Below are positions 1 to 64,000 of a stretch of DNA of 64,000 bases, piece after piece. Origin of the DNA: Methylobacter sp. S3L5C (lineage in GTDB: Bacteria > Pseudomonadota > Gammaproteobacteria > Methylococcales > Methylomonadaceae). Location: positions 1,860,001 through 1,924,000 of the forward strand of contig NZ_CP076024.1 of NCBI RefSeq assembly GCF_022788635.1. The letters run 5' to 3'. The stretch's first letter is position 1; each line of letters begins with the position of its first letter. The notes under the pieces were generated by a model. It searched no databases, was not told where the DNA came from, and saw nothing but the letters and a program-made list of their open reading frames with translations. The translations under genes were made by a program, and so were the position numbers.

Positions 1-785
1 AACGTAGTGATATCGCCGAAGGGGCTAAATGACCCACCGGCATTGGAGGCGACCACGACATTGATGCAAGATAAGGTAACAAAGCGTGGATTATCCTTGC
101 CCATAGCCAAAATAACCGAACCCATCAATAATGCGGTAGTGAGATTATTGCAGCCAGCTGAAATAAAGAACGACTGGAAGCCGGTAATCCAGAATAATTG
201 CCGATAAGTAAAATTCTTGCTTAACAACCAGATCCGCAGGCTATCGAATACCCCTCGATCTTCCATGGCATTCAGGTAAGTCATTGACACCATAATGAAC
301 AAAAACAGCTCTGCATAACTTTCCAGCGAAATGCGAAATGCCACGCCTGCCTGTTCGCTCATCCCATCACTGGCATAAACAGCAGCAATAAATATCCAGA
401 TCAGACTTGCTGCAAACACCATCGGTTTTGATTTTTTTAACTCGGTCACTTCCTCTGTCATAGCCAGAATATAGGCCACAGCAAAGACAATCAAGGCAAG
501 ATAACCTGCCCAATGCTGAGTCAAGTCAATGGATTTCGCAGGACTAACAATTTCCGTAAGCTCCGTTGCCCATGACAGGGAAGGTAAAAACAGAACTAAA
601 AAAATGGCGCTGTATTTTAGGTGAAGTACTGGCTGTACTGTCTTAATGACTGAAGAAATCGTCAGCAATGGTTGTGTCTGGTCTTTAGTTTTAGCCAAGG
701 TTAAGTGTGCATTGTTCGCTAACAATGTGTCACTTAATAAAATCAAGGTCCGGATAAAATGAGATAAAAACACGACAAGGTTCAT
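1..785 (-). CDS. nhaD: NhaD-type Na+/H+ antiporter, 3' end beyond window
   Basis: The leftward reading frame is open from an ATG at 785 to the window edge, so the C-terminal part is missing. Hydrophobic segments are frequent. The visible part ends in the stretches NNLTTALLMG and NAGGSFSPFGDITT, which resemble the conserved helices of the NhaD (ion transporter superfamily) sodium/proton antiporters. About 50 poorly conserved residues precede a signal-like segment (AIFLVLFLPSLSWA), so translation could begin later than the ATG I chose. NhaD antiporters expel Na+ at the inner membrane in exchange for protons. It faces away from the nitrate genes and is probably unrelated to them. Confidence 0.8.
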   Translation of the reverse strand, partial: MNLVVFLSHFIRTLILLSDTLLANNAHLTLAKTKDQTQPLLTISSVIKTVQPVLHLKYSAIFLVLFLPSLSWATELTEIVSPAKSIDLTQHWAGYLALIVFAVAYILAMTEEVTELKKSKPMVFAASLIWIFIAAVYASDGMSEQAGVAFRISLESYAELFLFIMVSMTYLNAMEDRGVFDSLRIWLLSKNFTYRQLFWITGFQSFFISAGCNNLTTALLMGSVILAMGKDNPRFVTLSCINVVVASNAGGSFSPFGDITT

Positions 786-1061
786 TTGCGACTCTTAAAA
801 ATGTACAAGGTTAGTAAGAAGAAAATGGTTTCATACTAATTTAATGTGAATATTGTATTAGATATGGCTTGACGATGCTTAATAAATAAGGGATTAAGTG
901 AACTATTGTTCATGGCCGTGATGTTGTGGTTATCTGAAAGTCGAGATTCGTCTTGCTGGTTTGTTAGATAATAGCGCATTCATAAAGTTTTTGAGGTTTT
1001 CCAAAAGTCGATTTTACTATGCCATTTTTTTTGATAAAACCAACAGTCCGTTACTTTCCTG
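786..1061. other. Non-coding, AT-rich spacer upstream of nhaD
   Basis: The stretch lies between the start of the nhaD-like gene and the terminator of the kinase operon. I see no coding potential and no RNA gene. It should contain the nhaD promoter, but I cannot single out convincing -35/-10 boxes. Confidence 0.5.
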
Positions 1062-1105
1062 CAAAAAAACTATAAAAACAGGTTATCCGTTTTCAAGTTA
1101 ACCTG
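1062..1105 (-). terminator. Intrinsic terminator of narK-kinase operon
   Basis: Read on the minus strand, a perfect 7-bp stem CAGGTTA/TAACCTG (1105-1099 with 1085-1079, 13-nt loop) is followed by a T-rich run (TTTTTATAGTTTTTTT). It lies 41 bp downstream of the kinase stop codon, which fits the end of the leftward operon. Confidence 0.7.
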
Positions 1106-1145
1106 AAATTTGGCATCCTGTTTAGTTGGTTTGAAGTAATTTTAT

Positions 1146-2879
1146 TTATGCTTGAACAAGCAAATACAGTAAAACCAGATTGGTTAATAATAGTATTACT
1201 GACAGGCATTTCCAAAATAACAAAGGATTTCGCTCTATCAATGGACTAAAGTTTTTGGTGTCTAGAAATCTTGGATTAGGTGTAGAGAGATCGTACAAGA
1301 ATTCCGATAAATTATCGTAACGAGTATCCGGATTTATTGACGTGCCTTTTTTTAATGCGCCATCAATCCATATTGGAACCATAGCATTTTTATGAAAACT
1401 AGGTACATATTGAAGCTTCGCAAGATTAATGGCGTTAGGTTTTTCGGGCATATCCTGACCAAAAGGGAGTGCACCGTTAATCATTTCATAGCTAATAACG
1501 GCTAGTGAAAACAAGTCGGATTTGGTAGTTCCCCGCTGCCCCAATTGATATTCCGGGGCGCTATAGTTTAAGGTGCCAAGGATATTCTCCTCACTGTCAT
1601 AATCGACCTGCGCTATTTCGGCTATTCCGGCAATTTTAACCGAGCCAAAATCGATGATTTTAACGATTCCCTGTTGATCAAGCATGATGTTTTCAGGCTT
1701 TAAATCCTGATGTAACATTTCCATGCGATGAAAAGCCCGGAGCCCTTTGGCGATTTGTTCTACTATTTTTCTGACCTCCCGGATATAAGGCTTAGGGTTG
1801 GCGACTAACCATTGTCTCAGGGTTTGGCCTTCGATAAATTCGGTAACATAATAAATACAGCTTTTTTGCCGGTCCGTAGTCAGCACTTTAAGGACATTTT
1901 CGTGATGAATACGTTTTCCTGCCCACTCTTCATGCAGAAAATGTTCTATGTAAAAGGTATCATCGTCAAAAAGTATTGACGGCGTTTTCAGGATGACGTG
2001 GCGCTTGTTTTTGGTATCAAATGCCCGATAGATTTGTGTGCGCTTGCTGGCGTGCAGTTCTGCCTTGATAAGGTAGTCATCAATGATCATGCCCGGTTCC
2101 AGGGGCGGAGGGAAAGGCAGGTTGGCATGGCGGCGAATAATTTCGTCTTCTTTGGCTTCCGGCAAGCTATCAATTCTGATCAATTGACAGGTCAGATTAT
2201 CATCGCTTTTATGGATGATTGCCTGCTGCACGATGCCATTGGCAGCTTTGGTTAAATCAGCACTTTCCTGAAGCAGTTGTCTGATAGTTTTCTCATCGAT
2301 AAAATCGTGTATCCCGTCCGTTGTCATTAAAAATAGATCGTTTTTTTCAAGGGGTAGCGATTTATAATCAACTTCCAGTCTGGGTTCAATACCCATGGCG
2401 CGGTTCAGATAGTTTTTGTCCTTGGAAACCCAAATGCGGTGATCACGGGTTATCTGCTCAAGCATGCCTTTGCGCAAACGATAAATTCTGGAATCACCAA
2501 TATGGAAAATATGCGCAGTAGTTGATTTTACAATCAGGATACTGAGTGTACTAACCATGCCTTTACTGGAATCATAGCGGCTATGTCCCTGGCTATATAA
2601 CCAGGAATTGGTTGCCGAGAGTATTTTTTGTCCGGCCTGTTTGACCGACCATGAATCGGGGGTGCTGTAGTAATCGCTCAAGAAACTGACCACACAACAA
2701 TGGCTGGCTGCTTTGCCGGCATCACTACCGCTCATGCCATCGGCAATGGCGGCAGTAATACCTTTATAGACAAGCTGCGAATCTTGCGGTACCAATGAGC
2801 CAAAAAAATCTTCATTCTCCGTTTTAATGCCTTTGTCACTGGCATAGCCAATACTCACTTTGAGTTCAGGTGCAGTCAT
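1146..2879 (-). CDS. Membrane-anchored PP2C phosphatase / Ser-Thr kinase fusion
   Basis: This 577-residue protein joins two opposing signalling enzymes. Residues about 1-235 form a PP2C-type phosphatase with metal-binding motifs IADGMSGSDAG, HIGDSR, TTDGIHD and SDDNLT. Residues about 260-535 form a Hanks-type kinase with catalytic loop HQDLKPEN, metal loop DFGS, and the activation-segment motif YSAPE. A hydrophobic C-terminus (LSVILLLTNLVLLYLLV) would anchor it in the inner membrane. The start chosen is the ATG at 2879; a TTG at 2906 is in frame but gives no better ribosome site. It follows narK by about 50 bp and is probably cotranscribed. A kinase gene beside the nitrate transporter is also known in Pseudomonas (PA1782 next to nasA), so a role in controlling nitrate uptake or assimilation is likely but unproven. 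Confidence 0.85.
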   Translation of the reverse strand: MTAPELKVSIGYASDKGIKTENEDFFGSLVPQDSQLVYKGITAAIADGMSGSDAGKAASHCCVVSFLSDYYSTPDSWSVKQAGQKILSATNSWLYSQGHSRYDSSKGMVSTLSILIVKSTTAHIFHIGDSRIYRLRKGMLEQITRDHRIWVSKDKNYLNRAMGIEPRLEVDYKSLPLEKNDLFLMTTDGIHDFIDEKTIRQLLQESADLTKAANGIVQQAIIHKSDDNLTCQLIRIDSLPEAKEDEIIRRHANLPFPPPLEPGMIIDDYLIKAELHASKRTQIYRAFDTKNKRHVILKTPSILFDDDTFYIEHFLHEEWAGKRIHHENVLKVLTTDRQKSCIYYVTEFIEGQTLRQWLVANPKPYIREVRKIVEQIAKGLRAFHRMEMLHQDLKPENIMLDQQGIVKIIDFGSVKIAGIAEIAQVDYDSEENILGTLNYSAPEYQLGQRGTTKSDLFSLAVISYEMINGALPFGQDMPEKPNAINLAKLQYVPSFHKNAMVPIWIDGALKKGTSINPDTRYDNLSEFLYDLSTPNPRFLDTKNFSPLIERNPLLFWKCLSVILLLTNLVLLYLLVQA

Positions 2880-2929
2880 GTTTAAGTCAATATCAGTCGC
2901 TAACAAGCATAAAGGGTTAATGAGGGGAT

Positions 2930-4408
2930 TTAACTCAACTCAATCATTTCAACGGTACCATCATCTTGAATTTCAGCCATGTGGCCTTGGGGTTCATCAA
3001 TAAATTGCACGGCAATCAATATGCTTAAAGCAACTCCTGCTATGATCATAAAAAATACTGAGGATGAAACAAACAACAGTAAAGTTAAAAATAATACGCC
3101 ACCGACATTGCCATAAGCACCGACCATACCGGCAATCTGACCGGTCATGCGGCGTTTAATCAACGGTACGATTGCATAGACAGCTCCGCAGCCGCCCGAT
3201 ACAAAACAGGAGCATGACATGGTGACCAATACTGCCGAAATAAGTGACCATTCAGACGTGATCATTGACATGCCTAAATAGCCGATTGACAAGCCCAATA
3301 TGCAAATGCTTAAAGAAACTTTACGGCCAAATTTATCGCTGATCCAGCCGCCAGCGGGACGTGCGATCAGGTTGATAAAGGCAAAGCTGCCACCAAGCAA
3401 GCCCGCTTGTACCATGGTGATGCCCTGAGATATATGGAAAGTTTCAAAGAAAAATAGCGGCAACATCGATACTACGGCTAACTCGGAGCCAAAGGTCATA
3501 AAATAGGCTAAATCCAAAATGGCGACCTGTTTAAATTTATAACGATGAATTTCAGCCGTTGGTTGTTTTAAATTCTCTTTATTAACATGGAGTATTTTAT
3601 AAACATTGTATAGAAACAAGGTCCAGATAGTGATGTAAATGCCAACAGCAGTAGGCCTTGAAACCAGGTTGACATCGGTTGTTGATGATAATTTCCAGGT
3701 TAACAGGGTTAATGCCAGGTATAAAGGTATGGTCATGAAGATATAAAAGTACAAATCGCCGGTACTGGTTACTTCCATCGCACCACTTTTTTTCGGTTTA
3801 AAATAAGTCGAACCTTTAGGGGTATCAGAAACATTGAAAAAATAAATGACGGAATAGACTAAAGCCACTATACCCGTGGAGGCAATCGCATAGCGCCAGC
3901 CTTCATCGCCGCCGTACATCAAGCTTAAAACGGGCAATGCTCCGGCAGCAGCAGCAGAGCCAAAATTCCCCCAGCCGCCATAAATACCTTCGGCAATACC
4001 TACTTGTTTGGCAGGAAACCATTCACCAACCATGCGAATACCAATCACGAAGCCTGCTCCCACAAAGCCCAATAAAAAACGGGCAAGCGCCAGTTGTTCA
4101 AAATTTGCGGCAATAGCGAACATTAAACAAGGAATGCTACTGGCAGCCAATAGCGTCGAATAAGTTCGTCTGGGGCCAAATTTATCGACTAACATACCGA
4201 TGATAATGCGTGCCGGAATGGTGAGTGCAACATTTAATATCAGTATGGTTTTTATTTCAGCGCTGTTCATGCCCAGGGTTTTGGCAATAACCAGCATTAA
4301 AGGCGCATGGTTGAACCATACAACAAAGCTGATGAAAAAGGCTATCCAGCTCATATGCAGGATTTTTATTTTTCCCGAGAAGGAAAACAGGTTCATTTTT
4401 TCTGATGA
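2930..4408 (-). CDS. narK: Nitrate/nitrite transporter, NNP family MFS
   Basis: The product is a 12-helix major facilitator of the nitrate/nitrite porter family. It shows both glycine-rich NNP signatures, YGGWGNFGSAAAAG and AYGNVGGVLF, and the helix-2 arginine in GIRMVGEWFP. It would import nitrate for assimilation. An ATG at 4441 extends the frame, but the sigma-54 promoter at 4449-4464 would start transcription near 4438, inside that extension. I therefore prefer the ATG at 4408 (MSSEKMN..., 492 residues), preceded by TGAGATTAAAA. The gene is divergent from nirB and shares its control region, and the phosphatase/kinase gene follows it. Confidence 0.9.
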   Translation of the reverse strand, partial: SSEKMNLFSFSGKIKILHMSWIAFFISFVVWFNHAPLMLVIAKTLGMNSAEIKTILILNVALTIPARIIIGMLVDKFGPRRTYSTLLAASSIPCLMFAIAANFEQLALARFLLGFVGAGFVIGIRMVGEWFPAKQVGIAEGIYGGWGNFGSAAAAGALPVLSLMYGGDEGWRYAIASTGIVALVYSVIYFFNVSDTPKGSTYFKPKKSGAMEVTSTGDLYFYIFMTIPLYLALTLLTWKLSSTTDVNLVSRPTAVGIYITIWTLFLYNVYKILHVNKENLKQPTAEIHRYKFKQVAILDLAYFMTFGSELAVVSMLPLFFFETFHISQGITMVQAGLLGGSFAFINLIARPAGGWISDKFGRKVSLSICILGLSIGYLGMSMITSEWSLISAVLVTMSCSCFVSGGCGAVYAIVPLIKRRMTGQIAGMVGAYGNVGGVLFLTLLLFVSSSVFFMIIAGVALSILIAVQFIDEPQGHMAEIQDDGTVEMIELS

Positions 4409-4448
4409 CATTTTTAATCTCATGATTGAGGGCGATGTCATAATCTAA

Positions 4449-4464
4449 AGCATGTTATGTGCCA
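4449..4464 (-). promoter_or_regulatory. Candidate sigma-54 promoter of narK
   Basis: On the minus strand the sequence reads TGGCACATAACATGCT. The -24 GG (4463-4462) and -12 GC (4451-4450) are separated by exactly 10 nt, as sigma-54 requires, and the -24 box TGGCAC matches consensus. The -12 box is ATGCT rather than TTGCT. Transcription would begin near 4438, leaving a leader of about 30 nt before the preferred narK ATG. Confidence 0.62.
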
Positions 4465-4543
4465 TAAATAAAAAATGCAATAAAAGCGTTAGTTTAACAA
4501 TAACCTATAAAATCCGGATTAAGCTTGATTTAACCATTAAAGC

Positions 4544-4660
4544 GCACCAAAACACTACAGATGCACCAAAAATAAAGCAGTAAGACGTTCTGATCAGGAC
4601 CAAACTGTCTCTATGCACTGTTATGATACTATTTATGCACTAAATAAGCTTTTGCGCACC
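4544..4660. promoter_or_regulatory. Five GCAC(C/T) half-sites between narK and nirB
   Basis: GCACC or GCACT occurs at 4544, 4563, 4615, 4637 and 4656, all on the plus strand, with spacings of 19, 52, 22 and 19 bp. These match one arm of the NtrC-type operator (GCACC...GGTGCA) and lie 75-200 bp from each of the two divergent sigma-54-like promoters, the normal distance for an enhancer. The sites are direct repeats and not the usual inverted pairs, so NtrC binding is uncertain. Confidence 0.35.
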
Positions 4661-4734
4661 ATTTTGAATCTTATGAACTCCTGTATTTCTGTTATCACCT
4701 ACTTGGACTATTAAAGATAATGGTTTTTAACTTG

Positions 4735-4750
4735 TGGCATGTCGTTTGCT
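4735..4750 (+). promoter_or_regulatory. Candidate sigma-54 promoter of nirB operon
   Basis: The sequence TGGCATGTCGTTTGCT carries the -24 GG (4736-4737) and -12 GC (4748-4749) with exact 10-nt spacing, and the -12 box TTGCT is perfect. Transcription would start near 4761, giving a leader of about 35 nt before the nirB ATG. This leader is too short for an ANTAR-type attenuator. Confidence 0.68.
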
Positions 4751-4794
4751 AGATAACTATAGAAATAGCAATAACGTAGTCATTGAGGTTATAC

Positions 4795-7332
4795 ATGAGC
4801 ACAAAACAAACATTGGTCGTCATTGGTAATGGCATGGTTGGCCAGAACTTCTTGGCCAATCTGGTCGAAAGTCCCGCTAAAGACGACTATGAAATCGTTA
4901 CTTTTTGTGAAGAACCCAGACCCGCTTATGATCGGGTCCATCTGTCGGCATTTTTTTCCGGCAAAACTGCCGAAGATTTGTCTCTGGTAGAGCCCGGCTT
5001 TTTTGAAAAACACGGTATTACCATTCATATGGGCGATAAGGTAGTTAAAATTTGTCGTGAATCCAAAACCGTAGTTTCTCAAAAAGGTATCACTATTCGT
5101 TATGACAAACTGGTGTTGGCGACGGGCTCTTTCCCTTTTGTACCCCCAGTACCTGGGCATGACAGACCACAGTGTCTGGTTTATCGGACTATTGAAGATC
5201 TTGAAGCTATGGCGGCAGCAGCCAAAAACGGCAAAGTAGGTGTTGTTGTTGGTGGTGGCTTATTAGGGTTGGAAGCTGCCAATGCCTTAAAAGATCTGGG
5301 CTTGCAAGTGCATGTCGTAGAGTTTGCGCCGCGCTTGATGGCCGTTCAACTGGATGAGGCCGGTGGTGCCATGTTGCGGCGCAAGATCGAAAATTTGGGC
5401 GTAACGGTGCATACCGGCAAAAATACCAGTCTTATTACCGATGGCGAGCAGTGCGTGAATAAAATGTGCTTTGCCGATGGTGAAGAGCTGGAAACGGATA
5501 TCGTGTTGTTCTCGGCAGGCATACGTCCACGTGATGATATTGCCCGTGATTGTGCTCTGGAAGTCGGGCCGCGCGGTGGTATAGTCATTAATAATCAATG
5601 CCTTACCTCAGATTCTGATATTTATGCCATTGGTGAATGTGCACTCTGGAATGGCATGATTTATGGCTTGGTCGCTCCGGGTTATGCCATGGCGCGCACC
5701 GTTGTCGCTGATCTGGCAGGTAATGCAGCCAGCTTTACCGGCGCGGATATGAGTACAAAATTAAAGTTGATGGGGGTTGATGTTGCAAGTATCGGTGATG
5801 CCCATGCGAAAACACAGGGCGCCCTGGTTTATACCTACCAAAACGGTGATCGCGAAGTGTATAAGCGCCTCGTTGTTAGTCAGGATAAAAAACAGTTATT
5901 GGGGGCAGTATTGGTCGGCGATGCTTCCGGTTACGGCACCTTGTTACAGTATTGCCTGAATGGTATTGAACTTCCGGAAAATCCGGATGCGCTGATTTTA
6001 CCGGCTCGTTCTGATGAATCGGTTGGCTTGGGTCCGGATGCTTTACCCATGTCCGCTCAAATTTGTTCTTGTTACGATGTCACTAAAGGTGCCATTTGTC
6101 AGGTGATTGAAGCGGGCTGTACCACTATCGGTGAGTTAAAAACAGAGACCAAGGCCGCAACCGGCTGTGGCGGCTGTGCGGCGTTATTAAAATCAGTCAT
6201 GAACTCAGAGTTGGCAAAGCAGGGTTTTGCAGTGAACACGGATATTTGTGAACATTTTGCTTATACCCGCCAGGAGATTTTTACTCTTATCAGCGTTGAA
6301 GAGATCAAAACTTTTGATGCCTTACTGGAAAAGCATGGTAAAGGTCGGGGTTGCGAGATTTGCAAACCGCTTGTCGGTTCTATTTTGTCCTCTCACTGGA
6401 ATGACTTTATATTAAAAATAGAACACATGGCCTTACAGGATACCAACGATGCCTTTTTAGCCAATATACAGAAAGATGGAACTTACTCGGTGATACCGCG
6501 AATTACCGGCGGTGAAATTACCCCCGATATGTTGATTGTTCTGGGTGAGGTTGGTAAAAAATATAAACTTTATACCAAGCTTACCGGTGGTCAGCGGGTG
6601 GCTTTACTGGGGGCGCCGGTTGACCAATTACCGGCTATCTGGAAAGAATTGATTGATGCCGGCTTTGAATCCGGTCATGCCTACGGAAAGTCCTTGCGCA
6701 CGGTTAAATCTTGTGTCGGCAGTAGTTGGTGTCGTTATGGCGTGGATGATAGTGTCGGTTTGGCCATAGAGCTAGAAAACCGCTATAAAGGCTTAAGATC
6801 ACCGCATAAAATTAAATTTGCAGTGTCGGGTTGTACGCGGGAATGTGCAGAAGCACAGAGTAAAGATATCGGTATTATAGCGACAGAGAGTGGCTGGAAT
6901 TTGTATGTCTGTGGTAACGGTGGCATGAAACCACGGCATGCAGATTTGTTTGCCACCAGCCTGGATAAAGAAACCCTGATTAAATATATCGACCGTTTGT
7001 TGAGTTTTTATGTCCGCACTGCCGACCGCTTGCAACGTACTTCGGTTTGGATGGAAAACATGGAGGGTGGGCTGGATTATTTAAAGTCTGTCGTGATTAA
7101 TGACAAACTCGGCTTGTGTGAGCAGTTAGAACAACAAATGCAGTTTGTTATTGATACCTATCAATGTGAATGGAAAGCCACGATTGCTGATGAATTAAAA
7201 TTAAAACGTTTTCATCACTTTGTTAATAGTGATCAGACGGATGATAATGTTGTTTTTATTGAGGAACGAGGACAAATTCGTCCGGCTGATGCAGATGAGC
7301 GAAAACATTTTAAACTCGTGGAGGTCGCGTAA
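4795..7332 (+). CDS. nirB: Assimilatory nitrite reductase [NAD(P)H], large subunit
   Basis: The 845-residue protein reduces nitrite to ammonium in the cytoplasm with NAD(P)H. The N-terminal part is an FAD/NAD(P) pyridine-nucleotide oxidoreductase (VVIGNGMVGQN, VGVVVGGGLLGLEAA). A BFD-like [2Fe-2S] module follows at about 424-460 (CSCYD...ATGCGGC). The sulfite/nitrite-reductase half contributes the siroheme-4Fe4S cysteines in SCVGSSWC and GCTREC at about 639-682. A TTG at 4783 is in frame, but GAGG at 4785-4788 sits correctly before the ATG at 4795, so I take that start. The stop codon overlaps the nirD start by one base. Nitrate reductase, which would feed this enzyme, is not in the window. 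Confidence 0.94.
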   Translation: MSTKQTLVVIGNGMVGQNFLANLVESPAKDDYEIVTFCEEPRPAYDRVHLSAFFSGKTAEDLSLVEPGFFEKHGITIHMGDKVVKICRESKTVVSQKGITIRYDKLVLATGSFPFVPPVPGHDRPQCLVYRTIEDLEAMAAAAKNGKVGVVVGGGLLGLEAANALKDLGLQVHVVEFAPRLMAVQLDEAGGAMLRRKIENLGVTVHTGKNTSLITDGEQCVNKMCFADGEELETDIVLFSAGIRPRDDIARDCALEVGPRGGIVINNQCLTSDSDIYAIGECALWNGMIYGLVAPGYAMARTVVADLAGNAASFTGADMSTKLKLMGVDVASIGDAHAKTQGALVYTYQNGDREVYKRLVVSQDKKQLLGAVLVGDASGYGTLLQYCLNGIELPENPDALILPARSDESVGLGPDALPMSAQICSCYDVTKGAICQVIEAGCTTIGELKTETKAATGCGGCAALLKSVMNSELAKQGFAVNTDICEHFAYTRQEIFTLISVEEIKTFDALLEKHGKGRGCEICKPLVGSILSSHWNDFILKIEHMALQDTNDAFLANIQKDGTYSVIPRITGGEITPDMLIVLGEVGKKYKLYTKLTGGQRVALLGAPVDQLPAIWKELIDAGFESGHAYGKSLRTVKSCVGSSWCRYGVDDSVGLAIELENRYKGLRSPHKIKFAVSGCTRECAEAQSKDIGIIATESGWNLYVCGNGGMKPRHADLFATSLDKETLIKYIDRLLSFYVRTADRLQRTSVWMENMEGGLDYLKSVVINDKLGLCEQLEQQMQFVIDTYQCEWKATIADELKLKRFHHFVNSDQTDDNVVFIEERGQIRPADADERKHFKLVEVA

Positions 7333-7679
7333 TGGTTGGGTGGCAAGACGTTTGCAGTATTGATGATTTACAGCCTGATTCCGGTGTTTGCGCTTTGGTT
7401 GACGGTCAACAGGTGGCGCTGTTTTATATGCCCAAAGAGTCTGCCGTTTATGCCATTAACAATTACGACCCTTTTGGTAAGGCCAATGTCTTGTCACGGG
7501 GATTGATTGGCGATATTAACGGCCAACCAGTAGTCGCCTCGCCTTTATATAAACAACATTTCAATCTGCAAACGGGTATCTGTCTTGAAGATGAAACGGT
7601 AACCATACCGGCCTATGCGGTGCGCATGGAAAACGGTAGCGTTCAAATCAGCATGACGGAGTCGCCTGATGAATTATAA
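7332..7679 (+). CDS. nirD: Nitrite reductase small subunit NirD
   Basis: The 115-residue protein has the Rieske-like fold of NirD subunits, seen in NYDPFGKANVLSRGL and the SPLYKQHFNL strand. The CxH and CxxH cluster ligands of true Rieske proteins are absent, as in other NirD proteins. It is the accessory subunit of cytoplasmic NADH nitrite reductase. Its ATG shares a base with the nirB stop (TAATG) and its end overlaps the next gene by 11 bp, so the three genes are translationally coupled. Confidence 0.92.
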   Translation: MVGWQDVCSIDDLQPDSGVCALVDGQQVALFYMPKESAVYAINNYDPFGKANVLSRGLIGDINGQPVVASPLYKQHFNLQTGICLEDETVTIPAYAVRMENGSVQISMTESPDEL

Positions 7680-8586
7680 CTATTATATTGCTGATGTTTT
7701 TACCAGCCAGGTTTTCAATGGTGCCCAGATTGCCGTTTTTCCCAATGCGGATGGTCTGAGTAATGAACAGATGCAATTGCTTGCCAAAGAATTAAATTTA
7801 ACTGAAACAGTATTTGTTTTTCATCCCGGCAGTGAAGGTACTACCCGAAAGATGCGTATTTTTTCACCACTGGTTGAAATAGATTTTGCCGGCCATCCTA
7901 TTATAGCTACCGCTTATGTATTGGGTTGTTGTGGCGATATTAAATTGACTGAAGCGATTACGCCGGTGGTATTTGAACAGAACGTCGGACCGATTGATGT
8001 CAATATTTCGGCAAACCAGGGCAAGCCGTTTTTTGTTCAGTTTAGCCGTAAGGTTTCATCAATCGTTGACCGCTTTGCGCCTACGGATGAAGAGTTGGCT
8101 GCTTTCTTGTCCATTCAGCAGTCGGAACTTGATCATAAAAAATACTCACCTCGTTTGGTATCTTGTGGCGTACCTTATTTGATAGTGCCGGTCTGGAGTT
8201 ATGAATCGGTTAGAAAAGCCAAATTTAATTACGCGGCGTGGAGTCAATCCATCGCGCCACAAACAGCAGCACAAGAAATTTTATTGTTTGCACCCAAAAC
8301 ACCTTTCATGGATTCGGATTTTAATGCCCGACTACTCGGTCCCCGTATAGGTATTCACGAAGATCCGCCGATAGGTAGTGCAATGCCGGCGTTTGCTTCT
8401 TATCTGTGTTCCTTTGAGCATACCCGAAAAGGCACTCATACTTTTACTGTTGATAGAGGCGATGCAAAGGCAAGGCGTAGCGTATTAAACCTGGAAATGG
8501 ATCATAAAGGTCAGGAGCAGTTGGCATTACGAGTAGGTGGTGAAGCTGTCATGTTTGCTAAGGGGACTGTTTTTTTACCGGCTTGA
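7669..8586 (+). CDS. PhzF family epimerase/isomerase-like protein
   Basis: The 305-residue protein belongs to the PhzF/diaminopimelate-epimerase fold family. It has the N-terminal GAQIAVFP region, the presumed catalytic glutamate in LNLTETVFVF (about residue 46), and the second-half motif GIHEDPPIGSAMPA. The family includes phenazine-pathway isomerases and many enzymes of unknown substrate. It overlaps nirD by 11 bp and so belongs to the nirBD operon, which suggests a role linked to nitrogen assimilation, but the sequence does not reveal the substrate. No other phenazine genes are nearby. Confidence 0.85.
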   Translation: MNYNYYIADVFTSQVFNGAQIAVFPNADGLSNEQMQLLAKELNLTETVFVFHPGSEGTTRKMRIFSPLVEIDFAGHPIIATAYVLGCCGDIKLTEAITPVVFEQNVGPIDVNISANQGKPFFVQFSRKVSSIVDRFAPTDEELAAFLSIQQSELDHKKYSPRLVSCGVPYLIVPVWSYESVRKAKFNYAAWSQSIAPQTAAQEILLFAPKTPFMDSDFNARLLGPRIGIHEDPPIGSAMPAFASYLCSFEHTRKGTHTFTVDRGDAKARRSVLNLEMDHKGQEQLALRVGGEAVMFAKGTVFLPA

Positions 8587-8600
8587 TTTATAACAGAAAA

Positions 8601-8631
8601 ACGGTAGGCGAAGGTAATAGTCGCTTACCGT
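8601..8631 (+). terminator. Stable hairpin after phzF-like gene
   Basis: An 11-bp stem (ACGGTAGGCGA with TCGCTTACCGT, one G-T pair, 9-nt loop) lies between the PhzF and NasT-like genes. It lacks a T run (GTTTAAACC follows), so it may attenuate or protect the mRNA and not fully terminate. Confidence 0.4.
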
Positions 8632-8672
8632 GTTTAAACCGATTACCTTACACTGACGCAATATTATGAATT

Positions 8673-9242
8673 ATGCTTAATGTATTATTGATTGAAAGTG
8701 ATCTTGATAATACATTGCTGGAAAACAGCATTAAAGACATTGGTTACCAATGCTTAAAAATCAAATATGGTCCTGCAGTGTTAGCGCTGATTAAGGACAT
8801 CACGCCGGATGCCCTTATTTTCAATCTTGATACACCCTCTAAAAAATTACTGGCTGATCTGAAAGCGCTTAATGATCAATCGCCTTTGCCGGTCATTATG
8901 TTTGTCAATGATACGACTACAGATATTATTAACCAGGTTATTAAAGCCGACATCAGTGCTTTTATAGTCGATGGTCTTCAGGGTAATCGTATTAACACCA
9001 TCATCAACGTGGCTATCGCCAGATTTAAACATCAGCAAGCGCTTAAATACGCACTGGAAGAAGCTTGTGTAAAGCTTGAAGACAGAAAGCAGATTGATCG
9101 TGCCAAAGCCATTTTAATAAAAACGCAAAATTTTACTGAACACGAGGCTTACCATACGCTTAGAAAATTGGCGATGGATAGAAATATTACCTTGGGCGAA
9201 ATGGCTAAAAATGTTGTTGCCATGTCGGAACTGTTTAAATAA
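8673..9242 (+). CDS. nasT: NasT-like response regulator with ANTAR RNA-binding domain
   Basis: The 189-residue protein has an N-terminal receiver-like domain and a C-terminal ANTAR domain. The receiver begins VLLIESDLDN and keeps an aspartate in IFNLDTPS. The ANTAR domain, from about residue 125, has the helices DRAKAILIKTQNFTEHEAYHTL and LGEMAKNVV. ANTAR proteins bind paired hexaloop hairpins in leader RNAs and prevent termination; NasT does this for nitrate assimilation genes. Its likely RNA target lies at 10406-10448 upstream of nrtA. The usual partner NasS, an NrtA-like nitrate sensor without signal peptide, is not encoded next to it, and a GAF protein follows instead. No strong ribosome site is visible before the ATG. 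Confidence 0.82.
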   Translation: MLNVLLIESDLDNTLLENSIKDIGYQCLKIKYGPAVLALIKDITPDALIFNLDTPSKKLLADLKALNDQSPLPVIMFVNDTTTDIINQVIKADISAFIVDGLQGNRINTIINVAIARFKHQQALKYALEEACVKLEDRKQIDRAKAILIKTQNFTEHEAYHTLRKLAMDRNITLGEMAKNVVAMSELFK

Positions 9243-9268
9243 CAAAGCCTTAACTGTATCTACCAGCA

Positions 9269-10192
9269 ATGAAAACCTTTATCAAAGTTACTGAAGTATG
9301 GATTCCAGACAAAGAACGCACTCAATTGGAATTTGGCTCCGGTTTATATGGCGGACTAACCGATTTTAAAGTAGACAGCGAGCAACAAAAATTCGCTTAT
9401 AACGAAGGCTTGCCGGGTAAGGCTTGGGCTGCCGGTCATCCCATTGTTCTGGCAAAATTTGAACACTCTTATTTTAAGCGTATCGCTGCTGCAAAAAATG
9501 CCGGTTTAACCTGCGGTATTGCCATACCTATTTTTTCCGGCGACTTTCTGATGGCTGTCGTGGTTTTTTTATGTGGCGATGACGAGGATCATGCCGGAGC
9601 TATCGAGGTTTGGTGCAATAATCCGGTTTTGGATAAAAGTCTTGCTGTTATGGACGGTTATTACGGCACACTGCAATATTTTGAAGCTGTCTCCAGACAA
9701 ATCAGCGTACCTAAAGGCCAAGGTTTGGCTGGACTGGCTTGGGAATCGGGTATGCCCGTTCTTATCGATGATATCAGCAAAGCAGATACTTTTATTAGAG
9801 CGGGTGACGCACAACAGGCCGGTATTACTATGGGCATTGGTATTCCTGTTGCCGATAATCCCGGACAGTCTTATATCATGACCTTTTTGTCAGCAAAAGC
9901 GACGCCTATTGCCAAACGTATTCAGATATGGATTCCAGATCAGGAAGGCAAACAACTCATTTGTCAGCAGGGTTATAGTAAAAGCAGTAATGAGCTTGCG
10001 AAAATATTTGAAACCATGGCGGTTACCAAAGGCGTTGGTGCCTTGGGCAGAGTCTGGCTGACGGGCATGCCTGTTATCACGGGTAATCAGGAGTCCGACT
10101 ATAGTCCGGAGCTGGATAGTCTAAGCAGTATGTTGGCCATACCGGTTATAGAAAAAGGCCGGCTAAAAGCCATTGTCAGTTTTCTGTTTTAA
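9269..10192 (+). CDS. Triple-GAF-domain protein, putative NasT partner sensor
   Basis: The 307-residue protein consists of three GAF-like repeats of about 100 residues. Each combines a strand such as VTEVWIPD or IQIWIPD, a motif of the form GLPGKAWAAGHPIV (repeats GLAGLAWESGMPVL, GALGRVWLTGMPVI), and an IPI or IPV strand. It has no membrane segment, kinase, cyclase or DNA-binding domain, so it probably binds a small ligand or a protein partner. It starts 26 bp after nasT and before the nrtA leader. I infer a sensor role for the ANTAR protein in place of NasS; this is not established. Confidence 0.75.
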   Translation: MKTFIKVTEVWIPDKERTQLEFGSGLYGGLTDFKVDSEQQKFAYNEGLPGKAWAAGHPIVLAKFEHSYFKRIAAAKNAGLTCGIAIPIFSGDFLMAVVVFLCGDDEDHAGAIEVWCNNPVLDKSLAVMDGYYGTLQYFEAVSRQISVPKGQGLAGLAWESGMPVLIDDISKADTFIRAGDAQQAGITMGIGIPVADNPGQSYIMTFLSAKATPIAKRIQIWIPDQEGKQLICQQGYSKSSNELAKIFETMAVTKGVGALGRVWLTGMPVITGNQESDYSPELDSLSSMLAIPVIEKGRLKAIVSFLF

Positions 10193-10375
10193 AGTTAACC
10201 GAGTCAGTGAGTGCTGATTTGGTGCAAAATATTTTTACTGTCGCACATTACTGGAGCGCAGCAATTAATAATTCCGATATTGATGTTTACCATCAAAATT
10301 TTTATTTGTAATAAGATAAGTGTAACTGATTGTATTTATTTATCTATTTTAAATATAAATACTTTTCTATGATTT

Positions 10376-10391
10376 TGGCATAGCTTATGCT
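10376..10391 (+). promoter_or_regulatory. Candidate sigma-54 promoter of nrt operon
   Basis: TGGCATAGCTTATGCT has GG at 10377-10378 and GC at 10389-10390 with 10 nt between, the sigma-54 geometry. The predicted start near 10402 is just before the first leader hairpin, so the transcript would open directly with the antiterminator structure. Confidence 0.62.
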
Positions 10392-10405
10392 TTAACATTA
10401 TCAGA

Positions 10406-10448
10406 GGCTCCAACGTTGGAGTCACCATTCCTTGCTCAAAGTTGAGCA
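10406..10448 (+). promoter_or_regulatory. ANTAR-target two-hairpin leader RNA of nrtA
   Basis: Hairpin P1 (10406-10423) pairs GGCTCC with GGAGTC around the hexaloop AACGTT. Hairpin P2 (10433-10448) pairs TGCTC with GAGCA around the hexaloop AAAGTT. Both loops have A at position 1 and G at position 4, the defining pattern of ANTAR-bound RNAs, and the linker is about 9 nt. A terminator follows immediately. The NasT-like protein encoded at 8673-9242 is the obvious ligand, which would allow readthrough into nrtA when active. Confidence 0.78.
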
Positions 10449-10454
10449 CCAGAC

Positions 10455-10514
10455 AAAGGCGTCGCTAAATCTCAGTGTTGTTATTGACACAGAGGTTTTC
10501 GACGCTTTTTTTTT
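10455..10514 (+). terminator. Leader terminator upstream of nrtA
   Basis: The stem GCGTCG (10459-10464) pairs with CGACGC (10500-10505), extended outward by AAAG/TTTT pairs, and is followed by nine T residues at 10506-10514. An inner GTGT/ACAC stem extends the structure. It lies between the ANTAR hairpins and the nrtA ATG, so it is probably the conditional terminator of the operon. Confidence 0.8.
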
Positions 10515-10545
10515 GCACTGAATATCTGAACAGGATAAAGCCGTT

Positions 10546-11946
10546 ATGAAAAAATCGGGAAAATTAACTATTAAAAATCTGGTTACAGCACTTGTAACCG
10601 TCGCCGCTATGTCAACGTTAAGCTTTGCGTCCAGTGTTGGTGCTGTTGAAAAACTGGAGAAAGAAAGTCTGAAGTTGGGCTTTATCAAATTAACCGATAT
10701 GGCACCTTTAGCGGTTGCTTTTGAAAAAGGCTATTTCGAAGATGAAGGGCTTTCCGTCCAAATTGAAGCTCAAGCCAACTGGAAGGTTTTATTGGACCGG
10801 GTTATCAATGGTGAGCTTGATGGTGCCCACATGCTGGCAACATTGCCCTTTGGAACTGCCATAGGTTATGGTACCAAAGCAGATATTATCAGTGCTTTCA
10901 CGATGACCTTAAATGGCGATGCCATTACGGTATCGAATGATGTCTGGAAGCAAATGAAACCGCAGATACCCATGCAGGACGGTAAACCGGTACATCCTGT
11001 TAAAGCGGATACCTTAAAGCCGGTACTTGAAAAATATAAAAATGCCGGCAAACCGTTCAATATGGCAATGACTTTTCCGGTTGGAACTCATAATATGAAA
11101 TTGCGTTACTGGCTGGCAGCCGGTGGTATTAAACCGGGATATTATGCACCGCCGGAAGACACTTCCGGTCAAATTGATGCCGAAGCCATATTGTCAGTAA
11201 CCCCGCCACCACAAATGCCGGCTACTATGGATTCAGGCACTATTGTTGGTTATTGCGTCGGTGAACCCTGGAATCAGCAAGCCGTATTTAAAGGTATAGG
11301 TGTCCCGGTTATCAGCGATTATGAACTGATGAAAAATAGTCCTGAAAAAATTTTTGGGGTGACCAAAGAATGGGCGGATAAATATCCTAATACCCACTTG
11401 GCAGTCATCAAGGCCTTAATTCGTGCATCAATGTGGCTGGATGCAGAAAATAATAAAAACCGTAACGAAGGCGTAGAAATGCTCTCGCAAAAACAGTATG
11501 TCGGTGCTGACTATGAGGTTATTGCCAACAGCATGAACGGCACTTTTGAATACGAAAAGGGTGATAAACGTGCATTACCCGATTTTAATGTGTTTTTTCG
11601 TTATAACGGCTCTTACCCCTATTACAGCGATGCGGTTTGGAGCTTGACCCAAATGCGTCGCTGGGGACAAATCAACGAGCAAAAACCGGATGCCTGGTAT
11701 ATGGAAATTGCCAAAAAAGTGTACCGCCCTGATATTTACATGGCAGCAGCCAAAGCCTTAATTGCCGAAGGTAAAGCTAAAGCCGGCGACTTTCCCTCTG
11801 ATAAAGAAACCGGCTTTAAAGCACCCAGCGCCGACTTTATCGATGGCATTGTTTATGACGGTAACAAACCTAATGAGTATCTGACTAAATTTACTATCGG
11901 TCTTAAAGGCAAACAAAAAGTAGCCGGTGGCAAGGTTGTTGAGTAA
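10546..11946 (+). CDS. nrtA: Nitrate ABC transporter substrate-binding protein
   Basis: The 466-residue protein has an N-terminal signal sequence (LVTALVTVAAMSTLSFASSVGA) and then the NrtA/NasF fold. Family markers are LKLGFIKLTDMAPLAVAFEKGYFEDEGL, in which the first strand and the A-P-L-A core align, together with GELDGAHML and the region MAMTFPVGTHNMKLRYWLAAGG. The signal sequence distinguishes it from the cytoplasmic sensor NasS. It binds nitrate or nitrite in the periplasm for the NrtB/NrtCD importer. Control is probably by the sigma-54 promoter and ANTAR leader upstream. Confidence 0.92.
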   Translation: MKKSGKLTIKNLVTALVTVAAMSTLSFASSVGAVEKLEKESLKLGFIKLTDMAPLAVAFEKGYFEDEGLSVQIEAQANWKVLLDRVINGELDGAHMLATLPFGTAIGYGTKADIISAFTMTLNGDAITVSNDVWKQMKPQIPMQDGKPVHPVKADTLKPVLEKYKNAGKPFNMAMTFPVGTHNMKLRYWLAAGGIKPGYYAPPEDTSGQIDAEAILSVTPPPQMPATMDSGTIVGYCVGEPWNQQAVFKGIGVPVISDYELMKNSPEKIFGVTKEWADKYPNTHLAVIKALIRASMWLDAENNKNRNEGVEMLSQKQYVGADYEVIANSMNGTFEYEKGDKRALPDFNVFFRYNGSYPYYSDAVWSLTQMRRWGQINEQKPDAWYMEIAKKVYRPDIYMAAAKALIAEGKAKAGDFPSDKETGFKAPSADFIDGIVYDGNKPNEYLTKFTIGLKGKQKVAGGKVVE

Positions 11947-12015
11947 TACCCGAATTTCCGGGTAGTAATGCAGGGTATGTTGATGCAGGAGCGGGCCGGC
12001 ATGACCGGTTCCTGC
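11947..12015 (+). other. Two hairpins between nrtA and nrtB
   Basis: The first hairpin pairs TACCCG with CGGGTA (11947-11964) directly after the nrtA stop. The second pairs GCAGGA with TCCTGC (11985-12015), with an inner CCGG/CCGG stem. Neither has a T run. They may stabilise the nrtA 3' end and keep the binding protein in excess over the membrane parts, as is common in ABC operons. Confidence 0.45.
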
Positions 12016-12042
12016 AGACGTTAAGCAAATCGAGGTCAAAAA

Positions 12043-13059
12043 ATGAACAACCAATTAATCAAATTTTTTAACATAACCGGCTTAACCTGGTTTGTACCTT
12101 TTGTAAAAATAGCGGCCGGTGAAAATCCTGCACAACAAGCCCGTCAGCTATTTTTGATTATGGGCGTACCCATTATTGCTTTTACTTTGTTTCTGGGGCT
12201 TTGGAGTTTTTCCGCTGCCAAAGTTAACACCAGTCTTGGCGCAATACCCGGCCCTGTTGCCGTTTGGCATGAGGCTGGGGGCTTATTGACGGAACATTTC
12301 GCAGAAAGGGACAAAGAAGCCAAGTTTTATCAACGCCAGCAAGAGCGCAATACACAAACATTGGCAGAAAATCCGGCAGCTGAAATTAAATCCCGGCCTT
12401 ATAACGGTCAGGCGACTTATCTGGACAAGATTTTCACCAGTCTTTATACGGTTTTTGCAGGCTTTGTCATTGCCACACTGATCGCTGTGCCACTGGGTCT
12501 TTTATGTGGCATGAGTCCGGTTGTCAATACGGCAATCAACCCACTGATTCAGCTTTTTAAACCGGTATCACCATTGGCCTGGTTACCTATTGTGACGCTG
12601 GTTGTCAGTGCGGTTTATATTACTACCGAGGATTCATGGTTTGAAAAATCTTTTTTAACATCAGCCATTACGGTAACGCTGTGTTCGCTTTGGCCAACCT
12701 TAATTAATACCGCTGTCGGCGTATCTTCCATAGATAAAGATTTGGTTAACGTAGGCAAGGTATTACGTCTTAACTGGTTTACGCAGATTAAAAAAATCAT
12801 TTTACCATCGGCTTTGCCTTATATTTTTACCGGCATGCGGTTATCGCTGGGAGTGGGCTGGATGGTGTTAATTGCTGCGGAAATGCTGGCACAAAATCCG
12901 GGGCTGGGGAAATTTATCTGGGATGAATTTCAAAACGGCAGCTCAAATTCCTTGGGACGAATCATGGTGGCTGTATTTACCATTGGTATTATCGGTTTTA
13001 TTTTGGACCGTATCATGCAGTCATTTCAAAAAGTATTCTCTTTTGGTAAAGATATTTAA
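12043..13059 (+). CDS. nrtB: Nitrate ABC transporter permease
   Basis: The 338-residue inner-membrane permease belongs to the BPD_transp_1 family. The EAA loop is visible as VGKVLRLNWFTQIKKIILPSALPYIFTG, with the family markers for nitrate/sulfonate/taurine permeases around it and a C-terminal GLGKFIWDEFQNGS segment. A hydrophilic, charged stretch of about 45 residues (AERDKEAKFYQRQQER and following) separates the first helix from the core, longer than in many permeases of this group. The start has GAGG about 9 bp upstream. It works with nrtA and the tandem ATPase encoded next. Confidence 0.92.
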   Translation: MNNQLIKFFNITGLTWFVPFVKIAAGENPAQQARQLFLIMGVPIIAFTLFLGLWSFSAAKVNTSLGAIPGPVAVWHEAGGLLTEHFAERDKEAKFYQRQQERNTQTLAENPAAEIKSRPYNGQATYLDKIFTSLYTVFAGFVIATLIAVPLGLLCGMSPVVNTAINPLIQLFKPVSPLAWLPIVTLVVSAVYITTEDSWFEKSFLTSAITVTLCSLWPTLINTAVGVSSIDKDLVNVGKVLRLNWFTQIKKIILPSALPYIFTGMRLSLGVGWMVLIAAEMLAQNPGLGKFIWDEFQNGSSNSLGRIMVAVFTIGIIGFILDRIMQSFQKVFSFGKDI

Positions 13060-13072
13060 TCAGGAGTCTGTT

Positions 13073-14824
13073 ATGCCAACCGTAAAAATTAAATTAGTTC
13101 ATAGTAGTGTAGTGACTAAAAAGCCCTTGCCATTAAACGATCCTTACTTGCCGTTAGTGGAATTAAAGAATGTTTGTAAAGCTTATGGTGACGGTAAAGA
13201 TAAAACATCGATTCTGAAAAATATCAATTTAACCGTTAAACAGGGTGAGTTTATCGCCATTGTCGGCTTTTCCGGCAGTGGAAAAACCACGTTGATTTCA
13301 ACCATTGCAGGTTTAATTCAGGCTGACAGCGGTGAAGTATTAAAACAGGGGCAGCCAATTACCGGGCCGGGGCCTGATCGTGGCGTGGTATTTCAAAATT
13401 ATTCGTTGATGCCGTGGTTAACGGTTTATGAAAACGTAGCTTTGGCAGTTGATACCATTTTTAAAGACTGGACTGCCGAACAACGTAAAGCGCATACAGA
13501 AAAATATATTCGTATGGTTAATCTGGGTGCTGCCATGGCTAAAAAACCGGCGGAATTATCGGGCGGCATGCGCCAACGGGTTAATGTAGCCCGGGCTCTG
13601 GCGGCCAGTCCGGATATTTTATTACTGGATGAACCGCTAAGTGCCCTGGATGCGTTGACACGCGGTAATTTGCAGGATGAAATTTTACAAATCTGGGAGC
13701 AGGAAAAGAAAACAGTTATCCTGATTACCAATGATGTCGATGAAGCTATTTATATGGCAGATCGTGTTATTCCGTTAAACCCTGGCCCTGATGCAACCTT
13801 TGGCCCCGATTTTCTTATCGATATTGAACGGCCACGTAATAGAACGGCGTTAAATCATAACGAAACATTTAAAAAATGTCGTGCCGAAATTACCCAATAT
13901 CTAATGGCTATTGGCATCGAAAAGACCGGGGAATCGGCACCGGATAAAATTATCCTGCCAACGGTTCGGCCTAATACCAGCAATGATTGGAACCGGGATA
14001 GTTCCGCACTAAAATCGAGTAAGGAGGGCCTGGGCCGGCCTCGCTATCTGGAGTTTTCGCAGTTGTCAAAAAGTTACCCGACACCCGATGGTAACAGCAG
14101 CGTTAAAGTTGTTGACGGTTTTGACCTGAAAATGAAAAAAGGTGAGTTTATCTCCATTATCGGTCATTCAGGTTGCGGTAAATCCACGGTTTTATCAATG
14201 ACTGCCGGATTAAACAGTATTTCCGAAGGAGGTATTGTTCTTGATAACCGCGAGATTGATGGCGCGGGTCCTGATCGTGGCGTGGTATTTCAGGCTCCCA
14301 GCCTGTTTCCGTGGTTGACGGCATTTGAAAATGTGACATTGGGGGTTGATAAGGTTTATCCCCATGCCACCAAAGCAGAGCGTAACGATATTGTTGAATA
14401 CTACCTGACCCGTGTTGGCTTGGCAGATTCATTGCATAAAAAAGCCGCTGAACTATCTAATGGAATGCGCCAACGGGTAGGAATTGCTCGCGCCTTTGCC
14501 TTGTCACCCAAGTTGCTGTTACTTGATGAACCTTTCGGTATGTTGGATTCATTAACGCGCTGGGAGTTGCAGGAAGTTTTGATGGAAGTTTGGGAGCGGA
14601 CGCACGTAACCGCTATCGTCGTGACACACGATGTTGATGAAGCTATTTTATTGGCAGACCGCGTGGTGATGATGACCAACGGCCCTCATGCAAAAATAGG
14701 CAAAATAGAAGTCATCGATTTACCCAGGCCGCGCACGCGAAAAGCATTGCTTGCACACCCTGATTATTATAAATACCGGGAAAGTTTATTAACTTTTCTG
14801 GCCGAATGCGATCAGGCACATTAG
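13073..14824 (+). CDS. nrtCD: Tandem ATP-binding subunit of nitrate ABC importer
   Basis: The 583-residue protein carries two complete ABC ATPase domains in one chain. Domain 1 has Walker A GFSGSGKTT (about 65-73), signature LSGGMRQR and Walker B ILLLDEP, but its switch motif reads ITNDVDEA, with Asn where His is usual. Domain 2 has Walker A GHSGCGKST (about 364-372), signature LSNGMRQR and a normal VTHDVDEA. The frame is open farther upstream, but the ATG at 13073 with CAGGAG six bases before it is clearly the start. In cyanobacteria these functions are on two proteins, NrtC and NrtD, and NrtC carries an NrtA-like domain that is missing here. The His-to-Asn change suggests asymmetric ATP sites. 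Confidence 0.92.
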   Translation: MPTVKIKLVHSSVVTKKPLPLNDPYLPLVELKNVCKAYGDGKDKTSILKNINLTVKQGEFIAIVGFSGSGKTTLISTIAGLIQADSGEVLKQGQPITGPGPDRGVVFQNYSLMPWLTVYENVALAVDTIFKDWTAEQRKAHTEKYIRMVNLGAAMAKKPAELSGGMRQRVNVARALAASPDILLLDEPLSALDALTRGNLQDEILQIWEQEKKTVILITNDVDEAIYMADRVIPLNPGPDATFGPDFLIDIERPRNRTALNHNETFKKCRAEITQYLMAIGIEKTGESAPDKIILPTVRPNTSNDWNRDSSALKSSKEGLGRPRYLEFSQLSKSYPTPDGNSSVKVVDGFDLKMKKGEFISIIGHSGCGKSTVLSMTAGLNSISEGGIVLDNREIDGAGPDRGVVFQAPSLFPWLTAFENVTLGVDKVYPHATKAERNDIVEYYLTRVGLADSLHKKAAELSNGMRQRVGIARAFALSPKLLLLDEPFGMLDSLTRWELQEVLMEVWERTHVTAIVVTHDVDEAILLADRVVMMTNGPHAKIGKIEVIDLPRPRTRKALLAHPDYYKYRESLLTFLAECDQAH

Positions 14825-14918
14825 GGAAATCTGCTCATAAAATAGACTTATGGATCATCGTTCCCTGCTTCAGGTTTTACGAAACCATCATTTATCAATT
14901 AATAACGTAGGGGGCTTT

Positions 14919-16214
14919 ATGCCGAGGCAACAAAAAAAAATTCCATTATCGGTTGCGCTGTTGACATTATCGGTAGCGAGCCATTCTGCCTTGGCAGGTG
15001 TTACCCAAGAGGTTGAAGATGCGCTTAATTTTTATCATTATGGTAAAAACGGTGCGGTAAAAATTGATTTAAACACGCGTTATGAAAATGTTAATCAAGG
15101 CGATGTCATGACCAAGCCCATTGGCGGCGTACCTGCCAAACAACAACCCGATACCGCCAACGCCGTGACCTCACGGTTACGTTTGGGGTTGTTGTCACCT
15201 GTGTTTCATGGTTTGCAAGGTTATGCGGAATACGAAGGCGTCTATGCCATGGATTCGAATTACAATAGTACGGTTAACGGTAAAAGCCAATATTCAACGG
15301 TTGCCGATCCTTACGTCAGCGAACTTGACCAGTTATGGCTTAGTTATGCAGGTTTTGCCGATACCATCATAAAAGGCGGGCGGCAACGTATCAAACTGGA
15401 TGATGATCGATTTATTGGTAACGTCGGTTGGAGACAGTTGGAGCAAACCTATGACTCGGTGCTGATTACTCACAACAATCAACAACTTTTTGGCCTGACC
15501 GTTAATGTTGGCTATATGGGCAATGTAAAAACGTTTACCTCGACGACCGAAAACATTAATGCACCGATACTCAATGTTAATTACAAGCTGGGAGATTACG
15601 GTAATCTGGTTGGTTATGGTTATTGGCTGGGTTATACCGAGCAGGAAAATTATAATAAATCCAACCAGACTTATGGTCTTCGTGTGACCAATTATCAAAA
15701 ACCGGGTGACTCCTTTAAAGTAAGTGATAATTATGGTCTGCTTTATACGGCCGAATGGAGTATTCAGTCGGATTACCAAAACAGCCTGCAAAAATATACC
15801 GTCAATCGTTTTAACTTGATGGGTGGCTTAACCGCGCATATGTTTACCTTTCAAGGTGCCATGGAGCAACTGGATGGCGTTGGCCAAAATAAAACCTTTA
15901 TTACCCCGTTGGGTACCAATCATGCCTTTCAGGGTTGGGCAGATCTGTTTCTGGTGACCCCTAAAGATGGTATTCGTGATGTATTTGGCACCATGATTAC
16001 CTCGCTTGATAAGGGCAGCGTTGCCTTAACCGGTGTTTATCATGCTTTTTATGATGACACTGGAAGTGTTCATTACGGCGATGAATGGGATTTTATGGCG
16101 ACCAAAAAATTTGGTAAGCACTATTCGGTGCTTGCAAAATATGCTTATTACAATGCCGATCAGTACAACACAGATACCCAGAAAATCTGGTTACAAGGTA
16201 ATATTAGTTTCTAA
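14919..16214 (+). CDS. Outer-membrane beta-barrel porin in nrt cluster
   Basis: The 431-residue product has a clear signal peptide (MPRQQKKIPLSVALLTLSVA, then SHSALA) and alternating amphipathic strands ending in IWLQGNISF, with the terminal Phe expected of outer-membrane barrels. The pattern RLRLGLLSP, AYEGVYAMDS-like strands and GGRQRIKLDDDRFIGNVGWRQ resembles alginate-export/OprD-like porins. The frame opens at 14850, but GGGG before the ATG at 14919 and the signal peptide fix the start. It lies 94 bp after nrtCD and is probably part of the operon, suggesting an outer-membrane channel for nitrate. The substrate is inference. Confidence 0.78.
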   Translation: MPRQQKKIPLSVALLTLSVASHSALAGVTQEVEDALNFYHYGKNGAVKIDLNTRYENVNQGDVMTKPIGGVPAKQQPDTANAVTSRLRLGLLSPVFHGLQGYAEYEGVYAMDSNYNSTVNGKSQYSTVADPYVSELDQLWLSYAGFADTIIKGGRQRIKLDDDRFIGNVGWRQLEQTYDSVLITHNNQQLFGLTVNVGYMGNVKTFTSTTENINAPILNVNYKLGDYGNLVGYGYWLGYTEQENYNKSNQTYGLRVTNYQKPGDSFKVSDNYGLLYTAEWSIQSDYQNSLQKYTVNRFNLMGGLTAHMFTFQGAMEQLDGVGQNKTFITPLGTNHAFQGWADLFLVTPKDGIRDVFGTMITSLDKGSVALTGVYHAFYDDTGSVHYGDEWDFMATKKFGKHYSVLAKYAYYNADQYNTDTQKIWLQGNISF

Positions 16215-17020
16215 ATCATATCGTGTGTTTTAGGTGCCGGCTATAAAAGCTCTCGGCGTCAATCGTTAAAATAGTTTTCTACCAAGTGTACGGCGAATTG
16301 TATTGCTCTTTTTGCCTAATCATTTTTTTCATTGAAAAATAGTTACTTGGCCTCCCTGCTACGTAGCTATTTCCTTGTTCCAACAGTTTTTTTGGTAGTT
16401 ATTCAATCTTTTTTAGTTCTGGCTATGTAAATTCTGCAAAATAACATAGAAATAGTGGTGTATGCATAGTTTGCTGAAATATATCCATTCCTTGCGATTT
16501 TGTTTTATTTAGCAGGGCTCTGATCTGGTAAATGCTGTCTTAAAGATACGTAAGTCATGGCGGATGATAAGGAGTGCCAAGAAAAATTGCTAAAACAGAA
16601 AAGTATTATGAGGTAATTAGAATAATTGAATGCTATGATCTTAAATATTTTATATATTTGTGAATTTAATAGACAAATATAATAAATTTTTTTTTAAAAA
16701 AATATTTATAACTAACGGATTATTAGTTTCGATTTTATTGTATTTGTCGTTAATATAAAATATATTTGCATTTAATGAAATTAAGTTTAATCGGTTAAAG
16801 GACTATCTCAATTGAATTTTTTTAAATTTTTAGGCAATAGGTATAAAACCGGCGGGCTTTACTTATCGATTATTTGACATGTTTTAAAACATTTTTTCGT
16901 CATCTTATAAAACGATGACATTACTGGCTCATAGCACTTCTCTTGGTCTTACATACTGTTTTGATGGCTAAAAACTTGCAAATCCAACGAGCAGTAACCT
17001 ACTTAAAATAAGATTAGAAC
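16215..17020. other. Long AT-rich non-coding region upstream of autotransporter
   Basis: About 800 bp with strongly raised AT content, long T and A runs around 16660-16710 and no supportable gene. Only reading frames of about 20 codons occur. A TTGACA at 16874 and TATAAA at 16906 are too far apart (26 bp) to be a sigma-70 promoter. It probably holds the promoter and a long 5' leader of the autotransporter gene. AT-rich DNA like this is often silenced by H-NS-type proteins, which I cannot show here. Confidence 0.5.
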
Positions 17021-20000
17021 ATGAATAAAATAACGAAAGTCCAAATAAGAACGATACCACTCAATCAGGGTGTACCTTTGCGTTTGTCGGCTTTATCCAT
17101 TGCTGTAAGGTTGCTGTGCGGCGCAAGCATGGGTTTTGCGCTGCCGACGTCGGCAAGTGTCGTCGCGTGTGGTGCAGGAAGCAGTTCCTGTACTATTCAG
17201 TCAGGTGACAGCGCCAGTGCCGTTAATGTGGCGGCGGGTAGTTCAGGATTTACTTTCATCAATAATGGCACGCTGGATAACGGCTCTCCAACCGCAAGCC
17301 AGCAAAGTAGTGTTTCAATTATTGCGCCAAGTGCTGATCCTGCGTCGCCGGTTGCCGGAGGAAGTATTATTTTCACCAATTATGGCAAAATCAACTCCTA
17401 TGCATATACAAGTTTAAGCACAGCCGTCCTGCCGCTGCCGTCGGTTATTAATTTGCAATCCACAGGAGGCGACATGTCAGCTACTGATAATGGCGCGTCC
17501 GGCTCAGTTTCTGGTGATATTACCGTTAATCAATCCGGTATCGTCGGTACTCCATCATTACAGGGCGTCAGCCAAAGTGCATTGATTTCTACCATAGCTC
17601 AGGGTGGGGGTGGGGGGTATATTGGATCATCAGATAATCAGGAGATTACCAGCGGCAACGGTGGCAATGCAGGGTCGGTAACCATCACTACCTCTAATAC
17701 GGGTAATATGGCAGCCTACACTTTAGGAGGGATTATTGCCCAATCCAGTGGCGGGGACGCGGGATTTGTAATGCAAAATGATGATAATAACACTACCATG
17801 GCCACTGGCGGTAATGGTGGTAACGGCGGCTCGGTGACTATCAATAATTCCCAGCAAATTTCGGTGACAGGAGCATCAAGCTCCCAGGCCAGTATCGGAC
17901 TACAGGCCTACAGCTCAGGTGGCGGGGGTGGAGAAATGATGGTTACCGATACAAACAAATGGTTAGAAGCGAATCCCGGCAAGGGCGGCAACGGTGGCGT
18001 CGTCAGCGTGATGCATTCCGGTGCCTTGTCTGTTGGTGGTGACGTGAGCAGTTCGGTTACTGGCATCTTGGCGCAAAGTATAGGTGGTACTGCGGGGTTA
18101 CTTGTCATTGATAAAGTTTCGAAAGAGGCCGCTATTGGGAATATTATTGTTGGTGGCGATGCTGGCAAAGTAGCGGTGACTGTGCTTAGTGGAGCGAACA
18201 TCAGTTTGCTCCCCGGTAGTAGTGGAAACTTGGGTACTGGCGTTGGTGTCATCGCACAATCCATTGGCGGTGGTTTAAATAGTTCCGATACAGTTAACGT
18301 TGTCGGAAATTCCGGTGACGGCAATACGGTGACAGTAAACAATGCCGGTGCCTTGAACGGTTTTGGTGACTATGGTGTTGGTATTCTTGCTCAATCTATC
18401 GGTGGTGGTGGTGGCAGGACGAGTTTAACTAATACTGGTACCGGTTACTCGGTAGCAAATGCCAACGGAGCCGGCAACGAGGTTAATGTCCTCCAGGCTG
18501 AGGGTGGTTCAATTGTTACCACCGGTGCTGACGCACCTGGTATCGTTGCACAGTCGCTGGGTGATGGCGGCGGCATGTTTACGACTACCGCCAGTACGCT
18601 TACTAACCCGCCTCCTTTAACCTTGGGTTCACAGGGTAGCAACGGTAATAGCGCCGGTAAGGTCAGCGTTGATCTTGGCAGCAGCACCAACGGCGGCAGT
18701 ACTGTCCATACGACAGGAGAAACCTCGTTTGGCATATTGGCTCAGTCTATTGCTTCCGGGGGCGGCAGTATTGGCGGTGATGGGGCGATAGGGTCTGTTG
18801 GTTCCAGTGGTGTGACGGGCGGAAAAGGTAACACAGTAACGGTCACTACCACTGGTAATTCAAATATCACTACCTCGGGTGATGGTGCAATTTCCATCCT
18901 CGCACAGTCGATTGCCGGTGGTGGTGGCAACGGTGCATCAGGCAGGGGCTGGTCAGCAAAGGTTGGTGGTTCCGGTGGTGACGGTGGTAACGGTGGCCTA
19001 GTTAATGTGAATATTGGGACCAGTACTACCGATACCAACAGTACTCTGGTGACTTCGGGTGACTATGCCGCTGCGGTGCTGGCGCAGTCGATTGGCGGCG
19101 GCGGCGGCAATGGCGGTTATGCCAAAACTGTGGGCTTGTTCATCTCGTCGGCAGTTGGCGGTGGAGGCGGCGATGGTGGCGCAGGTGGAGCTGTTGGTGT
19201 GGATAATTATGGCGGTATTATTACTTCCGGCGCGCACAGCAACGCTATTGTCGCTCAGAGTATCGCTGGTGGTGGCGGTAATGGTGGGGCAGCTTCATCG
19301 CGTACGCTAGGCCCTACATGGGCTATATCTACCGCTATTGGCGGTAATGGCGGCATTGGTGGTGCAGCGGGTACCGTTATCGTTAACGATTACAACAGCA
19401 TCAGTACTTCCGGGCTTGATGCAATGGGTATTTTGGCGCAATCAATAGCCGGTGGTGGCGGAACCGGCGGCACCGCCAGTTCGAAAGCCGAAGTTTTCGC
19501 TTCGAATGATCCCGAAATTCCAAGCATTTCTATTGCTGTTGCGCTGGGCGGTCAGGGCGGCGGCGCAGGAACCGGCAACAGTGTAACGGTAAACCAGACG
19601 GGCGTCATCACCACAGCTAATGACGGTGCGCTGGGTATTCTGGCGCAGTCGGTTGGTGGCGGTGGTGGTAACGGGGGCGATTCCTCGGCCTCTGCTACCG
19701 TGGGTTCGGTCGGTGATTCCGAGGATACTAATCCTGACTCAGTGACCTTGAGCTTTGCATATGGTCAAGCCGGTACCGGTGGTGATGGTGGACAGGGCGG
19801 GGCTGTAACGGTTAATAATACCGGTGCCATTAATACCCAAGGTGCCAGCGCCAGCGCAATTGTTGTTCAATCTATCGGTGGCGGTGGCGGCAACGGTGCA
19901 CTCGGCAACAGCAACACCAAAAACAAAACTGAAACACAAAACTATAGTTTACAGTTGGCTTTGGGTGGTGACGCGGGTACCGCAGCTAAGGGCGGTGCGG

Positions 20001-23000
20001 TCAGTGTCAATTATGGCGGTATCCTTGGTACGTCAGGATCTACGGCTCGCGGCATCGTGGCTCAATCTATCGGCGGTGGCGGAGGTTTGGCGGCCGGTGG
20101 TACCACAGCCTCTGATGGTGGTAAGAGTTCCAATACAACATTGAGTTTTAGTTTGGGCGGCAAAGGCGGTACTGGGGGCGACGGCGCTACGGTAACAGTC
20201 ATACCTGACAGTTCCAACGCGGCGATTATCACTACCGGTGGTTACTCTGATGCCATTCTCGCCCAGTCTATCGGCGGCGGCGGCGGGGCCGCAGGTAATG
20301 CTGACAACAGTGTGGATAGCAAGGAAGCAGCCCTGGACAGCCTCAATGACAGTACCAGCGACAGCGACAGCGACAGTTCGGAGGATACTTCTACTAGCTT
20401 CGATATGAAAATGACACTGGGTGGCGGAGGTGGCGGTAACGGTGGTGTAGTAACGGTTGGTAATAATGCCGCTGGTCCCAATTTGATTACCGCCTCTACC
20501 AGCGGCGTGTGGTCTCATGGTATCTTTGCCCAATCCATCGGTGGCGGCGGCGGTTCCAGTGGTGTCAGTTCGTCCAAGGGTGAAACAGGCGATTACACTT
20601 TGGCTATGACTTTTGGTGGCGGTCCCTCCGGCAGCGGCGATGCAGTTACCGTTCAAGGTATTAACAGTATTAGTGCCTCCGGCTACGGCTCCATGGGAAT
20701 TATTGCCCAGTCCGTTGGTGGCGGTGGTGGCGCCGCTATTGATGGCAGTGACCTGTCACTGTCGAGCAAGACAATTACAATCAAGGCGGCATCACAAAGT
20801 GAAAGCAGTGGCTATGGCGATACTGTTTTGGTTGATGTTGGTTCGGGGGCTATCAACACCTACGGCAATGTCGGCTATGGTGTGTTGGCTCAGTCCATTG
20901 GCGCTGGCGGCGGCTTGGCAGGCTTTGGTGACGGCAGTAGCGGCAGTACCATCCCTGAAGTCAGCGCAGTCTTGGGTGCAGATAATAAGGCTGAGGGTAA
21001 TGGCGGCGCAGTAACTGTTAATTTCGGTGCGGGGAGTAAAGTCAGTACCACCGGTACCCTGGCTCATGCCGTAATTGCCCAATCAATTGGCGGCGGCGGC
21101 GGGGTTGTTGCTGCTGCTTCAGGGGCATCAACCGGTAAGCAGGGTTTTAATATCGGGACGGCGTTGGGTAACTCCAACGGCAGTAGCGGTAATGGTGGTG
21201 TAGTGCAGGTGGACAACGCCGGTGCTATCAGTACCAGCGGTGAGTTAGCCATCGGTATAGTTGCTCAATCGATAGGTGGCGGCGGCGGCTTGATTTCCGG
21301 GCATCATTACGATTTCAGTAACGCCAGTATTGGCGGTACAACTGACTCAAATAGCCTTGGCAATGATGGTGATAGTGTTGTCATACATAACATAAGTGGC
21401 AGCAGCAGCATTACTACAACCGGGGTGGGTGCTTACGGCATATTGGCTCAGTCCATCGGTGGCGGTGGCGGGTTTATTGGCGATAGTAGTCAAGGTAACT
21501 GGCAGGGTGCTTTCTCGAATCAGGATCACTTGGGAACAAGTCAGGCAAATATTACTACCTACGCAGCTAGTGGTCATGGCGGTAATGTTGAAGTTATTGT
21601 TGATGCCGGATCCAATGTTACTACCACCGGCGCTAATGCCCATGGCATCGTTGCCCAGTCGGTGGGTGGCGGTGGCGGTATGGTCAGTCTGGGCAACAGT
21701 TCCCTCATCGGTTCTGCTCGTCAGTATGACGCTACCAAAACCAGTAAAGATTATTCAGGCGGGGGGTTGCCGGTCAATATCGCTGTTAACGGCACGGTCA
21801 GTGCAACAGGAGCTGGAGCTTACGGGATTTTTGCCCAATCCGTCGGTAGTATCAGTGACTCGATTAATATCACGATTAATGGTGAGGTATACGGTAACGC
21901 GGCCGGCGTGGTCATTGCCAACAGTGGCAATAAGGGCAATATTTCTACGGTATTGATCAATAAGGGTGGCATTCTGGCTGGCGGTTGCACGGCAATCGAC
22001 AACTGTAACGCTGATAACGGTTATGCCTTTCTGCAACCTACAGGCAACCTCGCTTTTACGAATATTATCAATCAGGGTACCGTGATCGGCTCGATTGATC
22101 CACCACCTAATGCTGTCAGCTTTAACAACTACGGTACTTATTTTTCGGGCAGTGAAGTCACCAATATCGATTTTAATGACTACGGTACAACTTACCTGGG
22201 TACGCAGGCGGGTAAAATTACCGATCTGGTGATGACCGGCGTTAATTATAACTATAATGCAAATACCCGAATGGTTGTCGATGCTGATTTTGTAACGGGT
22301 ATTTCGGATACCTTGCGGTTGAACAATACTATCTTCAACTCGATGGATTCCAATCCAAAGCCGTTGACAGTTCATCTCAATACTAACGTGATGGTGCCGA
22401 ACAAGACGATTACCGTATTAACCCACTCGGCGGACTCTTCGTTTAATGCCGTGCAGCCGATTCAGGTAGAGAATCAGTCACTGATTTCCTCTTATAATAT
22501 CAACCAGAGCAACATTGCAGGCGTTAACAATTATAGTATCGCGACGAAAGCCAACTTCAGCCCGAACGGTGTCGGTCTCCACGCTAATGAGCAATCGCTG
22601 GCCCGCTACTTTCAGAATACTTGGGATACCGGTACGCCTGAGCAGCAAGCGGGACTGGGCAATACTTTCGCACGACTGAGCAATGCCAATGCCAACAATT
22701 ACGAACAAGCACTGTCCAGTATGACATCATCTCTGGCGACTGCGCAGGCAGCGACTACGCCGATGTTGGTGCAAAGCTTTATGGCCAACATGATGAGTTG
22801 TCCCACTTTCAAAGGCTCAGGGGTTAGCATGGGCGAGAGCACTTGTGTGTGGAACCGTGTGATTCTGGGCAGAATGAACTACGATGACAACAAGACTTTA
22901 GGCTACAAGCGTAGCAATGTGTCTTATCAGTTTGGTGGGCAGATGGAGCTTAAAGAAGATTGGTTTCTTGGCGGCTCTGTCGCTTATGAAGAAAACTGGC

Positions 23001-23692
23001 TGGACGGCACGACCACATCGGAAAGTGCCAACGGCAGTACTTTACTACTGGGTCTGGCCATGAAGCACCAGTCTGGTCCGAGAATGCTGTCTGCGTCAGT
23101 CGCGGGCGGCAACATCTGGAACAACGGTTCCAGGTTGGTTAACCTGCCGGGAACCGACACTATGAACCCGTTGTTGATGCAGGCGAAAAGTAACAACGAG
23201 ATCGGCTTTTTTGACACCAAGTTAAGAGGCAGTTACGAGTTTGCGTTCACGGGCTGGTACCTGCGTCCGACTATGGACCTTGATATGATAACCACCTTGC
23301 TTGGCGGTTATCAGGAAAGTGGGGCGGGGCTTTACAATCTTAACGTTAATAGCACCACACGCACCCTGTTTATGGCCACACCTTTGACCGAGGCAGGGCA
23401 GCGCTTTGACTTTCCCGATACTGCCGGAGGGCTATCCGTTCGCACCTATGGTCAATTGGGTATGAGTGTACTGAGCAACGATCGCTGGAACACCAGTGCC
23501 AGTTTGGAAGGTGTTCCTTCTGCGGGTTCGTTCAACGTTACTGCACCTATGCCTCAAGCCTTTGGTAAGGCTGCCGTCGGCGCGGAAGTTTTCCGTAAGG
23601 GCGGTCTGGAGATGAAGGTGCAATGGAACGGGGACTTTAGCAACAACTTCTTGTCCCAGTATGGATCGGTAAGTGTGGGTTGCAAATTCTGA
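17021..23692 (+). CDS. Giant glycine-rich repeat autotransporter
   Basis: The 2223-residue protein starts with a long signal region (about 47 residues, hydrophobic core LSALSIAVRLL). The passenger to about residue 1600 is made of more than twenty repeats of roughly 50-80 residues. Each ends in a block such as GILAQSIGGGGG and alternates with beta-helix-like VTVNNTGAI and ITTSG segments. A serine/aspartate-rich insert (SDSDSDSSEDTS) lies near residue 1115. A helical linker (NNYEQALSSMTSSLATAQAA) precedes the C-terminal beta-barrel of about 270 residues, which ends in VSVGCKF with the terminal Phe of outer-membrane proteins. It is a type V secreted surface protein, perhaps an adhesin or surface-coat protein; the function is unknown. 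Its GC content is clearly higher than that of the flanking DNA because of the glycine repeats. Confidence 0.88.
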   Translation: MNKITKVQIRTIPLNQGVPLRLSALSIAVRLLCGASMGFALPTSASVVACGAGSSSCTIQSGDSASAVNVAAGSSGFTFINNGTLDNGSPTASQQSSVSIIAPSADPASPVAGGSIIFTNYGKINSYAYTSLSTAVLPLPSVINLQSTGGDMSATDNGASGSVSGDITVNQSGIVGTPSLQGVSQSALISTIAQGGGGGYIGSSDNQEITSGNGGNAGSVTITTSNTGNMAAYTLGGIIAQSSGGDAGFVMQNDDNNTTMATGGNGGNGGSVTINNSQQISVTGASSSQASIGLQAYSSGGGGGEMMVTDTNKWLEANPGKGGNGGVVSVMHSGALSVGGDVSSSVTGILAQSIGGTAGLLVIDKVSKEAAIGNIIVGGDAGKVAVTVLSGANISLLPGSSGNLGTGVGVIAQSIGGGLNSSDTVNVVGNSGDGNTVTVNNAGALNGFGDYGVGILAQSIGGGGGRTSLTNTGTGYSVANANGAGNEVNVLQAEGGSIVTTGADAPGIVAQSLGDGGGMFTTTASTLTNPPPLTLGSQGSNGNSAGKVSVDLGSSTNGGSTVHTTGETSFGILAQSIASGGGSIGGDGAIGSVGSSGVTGGKGNTVTVTTTGNSNITTSGDGAISILAQSIAGGGGNGASGRGWSAKVGGSGGDGGNGGLVNVNIGTSTTDTNSTLVTSGDYAAAVLAQSIGGGGGNGGYAKTVGLFISSAVGGGGGDGGAGGAVGVDNYGGIITSGAHSNAIVAQSIAGGGGNGGAASSRTLGPTWAISTAIGGNGGIGGAAGTVIVNDYNSISTSGLDAMGILAQSIAGGGGTGGTASSKAEVFASNDPEIPSISIAVALGGQGGGAGTGNSVTVNQTGVITTANDGALGILAQSVGGGGGNGGDSSASATVGSVGDSEDTNPDSVTLSFAYGQAGTGGDGGQGGAVTVNNTGAINTQGASASAIVVQSIGGGGGNGALGNSNTKNKTETQNYSLQLALGGDAGTAAKGGAVSVNYGGILGTSGSTARGIVAQSIGGGGGLAAGGTTASDGGKSSNTTLSFSLGGKGGTGGDGATVTVIPDSSNAAIITTGGYSDAILAQSIGGGGGAAGNADNSVDSKEAALDSLNDSTSDSDSDSSEDTSTSFDMKMTLGGGGGGNGGVVTVGNNAAGPNLITASTSGVWSHGIFAQSIGGGGGSSGVSSSKGETGDYTLAMTFGGGPSGSGDAVTVQGINSISASGYGSMGIIAQSVGGGGGAAIDGSDLSLSSKTITIKAASQSESSGYGDTVLVDVGSGAINTYGNVGYGVLAQSIGAGGGLAGFGDGSSGSTIPEVSAVLGADNKAEGNGGAVTVNFGAGSKVSTTGTLAHAVIAQSIGGGGGVVAAASGASTGKQGFNIGTALGNSNGSSGNGGVVQVDNAGAISTSGELAIGIVAQSIGGGGGLISGHHYDFSNASIGGTTDSNSLGNDGDSVVIHNISGSSSITTTGVGAYGILAQSIGGGGGFIGDSSQGNWQGAFSNQDHLGTSQANITTYAASGHGGNVEVIVDAGSNVTTTGANAHGIVAQSVGGGGGMVSLGNSSLIGSARQYDATKTSKDYSGGGLPVNIAVNGTVSATGAGAYGIFAQSVGSISDSINITINGEVYGNAAGVVIANSGNKGNISTVLINKGGILAGGCTAIDNCNADNGYAFLQPTGNLAFTNIINQGTVIGSIDPPPNAVSFNNYGTYFSGSEVTNIDFNDYGTTYLGTQAGKITDLVMTGVNYNYNANTRMVVDADFVTGISDTLRLNNTIFNSMDSNPKPLTVHLNTNVMVPNKTITVLTHSADSSFNAVQPIQVENQSLISSYNINQSNIAGVNNYSIATKANFSPNGVGLHANEQSLARYFQNTWDTGTPEQQAGLGNTFARLSNANANNYEQALSSMTSSLATAQAATTPMLVQSFMANMMSCPTFKGSGVSMGESTCVWNRVILGRMNYDDNKTLGYKRSNVSYQFGGQMELKEDWFLGGSVAYEENWLDGTTTSESANGSTLLLGLAMKHQSGPRMLSASVAGGNIWNNGSRLVNLPGTDTMNPLLMQAKSNNEIGFFDTKLRGSYEFAFTGWYLRPTMDLDMITTLLGGYQESGAGLYNLNVNSTTRTLFMATPLTEAGQRFDFPDTAGGLSVRTYGQLGMSVLSNDRWNTSASLEGVPSAGSFNVTAPMPQAFGKAAVGAEVFRKGGLEMKVQWNGDFSNNFLSQYGSVSVGCKF

Positions 23693-23696
23693 AAGC

Positions 23697-23735
23697 AGGT
23701 GGATAGACGATTTTAGCGTTTATCCACCTTGTTTT
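23697..23735 (+). terminator. Terminator of autotransporter gene
   Basis: A 13-bp stem (AGGTGGATAGACG with CGTTTATCCACCT, one G-T pair, 7-nt loop) starts 5 bp after the stop codon and is followed by TGTTTT. It is a convincing intrinsic terminator. Confidence 0.78.
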
Positions 23736-23952
23736 GCTCTTATCTGATTTGGCAATCGCTCCCTGTATAACTCTCAATCGCTGATCCAGAGGCTATTAGT
23801 GCTTTTGGATAGATGTAGTTTTCACCACATCTTTCTTCAATAAAAAAGTCAGTATCGGGTACTGCCATTACAACTTCTGGTTTTTATCTGGCAGGCAAGT
23901 TGTGTAAATACTTATTCCTTCGTAAGGCCGATTTTTAAGGCAAACCGTTATG

Positions 23953-25369
23953 TCAATACTTCGGACAGTTTACGCGGCGATAGCCCCATAGTTACAGAGG
24001 GCTGCAAAGCCTTGGCTAGATGTTATGGTAGTAAAGTCGATCCCTAAGTGGCAAGAAAACCTTTCCAATAAATGGGCATTGAATTTACGAGTCTTCCAAC
24101 TGGCGATGGAAATGACGTTGCGGCCGGCACCTTCCACGGCCTGTTGCCGGTCTTCCAGACGCAGCAAATTCAGTGCGGTCAGTGAAGCATTGAAATGGAA
24201 GCCCAACTTTGCTTCGGAAGTCGCTTGGCAATCGCATAGTCCCGTGTATTGCTTGGCATCGCGAAACACGAACTCAATCTGAAATCTTGCCTTGTAATAG
24301 CGCAGAATGTCCAAGGCCGCACAGTCAATATCAGTGCAGAATAATAATGCGGTATAGGTTTTGCCTTTTTCTTCTCGCACGATATAGACAATCCGCAGAT
24401 TACGTTTGAACGTCGGCGAATTGACGACAGCGGTATAGACGCGCTGGCCATCGATTTCTCCTGCCAGTTCCAAGCGTGATAAATCATCAAAACACACTTT
24501 GCCTGCAAACTTGCGAGGTCGACCTTTGGCTTTTTGTTCACCGGTATATAACCAGCGCAGATCGGCATCATGCCGTAACTTACTGGTCACGTGCAAGCCA
24601 TGTTCTACCACGCCATTAATAAACTTGGTCTTGGCGTAAAAACTGTCCGTGACCAGATAACGGATTTTCCCCAACAGTCCCTTGGTATCGCGTTTGACAT
24701 GATCAAGATAGCTATCTACCCGGGTGATCCGGGTTTCTTTGGGCGTTTTCTCGGCTTTGCTCTTCGGTGTCTTCTCGACATCTTGAGCCACCTTGGTTTC
24801 GCTATTTAAGGTCGACTCTTTGACGACTTCAGGTACCTTCGGTGCTTTGGGCAAAGCGGGCGTTTGATAAGTCGACAGCGTATAGGCTGTGTTGTGTGTC
24901 ACATCCACCAAGGCCAGCAGTGAAATTTCCAGTCCGCGTTCCGCTTGTCCCTGTGAACCGTTCCAAAACCAGTCCAGGCCGTAACTATTGCGCCCGCTTT
25001 TGGGTAAAAAGCTGGCATCAATTGCTGCTACCCATTCACCCTTATCCGTTAAATCTTTCAAGCTCAGCAAATTGAAGGTAACAAAATCGAACGAGCGACG
25101 AAACCATCTCGAAAAGGTTTTTTCATTCAGAGCACTATAACGGCCAAGGTTTCGGAAATTCACCCGTCCCGGCAGATACGTCAGGGTTGTTAGCAAGATG
25201 AACATAAACTTACGTTGCGGTTTTGCTACACTGGACATTTGCTGCAGAATGGGTTCTGTTAAGTACATGGAAGCCTTTGGCGTGTTGGGCTGTTATCGTC
25301 GTTGACTACATACCACGCTGGAGGCTTCCAGACTATTTTTAATCAAAGCAAAATTGTCCGAAGTATTGA
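23953..25369 (-). mobile_element. IS4-type insertion sequence, 1417 bp
   Basis: The element is bounded by inverted repeats TCAATACTTCGGACAGTTT (23953-23971) and the complement of 25351-25369, matching at 18 of 19 positions. It holds a single transposase gene on the minus strand whose stop codon lies within the left repeat. I see no clear direct target duplication, so the insertion may be old or rearranged. On its right side it cuts off a leftward gene (25370-25812). Confidence 0.92.
23970..25268 (-). CDS. IS4-type DDE transposase
   Basis: The 432-residue protein has the DDE transposase core: AAIDASFLPKSG (first Asp), LVTDSFYAK (second Asp) and the YYKARFQIEFVFRDAKQYTG segment with the YREK-like signature containing the catalytic Glu. 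Between these lies a lysine- and proline-rich insert of about 40 residues. The frame is intact, so the element may still be mobile. It catalyses cut-and-paste transposition of the surrounding IS. Confidence 0.92.
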   Translation of the reverse strand: MYLTEPILQQMSSVAKPQRKFMFILLTTLTYLPGRVNFRNLGRYSALNEKTFSRWFRRSFDFVTFNLLSLKDLTDKGEWVAAIDASFLPKSGRNSYGLDWFWNGSQGQAERGLEISLLALVDVTHNTAYTLSTYQTPALPKAPKVPEVVKESTLNSETKVAQDVEKTPKSKAEKTPKETRITRVDSYLDHVKRDTKGLLGKIRYLVTDSFYAKTKFINGVVEHGLHVTSKLRHDADLRWLYTGEQKAKGRPRKFAGKVCFDDLSRLELAGEIDGQRVYTAVVNSPTFKRNLRIVYIVREEKGKTYTALLFCTDIDCAALDILRYYKARFQIEFVFRDAKQYTGLCDCQATSEAKLGFHFNASLTALNLLRLEDRQQAVEGAGRNVISIASWKTRKFNAHLLERFSCHLGIDFTTITSSQGFAALCNYGAIAA

Positions 25370-25812
25370 TTGGATGATCTTTTTTCATCAATGCGTTTCG
25401 GATGAACTTTTCGGGACTTTATACTCCACAAATAATTAGCAAGCTTAGGATAGAGATTTTGTTCCGTTTGGGCTTCAGCATTATTACTTGCCTGCTCTTG
25501 TGGTGATATAGATGCCAAGCCAAAATCGTTTAACTCTAGATTCTCCCACCAATATGTACGGGGAGTTTCATCAGAGCTCTTGAGTTGTGGCTCTTGATTT
25601 AGCCATTGTTTTCCAGCGGCACTTATTTGGTTGGCAATTTGCTTTGGTAGATCGAGAGCTGCTTGTGTACTGGCTAATATTTTTTATTCACAATAGACGG
25701 GGTATTTCTCAGTAATAATAGTTGCAAATTTCGATGGCTTTAGGGCTTGTCCCTGCTTATCCATTAGGATATTTATGACCATTTGTTTGAGTTTCGGAAT
25801 GACTGTCGTCAT
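25370..25812 (-). pseudogene. Gene remnant truncated by IS, with internal stop
   Basis: On the minus strand, a frame from ATG at 25812 reads MTTVIPKLKQMVINILMDKQ and then meets a TAA after 43 codons. It continues in the same frame (KILASTQAALDLPKQ, YWWENLELNDFGL, NLYPKLANYLWSIKSRKVHPKRIDEKRSS) to the right end of the IS. The final segment resembles the start of a domain found in COG2958-type proteins, a weak recognition from memory. The remaining C-terminus is not found beyond the left end of the IS, so the gene is broken by both a nonsense codon and truncation. Confidence 0.55.
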
Positions 25813-25892
25813 TGGCGTAGTTACTTACCAAAGTTCACAAACTCTCAATACTACGATTTTCGTAGAGTTGAAACAAGGTTGTTCTGCGATTA

Positions 25893-26222
25893 TTGAAGAA
25901 TGTCACGACAATCCAATCTAAAACTCTATTCGGTCGACGCTTACGCGAAGTGCGTACCCGAATAGGTATTGCTGAGGACAAGCTTGGAGTTCTGATTGGT
26001 ATGGACGATAGTTGTAGTAGCGCCAGAATCAGCCGATATGAAACCGGTATTCACGAGCCACCGTTTGCTACCGCTGAAAAACTCGCCTCAGCATTAAGAG
26101 TGCCAGTGGCTTATTTCTACTGTGACGATGACCGTCTGGCCGATTTGCTTATATGCTATGCAGCTTTTGACGAAAGCCAGAAAGATCAGTTGTTGGCATT
26201 TGTATCTGAATTGAGCGCATAG
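25893..26222 (+). CDS. XRE-family helix-turn-helix regulator
   Basis: The 109-residue protein contains a Cro/C1-type helix-turn-helix: FGRRLREVRTRIGIAEDKLG, then ARISRYETGIHEPPFATAEKLASALRVP at about 20-70. The start is uncertain. The only start codon near the domain is TTG at 25893, because a stop lies at 25869, and no good ribosome site precedes it. It is divergent from the truncated gene to its left and lies outside the tRNA-Thr element. Its target is unknown. Confidence 0.75.
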   Translation: MKNVTTIQSKTLFGRRLREVRTRIGIAEDKLGVLIGMDDSCSSARISRYETGIHEPPFATAEKLASALRVPVAYFYCDDDRLADLLICYAAFDESQKDQLLAFVSELSA

Positions 26223-26477
26223 GTGATTTAGGCAAGAAGCTTTCCCAGCTTGTGTAGAAATTCTTTAGTTGAAACTTACTGTCAGCAAGCGACACAGACT
26301 GTGTCAAAACGTAAAAATTTAAGTTTTTATAATTGGACTAATTTGGAGAGGTACAAGGGGCTATTCTTCCGTTTACCAGAAAAAAATCAAACTTAGACTT
26401 TAGTTGTTTACGAAAGGTTAGTGACTGATTTTTTGTTGGCTTTTCCCATGCCTTACTTTCTTGCATGGAGACTCAAA
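26223..26477. other. Non-coding stretch left of the tRNA-Thr element
   Basis: Between the XRE gene and the displaced tRNA terminator I see no open reading frame of note, no RNA gene and no repeat. It is chromosomal DNA that lay downstream of the tRNA before the element inserted. Confidence 0.5.
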
Positions 26478-26513
26478 ATAAAAAAGCCCTAGATGAAAAA
26501 CACCTAAGGCTTT
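26478..26513 (-). terminator. Original tRNA-Thr terminator, now displaced
   Basis: On the minus strand AAAGCC-TTAG-GTG pairs across an AAAAA/TTTTT loop with CA-CTA-GGCTTT (two mismatches) and is followed by TTTTTTATTTT. It lies just past the attL repeat, where the 3' end of the tRNA gene used to be, so it should be the chromosomal terminator of tRNA-Thr before integration. Confidence 0.68.
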
Positions 26514-26569
26514 GAATTCTTTGGAGCTAGTGAGGGGATTCGAACTCCTGACCGGCTGATTACAAATCA
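26510..26569. repeat. attL: duplicated 3' end of tRNA-Thr
   Basis: These 60 bp are identical to 33243-33302 and include the anticodon arm, T arm and CCA end of the tRNA. Beyond base 26569 the match stops, so this copy cannot make a tRNA. It is the left attachment site of the element. Confidence 0.92.
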
Positions 26570-26693
26570 CCAGCCTTTATGTTTCACTATATTCAGTGGT
26601 GTTTAATACAGGTATATAAAACAGCATGTTATGATTTTAATTCTATTTTAGCATCCAACAAAGTACAATAAAATACACCTACAATCACTTGTT

Positions 26694-26717
26694 TTGCCCA
26701 GACCATTGCCCAGACTA
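26694..26717. repeat. Left arm-type tandem TTGCCCAGAC repeat
   Basis: The 10-mer TTGCCCAGAC occurs twice at a 12-bp period (26694 and 26706), and the 24-bp block recurs exactly at 33164-33187. A matched pair near both ends of an integrated element fits arm-type sites bound by the integrase N-terminus. It lies 90 bp before the integrase gene and 124 bp inside attL. Confidence 0.6.
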
Positions 26718-26806
26718 GATTTTAACAATAGGGTGACCTGTTTTTAAAATAATCAATCAGCTAGCAATCAACAGGTCAGGTATTTTATTCATTAACGGGA
26801 ACAGAT

Positions 26807-28123
26807 ATGGCAATCACTACATTAGAACTCGACGCACTTAAACCCAAATCAAAGCCCTATATCATTCGTGAAAAACAGCACGATAAAAAAGATGGGACTC
26901 TTGCTTTTAAGGTTTTACCCAGTGGCGATATAGACGGGTATTTTATTTACTATGTTGATAGGAAAGAGAAGCAAAAGAAGATTGGTCGTTATGGCAAAGG
27001 GTCAATGAGCCTAAAAGCAATTAGGGACAAATACACCGAGTTTTCAAAAGAGTATCAATCTGGTACTGACATTAAGGAGCAGGCTTTAGTTGAGGAAGCA
27101 GCAGAGGTGCAAGCACTACAAGAGCAGGCAATAATTGACCGCAAAAAACAAATGCAGGGTAGTTTTGAACAGCTTGTTAGTCTGTACCTTGAGCATGTAG
27201 AGGCAGAGCTTAGCGGTCACCATTATGGCGCTATTAAAAAGGCTTATAGCTGTAATCTTCAAGGCTTTGACTCTACTATCAAAGCGAGTGATATAACTAA
27301 GCAAGACATTATCAGTATTATTCACCCAATTATTGCAAGAGGCTCACTGGTTGCCGCTAACCGAATGAGGGCTTATCTATCCGCAATGTTCAAATGGGGT
27401 ATTGAATTTGATGATGAACTAGATGCAATTAAAAATAATGTCCAGTTCTACATTGAATCTAACCCGGTAACCTATGTTAAGAAGCCACTTAAAAAAGAAG
27501 CGCCCACGGATAGATTCTTAACTGAAAGCGAGGTTCGTACATTCTGGGCGGCGTTAAACAAAAGTGCTATGTCACCACACCGAGCTAATGTATTCCGGTT
27601 AATGTTGGCGCTAGGTTGCCGTGTTGAGGCTTTATCTGGTTTACGTTGGACTGATATTGATTGGAACGAAAGATTGTTAACTATACCGCCAGCACGTAGT
27701 AAAAACGGTGCTTATTGGGTAATACCGATTAATGATATTGCTTATGATGTTTTGATAAGTAACCCTAAGCTAAATAATGAATTCTTATTTCCTGCTAAAA
27801 GCGGAACTGAACCGTTAAGGCTGGATGGTTACGCCAAGGCGATAACACGCACTTGTAAGCAGTTTTCAATTGAATCATTCACACCAAAAGATCTACGTAC
27901 TACATTTAAAACACTGGCAGGTATGGCAGGACTAAGCAAGGAAGTAAGGGATAGAATTCAAAACCACGCCTTAACTGATGTATCTTCAAAACACTACGAC
28001 CGGTACGACTACCTCAAAGAGAAGCGTCACGCAATGATAGTATGGAATGATTACTTACAGAGGGTTATTGATGGGGTTAGCCTTGATGATAATGTTGTTT
28101 TACTGCGAAAGGGCGGCGCATGA
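26807..28123 (+). CDS. int: Tyrosine-type site-specific integrase
   Basis: The 438-residue protein combines an N-terminal DUF4102-like arm-binding region (residues 1-100), a SAM-like core-binding domain and a catalytic domain from about 245. Catalytic residues visible are Arg in GCRVEALSGLRW, Arg in TPKDLRTTF, His in NHALTD and the tyrosine nucleophile in KHYDRYDY. In the HxxR box the usual His is Lys (KDLR). It would insert the element into the tRNA-Thr gene and, with an excision factor, remove it. The gene lies beside attL, pointing into the element, as is common. Confidence 0.94.
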   Translation: MAITTLELDALKPKSKPYIIREKQHDKKDGTLAFKVLPSGDIDGYFIYYVDRKEKQKKIGRYGKGSMSLKAIRDKYTEFSKEYQSGTDIKEQALVEEAAEVQALQEQAIIDRKKQMQGSFEQLVSLYLEHVEAELSGHHYGAIKKAYSCNLQGFDSTIKASDITKQDIISIIHPIIARGSLVAANRMRAYLSAMFKWGIEFDDELDAIKNNVQFYIESNPVTYVKKPLKKEAPTDRFLTESEVRTFWAALNKSAMSPHRANVFRLMLALGCRVEALSGLRWTDIDWNERLLTIPPARSKNGAYWVIPINDIAYDVLISNPKLNNEFLFPAKSGTEPLRLDGYAKAITRTCKQFSIESFTPKDLRTTFKTLAGMAGLSKEVRDRIQNHALTDVSSKHYDRYDYLKEKRHAMIVWNDYLQRVIDGVSLDDNVVLLRKGGA

Positions 28124-28260
28124 AGCAAGCTTGAAAAGATTGTTTCGTAATTGGAAATAGCTAATTTCATATATTTTATAGGTGGTATTTGAGCGCGGTC
28201 AAATAAATCAGGAGGTTATTTGGATATAGTGGTTACTCATTAAACAGACGGAGCCACACC

Positions 28261-28467
28261 ATGCATGATGCGAATGTAATTATCAGACTGAAACAGCTAT
28301 TAGCTGAAACAGGCGTAAGCCGATCTTCAGCTTACAACAAATGGGACATTAAGAGCTTGTACTATGATCCACTATTTCCCCAGCCATTCAAGATCGGTCA
28401 AAGATCAATCGGTTTTAAATCTGGCGAGGTTGTTAACTGGATAGAAAGTTTAGGCAAAGCCGCCTAG
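28261..28467 (+). CDS. AlpA-like small DNA-binding regulator/excisionase
   Basis: The 68-residue protein has the AlpA/MerR-like winged helix: IIRLKQLLAETGVSRSSAY (helix-turn-helix), FPQPFKIGQRSIGFKSGEVVNWIES. AlpA proteins activate integrase or act as excision factors for tRNA-borne elements. GGAG lies seven bases before the ATG. Placement between integrase and replication gene supports control of excision or replication. Confidence 0.8.
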   Translation: MHDANVIIRLKQLLAETGVSRSSAYNKWDIKSLYYDPLFPQPFKIGQRSIGFKSGEVVNWIESLGKAA

Positions 28468-28525
28468 AAAAGAATAAAGCCTACTGGAGTAGGCTTCAAG
28501 GACACAATCAATAAGGAACATTATA

Positions 28526-31108
28526 ATGGAATATACAATATATTCAAAGGATTACGGGCTATTAACCAAAGAGATTAGGTTAGAAAATGGTGAAATCATT
28601 AAGGATAGCTCTCAGTGTCGCATGGCTAACGGAGCAGTTCAAACCGTAGCCGTTTCTAACTTGCTAGAGCTTGCCGAAAGCTTAAAAAACCTTACTTCAA
28701 GTCAGGCGATTGGGTTAGGTGTACCACGTATAAGATCTGAAAAAGCATTACGAATAGTAAAAAAAGGACTGGAAGCAGAGATTTCTATTAGTCGGACTAG
28801 AGATTGTGTTCACTACGAGGAGCTGAAACCAGCCTTTGCACTTCTGGACTATGACCCTGAGAAGGGAAAGACAGCCCTATCAATTGATGAAGTTCGCGCA
28901 TATTTAATAGGGCTTGTCCCCGCTTTAAAAGACTGTGAGATGCTGGCGTTAAGCTCGACATCGAGCGGGGTCTATAAGGAAAGCGAACCCCAGCCAAAAG
29001 CCCTGAATGGCGGTATTCACTATTATATAGCTGTTGATGATGGCTCTAAAATCCCAGAGCTTGGGAAGATTATTGCTGAAAAGTGCTGGCTTCAGGGGTT
29101 AGGTAGATTTGATAGCTCTAAATCAGGTACATTATTATCCCGTACTTTATTTGATGAAGCCGTATATAGCCCGGAACGCCTGATATTTGAAGCCCCGCCA
29201 GTGTTAGGAGTTGGGCTTAAGCAATTACCCCGTATGGTTCGCCATTGGCAAGGGGGTATCTTAAAGGCTTCTGACATTAGGGGGTTAACCACTTCGGAAC
29301 TAAGCAGGGTTGAAACCTTAAAGCTTGAAGCTAAAGCCTTAAAGCAGCCAGAAGCCGATATAGTAAAAGCCGCTTCCAATAAAAAGGATGTAGATAGGCT
29401 GATTAAAACAGGAATTAATAAGCATGTAGCCCTTGAGCAAGTGACAAGGGCAAACAATGGAATCTTAACCGGTGGGTTGGATTTGCATTTTGCCGGTTTG
29501 CCGGTGGTTACCGTAACAGATGTATTACGCGACCCTGCATCTTTTGACGGCTGGGAATTGGCAGATATAGACGACCCGCTAAACGGTCAGTATAGATCGA
29601 AGCTTTATAAAAATGAAACAGGTCTTAAAATTCATACATTTAAAGGCGGCGGCGGTAACTACACCATAGATAAAGTTGAAATTAAGCTAGATATGGATAA
29701 CCCCACGGTTGTATTTGAACACATCGAATCAGCTTTAAACACAGGGACTAGGCCGGACGTGTTTAAAAGAGCTGGCCTTTTGTGTCAGACTGGAAGAGAT
29801 GGGGTAATAAGGATACTTACAACGGCCTTGATAGCCGTGAGTGTGAGTAGGTTGGTAAGGTTCTATAGACCTAAAAACGTTAAGGGTGAGTGGATAAGGG
29901 AAAGGGTAGAAGTACCAGATCGGTTGTGGAAGGCTTTTTTAGAAAAAGGTGACTGGTCTATCCCTGAGTTATTAGGCATTACAGACGCGCCTTATCTGGT
30001 TGATGGTGAGGTTATCCAGACCGCTGGCTATAACTTTAATTCTAAGCTGTACCTCAGTAGAGAATTTGATTTTTGTATCCCTAAAAAGCCTACAAGGGTA
30101 CAGGCAGGAACAGCCTTGACCTATTTACGTAAGATCTTATCAGGGTTTCCGTTTGCAAGCCCAGTTGATGAAGCTGTTGCATTGGCTATGATGTTAACAG
30201 CCATACAACGGCCTACGCTGGAAACTGCCCCAGCATTTGCGCCTACAGCGAACGCGCCGGGTGTAGGGAAAACCCAGCTAGGGTTGGGTGTAGTTTCGAT
30301 TAGCACAGGTAGCACTCCTGTTGTTCACGCTTATAGGGATAATGAACAAGAGTTCTCAAAGATGCTGACATCTGTATTGATACAGGGTAAATCCTACCTG
30401 ATAATTGATAACGTGAAGCTGGGCGTTGCTCTAGGTGGTGATGCCTTATGTACCTTACTTACTTCGTCTGTATTCGGAGATAGGTTGTTAGGAGTATCCA
30501 GAATTATTGAGATGCCGACGAGAATTTTAATTGTCGCCACAGGTAACAATCTAAAGCTAAGCTCCGATATAACCAGAAGATGCCTGATGGTTTACTTAGA
30601 TGCTAGATGTGAAAGGCCAGAGCTTCGAGAGTTCGATAAGAGCTTTATACAAATATGTAAAGATGAAAGGGAGCCTATCCTTAAAGCGATTCTGACTATC
30701 TTAAAGGCTTACCACACAGCGGAACGACCAAAGGTTGATAACGTAAGGCTGGGTACTTTTGAACAGTTCAGCGACGACATTTGTAAGCCCTTAGTATGGT
30801 TGGGAGTGGTTGACCCTGTGTTGGGTTTGGCTAAAGCTTCAGCTGATGAAGGCATAGCTGGATTGGGTGAGCTTTTACAAATTTGGGCTTTTGAAGTATT
30901 TGATAAACGGGTGACAACACAAGAGCTATTAACCCATCCCGGAGTAAGTGAATGGTTTAGATCTGAATTTGATGACAAGGGAGGCTTGAATGTTCGCAAG
31001 GTGGGACGTTTTTTATCAAAATACGCTGGGCGGGTATTAGATGGTATGAGAGTCATACAGGATGGAACCTTACATAAAGTTACTGTCTGGAGATTAGAAA
31101 CTGTCTGA
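28526..31108 (+). CDS. Primase/helicase replication protein
   Basis: The 860-residue protein seems to combine a primase-like N-terminal half and a helicase-like C-terminal half. In the N-terminal half, acidic LLDYDPE and GGIHYYIAVDD fit a primase/polymerase active site, and AVYSPERLIFEAPP is a stretch common in phage and island primases. In the C-terminal half, NAPGVGKTQ is Walker A (about 579-587), YLIIDN is Walker B, and ILIVATGNNLKLSSDITRR carries sensor 1 and an arginine finger. It would start and drive replication of the excised element, probably at the repeat-rich DNA just downstream. Confidence 0.85.
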   Translation: MEYTIYSKDYGLLTKEIRLENGEIIKDSSQCRMANGAVQTVAVSNLLELAESLKNLTSSQAIGLGVPRIRSEKALRIVKKGLEAEISISRTRDCVHYEELKPAFALLDYDPEKGKTALSIDEVRAYLIGLVPALKDCEMLALSSTSSGVYKESEPQPKALNGGIHYYIAVDDGSKIPELGKIIAEKCWLQGLGRFDSSKSGTLLSRTLFDEAVYSPERLIFEAPPVLGVGLKQLPRMVRHWQGGILKASDIRGLTTSELSRVETLKLEAKALKQPEADIVKAASNKKDVDRLIKTGINKHVALEQVTRANNGILTGGLDLHFAGLPVVTVTDVLRDPASFDGWELADIDDPLNGQYRSKLYKNETGLKIHTFKGGGGNYTIDKVEIKLDMDNPTVVFEHIESALNTGTRPDVFKRAGLLCQTGRDGVIRILTTALIAVSVSRLVRFYRPKNVKGEWIRERVEVPDRLWKAFLEKGDWSIPELLGITDAPYLVDGEVIQTAGYNFNSKLYLSREFDFCIPKKPTRVQAGTALTYLRKILSGFPFASPVDEAVALAMMLTAIQRPTLETAPAFAPTANAPGVGKTQLGLGVVSISTGSTPVVHAYRDNEQEFSKMLTSVLIQGKSYLIIDNVKLGVALGGDALCTLLTSSVFGDRLLGVSRIIEMPTRILIVATGNNLKLSSDITRRCLMVYLDARCERPELREFDKSFIQICKDEREPILKAILTILKAYHTAERPKVDNVRLGTFEQFSDDICKPLVWLGVVDPVLGLAKASADEGIAGLGELLQIWAFEVFDKRVTTQELLTHPGVSEWFRSEFDDKGGLNVRKVGRFLSKYAGRVLDGMRVIQDGTLHKVTVWRLETV

Positions 31109-31110
31109 TT

Positions 31111-31334
31111 GGGGGTTTGTGGGGGTTAATGTGTATTTAAATACAGGAAACCCCCACAGCTTCAAACCAATGATATAGGGGGCTACAAGGGTTTTATGGG
31201 GGTTTGTGTATTATATTTATATAATAGAAAGAAATAATTATTATATAGTAGTGTATATAGAGAGGGCTGAAAAAACCCATTTAAAACCCCCATAATACAC
31301 ATTTAGTTATAAATCAAAGAGTTACAAGCAACAC
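31111..31334. other. G-run and inverted-repeat region, candidate origin
   Basis: Right after the primase/helicase gene, GGGGGTTT-type blocks occur at 31111, 31121 and 31198. Their complements AAACCCCC or AAAACCCC lie at 31148 and 31284, and an AT-rich core (31207-31260, mostly A and T) lies between. TGTGTATTA/TAATACACA elements are attached to the G blocks. Iteron-like repeats beside an AT-rich stretch and next to the replication gene suggest an origin for the excised element. No function is shown by sequence alone. Confidence 0.4.
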
Positions 31335-31363
31335 AAACCCCCATTTGTGGGGGTTTCTTTTTT
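31335..31363 (+). terminator. Perfect 9-bp terminator after origin-like region
   Basis: AAACCCCCA (31335-31343) pairs perfectly with TGGGGGTTT (31348-31356) across a 4-nt loop and is followed by CTTTTTT. It should end transcription from the primase/helicase gene. Confidence 0.85.
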
Positions 31364-31388
31364 AAATCGAGCATGGAAGCCTTAAAAT

Positions 31389-31688
31389 ATGGATAAAATC
31401 ACAGAATCTATCATTTTTGACCTGATAAAAGCAGGAAATCCAATTGAGATGGTTAGTTTTGAAATGGGCGTATCATCTCAGGACATAAAAGCCGCGATGC
31501 AGAACGCAGAACGTAATAAAATATCTAATATACTGGCTGAACAGCTGGCGACCCGTTTGCCTGCATTACTGGAATTAGCATTAAAACAGTTACAGTTTAT
31601 TATTTTAAATGAAAATACTGAGAGGAGGTTAAGAGCAATAAATATGGTAATCCAAGCCTCAACAGCGCTAGCCAAAATCAAACCGTAA
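31389..31688 (+). CDS. Small helical protein of unknown function
   Basis: The 99-residue protein is predicted mostly helical and begins with a segment, IEMVSFEMGVSSQDIKAAMQNA, that looks like a helix-turn-helix. The rest is a leucine-rich helix pair. I do not recognise a family. It is the first of three small genes after the terminator and runs in the same direction, so it needs its own promoter in the 25-bp gap or readthrough. Confidence 0.6.
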   Translation: MDKITESIIFDLIKAGNPIEMVSFEMGVSSQDIKAAMQNAERNKISNILAEQLATRLPALLELALKQLQFIILNENTERRLRAINMVIQASTALAKIKP

Positions 31689-31716
31689 CCATATTCACAA
31701 ATTTCAAAGGATTGAA

Positions 31717-32067
31717 ATGTTATATAAAAAATCAGCACCAAAAACCGACAGTTACGACACCTCAGCTCTGGCCAATGATCTAATTCGAGCACTGGGAAGC
31801 GTTAGATCTAATTTCCTGAAATTAGATCTTAAGGAGTTAGCCGTACGCGTACCCCAGCTAAGAGGACATGACGAATTGTTTAAAGCTCAATTTGCCCACC
31901 TCCAAGCGTTGGTTAATAAATCAGATTATCTTACCTCTGAGGCGATGCAGAATTCAGCTGTGGGACTGATTGAGAGTTTAATACGTGATCTGTACCTAGC
32001 TATTCCAAAGAGCCGCCGTAATGAGTTGTGCCTGACTCAAGCTATCTGCATAAAATTAGCTCTATAA
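31717..32067 (+). CDS. Small protein of unknown function
   Basis: The 116-residue protein has AAAGGA well placed before the ATG. It is hydrophilic and probably helical (ANDLIRALGSVRSNFLKLDL, SEAMQNSAVGLIESLIRDLY), with no membrane segment or recognisable motif. It follows the previous gene by 28 bp, so both are probably cotranscribed. Confidence 0.6.
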   Translation: MLYKKSAPKTDSYDTSALANDLIRALGSVRSNFLKLDLKELAVRVPQLRGHDELFKAQFAHLQALVNKSDYLTSEAMQNSAVGLIESLIRDLYLAIPKSRRNELCLTQAICIKLAL

Positions 32068-32377
32068 AGCAATACCAATGTAACCCTTCACAGAAAAAAC
32101 CCTGTGAGGGGCTTCTATTTAAGCCTAATATCGAAATATTCAAAAAATCTTTTGTCCAGCCCTATTATAGCCAGCGCGGGACTCCCCGTATTAAGTACCC
32201 TGTGGGTCTGTACAATAGTAATCAGTCGGGCAACTCCTGCCCGTCATTATCTGGAATTGTAATGGCTAAAATTATCGCGGTTTTAAAATGGTTCGCCTAA
32301 GTCGCAAGACAGAACCATCGACACCCAATAATAAAGTTACAAGACAGAACCCTTTACTTCAATCTGGAATTAAGATC
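32068..32377. other. Structured non-coding stretch with two hairpins
   Basis: The first hairpin pairs CCCTTCACAG (32084-32093) with CTGTGAGGGG (32102-32111) and could terminate the upstream pair of genes, though only CTTCTATTT follows. The second pairs CGGGCA with TGCCCG (32227-32243). A frame of about 90 codons crosses the stretch from 32028, but its composition and lack of a ribosome site argue against coding. Confidence 0.45.
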
Positions 32378-32743
32378 ATGGCTAACCATTTAAAATCATT
32401 CAAGGCTACTTACTGGAATCACTCTTTAAAAATGGAAGTGATTAAGGATATTTTCGCTACTGATATTAATACCGCACAGCGTGAAGCGTTCAAGCTTGAC
32501 GTAAAAGCATTGGCAGAAGTTGGCGTGTTTAGTGGAGTCTTATCTCTAGTGAACGTGTTTGAAATAACAGAGGTCGTGGAAGTAGTCCCCTTATACCAAG
32601 CATTACTAAATGATATGTGGAGCAAAATAGATGCAGAAACAGCGTTGTTTGATGTGGAAGTGGGTAGAAGGGAACAACCTAGACAGGGTGCCCAGTTGTT
32701 CGAGTCCCTAGCTGGGGTGACCCCAGCATACACGGCCTTATAA
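32378..32743 (+). CDS. Small protein of unknown function
   Basis: The 121-residue product starts at ATG 32378 (MANHLKSFKATYWNHSLK); the frame is open from 32288 but the leading residues look random. It contains LVNVFEITEVVEVVPLYQALLNDMW and no recognised domain. It is the last plus-strand gene of the element before the opposing lipoprotein gene. Function unknown. Confidence 0.55.
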   Translation: MANHLKSFKATYWNHSLKMEVIKDIFATDINTAQREAFKLDVKALAEVGVFSGVLSLVNVFEITEVVEVVPLYQALLNDMWSKIDAETALFDVEVGRREQPRQGAQLFESLAGVTPAYTAL

Positions 32744-32782
32744 CTCTGTTATTGAGTAGTACTTAAAAGGGTTACAAAGTAA

Positions 32783-32941
32783 CTAAGGTTTAATAAAGTT
32801 CTGCATTTGCAGGTTCATTAACTGCATACTGTTGTTAAGTGTCTGCATCTGGTTATTCCGAATGGCTTCCTCCTGAGTCATCGGAGTAGTGGCACAGCCA
32901 CTTAACAATACCAATAAGGTTACTAGAAATAATTTAATCAT
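32783..32941 (-). CDS. Tiny lipoprotein encoded at element's right end
   Basis: A 52-codon minus-strand gene reads MIKLFLVTLLVLLSGCATTP, then a methionine- and glutamine-rich tail. The lipobox LLSGC puts the lipid-modified cysteine at residue 16, leaving a mature chain of 37 residues. GGAGAA lies five to ten bases before the ATG. The tail is probably a short amphipathic helix. Possible roles are phage exclusion or a spanin-like envelope function; neither is shown. Confidence 0.65.
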   Translation of the reverse strand: MIKLFLVTLLVLLSGCATTPMTQEEAIRNNQMQTLNNSMQLMNLQMQNFIKP

Positions 32942-33066
32942 CGAAATTCTCCAAATATAAAGCTGGAGTATAGTCTAACTAACTACTGGACGTATAAACT
33001 TTGCAGTGCCTCAGGCTTTATAAGGATTAGCCCACGCTTTTTAACAATCTATGTAAGATGATTACA

Positions 33067-33101
33067 CACTGGCTTGAGATTTAAGTCAGTGAGCTTTTTT
33101 T
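33067..33101 (+). terminator. Rightward terminator near element end
   Basis: CACTGGCTT pairs with AAGTCAGTG (one G-T pair, 7-nt loop) and is followed by AGCTTTTTTT. It would stop element transcription from running into the tRNA-Thr gene from its antisense side. Confidence 0.7.
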
Positions 33102-33163
33102 AGTTATGACCGGCAAAGATTGCCGCTAAGAAAAAGCTTAATATTTAGGTACAGTGTTGGCTG

Positions 33164-33187
33164 TTGCCCAGACCATTGCCCAGACTA
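33164..33187. repeat. Right arm-type tandem TTGCCCAGAC repeat
   Basis: An exact copy of the 24-bp block at 26694-26717, again with two TTGCCCAGAC units at 12-bp period and in the same orientation. It lies 55 bp inside attR. The pair is best explained as integrase arm sites. Confidence 0.6.
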
Positions 33188-33214
33188 AGACGGGTTTTAC
33201 TGAATTTTAGGCAA

Positions 33215-33246
33215 TAAAAAAGACCTACATTTTCATGTAAGTCTTT
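33215..33246 (-). terminator. Element-borne terminator for tRNA-Thr
   Basis: On the minus strand AAAGACTTACAT pairs with ATGTAGGTCTTT (one mismatch, GAAA loop) followed by TTTTATT. It is only 9 bp past the tRNA 3' end and replaces the chromosomal terminator displaced to 26478-26513. Confidence 0.75.
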
Positions 33247-33302
33247 GAATTCTTTGGAGCTAGTGAGGGGATTCGAACTCCTGACCGGCTGATTACAAAT
33301 CA
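33243..33302. repeat. attR within tRNA-Thr
   Basis: The 60 bp match attL exactly and form the 3' part of the intact tRNA-Thr gene. The element therefore supplies the tRNA's 3' end, while its 5' end is chromosomal. Confidence 0.92.
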
Positions 33303-33330
33303 GCTGCTCTACCAACTGAGCTACACCAGC
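33255..33330 (-). tRNA. tRNA-Thr (UGU)
   Basis: The minus strand folds as a 76-nt tRNA: acceptor GCTGGTG/CACTAGC, D arm GCTC/GAGC, anticodon stem GCTGA/TCAGC with loop TTTGTAA (anticodon UGU), and T arm AGGAG/CCCCT with TTCGAAT. The CCA end is encoded. The gene remains intact because the integrated element rebuilds its 3' half. Confidence 0.97.
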
Positions 33331-33375
33331 AAAGAAAGGCTATTATACACAATAAAATTACTTTGCAAAGTAATT

Positions 33376-35547
33376 TTATCTTTGTTTTCCTGTAGATTTA
33401 TTTTTGCCAAAGCCTTTTGGACTCCGGTTATTATCAAGTCCCGTATATTTGGTTTTAAACTGCTGGATCTTGCTAGACAATTCAACCGTGCCTTTGGGTT
33501 GATAGGTCGGAATCAAATGGTGTTTGCCATTTCCTATCAAATCATTACGACCCATGGCATTTAAGGCATCACGTAATAACGGCCAATTTTTAGGGTCGTG
33601 ATAGCGCAAGAAGGCTTTATGCAGACGACGTTGTTTGATGGTCTTTGGTATCGGCATGTCTTCAGCCGTGCGACTGACCTTGCGTAGCGTATCCTTACCA
33701 GAGTGATACATCGCAGTGGCAATAGACATGGGCGACGGCAAAAATGCCTGGACCTGATCGGCCCTAAAGCCGTTACGCTTTAACCATAAAGCCAGGTTAA
33801 GCATATCGATATCGGTAGTGCCGGGGTGAGCGGCGATAAAATAAGGGATTAGATATTGCTCTTTACCTGCTTCTTTGGAGTATTTATCAAACATTTCTTT
33901 AAAGCGATCATAAGTACCCATGCCCGGCTTCATCATTTTTGATAACGGCCCTTGTTCGGTATGTTCCGGGGCAATTTTAAGATAACCACCGACATGATGG
34001 GTAACCAGTTCTTTAACGTATTCAGGTGATTCAACGGCTAAATCATAACGCAGACCGGAAGCGATAAAGATTTTTTTGATACCTGGTAATGCGCGGGCTC
34101 TACGATAGAGTTTAATTAACGGAGTATGGTCGGTATTCAGATTAGGACAAATGCCCGGATAAACACAGGATGGTTTGCGACATGCGGCTTCAATCTTTTC
34201 ATCTTTGCAGGCCAGGCGATACATGTTGGCTGTAGGGCCGCCTAAATCAGAAATATGACCGGTAAAAGCGGGTGACGTATCGCGGATCGCTTCGATTTCC
34301 CGAATAATTGAATCTTCAGAGCGGCTTTGAATAATGCGCCCTTCATGTTCAGTGATGGAGCAAAAAGTACATCCACCAAAACAACCTCGCATGATGTTGA
34401 CCGAATGTTGAATCATTTCAAAAGCCGGTACATTGGCATTGCCATATTCTTTGTGGGGCACGCGCGAATAGGGCAGATCAAAAACCCCATCCATTTCTTT
34501 TGTGGTCAGCGGTATCGGTGGCGGATTAATCCACACTTGGCGTGTACCGTGTTGTTGAATTAACGGACGCGCATTGCCGGGATTGGTTTCACCATGCATC
34601 ACCCTTGAAGCGTGAGCATACAATATAGGATCGTCTTTTACGGTCTCATAATCAGGGATGCGAATAACAGTTTGAGAGCGCTGGTCTCTGATCAATTGCT
34701 TAAGCATTACAACGCTGGAGAGCGAAATCACTTTTTCATTGGGATCGCTATCATCAGGTTTTTTATCGCAGGCAGGCTCTTCCTGATAAGGATTCTGTAT
34801 GGGGCTTAGTTCGCCTGGTTTATCAATATCAGTAGAGTTTTTAACTACCCAACCTTCGGGTATCTGCTTAACAAAATGTACCGTGCCACGTATGCCTTTC
34901 AGTTCGGAGATAACCTCTCCTTGAGCCAGGCGATGAGCTATTTCAACAATTTGCCGTTCCGCATTTCCATAGACCAGCAAATCTGCCTTGGAATCCAGCA
35001 GTACTGATTTACGCACCTTATCAGACCAGTAATCATAATGGGCTATGCGTCGTAAACTGGCTTCTATGCCGCCGATAATAATCGGTACATCTTTGTAAGC
35101 CTCCCGGCAGCGGTGCGAATAAACATTGACGGCGCGGTCAGGACGCTTTCCTGCCGCACCATTGGCTGTATAAGCATCATTTGAGCGAATTTTTTTATCG
35201 GAGGTGTAGCGGTTAACCATGGAATCCATGTTGCCGCCGGTCACCCCAAAAAATAGATTGGGGCGGCCCAGTTTGCTAAAATCAACGGCACTGGTCCAGT
35301 CAGGCTGAGAGATAATTCCCACTCTAAATCCTTGTGCTTCCAGTAAACGTCCAATCAATGCCATACCAAAGCTGGGATGATCAATATAGGCATCGCCAGT
35401 GACCAAGATAACATCACAACTATCCCAGCCAAGTTCATCCATTTCAGCCCTGCTCATTGGTAAAACAGGGGCAACACCAAAGCGTTGCGCCCAGTATTTA
35501 CGGTAACTGAAAAGATTAGGTTCGGTTTGTAAGGCAGTGGAAGTCAT
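33376..35547 (-). CDS. ygiQ: YgiQ family radical SAM protein
   Basis: The 723-residue protein is a UPF0313/YgiQ radical SAM enzyme. The [4Fe-4S] cluster motif is CFGGCTFC (CxxxCxxC) near residue 390, preceded by a B12-binding-like N-terminal region ([16 protein letters not shown]) and followed by further conserved blocks such as KIAPEHTE and [13 protein letters not shown]. The reaction is unknown. The length is normal for the family. Its start overlaps the stop of the upstream spermidine-synthase-like gene by 4 bp, so the two are cotranscribed. Confidence 0.94.
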
Positions 35548-36353
35548 GGTTTTATCACTTTATTAAAGGTGCTGGCGTTATGTCTTTTAAGGTCTTTCAA
35601 AAAAGTCGGAAATTCAATTTGATATTGTTGCTCAAGAGCCAAGGCATTGACCCTTAGTTCTTTCAGGGAAAAAAGCGGTGCATAATTATTAAAGGCAAAA
35701 GCAATGATATTACCTCTATCCCGAACCGGCAGGAATAAAACTTGCCAGTTAAAAGCGCGTGCCAACCACTGGGATACTTGCTGGAATTCGGGGTTACTGG
35801 TACCACCCCAAAGATTGATGACCAGAATGCCGTCTTTCTTTAACAAGGCTTGGCAAGCATCAAAAAAAGCCTCATTACAAATTGAAGAAGCCATGCCTTC
35901 ATGATCAAATGCATCTATAAACAATAAACTGTAGTGTTCCCGATAGGATTCGGCGCGTTGGCGTATATAGTCACCGCCATCATCAACTATAATTTTTAAT
36001 CGGGAATCTAACGGTAACCCAAAATAACTGCGGGCAATTTTAACCACGCTTTTTCTGTACTCAACTACTTTTAAGCGGCAATCCGGAAAATGCTCAAGTA
36101 AATGTTTGGTTAAAGAGCCACCACCCAAGCCGACAATCAAGGCGTCGTCATTCAGGGTAGGCTTGAACAGCAACCAACTGGTCATTGCCCGAACATAATT
36201 TAACTCAAGCTTATCAGGGTCAGTTAATAACATGCTGCTTTGTCGCGGATGCGAGCCAAAATGTAAGGATCTGACCCCCTTACACTCGATTATTTCTATA
36301 ATCCCCTCATCATCGTGACTTTCGTGGATAAGCAGGCCTTCATATTTGTACAT
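35544..36353 (-). CDS. Spermidine synthase-like methyltransferase-fold protein
   Basis: The 269-residue protein has the polyamine aminopropyltransferase fold. The glycine-rich nucleotide loop is [19 protein letters not shown], followed by [17 protein letters not shown], and the acidic segments IVDDGGDYI and [12 protein letters not shown] line the active site. It lacks the tetramerising N-terminal features of classical SpeE. It is probably an aminopropyltransferase or a related enzyme of unknown substrate. The gene overlaps ygiQ by 4 bp. Confidence 0.82.
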
Positions 36354-36709
36354 AGTAAAGCTTGTAATTTTCTAAATCATAAATAATTATTATACACGAG
36401 GATTGCTTTTAACTGACTGTATTTGTTTATATTTCTTTATTTATAAAGCACTTGATTTGAAGGGTTATAGGCATTTTCATGCAGGTAGATCATGTGTTTT
36501 TAAACGGGATTTTATAAGCAACATACGCTTTATCTCGTCATGCGAGCACTATAGAGATTGGGATTATATTGTCGATCGTCAACATAAAGTCATTTTGACT
36601 ACATTAATTTATGTGCACTTTAAACCATTGTTATTATTTCATTGGTACCCTGTTTTATTTATGATGATAGTATTGATGATTTTGTTGGGCAGTATTTTCA
36701 GGATAAAAA
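36354..36709. other. Divergent control region, no supported gene
   Basis: The stretch separates the leftward spermidine-synthase-like gene from uvrC. A plus-strand frame of 112 codons (36403-36741) starts only at TTG, has no ribosome site, is rich in rare hydrophobic and aromatic residues, and runs into uvrC in another frame. I regard it as non-coding. Both promoters should lie here. Confidence 0.5.
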
Positions 36710-38557
36710 GTGGGTTCCGAAATCTCAGAAAGCAGTTTTGACAGTGCTGCCTTTTTAAAAAATCTAACTACGCGTCCAGGCATTTATACGATGCTAAATG
36801 ACAAGGGCGAGATTATTTATATAGGTAAAGCTAAAAACCTTAAAAATCGCGTTTCCAGTTATTTTAAAAAACAAGCCGCGTCAATTAAGCAACAGGTCAT
36901 GGTGACTAAAGTGGCTGCCATTGAAGTGACTATTACCCATACTGAAGGCGAGGCCTTATTGCTGGAATGTCAGCAAATAAAACGGCACAAGCCGCGTTAT
37001 AATATTTGTCTCAGGGACGATAAGTCCTTTCCCTACGTATTTTTGTCCAGTGAGCAAGACTTTCCGCAAATTACCATTCACCGTGGTGCCAAGAATAAAA
37101 AAGGCCGCTATTTTGGCCCTTATCCCAGTTCGGGAGCTGTTAGAGAAAGCCTTAAATTATTGCAAAGATTGTTTCCAATCCGGCAATGTGATGATGCTTT
37201 TTATAACAACCGTACCCGGCCTTGTTTGCAATATCAGATTGAGCGTTGCACAGCACCTTGCGTAGGGTTTATTGATAAAAAAGACTATGCCCTGGATGTT
37301 GAAAGTACGGTAATGTTTCTGGAGGGCAAGGGAAGCTTGCTGATTGATCAATTGATAATTAATATGGAAGCCGCTGCGGCTACTCTTGATTTTGAGCAAG
37401 CTGCCGGATTCAGGGATCAGATTGCAAGGTTGCGCTCAGTATTGGAAAAACATTTTGTACATGGAGAAAAAGGCGATGTTGACATTATTGCCTGTGCCAG
37501 CAAAGGCAGCATCGCCTGTGTTCAAGTGTTTTTTATTCGTAACGGCCAGCATTTAGGTAATAAAGTCTTTTTCCCGAAAGTGACTGATGAATATGAACCT
37601 GCAGCTATCTTGCAAGCTTTTATCCCGCAATATTATCTTGATAAACCTGTGCCTTATGAGCTGATAGTTAGTCATGAACCGGAAGAGGCCGCATTGCTGA
37701 TTGAAGTTTTAGCCGGTCAGATAAAACATCCTGTGAGCATTTCTTCCAGCGTCAGAGGCGAGCGCTTAAAATGGCTGCAAATGGCAGGAACGAATGCTGA
37801 AAATTCATTGTTAAGTAAGTTGTCAGATAAACAGGGCGTTTATGACCGGTTTCTAAGTCTGCAAGAAGAATTAGGTTGCAAAGATTTACCCAAGCGTCTG
37901 GAATGCTTTGATATTAGTCATACACAAGGCGATCAGACGGTTGCATCCTGCGTGGTTTTTGATAGGGAAGGCCCGGTAAAATCAGCTTATCGTCGCTTTA
38001 ATATATCGGGTATAACCGGAGGTGATGATTATGCAGCTATTCACCAGGCTGTTTTCAGGCGCTTTAAACGTCTGAAGCAGGGTGAGCATGAGGCACCGGA
38101 TATCTTGTTTATTGATGGCGGTAAAGGTCAGGTGCATGAAGCACAAAAGGCATTAGCTGAATTAGACATAAACAATGTTATGATAGTCGGCGTTTCGAAG
38201 GGACCTGACAGAAAACCCGGTATGGAAAAACTGATCCTGGTAGATCAGGAGCAGCCCGTAGACATAACACCAGGTGCCAGCGGTTTACTGTTAATACAGC
38301 ATATTCGCGATGAAGCACACCGGTTTGCAATAACAGGACACAGACTACGTCGCGGTAAGGCATCAAAACAATCAGTTTTGGAAACTATTCCAGGACTGGG
38401 TTCCAAGCGACGACAGCTTTTATTAAAACAGTTTGGGGGGCTGCAAGGCATTTCATGCGCAAGTGTAGATGCACTTTGTAGTGTGGACGGCATAAGTCGG
38501 CATTTGGCACAACGAATTTACGAGCTATTTCATCATCAAGATGACGATTCAATTTAA
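36710..38557 (+). CDS. uvrC: Excinuclease ABC subunit C
   Basis: The 615-residue protein is the incision subunit of nucleotide excision repair. The N-terminal GIY-YIG nuclease is visible (RPGIYTMLNDKGEIIYIGKA), followed by the Cys-containing RPCLQYQIERCTAPCVG, the UVR motif (about 200-240), the RNase H-like nuclease (ECFDISHTQGD, DILFIDGGKGQ) and C-terminal helix-hairpin-helix repeats (ETIPGLGSKRRQLLL). The start is GTG at 36710 with AGGA about ten bases upstream. It overlaps pgsA by 17 bp, the conserved uvrC-pgsA arrangement of gammaproteobacteria. Confidence 0.96.
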   Translation: MGSEISESSFDSAAFLKNLTTRPGIYTMLNDKGEIIYIGKAKNLKNRVSSYFKKQAASIKQQVMVTKVAAIEVTITHTEGEALLLECQQIKRHKPRYNICLRDDKSFPYVFLSSEQDFPQITIHRGAKNKKGRYFGPYPSSGAVRESLKLLQRLFPIRQCDDAFYNNRTRPCLQYQIERCTAPCVGFIDKKDYALDVESTVMFLEGKGSLLIDQLIINMEAAAATLDFEQAAGFRDQIARLRSVLEKHFVHGEKGDVDIIACASKGSIACVQVFFIRNGQHLGNKVFFPKVTDEYEPAAILQAFIPQYYLDKPVPYELIVSHEPEEAALLIEVLAGQIKHPVSISSSVRGERLKWLQMAGTNAENSLLSKLSDKQGVYDRFLSLQEELGCKDLPKRLECFDISHTQGDQTVASCVVFDREGPVKSAYRRFNISGITGGDDYAAIHQAVFRRFKRLKQGEHEAPDILFIDGGKGQVHEAQKALAELDINNVMIVGVSKGPDRKPGMEKLILVDQEQPVDITPGASGLLLIQHIRDEAHRFAITGHRLRRGKASKQSVLETIPGLGSKRRQLLLKQFGGLQGISCASVDALCSVDGISRHLAQRIYELFHHQDDDSI

Positions 38558-39104
38558 CATACCTACAAATCTTACGCTGTTAAGAATTGCGTTAATTCCG
38601 TTATTAACCGTGGTTTTTTATCTGCCCTGGCAATATTCCAATCTGGCTTGCACCCTGATTTTTTTGTTAGCCGGATTTACCGATTGGCTGGATGGTTACC
38701 TCGCCAGGAAAATGCAACTGGAAACTCCTTTTGGTGCTTTTTTAGATCCCGTTGCTGATAAATTAATGGTCGCCATCGTTCTCGTTTTAATTGTTCAGCA
38801 GCAAGCCACGCCTTACCTGGCGATTCCTGCCGCGATTATTATCGGCAGAGAAATAACCATTGCTTCATTGCGGGAATGGATGGCAGAAATCGGCCAACGA
38901 GCAAAAGTAAGGGTCTCTCAATTAGGTAAATGGAAAACTACCGCACAAATGCTGTCAATTGGCATGTTGTTATATCGTGAAGATTTATTGGGTATGCCTA
39001 TTAATTTAATCGGCTATGGATTGCTGTATATTTCTGCCGTACTAACATTATGGTCTATGATTAATTACCTAAGCGCTGCTTTGGCAGTTATTAAGGAAAA
39101 ATGA
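38541..39104 (+). CDS. pgsA: Phosphatidylglycerophosphate synthase
   Basis: The 187-residue inner-membrane enzyme makes phosphatidylglycerol phosphate from CDP-diacylglycerol and glycerol 3-phosphate. The CDP-alcohol phosphotransferase motif is intact: DWLDGYLARK, then TPFGAFLDPVADK. Several transmembrane helices surround it. It starts within the last codons of uvrC. Confidence 0.95.
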   Translation: MTIQFNIPTNLTLLRIALIPLLTVVFYLPWQYSNLACTLIFLLAGFTDWLDGYLARKMQLETPFGAFLDPVADKLMVAIVLVLIVQQQATPYLAIPAAIIIGREITIASLREWMAEIGQRAKVRVSQLGKWKTTAQMLSIGMLLYREDLLGMPINLIGYGLLYISAVLTLWSMINYLSAALAVIKEK

Positions 39105-39283
39105 ATATATTACACTTTCAGGTTTGTTGCTGATAAACCTGTTTGATTTTTTGGCTTTCCGCTTTTTTAGTAGGGTAAATGATGAGGCTTAATTGCTTGC
39201 TGTTAAATGCCCTGACTAACATTGAAAGCCATTTTTTTTTAACACACTCAGATACAGCATATTGATACGCTGCGGCAAAAAAA

Positions 39284-39883
39284 ATGGATCAGGAAATAGA
39301 AATTATTCAGCCAAGAGCTGAAACGCAAGACGAGATATTAGTGGCGGCTTTAAAATTATTTGCCACAAAAGGGTATTTTGCTACATCGTTAGTAGATATT
39401 GCTGCGGCTACAGGTATGAAAAATACCTCAGCGATTTATCATCATTTCAAAAATAAGCATATGATGGCCGCGCAACTGTATACCAATATTTTTGATAGCT
39501 TTAATATTTCTTTTGATGATATCAGGCGCCGAAATGAAAAACCGTCAGAGCAGTTACGTAGCATTGTTGATTTATTTTTCAAGCTGACTGACGATGCGCC
39601 GGATGTTATGCAGTTTCTGCTGGTTTTAAAACTCAATGAGTTTTTACCCGAAGAGAAACCGGTGATGGGAACAGCCGCTTTTGTAAAAATCATTACAATC
39701 ATTCAGGAGGGTATAAAAGCGGGGGAAATACGTGATATTGATCCGCAGTTGGTCAATGGCTATTTTTTCGGCATTATCAATAATACCTTGCGATTAGTAT
39801 TAACCGGTGCGTTGGATAAAAAAGCCGATACTTATCTGTCGCAAACCTGGCTGACAGCATGGAATGCTATCGCCAAAAAATAA
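39284..39883 (+). CDS. TetR family transcriptional regulator
   Basis: The 199-residue protein has a TetR DNA-binding domain: ILVAALKLFATKGYFATSLVDIAAATGMKN with the recognition helix AIYHHFKNKHMM (residues about 17-63). The rest is a helical ligand/dimer domain (LRSIVDLFFKLTDD...). No target gene is obvious; its neighbours are pgsA and a small protein gene. A run of A precedes the ATG and the ribosome site is weak. Confidence 0.88.
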   Translation: MDQEIEIIQPRAETQDEILVAALKLFATKGYFATSLVDIAAATGMKNTSAIYHHFKNKHMMAAQLYTNIFDSFNISFDDIRRRNEKPSEQLRSIVDLFFKLTDDAPDVMQFLLVLKLNEFLPEEKPVMGTAAFVKIITIIQEGIKAGEIRDIDPQLVNGYFFGIINNTLRLVLTGALDKKADTYLSQTWLTAWNAIAKK

Positions 39884-39909
39884 TCGTGGTTTTGAGTTAA
39901 AGAAAAATC

Positions 39910-40095
39910 GTGGGTGATATTGTTCAGTTTAAACGACCAACCGCCGTTCAGCGGCATAAAGGTAATACTTTATGCCGCAGTGGCTTCCATAAATGGGAAG
40001 TCCTCAAGGAAAAACAGTTTGATGTTAAGCAGGGGAAATTGATTACTGTTTATCAATGCATTCGCTGTGCAAAAATCAAAACTAAAGCGTTGTAA
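39910..40095 (+). CDS. Small conserved protein with cysteine pairs
   Basis: The 61-residue product begins at GTG 39910 (MGDIVQFKRPTAVQRHKGNT). Four metal-ligand-like residues are visible in CRSGFHKW and CIRCAK, so it may be a small zinc-ribbon protein. I do not know its function. It follows the TetR gene by 26 bp and could be cotranscribed. Confidence 0.65.
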   Translation: MGDIVQFKRPTAVQRHKGNTLCRSGFHKWEVLKEKQFDVKQGKLITVYQCIRCAKIKTKAL

Positions 40096-40298
40096 TAGAA
40101 AGTAGCTATAAACTCCAAGTATTGTTGCCCGATTGTTTTGGCCTTTTGACGGATGTAGGTTTTGACGTTACAGGAGCCATTATTGGTTTGTTGATTTATC
40201 TGTTCTGGTTTTCGGTTGAAAAAAGAAGGTTGACTGAGAAGCCAATGTCGGTAGTTCAAATCAAGGGAACTCATCAAGCTGCAAGCGATAAAAATTGA
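40086..40298 (+). pseudogene. VanZ-like C-terminal remnant
   Basis: A plus-strand frame open from 40086 to the TGA at 40296-40298 encodes LQVLLPDCFGLLTDVGFDVTG and IIGLLIYLFWFSVEKRR. That pattern resembles the last two helices of VanZ-like membrane proteins. There is no ATG and no room for the N-terminal helices, since the frame overlaps the preceding gene. It looks like the decayed end of a vanZ-like gene. Confidence 0.42.
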
Positions 40299-40316
40299 CC
40301 TGTTTCGCAGTCTTTA

Positions 40317-40802
40317 TTACGAAATTTCCATAATTGGCTGAGTTGTCTCCAGTGAAATAATATACTGCCATTCTTCTTCGCTCACCGGCATTATAGATAA
40401 GCGGTTACCTCGCCTTAATAGCACCATCCCTGTCAATTCCGGGAGTGACTTTAACTCTTTAAGCGTAATGTTACGGGATAATGTTCTAATATATCTAACA
40501 TCAACCATTATCCATCGTGGCTGGGCGGGATCGCTTTTGGGATCAAAATGACTGTCATCAGGATCAAAGGCAGTAAAATCAGGATAACCCTCCTTAACGA
40601 CTTCCATAATTCCAACAATGCCAGGTTGATCGCAGTTTGAATGATAAAAAAACACTTGGTCACCCAGTTTCATGGCATCCCTCATCATGTTTCTGGCTTG
40701 ATAATTACGCACTCCATCCCAATGCTCGGTCCGGCTTGCCTTGCTGTAAAGATCGTTAATGCCAAACACATCAGGTTCCGATTTCATTAGCCAGTAGTTC
40801 AT
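40317..40802 (-). CDS. EVE (PUA-like) domain protein
   Basis: The 161-residue protein is a full EVE domain. The start MNYWLMKSEPDVFGINDL, the WDGVRNYQARN block and the GDQVFFYHSN strand are hallmarks of the family (YcgN/thymocyte nuclear protein 1-like). EVE domains bind modified bases in RNA or DNA, but the role of the stand-alone bacterial form is unsettled. The length equals that of the single-domain proteins. Confidence 0.92.
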   Translation of the reverse strand: MNYWLMKSEPDVFGINDLYSKASRTEHWDGVRNYQARNMMRDAMKLGDQVFFYHSNCDQPGIVGIMEVVKEGYPDFTAFDPDDSHFDPKSDPAQPRWIMVDVRYIRTLSRNITLKELKSLPELTGMVLLRRGNRLSIMPVSEEEWQYIISLETTQPIMEIS

Positions 40803-40961
40803 GGTGTTCTCATAGATGAATAAATATAAATAATTCCGGTTTGATAGTAAGCTGGTATTTATGGGCTATAGTTGGCTGAGATGAATGATTGTTTTGTTGA
40901 TATAAGCCAATACTGGAAAGTATAGCCGGTTTTGTCTGTTAAAATGTTTTTTGAGTAAAAC

Positions 40962-41291
40962 AGCAGGCAAAAAAAATGCGACTAATTAGGCCGCATTAAG
41001 AGAAGGATATAACGCTCTGATTTCCGGGAAGGAAGTTTGCATCTCAAGAGTTGTGCTTATAGTAACTTTAAAGAGTAGAAGAGGGAATGTGGCATATTGC
41101 CGCGTGACAAATTGTCGCAGAGGCGATGGAATAGCAGGCAAAAAAAATGCGGCTGATTAGGCCGCATTAAAAGAAGGATATAACGCTCTGATTTCCGAGG
41201 AGGAAGTTTGCATCTCAAGAGTTGCAGCTATAATAACCATAAAAATTAGAATAGGAAATGTGGCATATTGCCGCGTGACATATTGTCGCAG
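40962..41291 (-). repeat. Tandem 159-bp repeat, each with an intrinsic terminator
   Basis: Two copies (40962-41120 and 41133-41291) lie at a period of 171 bp and are about 90% identical. Each begins AGCAGGCAAAAAAAATGCG and ends near GGCATATTGCCGCGTGACA and ATTGTCGCAG. On the minus strand copy 2 forms an 8-bp stem (AATGCGGC with GCCGCATT, 41146-41168) followed by eight T, so it ends rsmA transcription. Copy 1 has the same structure (AATGCG/CGCATT). The small palindromes GGCATATTGCC and GACATATTGTC sit at the other end. Confidence 0.9.
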
Positions 41292-41293
41292 GG

Positions 41294-42079
41294 TCAAGGT
41301 ATTTCTTGTAAGGCGTTACTTAACTTTGCAAAATCATTCAGTGATAATGCTTCAGCCCTCAATGTAGGATCAATATTTAGGGCGATAATGACGTCTTCGT
41401 CGATGAGTTTTTTTAAGGAATTACGCAATGTTTTACGGCGCTGCGAGAATGCCTGTACGACAACTCTATTGAGTTTTGTCATGTCGTTAACTTCAACTGG
41501 CGGTTGTTGATGCGGTACCAGTCTGACAATTGCCGACATGACTTTAGGTGCCGGGTCAAAGCTTTCAGGGGGGACGTCAAATAACAGTTCTGTTGCACAG
41601 AAATATTGCATCATGACGCTGAGTCTGCCGTATTTTTTACTACCTGGAGCTGCACAAATCCGGTCAACGACTTCTTTTTGCAGCATAAAATGCATGTCTT
41701 CAATACAAGAGGCATTATTTAGCAAGTGAAACATTAGCGGCGTTGAAATGTTATAAGGCAAATTGCCAATGATACGCAGTTTTTCATTATCTTTAGCCAG
41801 TTCTGAAAAATCGAATTTTAATGCATCGGCACTGTAAATTTGCAAATTATCATGTTGTTTGAATTTGTCTTTGAGCAATACCACCAGATCCCTGTCGAGT
41901 TCAACCACATCAAGACGTAATTTCTGCTGTAATAAAGGTTCTGTTAAGGCTCCCATGCCAGGGCCTATCTCAACCCAATGTTGGCCAGGTTTTGCCTGCA
42001 AGCTGGAAAGTATGCTGTAAATAATATTATGGTCATGCAGAAAATTCTGACCAAAGCGTTTACGTGGAGTATGTGTCAT
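41294..42079 (-). CDS. rsmA: 16S rRNA dimethyladenosine transferase
   Basis: The 261-residue KsgA/RsmA enzyme dimethylates two adjacent adenosines in helix 45 of 16S rRNA. The start RKRFGQNFLHD, the SAM loop EIGPGMGALTEPLL, and the catalytic NLPYNIS motif are all present. It follows pdxA directly (1 bp between), the usual pdxA-rsmA order, and its transcript ends at the duplicated terminator repeat. Confidence 0.96.
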   Translation of the reverse strand: MTHTPRKRFGQNFLHDHNIIYSILSSLQAKPGQHWVEIGPGMGALTEPLLQQKLRLDVVELDRDLVVLLKDKFKQHDNLQIYSADALKFDFSELAKDNEKLRIIGNLPYNISTPLMFHLLNNASCIEDMHFMLQKEVVDRICAAPGSKKYGRLSVMMQYFCATELLFDVPPESFDPAPKVMSAIVRLVPHQQPPVEVNDMTKLNRVVVQAFSQRRKTLRNSLKKLIDEDVIIALNIDPTLRAEALSLNDFAKLSNALQEIP

Positions 42080-42080
42080 T

Positions 42081-43076
42081 TTATAAAGAAGGGTTAGTTG
42101 CCATTGTTAATGCCGTTTGCAACGCAAATTGCAGGCTGCCGATATCGGCTTTGCCGGTACCTGCCAAGTCTAAAGCAGTGCCATGGTCAACAGAGGTGCG
42201 GATAATAGGTAATCCCAGCGTGATATTGACCGCTTTTCCAAAGCCCAGGTATTTAAGCACTGGCAAACCTTGGTCATGATACATGGCTAACACGGCATCT
42301 GCAGAGTCCAGGTATTTAGGGGTAAATAAGGTATCTGCCGCGAGTGGTCCCTGGAGATTTAGGCCTTGTTGGCGGAAGCCTTCTAATACGGGTTCGATAA
42401 CGTCAATTTCTTCACGGCCCAAGTGACCATTTTCTCCGGCATGGGGGTTAAGCCCACATACCAGTATTTTTGGATTATCAAGGTTAAAGCGTGTACGTAA
42501 ATCATGATCCAGTATGCGAATGACGGCTCTAAGGCGTGCGTGAGTGATGGCCGGGCTAACTTCAGTAAGAGGTAAGTGAGTTGTCACCAAGGCAACCCGC
42601 AAGCCCGGTGTTGCCAGCATCATTACCGGATGCCCGCCGGTGATTTCGGCAATATATTCGGTATGACCGCTAAAGGCAAAGCCGGCATCATTGATAATGC
42701 CTTTATGTACTGGGCCCGTCACCATTGCATCAAAAAGCCCATCAATACAACCTTTCGTTGCTAGAGTAATAGTTTTTAATACATAACGGCTGTTCAACAA
42801 GTTTGTTTGTCCATACTGAACCGGTTCAGAGAGATCAACAGGGAGTACCGTCAAGTTTCCGGCTTTCTGCTTTGTTGGTGGTAACGAGCGGTCAAATTCA
42901 TTTAACCGGATAGAAAGGCCTAACTGTTGTGCGCGTTGCGTCAATAATTCAGGGCTGGCTATTACGATGAGTTGGCAGGGTAAATCCTGCTGTGCCAGTT
43001 GGATGCAAAGATCGGGGCCTATGCCGGCAGGTTCGCCGGGTGTTAATGCAATGCGTTGTATGGTATTAAGAGCCAT
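42081..43076 (-). CDS. pdxA: 4-hydroxythreonine-4-phosphate dehydrogenase
   Basis: The 331-residue enzyme oxidises 4-phosphohydroxy-L-threonine in pyridoxal phosphate synthesis. Landmarks are [13 protein letters not shown] near the N-terminus, the metal ligands in [10 protein letters not shown] and [13 protein letters not shown], and the C-terminal [18 protein letters not shown]. The start could be ATG 43088 (four more residues); neither has a good ribosome site. It is divergent from hemC and precedes rsmA. Confidence 0.95.
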
Positions 43077-43350
43077 GTGCCATGTCATCTAAAAAAAAAT
43101 TAATTTTACAGCATAATAGCGCAATAATTTTAAAAAATGCTGTCAATAATAAGTTTTAGGGGCAGTAAAACGAATAGCAAATTAGATGTTGAAGCTAATG
43201 TTGGGCATTCGATGATGACATAGAGTGCTGATTGACCACCAAGGAATGATTGCTTTATGTTGAATCAAACAAAATATTAATGCGCTATAACTTACCATTA
43301 AGTTAAATAAGGTTACAATAAACCCATTTTTGAAAAATGAAGGTTTCCTT

Positions 43351-44277
43351 TTGGCTGAAAAAATTATTCGTATTGCAACACGCCAGAGTCCGTTGGCATT
43401 GTGGCAGGCAGAGCATGTCGCAGAATTATTGGTACTGGCATTTCCAGGTGTCAGGACGGAATTAGTTAAAATGATGACGCGCGGCGATAAAATTCTCGAT
43501 GCACCTTTAGCCAAGGTTGGCGGCAAGGGCTTGTTTGTCAAAGAGTTGGAGCAAGGCATGTTGGAGGGATTGGCTGATATTGCCGTGCATTCGATGAAGG
43601 ATGTGCCGGTAGATTTTCCTGACGGTTTGCATTTGGCGGCTATTTTGACTCGCGAAGATCCAACAGATGCCTTTGTATCGAATCGTTACTCAGCGTTAAA
43701 CGACTTACCGAAAAATGCCAGAATTGGCACGTCCAGTTTGCGCAGGGAATGCCAGCTTAAAGAAAAATTTCCTGATGCTGAAGTTGTCCCGTTAAGAGGT
43801 AATGTTAATACCCGATTAGCCAAGCTGGATGCGGGTGATTATGATGCAATTATTCTGGCATCAGCCGGTTTAAAAAGATTGGGTATGACTAAACGTATTA
43901 CGCAATCGCTAGATACCGACGTGAGTCTGCCGGCAATTGGGCAGGGTGCCATTGGTATAGAATGCCGCACCGATGATTTGGAAATTAACAAAATTTTAAG
44001 TGCGTTGCATGATACAGAAACGGGTCTTTGTGTTTCTGCCGAGCGAGCGATGAATGCACGATTGAATGGTGGTTGCCAAGTGCCAATTGCAGGTTTTGCG
44101 CAATTACAGGATGGGCAAATAGTCATGCGCGGATTAGTTGGCAATCCTGATGGTAGTGTGCTGTATAGATCGCAACGTTCGGGCGGGTTGGATCAGGGTG
44201 AAGTTATCGGTCGATGGATTGCTGAAGATCTTCTGGCGCAGGGTGCGGATGAAATTTTGCAGGCGTTATTTCATTGA
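43351..44277 (+). CDS. hemC: Porphobilinogen deaminase
   Basis: The 308-residue enzyme polymerises four porphobilinogens to hydroxymethylbilane. It shows [18 protein letters not shown] at the start, the loop [12 protein letters not shown], the active-site region [11 protein letters not shown], and the cofactor-bearing cysteine in [11 protein letters not shown]. The TTG at 43351 has GAAGG seven bases upstream and matches the length of other HemC proteins; an in-frame TTG at 43330 would add seven residues. It leads the hemC-hemD-hemX-hemY operon. Confidence 0.96.
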
Positions 44278-45065
44278 TTAAATCGTTAAAGGGCGCGCAG
44301 GTATTAGTGACTCGTCCGGCACATCAAGCAGAAAACTTAAGTCATTTAATTGAAGCGTGCGGTGGTGTGGCTGTACGGTTTCCAACACTCGCTATTGCGG
44401 CGTTGGATAATTCTGGCGAGATAGACAATACCCTGACACATTTGGACGGGTATCAATGGCTTATTTTTATTAGTACTAATGCAGTAACAATGCACAGTTA
44501 CTATTCAGATGATGTTAAAATTAAAAAGATTAAGTCAATACGAATTGTTGCAATAGGAAAGGCAACTGCGCAAGCCTTGGCTATGGCTGGCTTGCCGGTC
44601 GATTTAGTACCTGAAAGTGGCTATAATAGCGAGGCATTGCTGGCAATGCCGGAAATGAAGGATATTGCCGGGCAGCATTATTTAATCGTTCGTGGCAAAG
44701 GTGGACGTGAAGAATTGGCCGTTACGTTACGCAGTAGAGGTGCAATTGTTGAGTATTTGGATGTCTATAAAAGAATAATTCCGGATATTGACAGCTCGCA
44801 AGTCAGTTTATTGATTGCCCAAGATAAGTTGGATGTCATCACGATAACCAGTGGTGAAGCCTTGCAAAACTTGTTAATCATGTTGGCAGAAAAATATCAT
44901 CAGCGATTGTTCGAAGTGGCTCTCGTGGTAGTTAGTAACAGAATAAGGCAAATAGCTGCCGACTTAGGCTTTAAACGAATTGCAGTGACCCAGAGTCCTT
45001 CAGATATGGCAATTCTTGAGACAGTATCAATGTGTGTAACAGGAGGAATAGAGTGGCCGAATTGA
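44274..45065 (+). CDS. hemD: Uroporphyrinogen-III synthase
   Basis: The 263-residue enzyme closes hydroxymethylbilane to uroporphyrinogen III. Sequence conservation is low in this family, but [35 protein letters not shown] and [15 protein letters not shown] are characteristic. It starts with TTG overlapping the hemC stop by 4 bp, and its end overlaps hemX by 13 bp, so the operon is translationally coupled. Confidence 0.9.
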
Positions 45066-46300
45066 GTGAACAACAAGAACAAGATCTGAGCGAGACCAAA
45101 CAAATCCAGCGATCGCGGAGTGGCTTATGGTTTGGCATTATTGTACTGCTCATTATTATTGGACTTGCAGGTGCCGGTTTTTATTTTTTTACACAATTAC
45201 GAAGCCAACAGGAAGGCTTGGGTGGTGAAGTTAAAGGGCAGATGTCAAAGCAGATTGCTGACTATCAGTCCCAACTTGTTGCCATTCAGTCCCAACTTGC
45301 AACCATAGAATCTACTGTTGCCGGTAAAGATACTCACTTTACCAAAACACTTGCTGACTTCTCCAGCTTACACAACGAAAAATTGGAAAGTACCCGCAAA
45401 GAGTTGAATGATTCTATTGCCAGAATCCAGCGTCAACTGGGCAAGACCCGTGGTGACTGGTTAATCGCCGATGCCGAGTATTTATTAAGTGTCGCCAATG
45501 AACGATTGCATTTAATCGGTGATGTTAATACCACACGTGAAGCATTAGAAGCAGCCGATCAACGTTTAAGAGAAAGCGGAGATGTTGGTGCATTTAAAGT
45601 ACGGGAACAGATTGCCAAAGAAATTGACGTGGTCAAGAGAGTTAACGTGCCTGATGTTGTGGGTATTTATGCGGCAATTCAGGCTATGCAAGATCGGGTT
45701 GATAAATTAGTCTTGTTTTTGCCTTACACAGGTAAAGCTTTTACACCGCCTGTTGCAGAAAAGGAGCCATCTGGTGAAGCAACAGCAGATCAAGGTATGA
45801 TTGATTCAGCCATGGATCAACTGGAAGGCATCGTCACCATCAGACACTCAGAACATGAAGTTAAAGAAATACTGACACCCGAAGAAGCGCAATTTATTAA
45901 AGAGCAATTAAGAGTAAAGCTGGAAATGGTAAAAATTGCCCTGGTTCAGCATAATGAAGGACTTTTTCATTCCGGTCTGGCAGATGCAAAAAAATGGACA
46001 GAAGAGCATTTCACCAAGGATGTAGAGGTGAATAATTTTATTGCCGAGTTGGATAGATTTACTACTATTAAAATTCGCAGCCAGTTTCCTGACATCAGCT
46101 TATCGTTAAAAATGCTCAGGGATATTACCAAGCTGAGAATAGAAACAGATAAAAGTATGCAACCCGCTGAAACAGTTGTGCCGGTAGAGAATGTTGATGC
46201 CGTCAAGCCAACTGAAATAGTTGTACCTGTTGAGAAAATTGAATCAACGAAGCCGACTGAAGTAATCGTTCCCTCTGAAGCAGTACCTGCGGCGCAATAA
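45053..46300 (+). CDS. hemX: HemX, membrane protein of heme operon
   Basis: The 415-residue protein has an N-terminal cytoplasmic tail, one transmembrane helix (GIIVLLIIIGLAGAGFYFF), a coiled coil (YQSQLVAIQSQLATIE...) and a large periplasmic domain with GDWLIADAEYLLSVANERL, typical of the HemX/uroporphyrinogen-III C-methyltransferase-annotated family. The methyltransferase name is doubtful. The C-terminus ends in imperfect repeats of VxVVPVExVxxxKPTE. GTG at 45053 with a perfect AGGAGG ahead is the start. It lies between hemD and hemY. Confidence 0.92.
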   Translation: MAELSEQQEQDLSETKQIQRSRSGLWFGIIVLLIIIGLAGAGFYFFTQLRSQQEGLGGEVKGQMSKQIADYQSQLVAIQSQLATIESTVAGKDTHFTKTLADFSSLHNEKLESTRKELNDSIARIQRQLGKTRGDWLIADAEYLLSVANERLHLIGDVNTTREALEAADQRLRESGDVGAFKVREQIAKEIDVVKRVNVPDVVGIYAAIQAMQDRVDKLVLFLPYTGKAFTPPVAEKEPSGEATADQGMIDSAMDQLEGIVTIRHSEHEVKEILTPEEAQFIKEQLRVKLEMVKIALVQHNEGLFHSGLADAKKWTEEHFTKDVEVNNFIAELDRFTTIKIRSQFPDISLSLKMLRDITKLRIETDKSMQPAETVVPVENVDAVKPTEIVVPVEKIESTKPTEVIVPSEAVPAAQ

Positions 46301-46313
46301 TAGAGAATATATA

Positions 46314-47543
46314 ATGAAAAAATTATTTTATTTTCTAGGTCCCCTTATTGCCACAGTTGTCTTGGCATTTTTTGTCAATTACTGGTTACAGCAGTATGAT
46401 AATCCGGGTTATGTGCTGATTGGCATTGGGCATTGGTCTCTTGAAACATCGCTGGTAGTTTTTGCCGTTAGCCAGATATTTGGTTTTTTTGTCTTGTATC
46501 TATTCTTCCGTATTTTGGGCTGGTTGTTCAGGCTGCCCGGGCAAATGCATAGTCGTGGTAAAAATATTAAATTTAACCGCTCTCAAGAAGCATTAATTGC
46601 CGGGTTGGTTGACTCTGCAGAAGGTAATTGGGAAAAAGCGGAAAATGTTTTAATTAAACACGCATCTCATAGTGGTGCGCCGTTAATTCATTATTTGACT
46701 GCCGCAAGGGCCGCCCAATCGCGTGGCGCATTTGATAAAAGAGATGAGTATTTAAGAACAGCTACTGATCAGGCACCTGATTCCAGTGTGGTTATAGGTC
46801 TGACGCAAGCTGAACTGAATTTGTCCGGGAATCAGTTTGAGCAGGCCTTGGAAACATTGACCCGATTACATTCCATTGACCCGACACATGCCAGCGTTTT
46901 AAAGCTATTGCATCAAACTTATCAGCAGGTAGGCGACTGGCAAGGGATAAGAAAACTCATTCCTTCGTTGCATACTAATAAAATTTTGATGGAGGCCGAA
47001 GTAAAGTTACTGGAAACCGAGGCCTTTAGTGAGTTGCTAAAACAGTCTGCTGAAAAAGGTAAGATTGAAGAAATTCAAGCATTATGGTCAGAAGTTCCCA
47101 AGTATATAAAAGCCATGGCAGGTATTTCGGCTATCTATTTTGCCGCAATGATTGATGCCGGGGCAGGTGCCGAGATTGAAAACGAGCTGGCCGGTACTTT
47201 ATCCGTTGCTTGGGATGAAACCTTAGTGGTATTGTTCGGAAGCATTCAGTCGAATGATGTTGCCAAGCAGCTTGAAACCGCTGAAAAATGGTCTTATGTA
47301 CATCAAGAAAATGCCGTGTTGTTAGCGGTTCTCGGTAACTTGGCTATTAAATGTGACGACACCTTTAAAGCTGAAAGTTATCTCGCTAAAAGTATCGCTG
47401 CAGAACCTACCGTTCAGGCTTATCAATTATTGGGTGATTTGTTGTTTGCACAAGGCGATAAAGATAACGCATTCAAGTGTTATAAGAGTGGTTTGGAATT
47501 GGCGTCCAGTGAAATTGTCAGTCGAATAGATACGGTATCATAA
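46314..47543 (+). CDS. hemY: HemY, TPR protein of heme operon
   Basis: The 409-residue protein has two N-terminal membrane helices (LIATVVLAFFVNYWL; VFAVSQIFGFFVLYLFFRIL), then a tetratricopeptide-repeat domain. The RSQEALIAGLVDSAEGNWEKAE region is typical of HemY. It is a membrane scaffold-like protein of the gammaproteobacterial hem operon and is unrelated to the protoporphyrinogen oxidase also called HemY in Bacillus. It starts 14 bp after hemX. Confidence 0.92.
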   Translation: MKKLFYFLGPLIATVVLAFFVNYWLQQYDNPGYVLIGIGHWSLETSLVVFAVSQIFGFFVLYLFFRILGWLFRLPGQMHSRGKNIKFNRSQEALIAGLVDSAEGNWEKAENVLIKHASHSGAPLIHYLTAARAAQSRGAFDKRDEYLRTATDQAPDSSVVIGLTQAELNLSGNQFEQALETLTRLHSIDPTHASVLKLLHQTYQQVGDWQGIRKLIPSLHTNKILMEAEVKLLETEAFSELLKQSAEKGKIEEIQALWSEVPKYIKAMAGISAIYFAAMIDAGAGAEIENELAGTLSVAWDETLVVLFGSIQSNDVAKQLETAEKWSYVHQENAVLLAVLGNLAIKCDDTFKAESYLAKSIAAEPTVQAYQLLGDLLFAQGDKDNAFKCYKSGLELASSEIVSRIDTVS

Positions 47544-47607
47544 TAATTTTGTAGTATATTAATGACGCTTTTTCAATCAAACACAAAAAAATTATGAGGC
47601 ATAAAAA

Positions 47608-47946
47608 ATGAAAGCAATCGTGGCATTTTTATTGGTATTTTTAACCAGTGCAGTCTGTTTTGCCCAAGGGGCCGATGATAACTTTGCCGGAACATGGAAA
47701 ACCGCCGAGGGAAAGGACGTTGTTATTACTAAAGTGGGTGCCGGTTTTATCGGTGAAGCAATAGACAAAAAAGTGGTTATATTAAACGATGTCAAATTTT
47801 CTGACGGTAAATGGACTGCTACCGTATTTAACCCAATAAAAGAAGTAACCGCTGATTGCGAACTCTTCTTGGAAGGTAATAATCTTAAAATTGTCGCAAC
47901 AAAAGGCTTGTTTTCTAAAACGATCTATTGGAAAAAAGAAATATAG
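47608..47946 (+). CDS. Small secreted DUF2147-like protein
   Basis: The 112-residue protein has a signal peptide (MKAIVAFLLVFLTSAVCFAQ) and a short lipocalin-like beta domain: GTWKTAEGKDVVITKV, DVKFSDGKWTATVFNP and LKIVATKGLFSKTIYWKK. This resembles DUF2147. The function is unknown; it should be periplasmic. GAGG lies 12 bases before the ATG. Confidence 0.75.
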   Translation: MKAIVAFLLVFLTSAVCFAQGADDNFAGTWKTAEGKDVVITKVGAGFIGEAIDKKVVILNDVKFSDGKWTATVFNPIKEVTADCELFLEGNNLKIVATKGLFSKTIYWKKEI

Positions 47947-48081
47947 TCATTCCGTCTGAATCGATCAAAATGTGAATACCGCTTTAATGCGTTATGGACG
48001 CTCCCAAATTGTTAATTCGACTACCAATTTAAACCGGGATGTTTTTACAGATTCCACTCTTGAAGAAATGGTATCTGTCCC

Positions 48082-49599
48082 TAATACTGCTACCGCAAAT
48101 GTAATTAATCTATAAGTTACAGTTAGATACGCAAATAATAAGATAAAGATCAAGCACTATTCTGGTAGAATTTTGAGTATTACAAAGTCTGATCAATAAC
48201 TTAACCATGCCAGCTATTAAAAAAAACCGTATTCAGCAGCAAATTGACCGCTTCAAAAAGTCATTTTTGCAATCCCAAGGACTAGGTGTTGAGGATTTTT
48301 TTCAGCCGACAGCATTACCAACATTATCGCCAATACCCCGCATAAACGCTCCTCGGTGTTCTTGCCCTTAGTCACGCTTAAAGCTTTCATTTTCCAAGTA
48401 TTAAGTGATGACGGTTCCTGTAAACAGGCAGTGGCAGGCGTATTGATTGATCGTATCGTCGATGGACAATCAGCCAATACGGTTAACACGGGACCTTACT
48501 GTAAAGCCCGACAACGCTTACCACTAAAGGAACTCAGAGCAGCCACCACAGCTGCTGGTTTGCGTCTTCATAACCAGTCTCTGGCCGCGTGGCGATGGAA
48601 GGGTTATAACGTTGTCCTTACTGATGGAGCAACGGTGCAAATGCCAGATACACCAGAGAATCAGGCAGACTTTCCTCAGCTGGATAGTCAAAAGCCTGGT
48701 TTGGGCTTTCCGATTGCTCGCATGGTTGTGTTGATTTCTTTGGCTGCAGGAACCGTGCTCGACTATAGCCTGGGAGCCTATCAAGGCAAAGGAACTGGCG
48801 AAACATCGTTACTCAGTCAACTGTTTGGCAGCCTGTCAGTTGGCGACTTGCTGATGGCGGACCGCTATTACTGTACCTTCGCCATTATTGCGCTCTTGCA
48901 GGCTCGTGAAATTCCTGTGCTATTTCCACTACATGCCCGGAAAAAAGTAGATTTCAGCTTGGGTGTCTACCTGGGTGCAAGAGATCATTTGATTGACTGG
49001 ACGAAACCCAAACGGAAACCGGTGTGGATGTCCAAGCAGGACTATAGCGACTTGCCGGAATCGATTACCGTCCGAGAGTTTGCGGTAAACGGCAGAATCT
49101 ATTTGACCACCTTACTAAATGCAAAGGGCTTTCATAAGCAAGAGCTGGCTATGCTTTATAAGCAGCGCTGGAAAATTGAGCTGGATTTTCGTTCCATCAA
49201 AACCAATATGGGCATGGAAATATTACGGTGCAAAAAACCTGACATGGTAAGCAAGGAGATAGCTATCCACTTATTGGCATACAACATCATTCGTGGCAAT
49301 TTGGCACAGGCAGCCAGCCTGCATGAGAAGATACCCCGCCAACTGAGTTTCAGGTCAGCAGTGCAACTGGTCATTCAAGCCGCCAAGCAGATGGTAGGCT
49401 TGACAGGGAACCAACTCATAAGCGCCTTGCGTGAATTATTAAAAGCGATGGCATCAACGGCCATTGGAAAACAAAAACGTAAGAGCCAGCCAAGAGCAGT
49501 CAAACGCCGACCAAAACCCTTTCCTTTGCTGATGGTGCCAAGAAACGAGGCATGTTTAAGCCTCTGACTTTGTTTTTTATATTTGCGGTAGCAGTATTA
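48082..49599 (+). mobile_element. Complete IS4-type element, 1518 bp, with 11-bp TSD
   Basis: The ends TAATACTGCTACCGCAAAT (48082) and the complement at 49599 form near-perfect 23-bp inverted repeats with one mismatch. The direct repeat GTATCTGTCCC flanks both sides (48071-48081 and 49600-49610), an 11-bp target duplication in the range of IS4-family elements. The intact ends and duplication indicate a recent insertion. Outside it, TTAAACCGGGA (48029-48039) and TCCCGGTTTAA (49607-49617) form an older inverted repeat that the insertion split. Confidence 0.94.
48207..49567 (+). CDS. IS4-type transposase split by a T7 frameshift site
   Basis: Translation from ATG 48207 gives MPAIKKNRIQQQIDRF...GVEDFF and then reads out of frame to a stop after about 54 codons. 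A -1 slip on T_TTT_TTT (48296-48302) continues as SADSITNIIANTPHKRSS into the main frame, open to 49567. That frame has DDE landmarks: VLTDGATVQMPDTPEN, LLMADRYYCTF and YKQRWKIELDFRSIKTNMG. The slippery heptamer is in the right phase for programmed frameshifting. A simple inserted T, making a pseudogene, is equally possible. Confidence 0.85.
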
Positions 49600-49628
49600 G
49601 TATCTGTCCCGGTTTAAGTCGGCAGCCG

Positions 49629-50708
49629 TTAATTCAATATCGATGTACCTTTGATCTGCACATAAACTGCGATGCCAATTTGTAAGTTAAGCGATACTGT
49701 TGATTTCCGGGTTATGTGCGCGAGCAGTGTCTGATTTCCAACCTGTAATCGTACGACACTCTGACCGCTGCGATCATCAGTAAGACCGGTGATGGTTGCC
49801 GGTAGCACATTCAAAATACTGGTGCCAGTCGTTGCCTTAAGGGCAATGCTGACATCTCGCGCGTAAATTTGTACACGTAACGAAGTACCAATTTTGACGT
49901 CGATCATCGGCAAACTGAGCGTGCCACCCGTAAAAGCGACATGGGTGAGGTGATAGTCGGTTTCATGTTCTATGATAATGACTTGCCAAACTGAGGAGGC
50001 TTCCCGGTCTTGTGCCAGTGGTACGTCGAGACGACTCAGCGTTTCCGAAAGAAATCCACAGGCCAGTGCCTTTCCGTCTTCCAGAATAACCAGCGTGTCT
50101 GCCAGTTGCGCAACTTCCTGTTGAGAGTGGGTAACATACAAAACCGGAATATTTAACTCTTGATGCAATCGACTTAAAAACGGCAGGATTTCCTGTTTAC
50201 GCTTAAAATCCAGTGATGCCAGCGGCTCATCCATCAGCAATATTTCCGGATTTAAAGCCAAGGCACGGGCGATGGCAACTCGCTGTCTTTCGCCACCCGA
50301 CAATCGATCCGGCATGCGCTTGAGTAAATGCTCGATACCCAGCAATTCCAGGATACGTTGAAGATCGATAGCGTCCGATTTTTTGGCTATTCGCTTCAAG
50401 CCAAATTGTAAGTTTCCAGCTACCGTCAAATGTGGGAACAGATTGGCTTCTTGGAATACATAACCCAATGCCCGCTTATGGGTAGGCAAAAACAGGTTTT
50501 TCTCACTGTCTTGCCAGACTTTGCCATTGATTTCCAGAAAACCTTGCTGTGCGTGTTGCAGACCGGCAATGCAGCGTAGCAGGGTAGTTTTGCCTGAACC
50601 GGAATGGCCGAACAATACAGTAATGCCGGTGCCCGGAAGTTGTAAGTCGACGTCCAGGATAAAGTCGCCGTAGTTGAGTTGAAAGCGGGCAGTGATCGGT
50701 TGCGTCAT
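49629..50708 (-). CDS. modC: Molybdate ABC transporter ATP-binding protein
   Basis: The 359-residue protein has an ABC ATPase domain with Walker A FGHSGSGKTT, signature LSGGERQRVAIARAL, Walker B ILLMDEPLASLD and switch His in YVTHSQQE. A C-terminal Mop/TOBE domain (about 290-355) binds molybdate and reports on its level. The frame runs upstream to 50789, but the ATG at 50708, overlapping the modB stop (ATGA), is the start. It powers ModB. Confidence 0.95.
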   Translation of the reverse strand: MTQPITARFQLNYGDFILDVDLQLPGTGITVLFGHSGSGKTTLLRCIAGLQHAQQGFLEINGKVWQDSEKNLFLPTHKRALGYVFQEANLFPHLTVAGNLQFGLKRIAKKSDAIDLQRILELLGIEHLLKRMPDRLSGGERQRVAIARALALNPEILLMDEPLASLDFKRKQEILPFLSRLHQELNIPVLYVTHSQQEVAQLADTLVILEDGKALACGFLSETLSRLDVPLAQDREASSVWQVIIIEHETDYHLTHVAFTGGTLSLPMIDVKIGTSLRVQIYARDVSIALKATTGTSILNVLPATITGLTDDRSGQSVVRLQVGNQTLLAHITRKSTVSLNLQIGIAVYVQIKGTSILN

Positions 50709-51391
50709 TTCAGAGGATGAGTAACAGGTTGGGTTTTTAATAGGCTGTAGAGCGCCAGTAGTACGGTAAACGAGAACGCCAGCAAGCAACCTGCCAGCCA
50801 GTGCGCTTCGCTGTATTCCAGCGCTTCGACATGATTGTAAATTTGCACTGATACCACGCGGGTTTTATCGGGAATATTGCCGCCAATCATCAGCACGACC
50901 CCAAATTCACCGACCGTATGAGTAAAGCCTAAAATAGTAGCGGTCAAAAATCCGGGTTTCGCCAGCGGTACAACCACACTAAAAAACGTATCAAAAGGAC
51001 TGGCACGCAAGGTCGCCGCTGCTTCCAACGGCTGCTCACCAATGCTGGTAAACGCCGCCTGCAAAGGTTGCACAACAAACGGCATCGAATACAACACCGA
51101 GGCCACCACCAATCCGGCAAAGGTAAACGGTAACGTACCCAATCCCAACCAACTGGTCAACTCACCAATGGCTCCTGCAGGACCCATCAATACCAGCAAA
51201 TAAAAGCCCAATACCGTCGGTGGGAGTACCAGCGGCAACGATACGACGGCATTGATTAAGCCTTTCCAGGCAGAACGAGTTCGCGCCAGCCACCAAGCCA
51301 GCGGAGTGCCGAGCAGTAACATCAAAAAAGTCGCTAAGCTGGCTACTTTAACGGTTAAAAAAAGTGTATCAAGATCGGCAGAAGTTAGCAT
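50705..51391 (-). CDS. modB: Molybdate ABC transporter permease
   Basis: The 228-residue inner-membrane permease has about five helices, the cytoplasmic EAA loop EAAATLRASPFDTFFSVVVPLAKPG, and the family stretch VSLPLVLPPTVLGFYLL. Its last codon overlaps modC by 4 bp. A 272-bp spacer with a long hairpin repeat separates it from modA. Confidence 0.95.
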   Translation of the reverse strand: MLTSADLDTLFLTVKVASLATFLMLLLGTPLAWWLARTRSAWKGLINAVVSLPLVLPPTVLGFYLLVLMGPAGAIGELTSWLGLGTLPFTFAGLVVASVLYSMPFVVQPLQAAFTSIGEQPLEAAATLRASPFDTFFSVVVPLAKPGFLTATILGFTHTVGEFGVVLMIGGNIPDKTRVVSVQIYNHVEALEYSEAHWLAGCLLAFSFTVLLALYSLLKTQPVTHPLK

Positions 51392-51548
51392 GAGCGGCTC
51401 TTTATATTATTTGATGTTACCTGCCTGGAACAAACCACCTGAGATGTGACAAGGTTTGCAACCTCGTCTCCTACGTTTTGAAAGCTATAAAAGCCTTCAA
51501 ACGTTTCGGTCGGGGTTGTAAGCCCATAGAGATCAAGTTAAGACATTT

Positions 51549-51619
51549 CACCACGAAGACACGAAGAGCACGAAGATTTTGCTTTGGTTTTTCTTCGTGA
51601 ACTTCGTGTCTTCGTGGTG
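51549..51619. repeat. Long CACGAAG hairpin repeat between modA and modB
   Basis: CACCACGAAGACACGAAG (51549-51566) pairs perfectly with 51602-51619, and the inner AGCACGAAGA/TTCTTCGTGA pairs extend it. One arm of the same sequence is present at 59536-59553, so this is a dispersed family. It could attenuate transcription between modA and modB. Confidence 0.8.
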
Positions 51620-51663
51620 ATTGTTTTCAGCTTAAAGTAACCAGCTTAAAGTAATGTCAGTTA

Positions 51664-52428
51664 TTATTGGGGTAAATCGTAGCCGTATTTTTTGATAATA
51701 GCCAATGCCGGTGCGGATTTTAAATAATTTAGCAAGGCTGGTGCTGCCGGATTTTCAGCACCCTTCTTCATTAAAACTGCACCTTGGCGGATTGGTGTAT
51801 GGCCATTGTCGGGAATAATCCAACCTGAGCCGTTAGTAATTTTACCGTTTTCAATCACTTGTGATAAGGCGATAAAGCCTAGTTCGGCGTTAGCGGTACT
51901 AATAAACTGGTAAGTTTGCGCGATATTTTCACCTTGTACGAACAAGGGTTGCAATTTCTCGAACAGTCCCTGATTTTTCAAGACCTCCACGGCCGCAGCG
52001 CCATAAGGTGCCAGTTTCGGATCAGCCAGGGCCAAATGCTTAAAGTTGCCGGTTGTTAAAATTTTACCTTGATCATCAATGTAACCGGGTTTTGCCGACC
52101 ATAAAATCAGTCTGCCCTGTGCGTAGACGAAACGACTGTTCGGGACAGTAAAGCCGTCTTGTTCCAGCTTCTGCGGACCTTTTTCGTCTGCTGATAACAG
52201 TATCTCAAAAGGACCGCCATTTTCCAGTTGCGAAACAAATTTACCCGACGATCCAAATGATAAGTGGGCGCTGTGCCCGGTCGCTTTTTCAAATTCAGCG
52301 GCTATTTCCGTCATTGGTTTGCTAAAATTGGCAGCAACGGCGACCAGTACGGTAGCAGCCCAAGTGGTTTGGCTAAATAGCAGCAACATTGACAGTATGA
52401 TTGCGCGTGAACAAGCATTAAGTAACAT
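51664..52428 (-). CDS. modA: Molybdate-binding periplasmic protein
   Basis: The 254-residue protein has a signal peptide (AIILSMLLLFSQTTWA) and the ModA fold: VAVAANFSKPMTEIAAEFEKATGH, then SFGSSGKFVSQLENGGPFEILLSAD, where the serines bind the oxyanion. GIENGK-like helices and the ending FLKSAPALAIIKKYGY follow. It captures molybdate (or tungstate) for ModBC. Confidence 0.95.
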   Translation of the reverse strand: MLLNACSRAIILSMLLLFSQTTWAATVLVAVAANFSKPMTEIAAEFEKATGHSAHLSFGSSGKFVSQLENGGPFEILLSADEKGPQKLEQDGFTVPNSRFVYAQGRLILWSAKPGYIDDQGKILTTGNFKHLALADPKLAPYGAAAVEVLKNQGLFEKLQPLFVQGENIAQTYQFISTANAELGFIALSQVIENGKITNGSGWIIPDNGHTPIRQGAVLMKKGAENPAAPALLNYLKSAPALAIIKKYGYDLPQ

Positions 52429-52511
52429 GATCTATCTCCAGGGTAAATAAAAAAATGGGCTTGGCAGGCCTTGCTCAATCGGCGAGGGCCGTATGTTTCC
52501 ATAAGCTGTGC

Positions 52512-54053
52512 TTAAAATCTCAGCATGCTTTCTATATAAACGTAATTGACATCGACAGGGGCTGGAGCTTGCGGCGCATTTTCGGCGAATGAGCCTTTAA
52601 ATAAATGGGTATAACCGGTTTCAAAATTCAGGCTGCTGTTAAAATCCCAGCGCGCAATTAAATCAATCTGTGAACCGACATTATTACCGCTACGACCGGT
52701 TTTGTCCTGGAGAATAAAACTAGTGCCGGTACAGGTGGCACCGCCCCAACAATCGGATGACTCTGCCAACCAGAATATGCGATGGTCAAGTTGTAATGAC
52801 ACATCGGAACGTGGCGCAAGGTTGATACGGTAGCCGGGCGAGTTGATGTTGGCCCGGGAGAATGCGCCGTAAATGCCGGTGGGGCCAAAGTCAAAACGGC
52901 GGGCCCCGTAAAGGGTATCAAAACGCTGGTCTTGATTATCTTTTGGGTTTTTGTCGCCGCTGGCGTAATCATATTCCAACCCCAGACGGGGTGACCATGG
53001 CATATCAATGGTATAACCGATATCAGCATGTTGATACCAGGCATTATGGTTGAGATTTTTACTGTTTGGTGCGGTGGTCTCCTGTACCGTGCCGAATTGA
53101 CCGATGGTTTCCAGTTGAAAGTCAATTGCCGCCTTGGCGGGTTTGCTGAAAAAGCGCGTGCCGGACGTAAAATAGCGGCGGTGACGGGTTGGTACGCTGG
53201 TGCTGCTTCCTTCGTCAAGATGATACAAATACAACTCGCTGCTGATGCCTAAATCCAGATCATTCATTTCAAGGAATCCACCGGAAAACCAGGTGTTGGT
53301 ATTTTCCCTGTCGAAAACTTGGTCATTGTCGAGCAGACCGGAGGAAGAAGTCGGGAGTCGATTGACCGGTGTGCTGGCAAAGCCGTTAAACTGCCAGTTA
53401 CCGTAATCAATCACCCGTACCTTGACCCCGTTAAAGCTATTGATGGTGTTGCGGAAGGTATTCCTTGCCACCAGCCGCCGGCTACCGAAATTTAGGGTTT
53501 GCCTGCCGGCAATCACCTCAACGCCCAAGCCGCTGTATAATATATTTTGGTCAGACCAGGCAGCATAACCTTGTAAAAAATCCAAAGTATTGCTCATGGT
53601 GTTATTCATACCGGTACTACTGTCGGAATTTAATGCGCGGGCATCCATGAACTCGGTGCCAAGCCGGAATGAACTCAGACGGGCTTCCAGCCATAGCGTG
53701 GTTTGTAGTGGAATTTGCTGATCGCCGCCTTTACTGTTGGCTTTGAAAGATCCGGACATGGTTTCGTAGCGGGTGCGCTGTTCGAGTGTTGCAGACAGCC
53801 AATTCGGTAACTTCAAGGTATCGTGCAGATTCCAGACTGGTTTTTCATATTTATCTGATCCCAACAAAGCATCTTCCATTTGACTGGAGAAGGCACCAAA
53901 GGGTACCCGAGTGTAAGTTTTATTTTCCGCTGCTTCAATGGTATCGTTGCCGCTTATAGAGAAGCCGCCGACGATAATTAGTTTAAGTGCATGGCTGACA
54001 GTAGCCCCTGCCTGATTTTTTCTTGCTTGCATCACAATCACCGATAGTGTCAT
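52512..54053 (-). CDS. Alginate-export-like outer-membrane porin in mod locus
   Basis: The 513-residue protein has many amphipathic strands and ends ...VNYVYIESMLRF with the terminal Phe of outer-membrane barrels. GVEVIAGRQTLNFGSRRLVARNTFRNT, GLEYDYASGDKN and the FDTLYG strand match the alginate-export domain family. The signal sequence is not typical, so the start (ATG 54053 or 54032) is uncertain. It sits upstream of modA in the same direction with an operator-like repeat before it, which suggests it admits molybdate; the substrate is inference. Confidence 0.8.
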   Translation of the reverse strand: MTLSVIVMQARKNQAGATVSHALKLIIVGGFSISGNDTIEAAENKTYTRVPFGAFSSQMEDALLGSDKYEKPVWNLHDTLKLPNWLSATLEQRTRYETMSGSFKANSKGGDQQIPLQTTLWLEARLSSFRLGTEFMDARALNSDSSTGMNNTMSNTLDFLQGYAAWSDQNILYSGLGVEVIAGRQTLNFGSRRLVARNTFRNTINSFNGVKVRVIDYGNWQFNGFASTPVNRLPTSSSGLLDNDQVFDRENTNTWFSGGFLEMNDLDLGISSELYLYHLDEGSSTSVPTRHRRYFTSGTRFFSKPAKAAIDFQLETIGQFGTVQETTAPNSKNLNHNAWYQHADIGYTIDMPWSPRLGLEYDYASGDKNPKDNQDQRFDTLYGARRFDFGPTGIYGAFSRANINSPGYRINLAPRSDVSLQLDHRIFWLAESSDCWGGATCTGTSFILQDKTGRSGNNVGSQIDLIARWDFNSSLNFETGYTHLFKGSFAENAPQAPAPVDVNYVYIESMLRF

Positions 54054-54413
54054 TAGTAAGGCGCATCGATGTTGTTTCGTCGATGTAACAGATCTTATTC
54101 AGATAAGTCTCTGTAATAAAAACAACTTCATTATAATTCGTTATGTATAAAAGTAAATAACGATAATAAATTATTAATTGTAGGTCAATCATAGGGAGAC
54201 TTGGTTTTGTTAAAATGACTGATACCGAAAGGCCCTTCAGTTTGAAAATGAAGCCTGTATAAATAGATTTGATGAGAAGTAGCGAGCGCTGGTGGGGGAT
54301 AAATGGGATAGCTTGGCCTGCGGTTATTTAGGACAATATGGTGTCGATTGCCTATTGGTTTGTATGCAGTTTTACATTCATTTGCAGCATTATAGTGACC
54401 TCTATTGTAAAGG
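54054..54413. other. Non-coding region between porin and mop genes
   Basis: Apart from the ModE-like site there is no supported gene. A GATACCGAAAGGC segment near 54220 recalls part of a molybdenum-cofactor riboswitch, but I cannot fold the rest of one. Promoters for the leftward mod operon should lie near 54060-54140. Confidence 0.45.
54139..54162 (-). promoter_or_regulatory. ModE-like operator upstream of porin-modABC
   Basis: CGTTAT (54139-54144) and ATAACG (54157-54162) form an inverted repeat around GTATAAAAGTAA. The motif nearly repeats at 55150-55173 before modE. ModE boxes are related palindromes of CGTTATATA type, so binding by the ModE encoded here is likely. It lies about 85 bp before the porin start. 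Confidence 0.65.
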
Positions 54414-54453
54414 CCACGCAACTGTAACCAAAAGCCGGATTACAGTTGCGTGG
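54414..54453 (-). terminator. Perfect 14-bp hairpin after mop
   Basis: CCACGCAACTGTAA pairs perfectly with TTACAGTTGCGTGG across 12 nt, 7 bp beyond the mop stop. There is no T run on the minus strand (CCTTTACAATAG), so termination may be partial. Confidence 0.6.
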
Positions 54454-54460
54454 TGTAAAA

Positions 54461-54889
54461 TTATTTGGCGACAGCCAGAATCACGGCGCCTGCTTTAAAG
54501 ATAGCGGTGACAGCTTGGCCTTTGCGTAAACCCAGTGTTTCGACGCTGTCGTTGGTAACGGTAGCAGTAATTTGCTCGCCGCCCGTTGACTCAATGTCGA
54601 TTTCGGTGTTGACTGCGCCAGATTTAACCAGGGTTACCGTGCCTGGTAGCTGATTACGTGCAGAAACACGATAGCCGCCAAAATCAGTGACGATGATGAT
54701 TTGTGGAGCCTTGACCAAGGCAATGGCTTCAGTTCCGGTCTTGATGTTCAAAGTTTCGGCAGATTCCTTGGTAATTGAGGCTACGATGATTTCTCCGCCC
54801 TTCAAGCCAATATGAACTTCTGCATTGACTGCGCCGATAAGTACTTCACTGACGGTTCCACTAAATTGATTACGTGCACTTGTTTTCAT
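54461..54889 (-). CDS. mop: Molbindin, two Mop domains
   Basis: The 142-residue protein consists of two Mop (TOBE) domains, each beginning SARNQ(F/L)xGTV and containing GAVNAEVHI or GAVNTEIDI. Molbindins bind and store molybdate in the cytoplasm. The frame starts upstream at 54901, but ATG 54889 (MKTSARNQ) fits the family. It is divergent from modE, with the second ModE-like site in between. Confidence 0.92.
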   Translation of the reverse strand: MKTSARNQFSGTVSEVLIGAVNAEVHIGLKGGEIIVASITKESAETLNIKTGTEAIALVKAPQIIIVTDFGGYRVSARNQLPGTVTLVKSGAVNTEIDIESTGGEQITATVTNDSVETLGLRKGQAVTAIFKAGAVILAVAK

Positions 54890-55149
54890 AGTATTTCTCA
54901 TTGGTTGGACTGAGGTTCAATACTAACACTATTAATAGGGGAATACTTAAGTGGTATATTCCGATTATGGCTAAAGTTAGTGGTAATTGGGCTAATTGTT
55001 TGGTTAAGAAGCGAAACAGTAAAAAGTTTACTTTGTAGAAATATGAGCGCCCTATAATTACACCAGTAAACTTGCATCGGCACTTGATTGGTTTTTTTAA
55101 ATCAAATCTGTTGGCAGTATTCAGGATCAGATGCGGGTTTAATCTGTTA

Positions 55150-55173
55150 CGTTACGTATAAAAGCAAATAACG
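55150..55173 (+). promoter_or_regulatory. ModE-like operator between mop and modE
   Basis: CGTTAC (55150-55155) and ATAACG (55168-55173) flank GTATAAAAGCAA, nearly the same as 54139-54162 (22 of 24 identical). It is about 50 bp before the modE start, so it probably mediates autoregulation and may also repress mop. Confidence 0.65.
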
Positions 55174-55223
55174 ATAATTGGAAATAAATTTTTGCTAAAA
55201 AAGAAACAAGGTTTGAGCTAAAA

Positions 55224-56075
55224 ATGATTTTGGCTCTTTCAAGGATTCATAATCTGGATAATGACATGCAAAAAAAACAGCAAGACAGTATAGCCATGCC
55301 TTGGGTTGAGGGTGAATTGCGTTTGGTTGGTGGGCTGGATAGTCGCATGATCGGCTTGTTGAGGGCCATACAGCAAAGTGGTTCCATCAATCAGGCCGCC
55401 AAGCAAGTAGGATTAAGCTACAAAGGTGCTTGGCAGATGATTGAGCGTGCCAATAATCTTGCTCCCAAAGTATTGATTAGCACCGCTACCGGCGGCAGCA
55501 AGGGCGGAGGAACCTGCCTGACCACGGCTGGTCAATCGCTACTGCAGTTGTTTACCCGACTGGAGCAGCAGCATGAGCAATTTTTACAGCAACTCAATCA
55601 GGGTTTGGCCAACGATCCTGATGTGCAAATGCTGCTTAAACGCTTGGTGATCAAAACCAGTGCAACTAATCAGCTGTTTGGCACCATTACTGCCATTCAA
55701 AATGGCGCGGTTAATGCCGAAGTATTGGTTGAATTAAAAGGTGGCGAACAGCTTGTGGCTACCCTGACTTTGACTGGGCTTAAACACCTTGAGCTTTGTA
55801 TCGGTGGCGATGTAGTGCTATTAATTAATGATCCCGAGATTATTGTCATCACCGATTCGGATAGCTACGTTTTGTCAGCGCGAAACTGTCTGCGCGGTAC
55901 GGTGATTCGTATGCAATATGACGGCGTTGATGCCGAGGTTGTGATTAATCTGCCCAGTGGCGATAGTCTTGTTGCCACCATAACCCAAGCCAGTGCAGAA
56001 GCATTAGGTTTGAAGCCGGGTATTTCGGCCTGTACCGTTTTTAAAAGCAATGCCGTGATAATTGGCGCGATATAG
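55224..56075 (+). CDS. modE: Molybdate-responsive regulator ModE
   Basis: The 283-residue protein has an N-terminal LysR-like winged helix (LDSRMIGLLRAIQQSGSINQAAKQVGLSYKGAWQMIERAN), a helical linker with GGSKGGGTCLTTAGQ, and two C-terminal Mop domains (SATNQLFGTITAIQNGAVNAEV; SARNCLRGTV), the full ModE architecture. Molybdate-bound ModE represses modABC. The start may be ATG 55224 (GAG seven bases ahead) or 55266. Confidence 0.93.
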   Translation: MILALSRIHNLDNDMQKKQQDSIAMPWVEGELRLVGGLDSRMIGLLRAIQQSGSINQAAKQVGLSYKGAWQMIERANNLAPKVLISTATGGSKGGGTCLTTAGQSLLQLFTRLEQQHEQFLQQLNQGLANDPDVQMLLKRLVIKTSATNQLFGTITAIQNGAVNAEVLVELKGGEQLVATLTLTGLKHLELCIGGDVVLLINDPEIIVITDSDSYVLSARNCLRGTVIRMQYDGVDAEVVINLPSGDSLVATITQASAEALGLKPGISACTVFKSNAVIIGAI

Positions 56076-56109
56076 CTATACATTTTCAGATAAATAATTT
56101 CCATGTCGA

Positions 56110-56140
56110 CAGATACCATCCCTTCAAGGGATGGTATCTG
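56110..56140 (+). terminator. Perfect 14-bp hairpin after modE
   Basis: CAGATACCATCCCT pairs with AGGGATGGTATCTG across TCA, but only TGTGGA follows. Part of the sequence (ATCCCTTCAAGG) also occurs in the inverted repeats at 59601 and 59868, so it may be a repeat family member that also serves as a bidirectional terminator. Confidence 0.55.
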
Positions 56141-56229
56141 TGTGGACTTACCGCGAGATAAATTGGCAGTTTAATTTCTGAAAGTCTATACTCCGCGCGG
56201 TCATGTTTACGGAGTTTATATCCAGTATT

Positions 56230-56655
56230 TTAAAAAGGTTTAACCACCGCCAAAATGATAATGCCTACCAAAAACAATACCGGTACTTCATTCATCCAGC
56301 GGTAATAAACATGGCTGTGCTGATTGCGGTCATGTTTAAAGTCGGCAAGCCACACGCCGCAAAAGTAGTGATAAACCAGTGCGAGTGCAAGCAGCGTTAA
56401 TTTTGCATGTAGCCAGCCACTGGCAGAATAAAGTCCCCACGCATAATCAGTCAGCATCCAGATACCAAATATAAATGTCACTATCATGCCCGGCGTCATA
56501 ATGCCGTAAAACAGTTTACGTTCCATTACTTTAAAACGTTCATTGCTAATTTCATCAGAACTCATGGCATGATAAACATACAGGCGTGGCAGATAAAAAA
56601 GACCGGCAAACCAGGTGACCATAAAAATCAAGTGCAGTGCTTTTAACCAGAGCAT
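56230..56655 (-). CDS. hemJ: HemJ-type protoporphyrinogen oxidase
   Basis: The 141-residue protein has four membrane helices and the HemJ pattern: LKALHLIFMVTWFAGLFYLPRLYVYH at the start, then LFYGIMTPGMIVTFIFG and LHAKLTLLALALVYHYF. HemJ oxidises protoporphyrinogen IX in heme synthesis in bacteria without HemG or HemY-type oxidases. The four-gene hem operon at 43351-47543 supplies earlier steps. It follows the thioredoxin gene by 3 bp. Confidence 0.88.
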   Translation of the reverse strand: MLWLKALHLIFMVTWFAGLFYLPRLYVYHAMSSDEISNERFKVMERKLFYGIMTPGMIVTFIFGIWMLTDYAWGLYSASGWLHAKLTLLALALVYHYFCGVWLADFKHDRNQHSHVYYRWMNEVPVLFLVGIIILAVVKPF

Positions 56656-56658
56656 GGC

Positions 56659-57207
56659 TTATCCTTTTATAAATGTTTCAATAAGGGTTTTTATTTCCGC
56701 GGGATCAAACATGCCGGTTTTTTTTAGGGCAATCAATCCGTCCGGGCTAATTAAAAATGTGCTGGGTGTTAATTGTACATCGCCAAAGGCCTGAGCGTGT
56801 TCGGCTGTTAAGTCCAGTGCGACATGATAAGGCAGTTGCCGGTTTCCAGTCAGGTTAATGACATGATTAGGTGGGTCGTAAGACATGGCAACCGCTATAA
56901 TTTCAAGGCCTTGCTGGTGATATTGTGTATAAAGATCAATCAAGTGGGGAATCTCTTTTATACAGCCCGGACAATCGGTTGCCCAGAAAGTGATGATAAC
57001 CGGTTTACCGCGTAACTCTTTTAAGGCAATTTTTTTACCGGTAATGCTCGTAAATGTCACATCGGGTGCTTGGGTAGCGGTGCGATTGATGACGCTTACC
57101 AAAATAAATACCAGCAGTATTAATAAGGTGACCAATAAAATAAATCGAGTCTTTACGGTAGGGGAAGGGGATTGTTCGGGCATTTGCGTTAATGTCTCAC
57201 TTGGCAA
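56659..57207 (-). CDS. Membrane-anchored thioredoxin (TlpA/ResA-like)
   Basis: The 182-residue protein has an N-terminal anchor (FILLVTLLILLVFILVSVI) and a periplasmic thioredoxin domain with the redox pair in WATDCPGCIKEIP and the cis-proline in LTPSTFLI. It would reduce disulfides, for example in cytochrome c maturation. It is divergent from serA and probably cotranscribed with hemJ. Confidence 0.88.
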   Translation of the reverse strand: MPSETLTQMPEQSPSPTVKTRFILLVTLLILLVFILVSVINRTATQAPDVTFTSITGKKIALKELRGKPVIITFWATDCPGCIKEIPHLIDLYTQYHQQGLEIIAVAMSYDPPNHVINLTGNRQLPYHVALDLTAEHAQAFGDVQLTPSTFLISPDGLIALKKTGMFDPAEIKTLIETFIKG

Positions 57208-57276
57208 TATCGGGATTATAGCAAAGCTGTTAGACTGTGTATTTTTTAACGGGTAATCTTTTTAATCAATAATGCC

Positions 57277-58860
57277 ATGAAAAAAATTCTTATTTCCGAC
57301 AAATTAGCAGAAGCTGGTATTAATTATTTAAATGAACAGTCAGGTATAAAAATACATATCGAGACGGGACTTAATGAAGAAGGGCTTTGTAAAATTATCG
57401 GCGATTATGATGCCTTATTGATTCGCAGTGATACCCAGGTTACCCCGGCTGTATTGCATGCCGCCAAACGTTTAAAATTAATCGGTCGTGCCGGTATTGG
57501 TGTTGATAATGTCGACATTCCGGAAGCAACCGAACTGGGTATTATCGTCATGAATACGCCTGATGCCAATGCGACGACCACGGCTGAACTGGCTATTGCA
57601 CATTTAATGTCACTGAGTCGACATTTGCCTACCGCAGATCGCTCTATTCGCGCCGGTAAATGGGAGCGATCCAAATTAATGGGTTCGGAAGTCGCTCACA
57701 AGACCTTGGCGATACTGGGCTTTGGTACCATCGGGCGAATTGTTTCGCAGCGTGGTTTGGGCTTGAAAATGGATGTTATCGCTTATGATCCGTTTGTCGC
57801 GCCAGAAATATTTGCAAGCTTGGGCGTCGAATCCGTCAGTCTGGATGAATTAGTAATGCGTGCCGATTATCTTACTTTACATTGTCCGCTTTTTGAAAAA
57901 ACCCATCATGTTATCGGTAGCGCCCAGTTAGCGATGATGAAGAAAGAAGCCATGATCATCAACTGTGCCAGAGGTGGCTTGATTGATGAAGCAGCGTTGT
58001 ATGATGCCTTAAAAAACGGCCGGATTGCCGGAGCGGCTCTGGATGTTTATGAAAATGAACCTCCGGTAAATTCGCCCTTGCTGGAGCTGGATAATATTGT
58101 TTTCACGCCACATTTGGGCGCGTCAACCACTGAAGCGCAAGTGGCAGTAAGCGTGGAAATTGCCAGGCAGGCGGTGATGTTTCTGAAAACGGGTGAAGCA
58201 GTCAATGCCTTGAATTTGCCCAGATTGTCGGCGGAAGAGTTAAAAAAAGCGCATGAATTTATGAATCTTGCCACGATCTTAGGCAAGATACTGGTCGGTT
58301 TGGCAACCCAGCCCCTGGAAAAAATAGAGGTGGCTTTATTTGGCCGGGCTGCTGAAGTGGCAGTGCGTCCGGTATCCGTTGCGGCGTTGATCGGTGTCTT
58401 AAGTGGTAATGTTTCTACGCCGGTTAACCGCGTTAATGCCGAGAATATTGCCAAACGCCAGGGCATTACGCTGGTTGAATCAGTTACCCAAGAATCGCAG
58501 GATTATGTGTCATTGATTAAAGTAACCGGGCATTGTGCAGACCAGAGCATTACCTTGTCGGGTGCGTTATTGGGTGGTCGTCAACCGCGTTTGGTTTGTA
58601 TCAATCATTTTGATATTGAAGTTGTGCCGGAAGGAACCTTATTAATTACCCGACATGATGATAAGCCCGGTGTAATTTCGGCAATCAGTACACTATTGGG
58701 TAATGCCAATATCAATATTACCCGCATGCAAGTCAGTACAGCAGATGGTTTGCAGCAGGCGATGGCTGTCATCAGTGTGTCGGAGCCATTAACCGATGCT
58801 TTATTAAAACAATTGTGCGGCATTGCTGCCGTGCATCAGGCGACCCAGATTACGTTATGA
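57277..58860 (+). CDS. serA: D-3-phosphoglycerate dehydrogenase
   Basis: The 527-residue enzyme makes 3-phosphohydroxypyruvate, the first step of serine synthesis. It has the NAD loop LGFGTIGRIVSQRGLG, catalytic Arg in NCARGGLIDEAAL and His in FTPHLGASTTEA, an intervening ASB domain and a C-terminal ACT domain (GVISAISTLLGNANINITRMQV). This is the long type with both regulatory domains. In methanotrophs using the serine pathway it also supplies serine, but that is inference. It overlaps serB by 4 bp. Confidence 0.96.
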   Translation: MKKILISDKLAEAGINYLNEQSGIKIHIETGLNEEGLCKIIGDYDALLIRSDTQVTPAVLHAAKRLKLIGRAGIGVDNVDIPEATELGIIVMNTPDANATTTAELAIAHLMSLSRHLPTADRSIRAGKWERSKLMGSEVAHKTLAILGFGTIGRIVSQRGLGLKMDVIAYDPFVAPEIFASLGVESVSLDELVMRADYLTLHCPLFEKTHHVIGSAQLAMMKKEAMIINCARGGLIDEAALYDALKNGRIAGAALDVYENEPPVNSPLLELDNIVFTPHLGASTTEAQVAVSVEIARQAVMFLKTGEAVNALNLPRLSAEELKKAHEFMNLATILGKILVGLATQPLEKIEVALFGRAAEVAVRPVSVAALIGVLSGNVSTPVNRVNAENIAKRQGITLVESVTQESQDYVSLIKVTGHCADQSITLSGALLGGRQPRLVCINHFDIEVVPEGTLLITRHDDKPGVISAISTLLGNANINITRMQVSTADGLQQAMAVISVSEPLTDALLKQLCGIAAVHQATQITL

Positions 58861-59495
58861 ATTTTGATGTTATATGTTTTGACTGCGACAGTACCTTAAG
58901 CAAAATAGAAGGTATAGACGAGCTTGCCCGTCGGGTTGGTTTGGGTGAAGAAATGTCCAAGCTGACCGATGCGGCAATGAATGGAATTGTGCCTTTGGAA
59001 GCGGTTTATGAAAAACGTCTGTCGCTTATTCGGCCGGACCAAAACAGTATCGACTGGTTGGCTGATTTATATATTGCCGAAATAGTCGATGGCGTTAAAG
59101 AGGTCTTTGCGGCTTTGTTGGCTCAAGATAAAACCGTGCATATTATCAGTGGTGGCTTGCGTCAAGCTATCTTGCCGTTGGCAAAGCACTTGGGCTTACC
59201 GGAAAGTCATGTACATGCGGTTGATGTTTATTTCAACGAAGATGGCAGTTACGGTCACTATGATTTGAACTCGCCATTGGCCAGAACGGGTGGCAAAGCT
59301 GTCATTGTCGGCAGTCTTAAAGCGCAAGGTTCACTGGCAATGATCGGTGACGGCAAAACCGATCTGGAGGCCAAACAGGCTGGCGCTTATGTGCTGGGGT
59401 TTGGCGGGGTAGTCGATAGAGCGATTGTTCGTGAATTAGCTGATTTTTATACCACGGAACCTAGCTTGCTTTCGGTTTTAGAGCATATTTTATAA
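58857..59495 (+). CDS. serB: Phosphoserine phosphatase
   Basis: The 212-residue HAD-family enzyme has the nucleophile motif FDCDSTLSKIEGIDELA, the serine of motif II in HIISGGLRQ and the acidic motif AMIGDGKTDLEAK. It removes phosphate from phosphoserine or a close relative. The ATG overlaps the serA stop (ATGA); the frame upstream of it is not used. Coupling to serA supports the serine role. Confidence 0.9.
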   Translation: MNFDVICFDCDSTLSKIEGIDELARRVGLGEEMSKLTDAAMNGIVPLEAVYEKRLSLIRPDQNSIDWLADLYIAEIVDGVKEVFAALLAQDKTVHIISGGLRQAILPLAKHLGLPESHVHAVDVYFNEDGSYGHYDLNSPLARTGGKAVIVGSLKAQGSLAMIGDGKTDLEAKQAGAYVLGFGGVVDRAIVRELADFYTTEPSLLSVLEHIL

Positions 59496-59535
59496 GCTTC
59501 CGTCGATAAGCATTACACAAGCTGTTGAAAGAGCA

Positions 59536-59563
59536 CACCACGAAGACACGAAGTACACGAAGA
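59536..59563. repeat. Half copy of CACGAAG hairpin repeat
   Basis: CACCACGAAGACACGAAG (59536-59553), then TACACGAAGA, repeats the left arm of the element at 51549-51619. The right arm is missing. Confidence 0.75.
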
Positions 59564-59600
59564 AAGGCTAAGATAAAAAACGGTGTGTTCTTACCATTAC

Positions 59601-59898
59601 TATCCCTTCAAGGCATAGGTATCTACACAACTTTTACTCATAATAAAAACAATGAGTTGCAGAAACACCATGCTCCCTCTCTTGTTGGAGAGGGCTGGGG
59701 TGACGACTGCACGGATGCAGGAGGTAGAGCAATGCAGGAGCAATTGCCGACGACTGCACGGATGCAGGAGGTAGAGCAATGCAGGAGCAATTGCCAAGGA
59801 GAGTAAAATCAAGCAGTTACATTCCCCTCATCCCAACCTTCTCCCTTTGGAGAAGGAGCAGTAGGACTTGTGTAGCTACCTATGCCTTCAAGGGGATA
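59601..59898. repeat. MITE-like element with 30-bp inverted repeats
   Basis: The left end TATCCCTTCAAGGCATAGG (59601) matches the complement of the right end (59868-59898) at about 28 of 31 positions. Inside are a TTGGAGAGGG/CCCTCTC-type hairpin near 59672-59694, a GGAGAAGG/CCTTCTCC hairpin near 59838-59858 and a tandem duplication. There is no gene. It may be a small non-autonomous mobile element or a nested set of REP-like repeats. Confidence 0.6.
59702..59795. repeat. Exact 47-bp tandem duplication
   Basis: A 47-bp unit, GACGACTGCACGG...CAATTGCC, is present twice without change (59702-59748 and 59749-59795). The perfect identity indicates a recent slip or unequal exchange. Confidence 0.92.
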
Positions 59899-59961
59899 TT
59901 ATCTGTTCTGGCTTGGTAGCCTTTATTCCTAAACACACACTAATTTTTAAAGAGAGAAACA

Positions 59962-60711
59962 ATGGCTGGACATAGTAAATGGGCGAATATCAAGCATCGC
60001 AAGGCCGGGCAGGATGCCAAGCGCGGTAAAATTTTTACCAAAGTCATGCGTGAGATTACCGTCGCAGTTAAAGCCAGCGGCCCGGATGCCGCCAGTAATC
60101 CAAGTTTACGTACCGCAGTTGATAAGGCCTTGGGTGCAAATATGCGCCGCGATACTATTGATACCGCCATTAAAAAAGCCGCCGGCGCGTTGGAAGGTGT
60201 TAATTACGAAAATATCCGTTATGAAGGCTATGGCCCTGGCGGTACAGCGGTTATCGTTGATTGTTTAACCGATAATCGTAACCGCACAGTTGCTGAAGTT
60301 CGTCATGCCTTTGCCAAAGCGGGTGGTAATTTGGGTACGGATGGCTCGGTTGCCTATCTGTTTAATAAAGTCGGTATCTTAAGTTACGCCCCTTCTGTTG
60401 ACGAAGATGCGCTGATGGATGCTGCCCTGGAAGTTGGTGCAGAAGATGTGATTGGCTATGATGACGGTGCCGTTGATGTAATGACAACTCCTGAAATGTA
60501 TTTAACGGTAAAAGATGCCCTGATTGCCGCAGGCTTTGAGCCGGACAGCTCTGAAGTCACCATGCAAGCAACCATCCAGGCTGAACTTGATGCCGATGAT
60601 GCAGAAAAAATGCTGCACTTAATAGATCGCTTGGAAGATCTTGACGATGTACAGGATGTTTATTCCAATGCCGATATCAGTGACGAAATTATGGCAGGGT
60701 TGGATTTATAA
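59962..60711 (+). CDS. yebC: YebC/PmpR family regulator/translation factor
   Basis: The 249-residue protein begins [20 protein letters not shown], the unmistakable YebC start, and contains [20 protein letters not shown] and the acidic C-terminus. The family binds DNA or ribosomes, with recent evidence for relief of ribosome stalling. AGAGAGAAAC precedes the ATG. It lies just upstream of ruvCAB, as in many Proteobacteria. Confidence 0.96.
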
Positions 60712-60779
60712 CCCCTAGGTTAGGCGATAGCCGTAACCCGGCACGCAGACTAAATCCTTTGTTAAAAATGGGAGTAACC

Positions 60780-61364
60780 ATGAGCTTAAATTATGCACAT
60801 GAGCCAATAAGCGAAGAAGACTATCTTCAAGGCGAGTTACTGGCAGAAACCAAGCATGAATATATTGATGGTCAAGTCCATGCGATGGCTGGCGCCAGCG
60901 AAAATCATAATTTACTGTCAGTCAATATAGTGACTGAATTAAAGAATCGATTAAAAGGTACGCCTTGTAGAGCATTTATGGCAGATATTAAAGTTAAAGT
61001 TGGAGCCAACTTTTTTTATCCCGATGTGATGGTGGTTTGCCAAGAGGATAATGACAGCGAGTATTACAAAACAGCGCCTGTTATTATTGTTGAGGTTTTA
61101 TCCAAATCGACTCGACGCTTTGACCAGACTGACAAACGCCTGCGTTGTCAAAGAATCCCTACCTTACAAGAATATGTGTTAATCGAACAGGATAAGGGAG
61201 AGATTCAGGTTTTTAGTAAAAAAGACCAGTGGCAATCCTTTTATTATTATCTGGGCGACGACATTACTTTTTCTTCATTAGGTATTACGGTGTCGGTTGA
61301 AGATATTTACTATCAAGTCAACAATGAAGATGTATTGGATTTTTTGCGGGAAAAAGTTGGTTGA
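60780..61364 (+). CDS. Uma2 family nuclease-fold protein
   Basis: The 194-residue protein is of the Uma2 (DUF820) family, a PD-(D/E)XK nuclease fold. Family markers are ISEEDYLQGELLAETKHEYIDGQVHAMAGAS, FYPDVMVVC and IIVEVLSKSTRRFD with the catalytic Asp and Glu. GGGAG stands correctly before ATG 60780; the frame upstream is not used. Such genes are abundant in some bacteria and their role is unknown. It is inserted between yebC and ruvC, with toxin-antitoxin debris behind it. Confidence 0.85.
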   Translation: MSLNYAHEPISEEDYLQGELLAETKHEYIDGQVHAMAGASENHNLLSVNIVTELKNRLKGTPCRAFMADIKVKVGANFFYPDVMVVCQEDNDSEYYKTAPVIIVEVLSKSTRRFDQTDKRLRCQRIPTLQEYVLIEQDKGEIQVFSKKDQWQSFYYYLGDDITFSSLGITVSVEDIYYQVNNEDVLDFLREKVG

Positions 61365-61365
61365 T

Positions 61366-61491
61366 TTTGATGCCGCAGCTTTTAGAATGCGTGTAGGGAA
61401 TTATCGGGTTTTATTTGATTGAGAGGATGACTTGAAAATTATTGATATTATAGACATCCTGCAACGGAAACAGGCTTATCAAAAGAGGTAG
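61366..61491 (+). pseudogene. Decayed RelE/ParE toxin, C-terminal part
   Basis: The frame reads FDAAAFRMRVGNYRVLFD, a TGA stop, then EDDLKIIDIIDILQRKQAY and QKR to a TAG. RMRVGNYRVLF and the following strand match the C-terminal half of RelE/ParE toxins. The N-terminal half is missing and an in-frame stop interrupts the rest, so no toxin can be made. Confidence 0.7.
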
Positions 61492-61493
61492 CT

Positions 61494-61703
61494 ATGTTAG
61501 AGCATGTACAAATTATTGAAGAACATGGGCAAGCTAAATTTGCAGCCATTGATTTTGAAGAATACCAGTCAATTAAAGCACTGTTATCAGAACCTGAAAA
61601 ACTGGCAGATTATTTAGATTATTTACATATGCAGACGATTAAACAAACTTCGTCTAAACGCCACACTTTGACAGAAGTTAAACAGGCTTGTGATTTTATT
61701 TAA
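61494..61703 (+). CDS. Orphan antitoxin of a RelE-type pair
   Basis: The 69-residue protein begins [31 protein letters not shown], the pattern of Phd/YefM-like antitoxins. It follows the toxin remnant by 2 bp, in the toxin-first order. AAAAGAGGT precedes the ATG. Its stop codon overlaps the ruvC start by one base, so it is now translationally coupled to ruvC. Confidence 0.75.
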
Positions 61704-62203
61704 TGAGAATTTTAGGGATAGATCCCGGTTCAAGATTAACCGGATACGGAATTATAGAAGAATCGTCACGTGGCTATAAGTATATAGCCAGTGGTAGTAT
61801 TCGGATTAAAGCGGATTATTTTCCGGATCGGCTCAAACAAATTTTTGACGGAATCTTGGAAATTGTTGATAACTATCAGCCTGATCAAATGGCCATAGAA
61901 CAAGTCTTTATGCACAAAAATGCAGATTCGGCACTTAAGCTGGGGCAGGCACGTGGCGCTGCAATCTGTGCGGTGCAAACCAAAGTGATACCGGTATTTG
62001 AATATGCTGCGCGTCAAGTCAAACAAGCGGTGGTAGGGAAAGGCGCTGCCGACAAAATTCAGGTTCAACACATGGTAAAAATGTTGTTAAATGTCCAAGG
62101 CGAATTATCGTTGGATGCCAGTGATGCCTTGGGCATCGCAATTTGTCATGCCAATTATCAGCAAACGGCAATCATGCTTGCCAAGCAAGGTGTGTCGAGA
62201 TGA
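61703..62203 (+). CDS. ruvC: Holliday junction resolvase RuvC
   Basis: The 166-residue endonuclease resolves Holliday junctions. The acidic active site is complete: [14 protein letters not shown] (Asp7), AIEQVFM (Glu), and [14 protein letters not shown] (two Asp). It overlaps both the antitoxin gene and ruvA. Confidence 0.96.
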
Positions 62204-62805
62204 TCGGTTTTTTACGCGGTATATTGGTTCATAAAGCACCGCCTTTTTTAGTTTTGGATGTGCAAGGTGTTGGCTATGAAGTAGAGGCACCGATGACGAC
62301 TTTTTATGACTTGCCTGCCATTAACGAAGAAATAAAGTTACATACCCATCTGGTCGTCCGCGAAGATGCGCATATTTTATTCGGCTTTTCTAACGAAGCG
62401 GATCGCACGTTATTTAGAACGCTAATTAAGGTAAATGGTGTCGGCCCCAAGCTGGCCTTAACGATTTTATCAGGACAGAGTGCGGAAGAATTTCATCGCT
62501 GCATTAATGATAACGATACGTTGGCCTTGGTGCGCTTGCCCGGTGTCGGTAAAAAAACAGCAGAACGCCTGGTTGTTGAAATGCGTGATAAATTACCGGA
62601 TTTAAGCGACTCAGCGATAGTTAATACTGATAAAGCCGGTATGACTCAATCAGTAATCGGCAATCCAAAACAGGAAGCAGTGAGTGCTCTGTGTTCCTTG
62701 GGCTATAAGCCTCTTGATGCAAGTAAAATGGTGCAAAACATTAGCATTGAAGGTAAAAGCTGTGAAGATATTATCAGGCTGGCACTGCAAGGTGCGCTGA
62801 GATGA
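62200..62805 (+). CDS. ruvA: Holliday junction branch migration protein RuvA
   Basis: The 201-residue protein binds four-way junctions and loads RuvB. It begins [16 protein letters not shown] and has the helix-hairpin-helix pair [16 protein letters not shown] and [16 protein letters not shown], then the acidic-pin region and a C-terminal domain. The ATG overlaps the ruvC stop (ATGA), and the end overlaps ruvB by 4 bp. Confidence 0.96.
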
Positions 62806-63836
62806 TTGAAAGTGATCGACTGATAACGGCTCGCGGCAATACTGATGAAGAACGGCAAGATCGCGCCATTCGCCCCAAGCGTCTGACTGAGTACATCGGA
62901 CAGAAAGAATTATGCGCGCAAATGGAGATTTTTATTCAGGCCGCAACGGCCAGAAAGGAAGCTTTGGATCATGTATTGATTTTTGGCCCGCCAGGATTAG
63001 GTAAAACAACGCTAGCCAATATCATCGCAGCGGAAATGTGTGTTAAAATTCGTCAAACTTCAGGGCCTGTATTGGATAAGGCGGGTGATCTTGCCGCTTT
63101 GCTGACTAATCTTGAGCCTCATGACGTGTTATTTATTGATGAAATTCATCGCTTAAGCCCGGCAGTTGAAGAAATTTTATATCCGGCTATGGAAGATTAT
63201 CAGCTGGATCTTATGATTGGCGAAGGGCCTGCTGCCCGCTCAATCAAGCTGGACTTACCGCCTTTTACGCTGGTTGGTGCAACGACCCGCGCTGGTTTGC
63301 TGACTTCGCCGTTACGTGATCGCTTTGGCATTGTGCAACGACTCGAATTTTACGCAGTTGATGAGTTGGCCAGTATTGCCATACGTTCAGCCAAAGTTTT
63401 GGGTATTACCATGGAAGAAAAGGGCGCTTATGAGATTGCTCGCCGTTCTCGCGGTACGCCCAGAATTGCCAATCGATTATTGCGCCGGGTGCGTGACTAT
63501 GCTGAAGTAAAAGGTAATGGCAGCATTACCGAACAAGTATCCATTCAGGCTCTGGACATGTTGAGAGTGGATAGTAACGGCTTTGACGCATTAGATCGTA
63601 AGTTACTGATGACGATGATTGAAAATTTTGACGGTGGTCCGGTAGGTCTTGATACGTTGGCAGCGGCTATCAGTGAAGAACGTGGCACTATTGAAGATGT
63701 CCTGGAGCCGTATTTGTTGCAACAAGGGTTTATTATGCGGACACCCCGTGGACGTGTTGTTACCCGGAATGCTTATTTGCATTTTGGCTTGCCGCTACCG
63801 AAACAAACAGGTGATCTTGGTGATTTTCTGGATTAA
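62802..63836 (+). CDS. ruvB: Holliday junction branch migration ATPase RuvB
   Basis: The 344-residue AAA+ motor drives branch migration. It has Walker [13 protein letters not shown], Walker B FIDEIHRL, sensor 1 LVGATTRAG, the arginine finger in SPLRDRFG and the winged-helix C-terminus ([13 protein letters not shown]). All family landmarks are intact. Confidence 0.97.
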
Positions 63837-63850
63837 TCCAGGATACGCCC

Positions 63851-63878
63851 TGCATGTCTTTACCGTGTAAAGTATGCA
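63851..63878 (+). terminator. Hairpin between ruvB and ybgC
   Basis: TGCAT-GT-CTTTAC pairs with GTAAAG-T-ATGCA across CGT. Only TTCTGAGC follows, so it is a weak terminator or a processing structure. Confidence 0.45.
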
Positions 63879-63916
63879 TTCTGAGCAACCCAATCTTTGC
63901 ACATTAATCGTCAACC

Positions 63917-64000
63917 ATGCACATTAAAAAATTTATCTGGCCAATCCGTGTTTATTATGAAGACACTGATGCCGGTGGCGTGGTGTATCACGCTAATTAT
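63917..64000 (+). CDS. ybgC: YbgC-type acyl-CoA thioesterase, 5' end only
   Basis: The first 28 codons read [21 protein letters not shown] and then VVYHANY, the N-terminus of the hotdog thioesterase YbgC, with the catalytic Asp in [13 protein letters not shown]. The gene is cut by the window end. ruvCAB followed by ybgC and tol-pal genes is the usual gammaproteobacterial order. Confidence 0.9.

Follow-up and report, generated by a model that had tools for sequence, protein, structure and literature searches.

A predicted sigma-54 promoter and ANTAR attenuator with an extra middle hexaloop upstream of nrtA in Methylobacter sp. S3L5C

The genome of Methylobacter sp. S3L5C is a single 4.8-Mb contig, and the window referred to throughout is the 64,000-nucleotide stretch of it that was analysed. 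The locus comprises, in order, narK (minus strand), nirB, nirD, a PhzF-family gene, a nasT-like gene, a gene for a three-GAF protein, the leader discussed here, nrtA, nrtB and nrtCD. The nasT-like gene (8673-9242, plus strand) encodes a pseudo-receiver followed by an ANTAR domain (Pfam ANTAR, 62.8 bits) and is the sole ANTAR gene found in the genome, which agrees both with the upstream NasT-like gene described in an earlier note on this DNA and with the pairing of leader and protein suggested there. The GAF gene (9269-10192, plus strand), absent from that note, sits between nasT and the leader; on the strength of its domains, linkage and structure we regard it as a conserved partner gene of nasT and propose its product as a sensor. 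The first gene after the leader is nrtA (10546-11946, plus strand), encoding the binding protein of a nitrate ABC transporter (Pfam NMT1_2, 306 bits), followed on the same strand by the permease gene nrtB (12043-13059; Pfam BPD_transp_1, with TIGR01183 at 154.2 bits, below its cut-off of 209) and by the fused ATPase gene nrtCD (12872-14824; TIGR01184, 593 bits), given here as the longest open reading frame, the true start probably lying further inside it. A PP2C phosphatase-protein kinase fusion is encoded beside narK (1146-2906, minus strand).

Preceding the nrtA leader is the sequence TGGCATAGCTTATGCT (10376-10391, plus strand), which has the GG-N10-GC form of a sigma-54 (-24/-12) promoter, as the earlier note had proposed, and from sigma-54 geometry we take transcription to start at about 10402. 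The pattern TGGCAYNNNNNWTGCW, which was designed with this site in view, has five exact matches in the 64 kb against 0.62 expected, and three of the five stand in the correct orientation before narK, nirB and nrtA; the sites before nirB (4735-4750, plus strand) and narK (4449-4464, minus strand) are both perfect matches. The covariance model described below, R1, finds one leader in this genome and has no match at the nirB and narK sites; a nirB-like gene is preceded by a leader of its own in some relatives (L079, L081, L085, L089, L097). In the 60 nt upstream of 69 related leaders, a sigma-54 site matching at least 10 of 11 positions occurs in 62, compared with 0.12% of mononucleotide shuffles; the match is 11/11 in 31 of these 62 and the site lies at -24 to -26 in 48. 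RpoN and NtrC are both encoded in this genome. Two NtrC-like sites (10211-10225 and 10243-10257, neither assigned to a strand) agree with 8 of 10 consensus positions and are weak alone, there being 45 sites that score at least 8 in the window. Across the 69 leaders the best NtrC-like site averages 8.16/10 against 6.88 in mononucleotide shuffles, with individual sites weak, and many of the best sites in relatives were seen by eye to lie around -190. Activation of the promoter by NtrC would fit this arrangement, for which the upstream sites are suggestive only.

Downstream of the predicted start, the RNA is predicted to fold into P1 (10406-10423, plus strand), with a 6-bp stem and the hexaloop AACGTT at 10412-10417, and P2 (10433-10448, plus strand), an extra middle hairpin with a 5-bp stem and the hexaloop AAAGTT at 10438-10443; the coordinates and the six-base loops with A at position 1 and G at position 4 (A1/G4) reported previously were confirmed. 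Folding of 10400-10520 gives a minimum free energy of -44.8 kcal/mol (z -5.10, with 0 of 200 shuffles as low), and this fold draws the loops of P1 and P2 as tetraloops because A1 is paired to U6 in both. A predicted intrinsic terminator (10455-10514, plus strand; -25.8 kcal/mol) follows, with a 5' arm at 10455-10464, a 3' arm at 10500-10509 and the expected run of nine T at 10506-10514. Overlooked in the earlier note was a third A1/G4 hexaloop inside the 5' arm of this terminator, the mini-hairpin P3, GAC[AAAGGC]GTC (10452-10463, plus strand, loop 10455-10460), which is predicted in RNA cut at 10466. In such RNA all three hairpins are predicted together (-19.6 kcal/mol in total); P3 alone is weak (-2.1 kcal/mol predicted) and P1 and P2 are stabler. 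P3 and the terminator are mutually exclusive, both using bases 10455-10464. A scan requiring a pair of A1/G4 hexaloop hairpins, each with a stem of 4 bp or more, separated by 3-20 nt and followed within 90 nt by 7 or more T, gave one match in the window (this leader) and four in total in 20 dinucleotide-shuffled windows; with a third hairpin added to the rule the shuffled windows gave none.

Leaders of relatives preserve this structure. Alignment A1 comprises 20 of 23 extracted leaders, the window's included, L003, L007 and L025 being omitted because they were near-duplicates or had P2 duplicated; in it the structure of P1, P2 and terminator gives 93.4% paired cells, compared with 37-53% when slid by one to three columns. 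The stem of P1 shows two-sided changes in all six of its pairs, and A1/G4, counted by eye, is kept in 18/20 leaders for P1, 18/20 for P2 and 20/20 for P3 with other loop positions varying. In L007 (2622-2758) the P2 hairpin is a tandem duplicate whose first copy has T, not A, at loop position 1. The inner three pairs of P3 are invariant in the 20 leaders, and since these core pairs never vary covariation is no test of them; the fourth pair is standard in 45/66 leaders where 29.4 would be expected, and with relatedness ignored none of 2000 permutations reached 45. The 5' arm of the terminator is nearly constant, and it is on the 3' side that the pairing wobbles (columns 67-123: GU 13, GC 6, AU 1). 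R1 models P1, P2 and the terminator but not the promoter, and consequently favours leaders that have these three elements; of 151 genomes searched, 81 yield a leader at E<=0.1 and 65 at E<=0.001. A leader (E<=0.001) and an ANTAR gene occur together in 64 of the 151 genomes, a leader only in 1, an ANTAR gene only in 33 and neither in 53, and the corresponding figures for the 91 genomes of the same family are 54, 1, 2 and 34; the 33 genomes with an ANTAR gene and no leader partly reflect the weakness of R1 outside the family. L084 (G072:C14:3308-3419) is a good leader match, and no ANTAR gene was found in G072.

The model-aligned set consists of 69 matches at E<=0.01 from 81 chosen sources, the related genomes among them not being independent, and in these the hexaloop is present at P1 in 62 leaders, at P2 in 47 and at P3 in 67. 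All three occur in 39, P1 with P3 in 21, P2 with P3 in 6, P3 only in 1 and P1 with P2 in 2. The last combination is confined to G060 and G084, the sole leaders whose scanned stretch has no run of five T, one of the two falling just one stem base short of the P3 rule. Both loci (L102:308-421 in G084 and L106:278-389 in G060), while failing the P3 rule and having no T-run, keep nasT and gaf, and NasT may have another target in these two genomes. In published ANTAR leaders, including those of nasF and amiE, the available parts of the sources describe a second hairpin that is a mini-hairpin located at the terminator's 5' base (PMC3369931, PMC8934654, PMC7496416), and for this reason it is P3, not P2, that stands at the antiterminator position. 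Judged from sequence, P3 is likely to be the switching hairpin and a probable antiterminator. The leader thus combines A1/G4 hexaloop hairpins with overlap of the terminator by P3, rather than by P2, in a genome encoding an ANTAR protein, and we consider it very likely to be an ANTAR attenuator.

The putative regulator departs from a classical NasT. Its receiver domain scores 21.3 bits, below the Pfam cut-off of 30.2, it is 30-35% identical to three NasT proteins adjoining NasS, and it has Asn51 at the position of the receiver phospho-Asp. Apart from NrtA, this genome yielded no NasS-type (NMT1_2) protein in a search that found the family in 12 of 14 control genomes, and a classical NasS-NasT system was rejected because the only NMT1_2 match is NrtA itself. 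Of the earlier proposal that nitrogen limitation is combined here with a nitrate signal, the part borne by the sigma-54 promoter is supported and the nitrate part is less certain, since the search gave no NasS-type protein besides NrtA and the NasT-like protein lacks the phospho-Asp. Nor is there a NIT domain fused to ANTAR, the window's ANTAR protein being receiver-like at its N-terminus and matching no NIT domain; the genome-wide search for NIT domains was uninformative, its control giving no match. Among relatives (f1, f4, f6, f7 and f8 being family labels, and g14 a genus label, in the genome set), the phospho-site is Asn in 26 of 29 aligned NasS-less NasT of f1, with Ala, His and Asp once each, and Val and Ala in two NasT of f7/f8. 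It is Asp in 23/23 (3 + 20) NasT from lineages with NasS-NasT pairs (f4, f6, g14) and also in four ANTAR proteins of another type. In 7 of the 20, however, no NasS-type gene was seen directly beside nasT (G100, G111, G117, G126, G131, G137, G150), so the Asn/Asp split tracks lineage as much as it tracks NasS. An NMT1_2 gene was recognised by eye just upstream of nasT in 16 genomes, and the absence of a second strong NMT1_2 protein in NasS-less genomes was likewise read by eye, among the matches listed.

Several observations on relatives bear on the range of these systems. Within f1, NasS-NasT was seen only in G047 and G073 (g14), and the leaders of both lack the P2 hexaloop. We nonetheless dropped the idea of the three-hexaloop leader having arisen as NasS was lost, because the consensus of the Rfam family P11 (and locus L236, for which see below) also has a middle A1/G4 hairpin; within the order, the comparison is confounded with ancestry. 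A narK-like gene, recognised by its likeness to the narK of the window, stands directly 5' of a NasS-less nasT at L117, L118, L122, L123, L124, L132, L098 and L100, and all five NasT aligned from such narK-nasT loci have Asn at the phospho-site. Neither NasS nor GAF adjoins nasT in 8/8 of the narK-nasT loci fetched, so the GAF protein is not required by every NasS-less NasT. L119, L121, L125 and L131 encode a different type of receiver-ANTAR protein, whose phospho-Asp is intact, and just 5' of its gene at L121, L125 and L131 is what appears by eye to be a sensor-kinase-like ORF. One in-frame TAG lies within the ANTAR-match frame at G102:C14:291711-291872.

The three-GAF protein is 98% identical in the same-genus genome G034 and has a mean column identity of 78% over 32 sequences. 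It occurs in 43 of the 151 genomes, all 43 of which have an ANTAR protein, and in none of the 16 genomes having a NasS-type gene beside nasT. Among GAF loci in named genomes, of which the best 80 of 303 were considered and 70 classed as methanotroph-type by their record titles, nasT is directly upstream of the GAF gene in 55/70 methanotroph-type loci, and nasT, nrtA/B or nirB is present in 63/70, in several gene orders; within the same best 80, no nasT was found near the GAF homologues of Bradyrhizobium, Sulfuriferula, Thiogranum and one unplaced MAG (0/10 fetched flanks). The predicted structure has three GAF-like modules (pLDDT 86.2, pTM 0.88), and the best 50 of 80 Foldseek matches (E<=0.001) include cyclic-nucleotide GAFs, plant EGL3/MYC3 and NreA. 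Three NreA chains, 4iuk (nitrate bound), 6izj and 4iuh, match with TM 0.54-0.56 by their own length and 0.27 by query length, ranking 35, 36 and 50 in the list with 34 chains above the first of them; sequence searches with single GAF repeats gave no match to NreA, and a fold match to NitrOFF1 (9ncu) was discarded at TM 0.26 by query length. NreA is described, in the available parts of PMC8199190 and PMC9310391, as a soluble GAF regulator that binds nitrate. Its likeness to our protein is one of fold alone, and NreA of Staphylococcus acts, according to the part of PMC8199190 available, on an oxygen-sensing two-component system, whereas here three GAFs lie beside an ANTAR gene. The presence of NreA among the fold matches makes it plausible, on the modelled structure, that the GAF protein senses nitrate. 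It is the best candidate to replace NasS as the regulator of NasT, at something short of even odds; no report of a GAF partner of NasT was found in a literature search with most subscription journals outside its scope.

Two established systems provide the closest analogues. In Klebsiella, control by the Ntr system together with ANTAR antitermination is established, as far as the accessible text of PMC5424462 goes, so the combination of sigma-54/NtrC with ANTAR is not new. NasR and the nasF leader resemble our locus in joining Ntr control by nitrogen limitation to ANTAR antitermination at a hexaloop leader, and the nasF dual hexaloop, with its second hairpin placed at the base of the terminator, is nitrate-responsive (available parts of PMC5424462, PMC3369931 and PMC7496416); NasR, however, has its own NIT sensor, whereas the ANTAR protein here is of the receiver type and the leader has three hexaloops. 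The NasS-NasT system of the nasA leader in Paracoccus, Pseudomonas and Azotobacter likewise has a receiver-ANTAR protein and a hairpin leader before nitrate assimilation genes (PMC3795266, PMC5424462, in the parts available), and the two-hairpin motif has been identified for NasT too, according to the accessible portion of PMC7496416. Our locus differs in having only NrtA as an NMT1_2 protein, Asn for the phospho-Asp, and a GAF gene beside nasT.

Two Rfam families are also recognisable in the leader, both below their gathering scores. The narK RNA (RF03032) scores 34.4 bits against a gathering score of 43.2, which is passed by 2 of 20 searched loci of relatives; the promoter, the P1 loop and the CGACAAAGACGUCGC element align, but an extra hairpin is inserted here and Rfam marks the P3 stretch as unpaired. 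P11 (RF00625), a Pseudomonas sRNA, scores 30.7 bits (E 4.2e-5) against 70; here the promoter, the hairpins and GGACAAAGGCGUCC align, although Rfam types this family as an sRNA gene ('Gene') and not as an ANTAR leader. At L236, the one locus above this threshold, the gene that follows is nirB-like. Each of the two consensus sequences has the promoter as well as the P3 stretch, and among class-wide RF03032/RF00625 matches a GAC-A..G..-GTC element stands behind an upstream hexaloop or promoter in 14 of 19 loci read, two places appearing twice among the 19 and five being without the element under the rule used. At L247, NrtA/NasS-like and NasT-like genes lie upstream. No description of narK RNA or P11 as ANTAR targets was found in a literature search whose scope left out most subscription journals.

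Read from its sequence, the region is a sigma-54 promoter followed by an ANTAR attenuator that belongs to a known kind and has one more hexaloop in the middle, and we propose a model of two-input control of nrtABCD to which, as a whole, we would assign a probability of roughly 0.8. Under nitrogen limitation, NtrC would activate the sigma-54 polymerase to start near 10402, and by default the transcript would stop at about 10514. In the emerging transcript the NasT-like protein would bind the hexaloop of P3 along with that of P1, P2 or both; by stabilising P3 it would make 10455-10464 unavailable to the terminator, and the polymerase would read through into nrtA. The protein would act without NasS and probably without phosphorylation, unlike classical NasS-NasT, and the three-GAF protein would most likely gate it, possibly through binding of nitrate or nitrite. 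Binding by NasT, the direction of the switch and its readthrough, the signal and the role of the GAF protein are each steps that we infer.

The earlier note had taken P1 and P2 to be the complete switch, and a version of this, in which an ANTAR dimer sits on the P1+P2 dual hexaloop and the terminator is overcome without direct overlap, for example by a protein-modified polymerase, would draw on the fact that both hairpins keep A1/G4 in 18/20 leaders and are stabler than P3. Neither overlaps the terminator, though, and so the pair is not a switch by itself; of the 69 leaders the hexaloop is missing at P2 in 22 and at P1 in 7 but at P3 in only 2, the eight leaders of f4, a family with NasS-NasT pairs, have P1 and P3 with no middle hexaloop, and published ANTAR leaders have the second hairpin at the terminator base (PMC3369931, as available in part). 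With P3 the near-constant hairpin, we rejected P1+P2 as the whole switch and consider the dimer version improbable. More improbable still is that these 140 nt are an independent small RNA rather than a cis-acting attenuator, as the RF00625 match and the RNA of about 113 nt expected without readthrough might suggest, since that match is well under its gathering score and the ANTAR motif overlaps the terminator. Downstream of the leaders read in 27 relatives, moreover, is an nrtA-like frame in 15, a nirB-like frame in 5 and a narK-like frame in 4 (24/27), with 3 unrecognised, these frames being recognised by eye from their likeness to the window genes.

A more serious competitor accepts the attenuator and dispenses with a dedicated nitrate sensor: NasS would have been lost, the Asn receiver would be locked, NasT would act through its concentration, as set by NtrC, or through a metabolite, and the GAF protein would be a bystander. 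NasS-less NasT without an adjacent GAF gene in the 8/8 narK-nasT loci and in two f7/f8 loci, and GAF homologues occurring away from nasT elsewhere, count in its favour; the nasT-gaf adjacency in methanotroph-type loci, the company of nasT, nrtA/B or nirB kept despite changed gene orders (both among the best 80 of 303) and the high conservation of the GAF protein speak against it, and we hold it to be a real possibility of perhaps one-third weight. Gating by the three-GAF protein, the reading that we prefer, can be taken further, to a change of NasT partner in one methanotroph family, in which NasS was lost, Asp became Asn, and the three-GAF protein became the nitrate/nitrite sensor for a three-hexaloop leader; in this full form we think it rather unlikely. 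Were it true, it would be a third route, besides the NIT-ANTAR fusion and NasS-NasT, for feeding nitrate into ANTAR antitermination.

The analysis moves the probable switch in this leader from P2 to P3, points to a single mechanism behind narK RNA and P11, which Rfam names as separate families, and recasts the control of NasT without NasS as a question about two proteins. The nitrate use of these bacteria is relevant to the turnover of methane and of nitrogen in wetlands and lakes. Elsewhere in the window, a phage-type integrase gene, a large ORF and a tRNA-Thr (33255-33330) lie within 26807-33330, which is possibly an integrated element.
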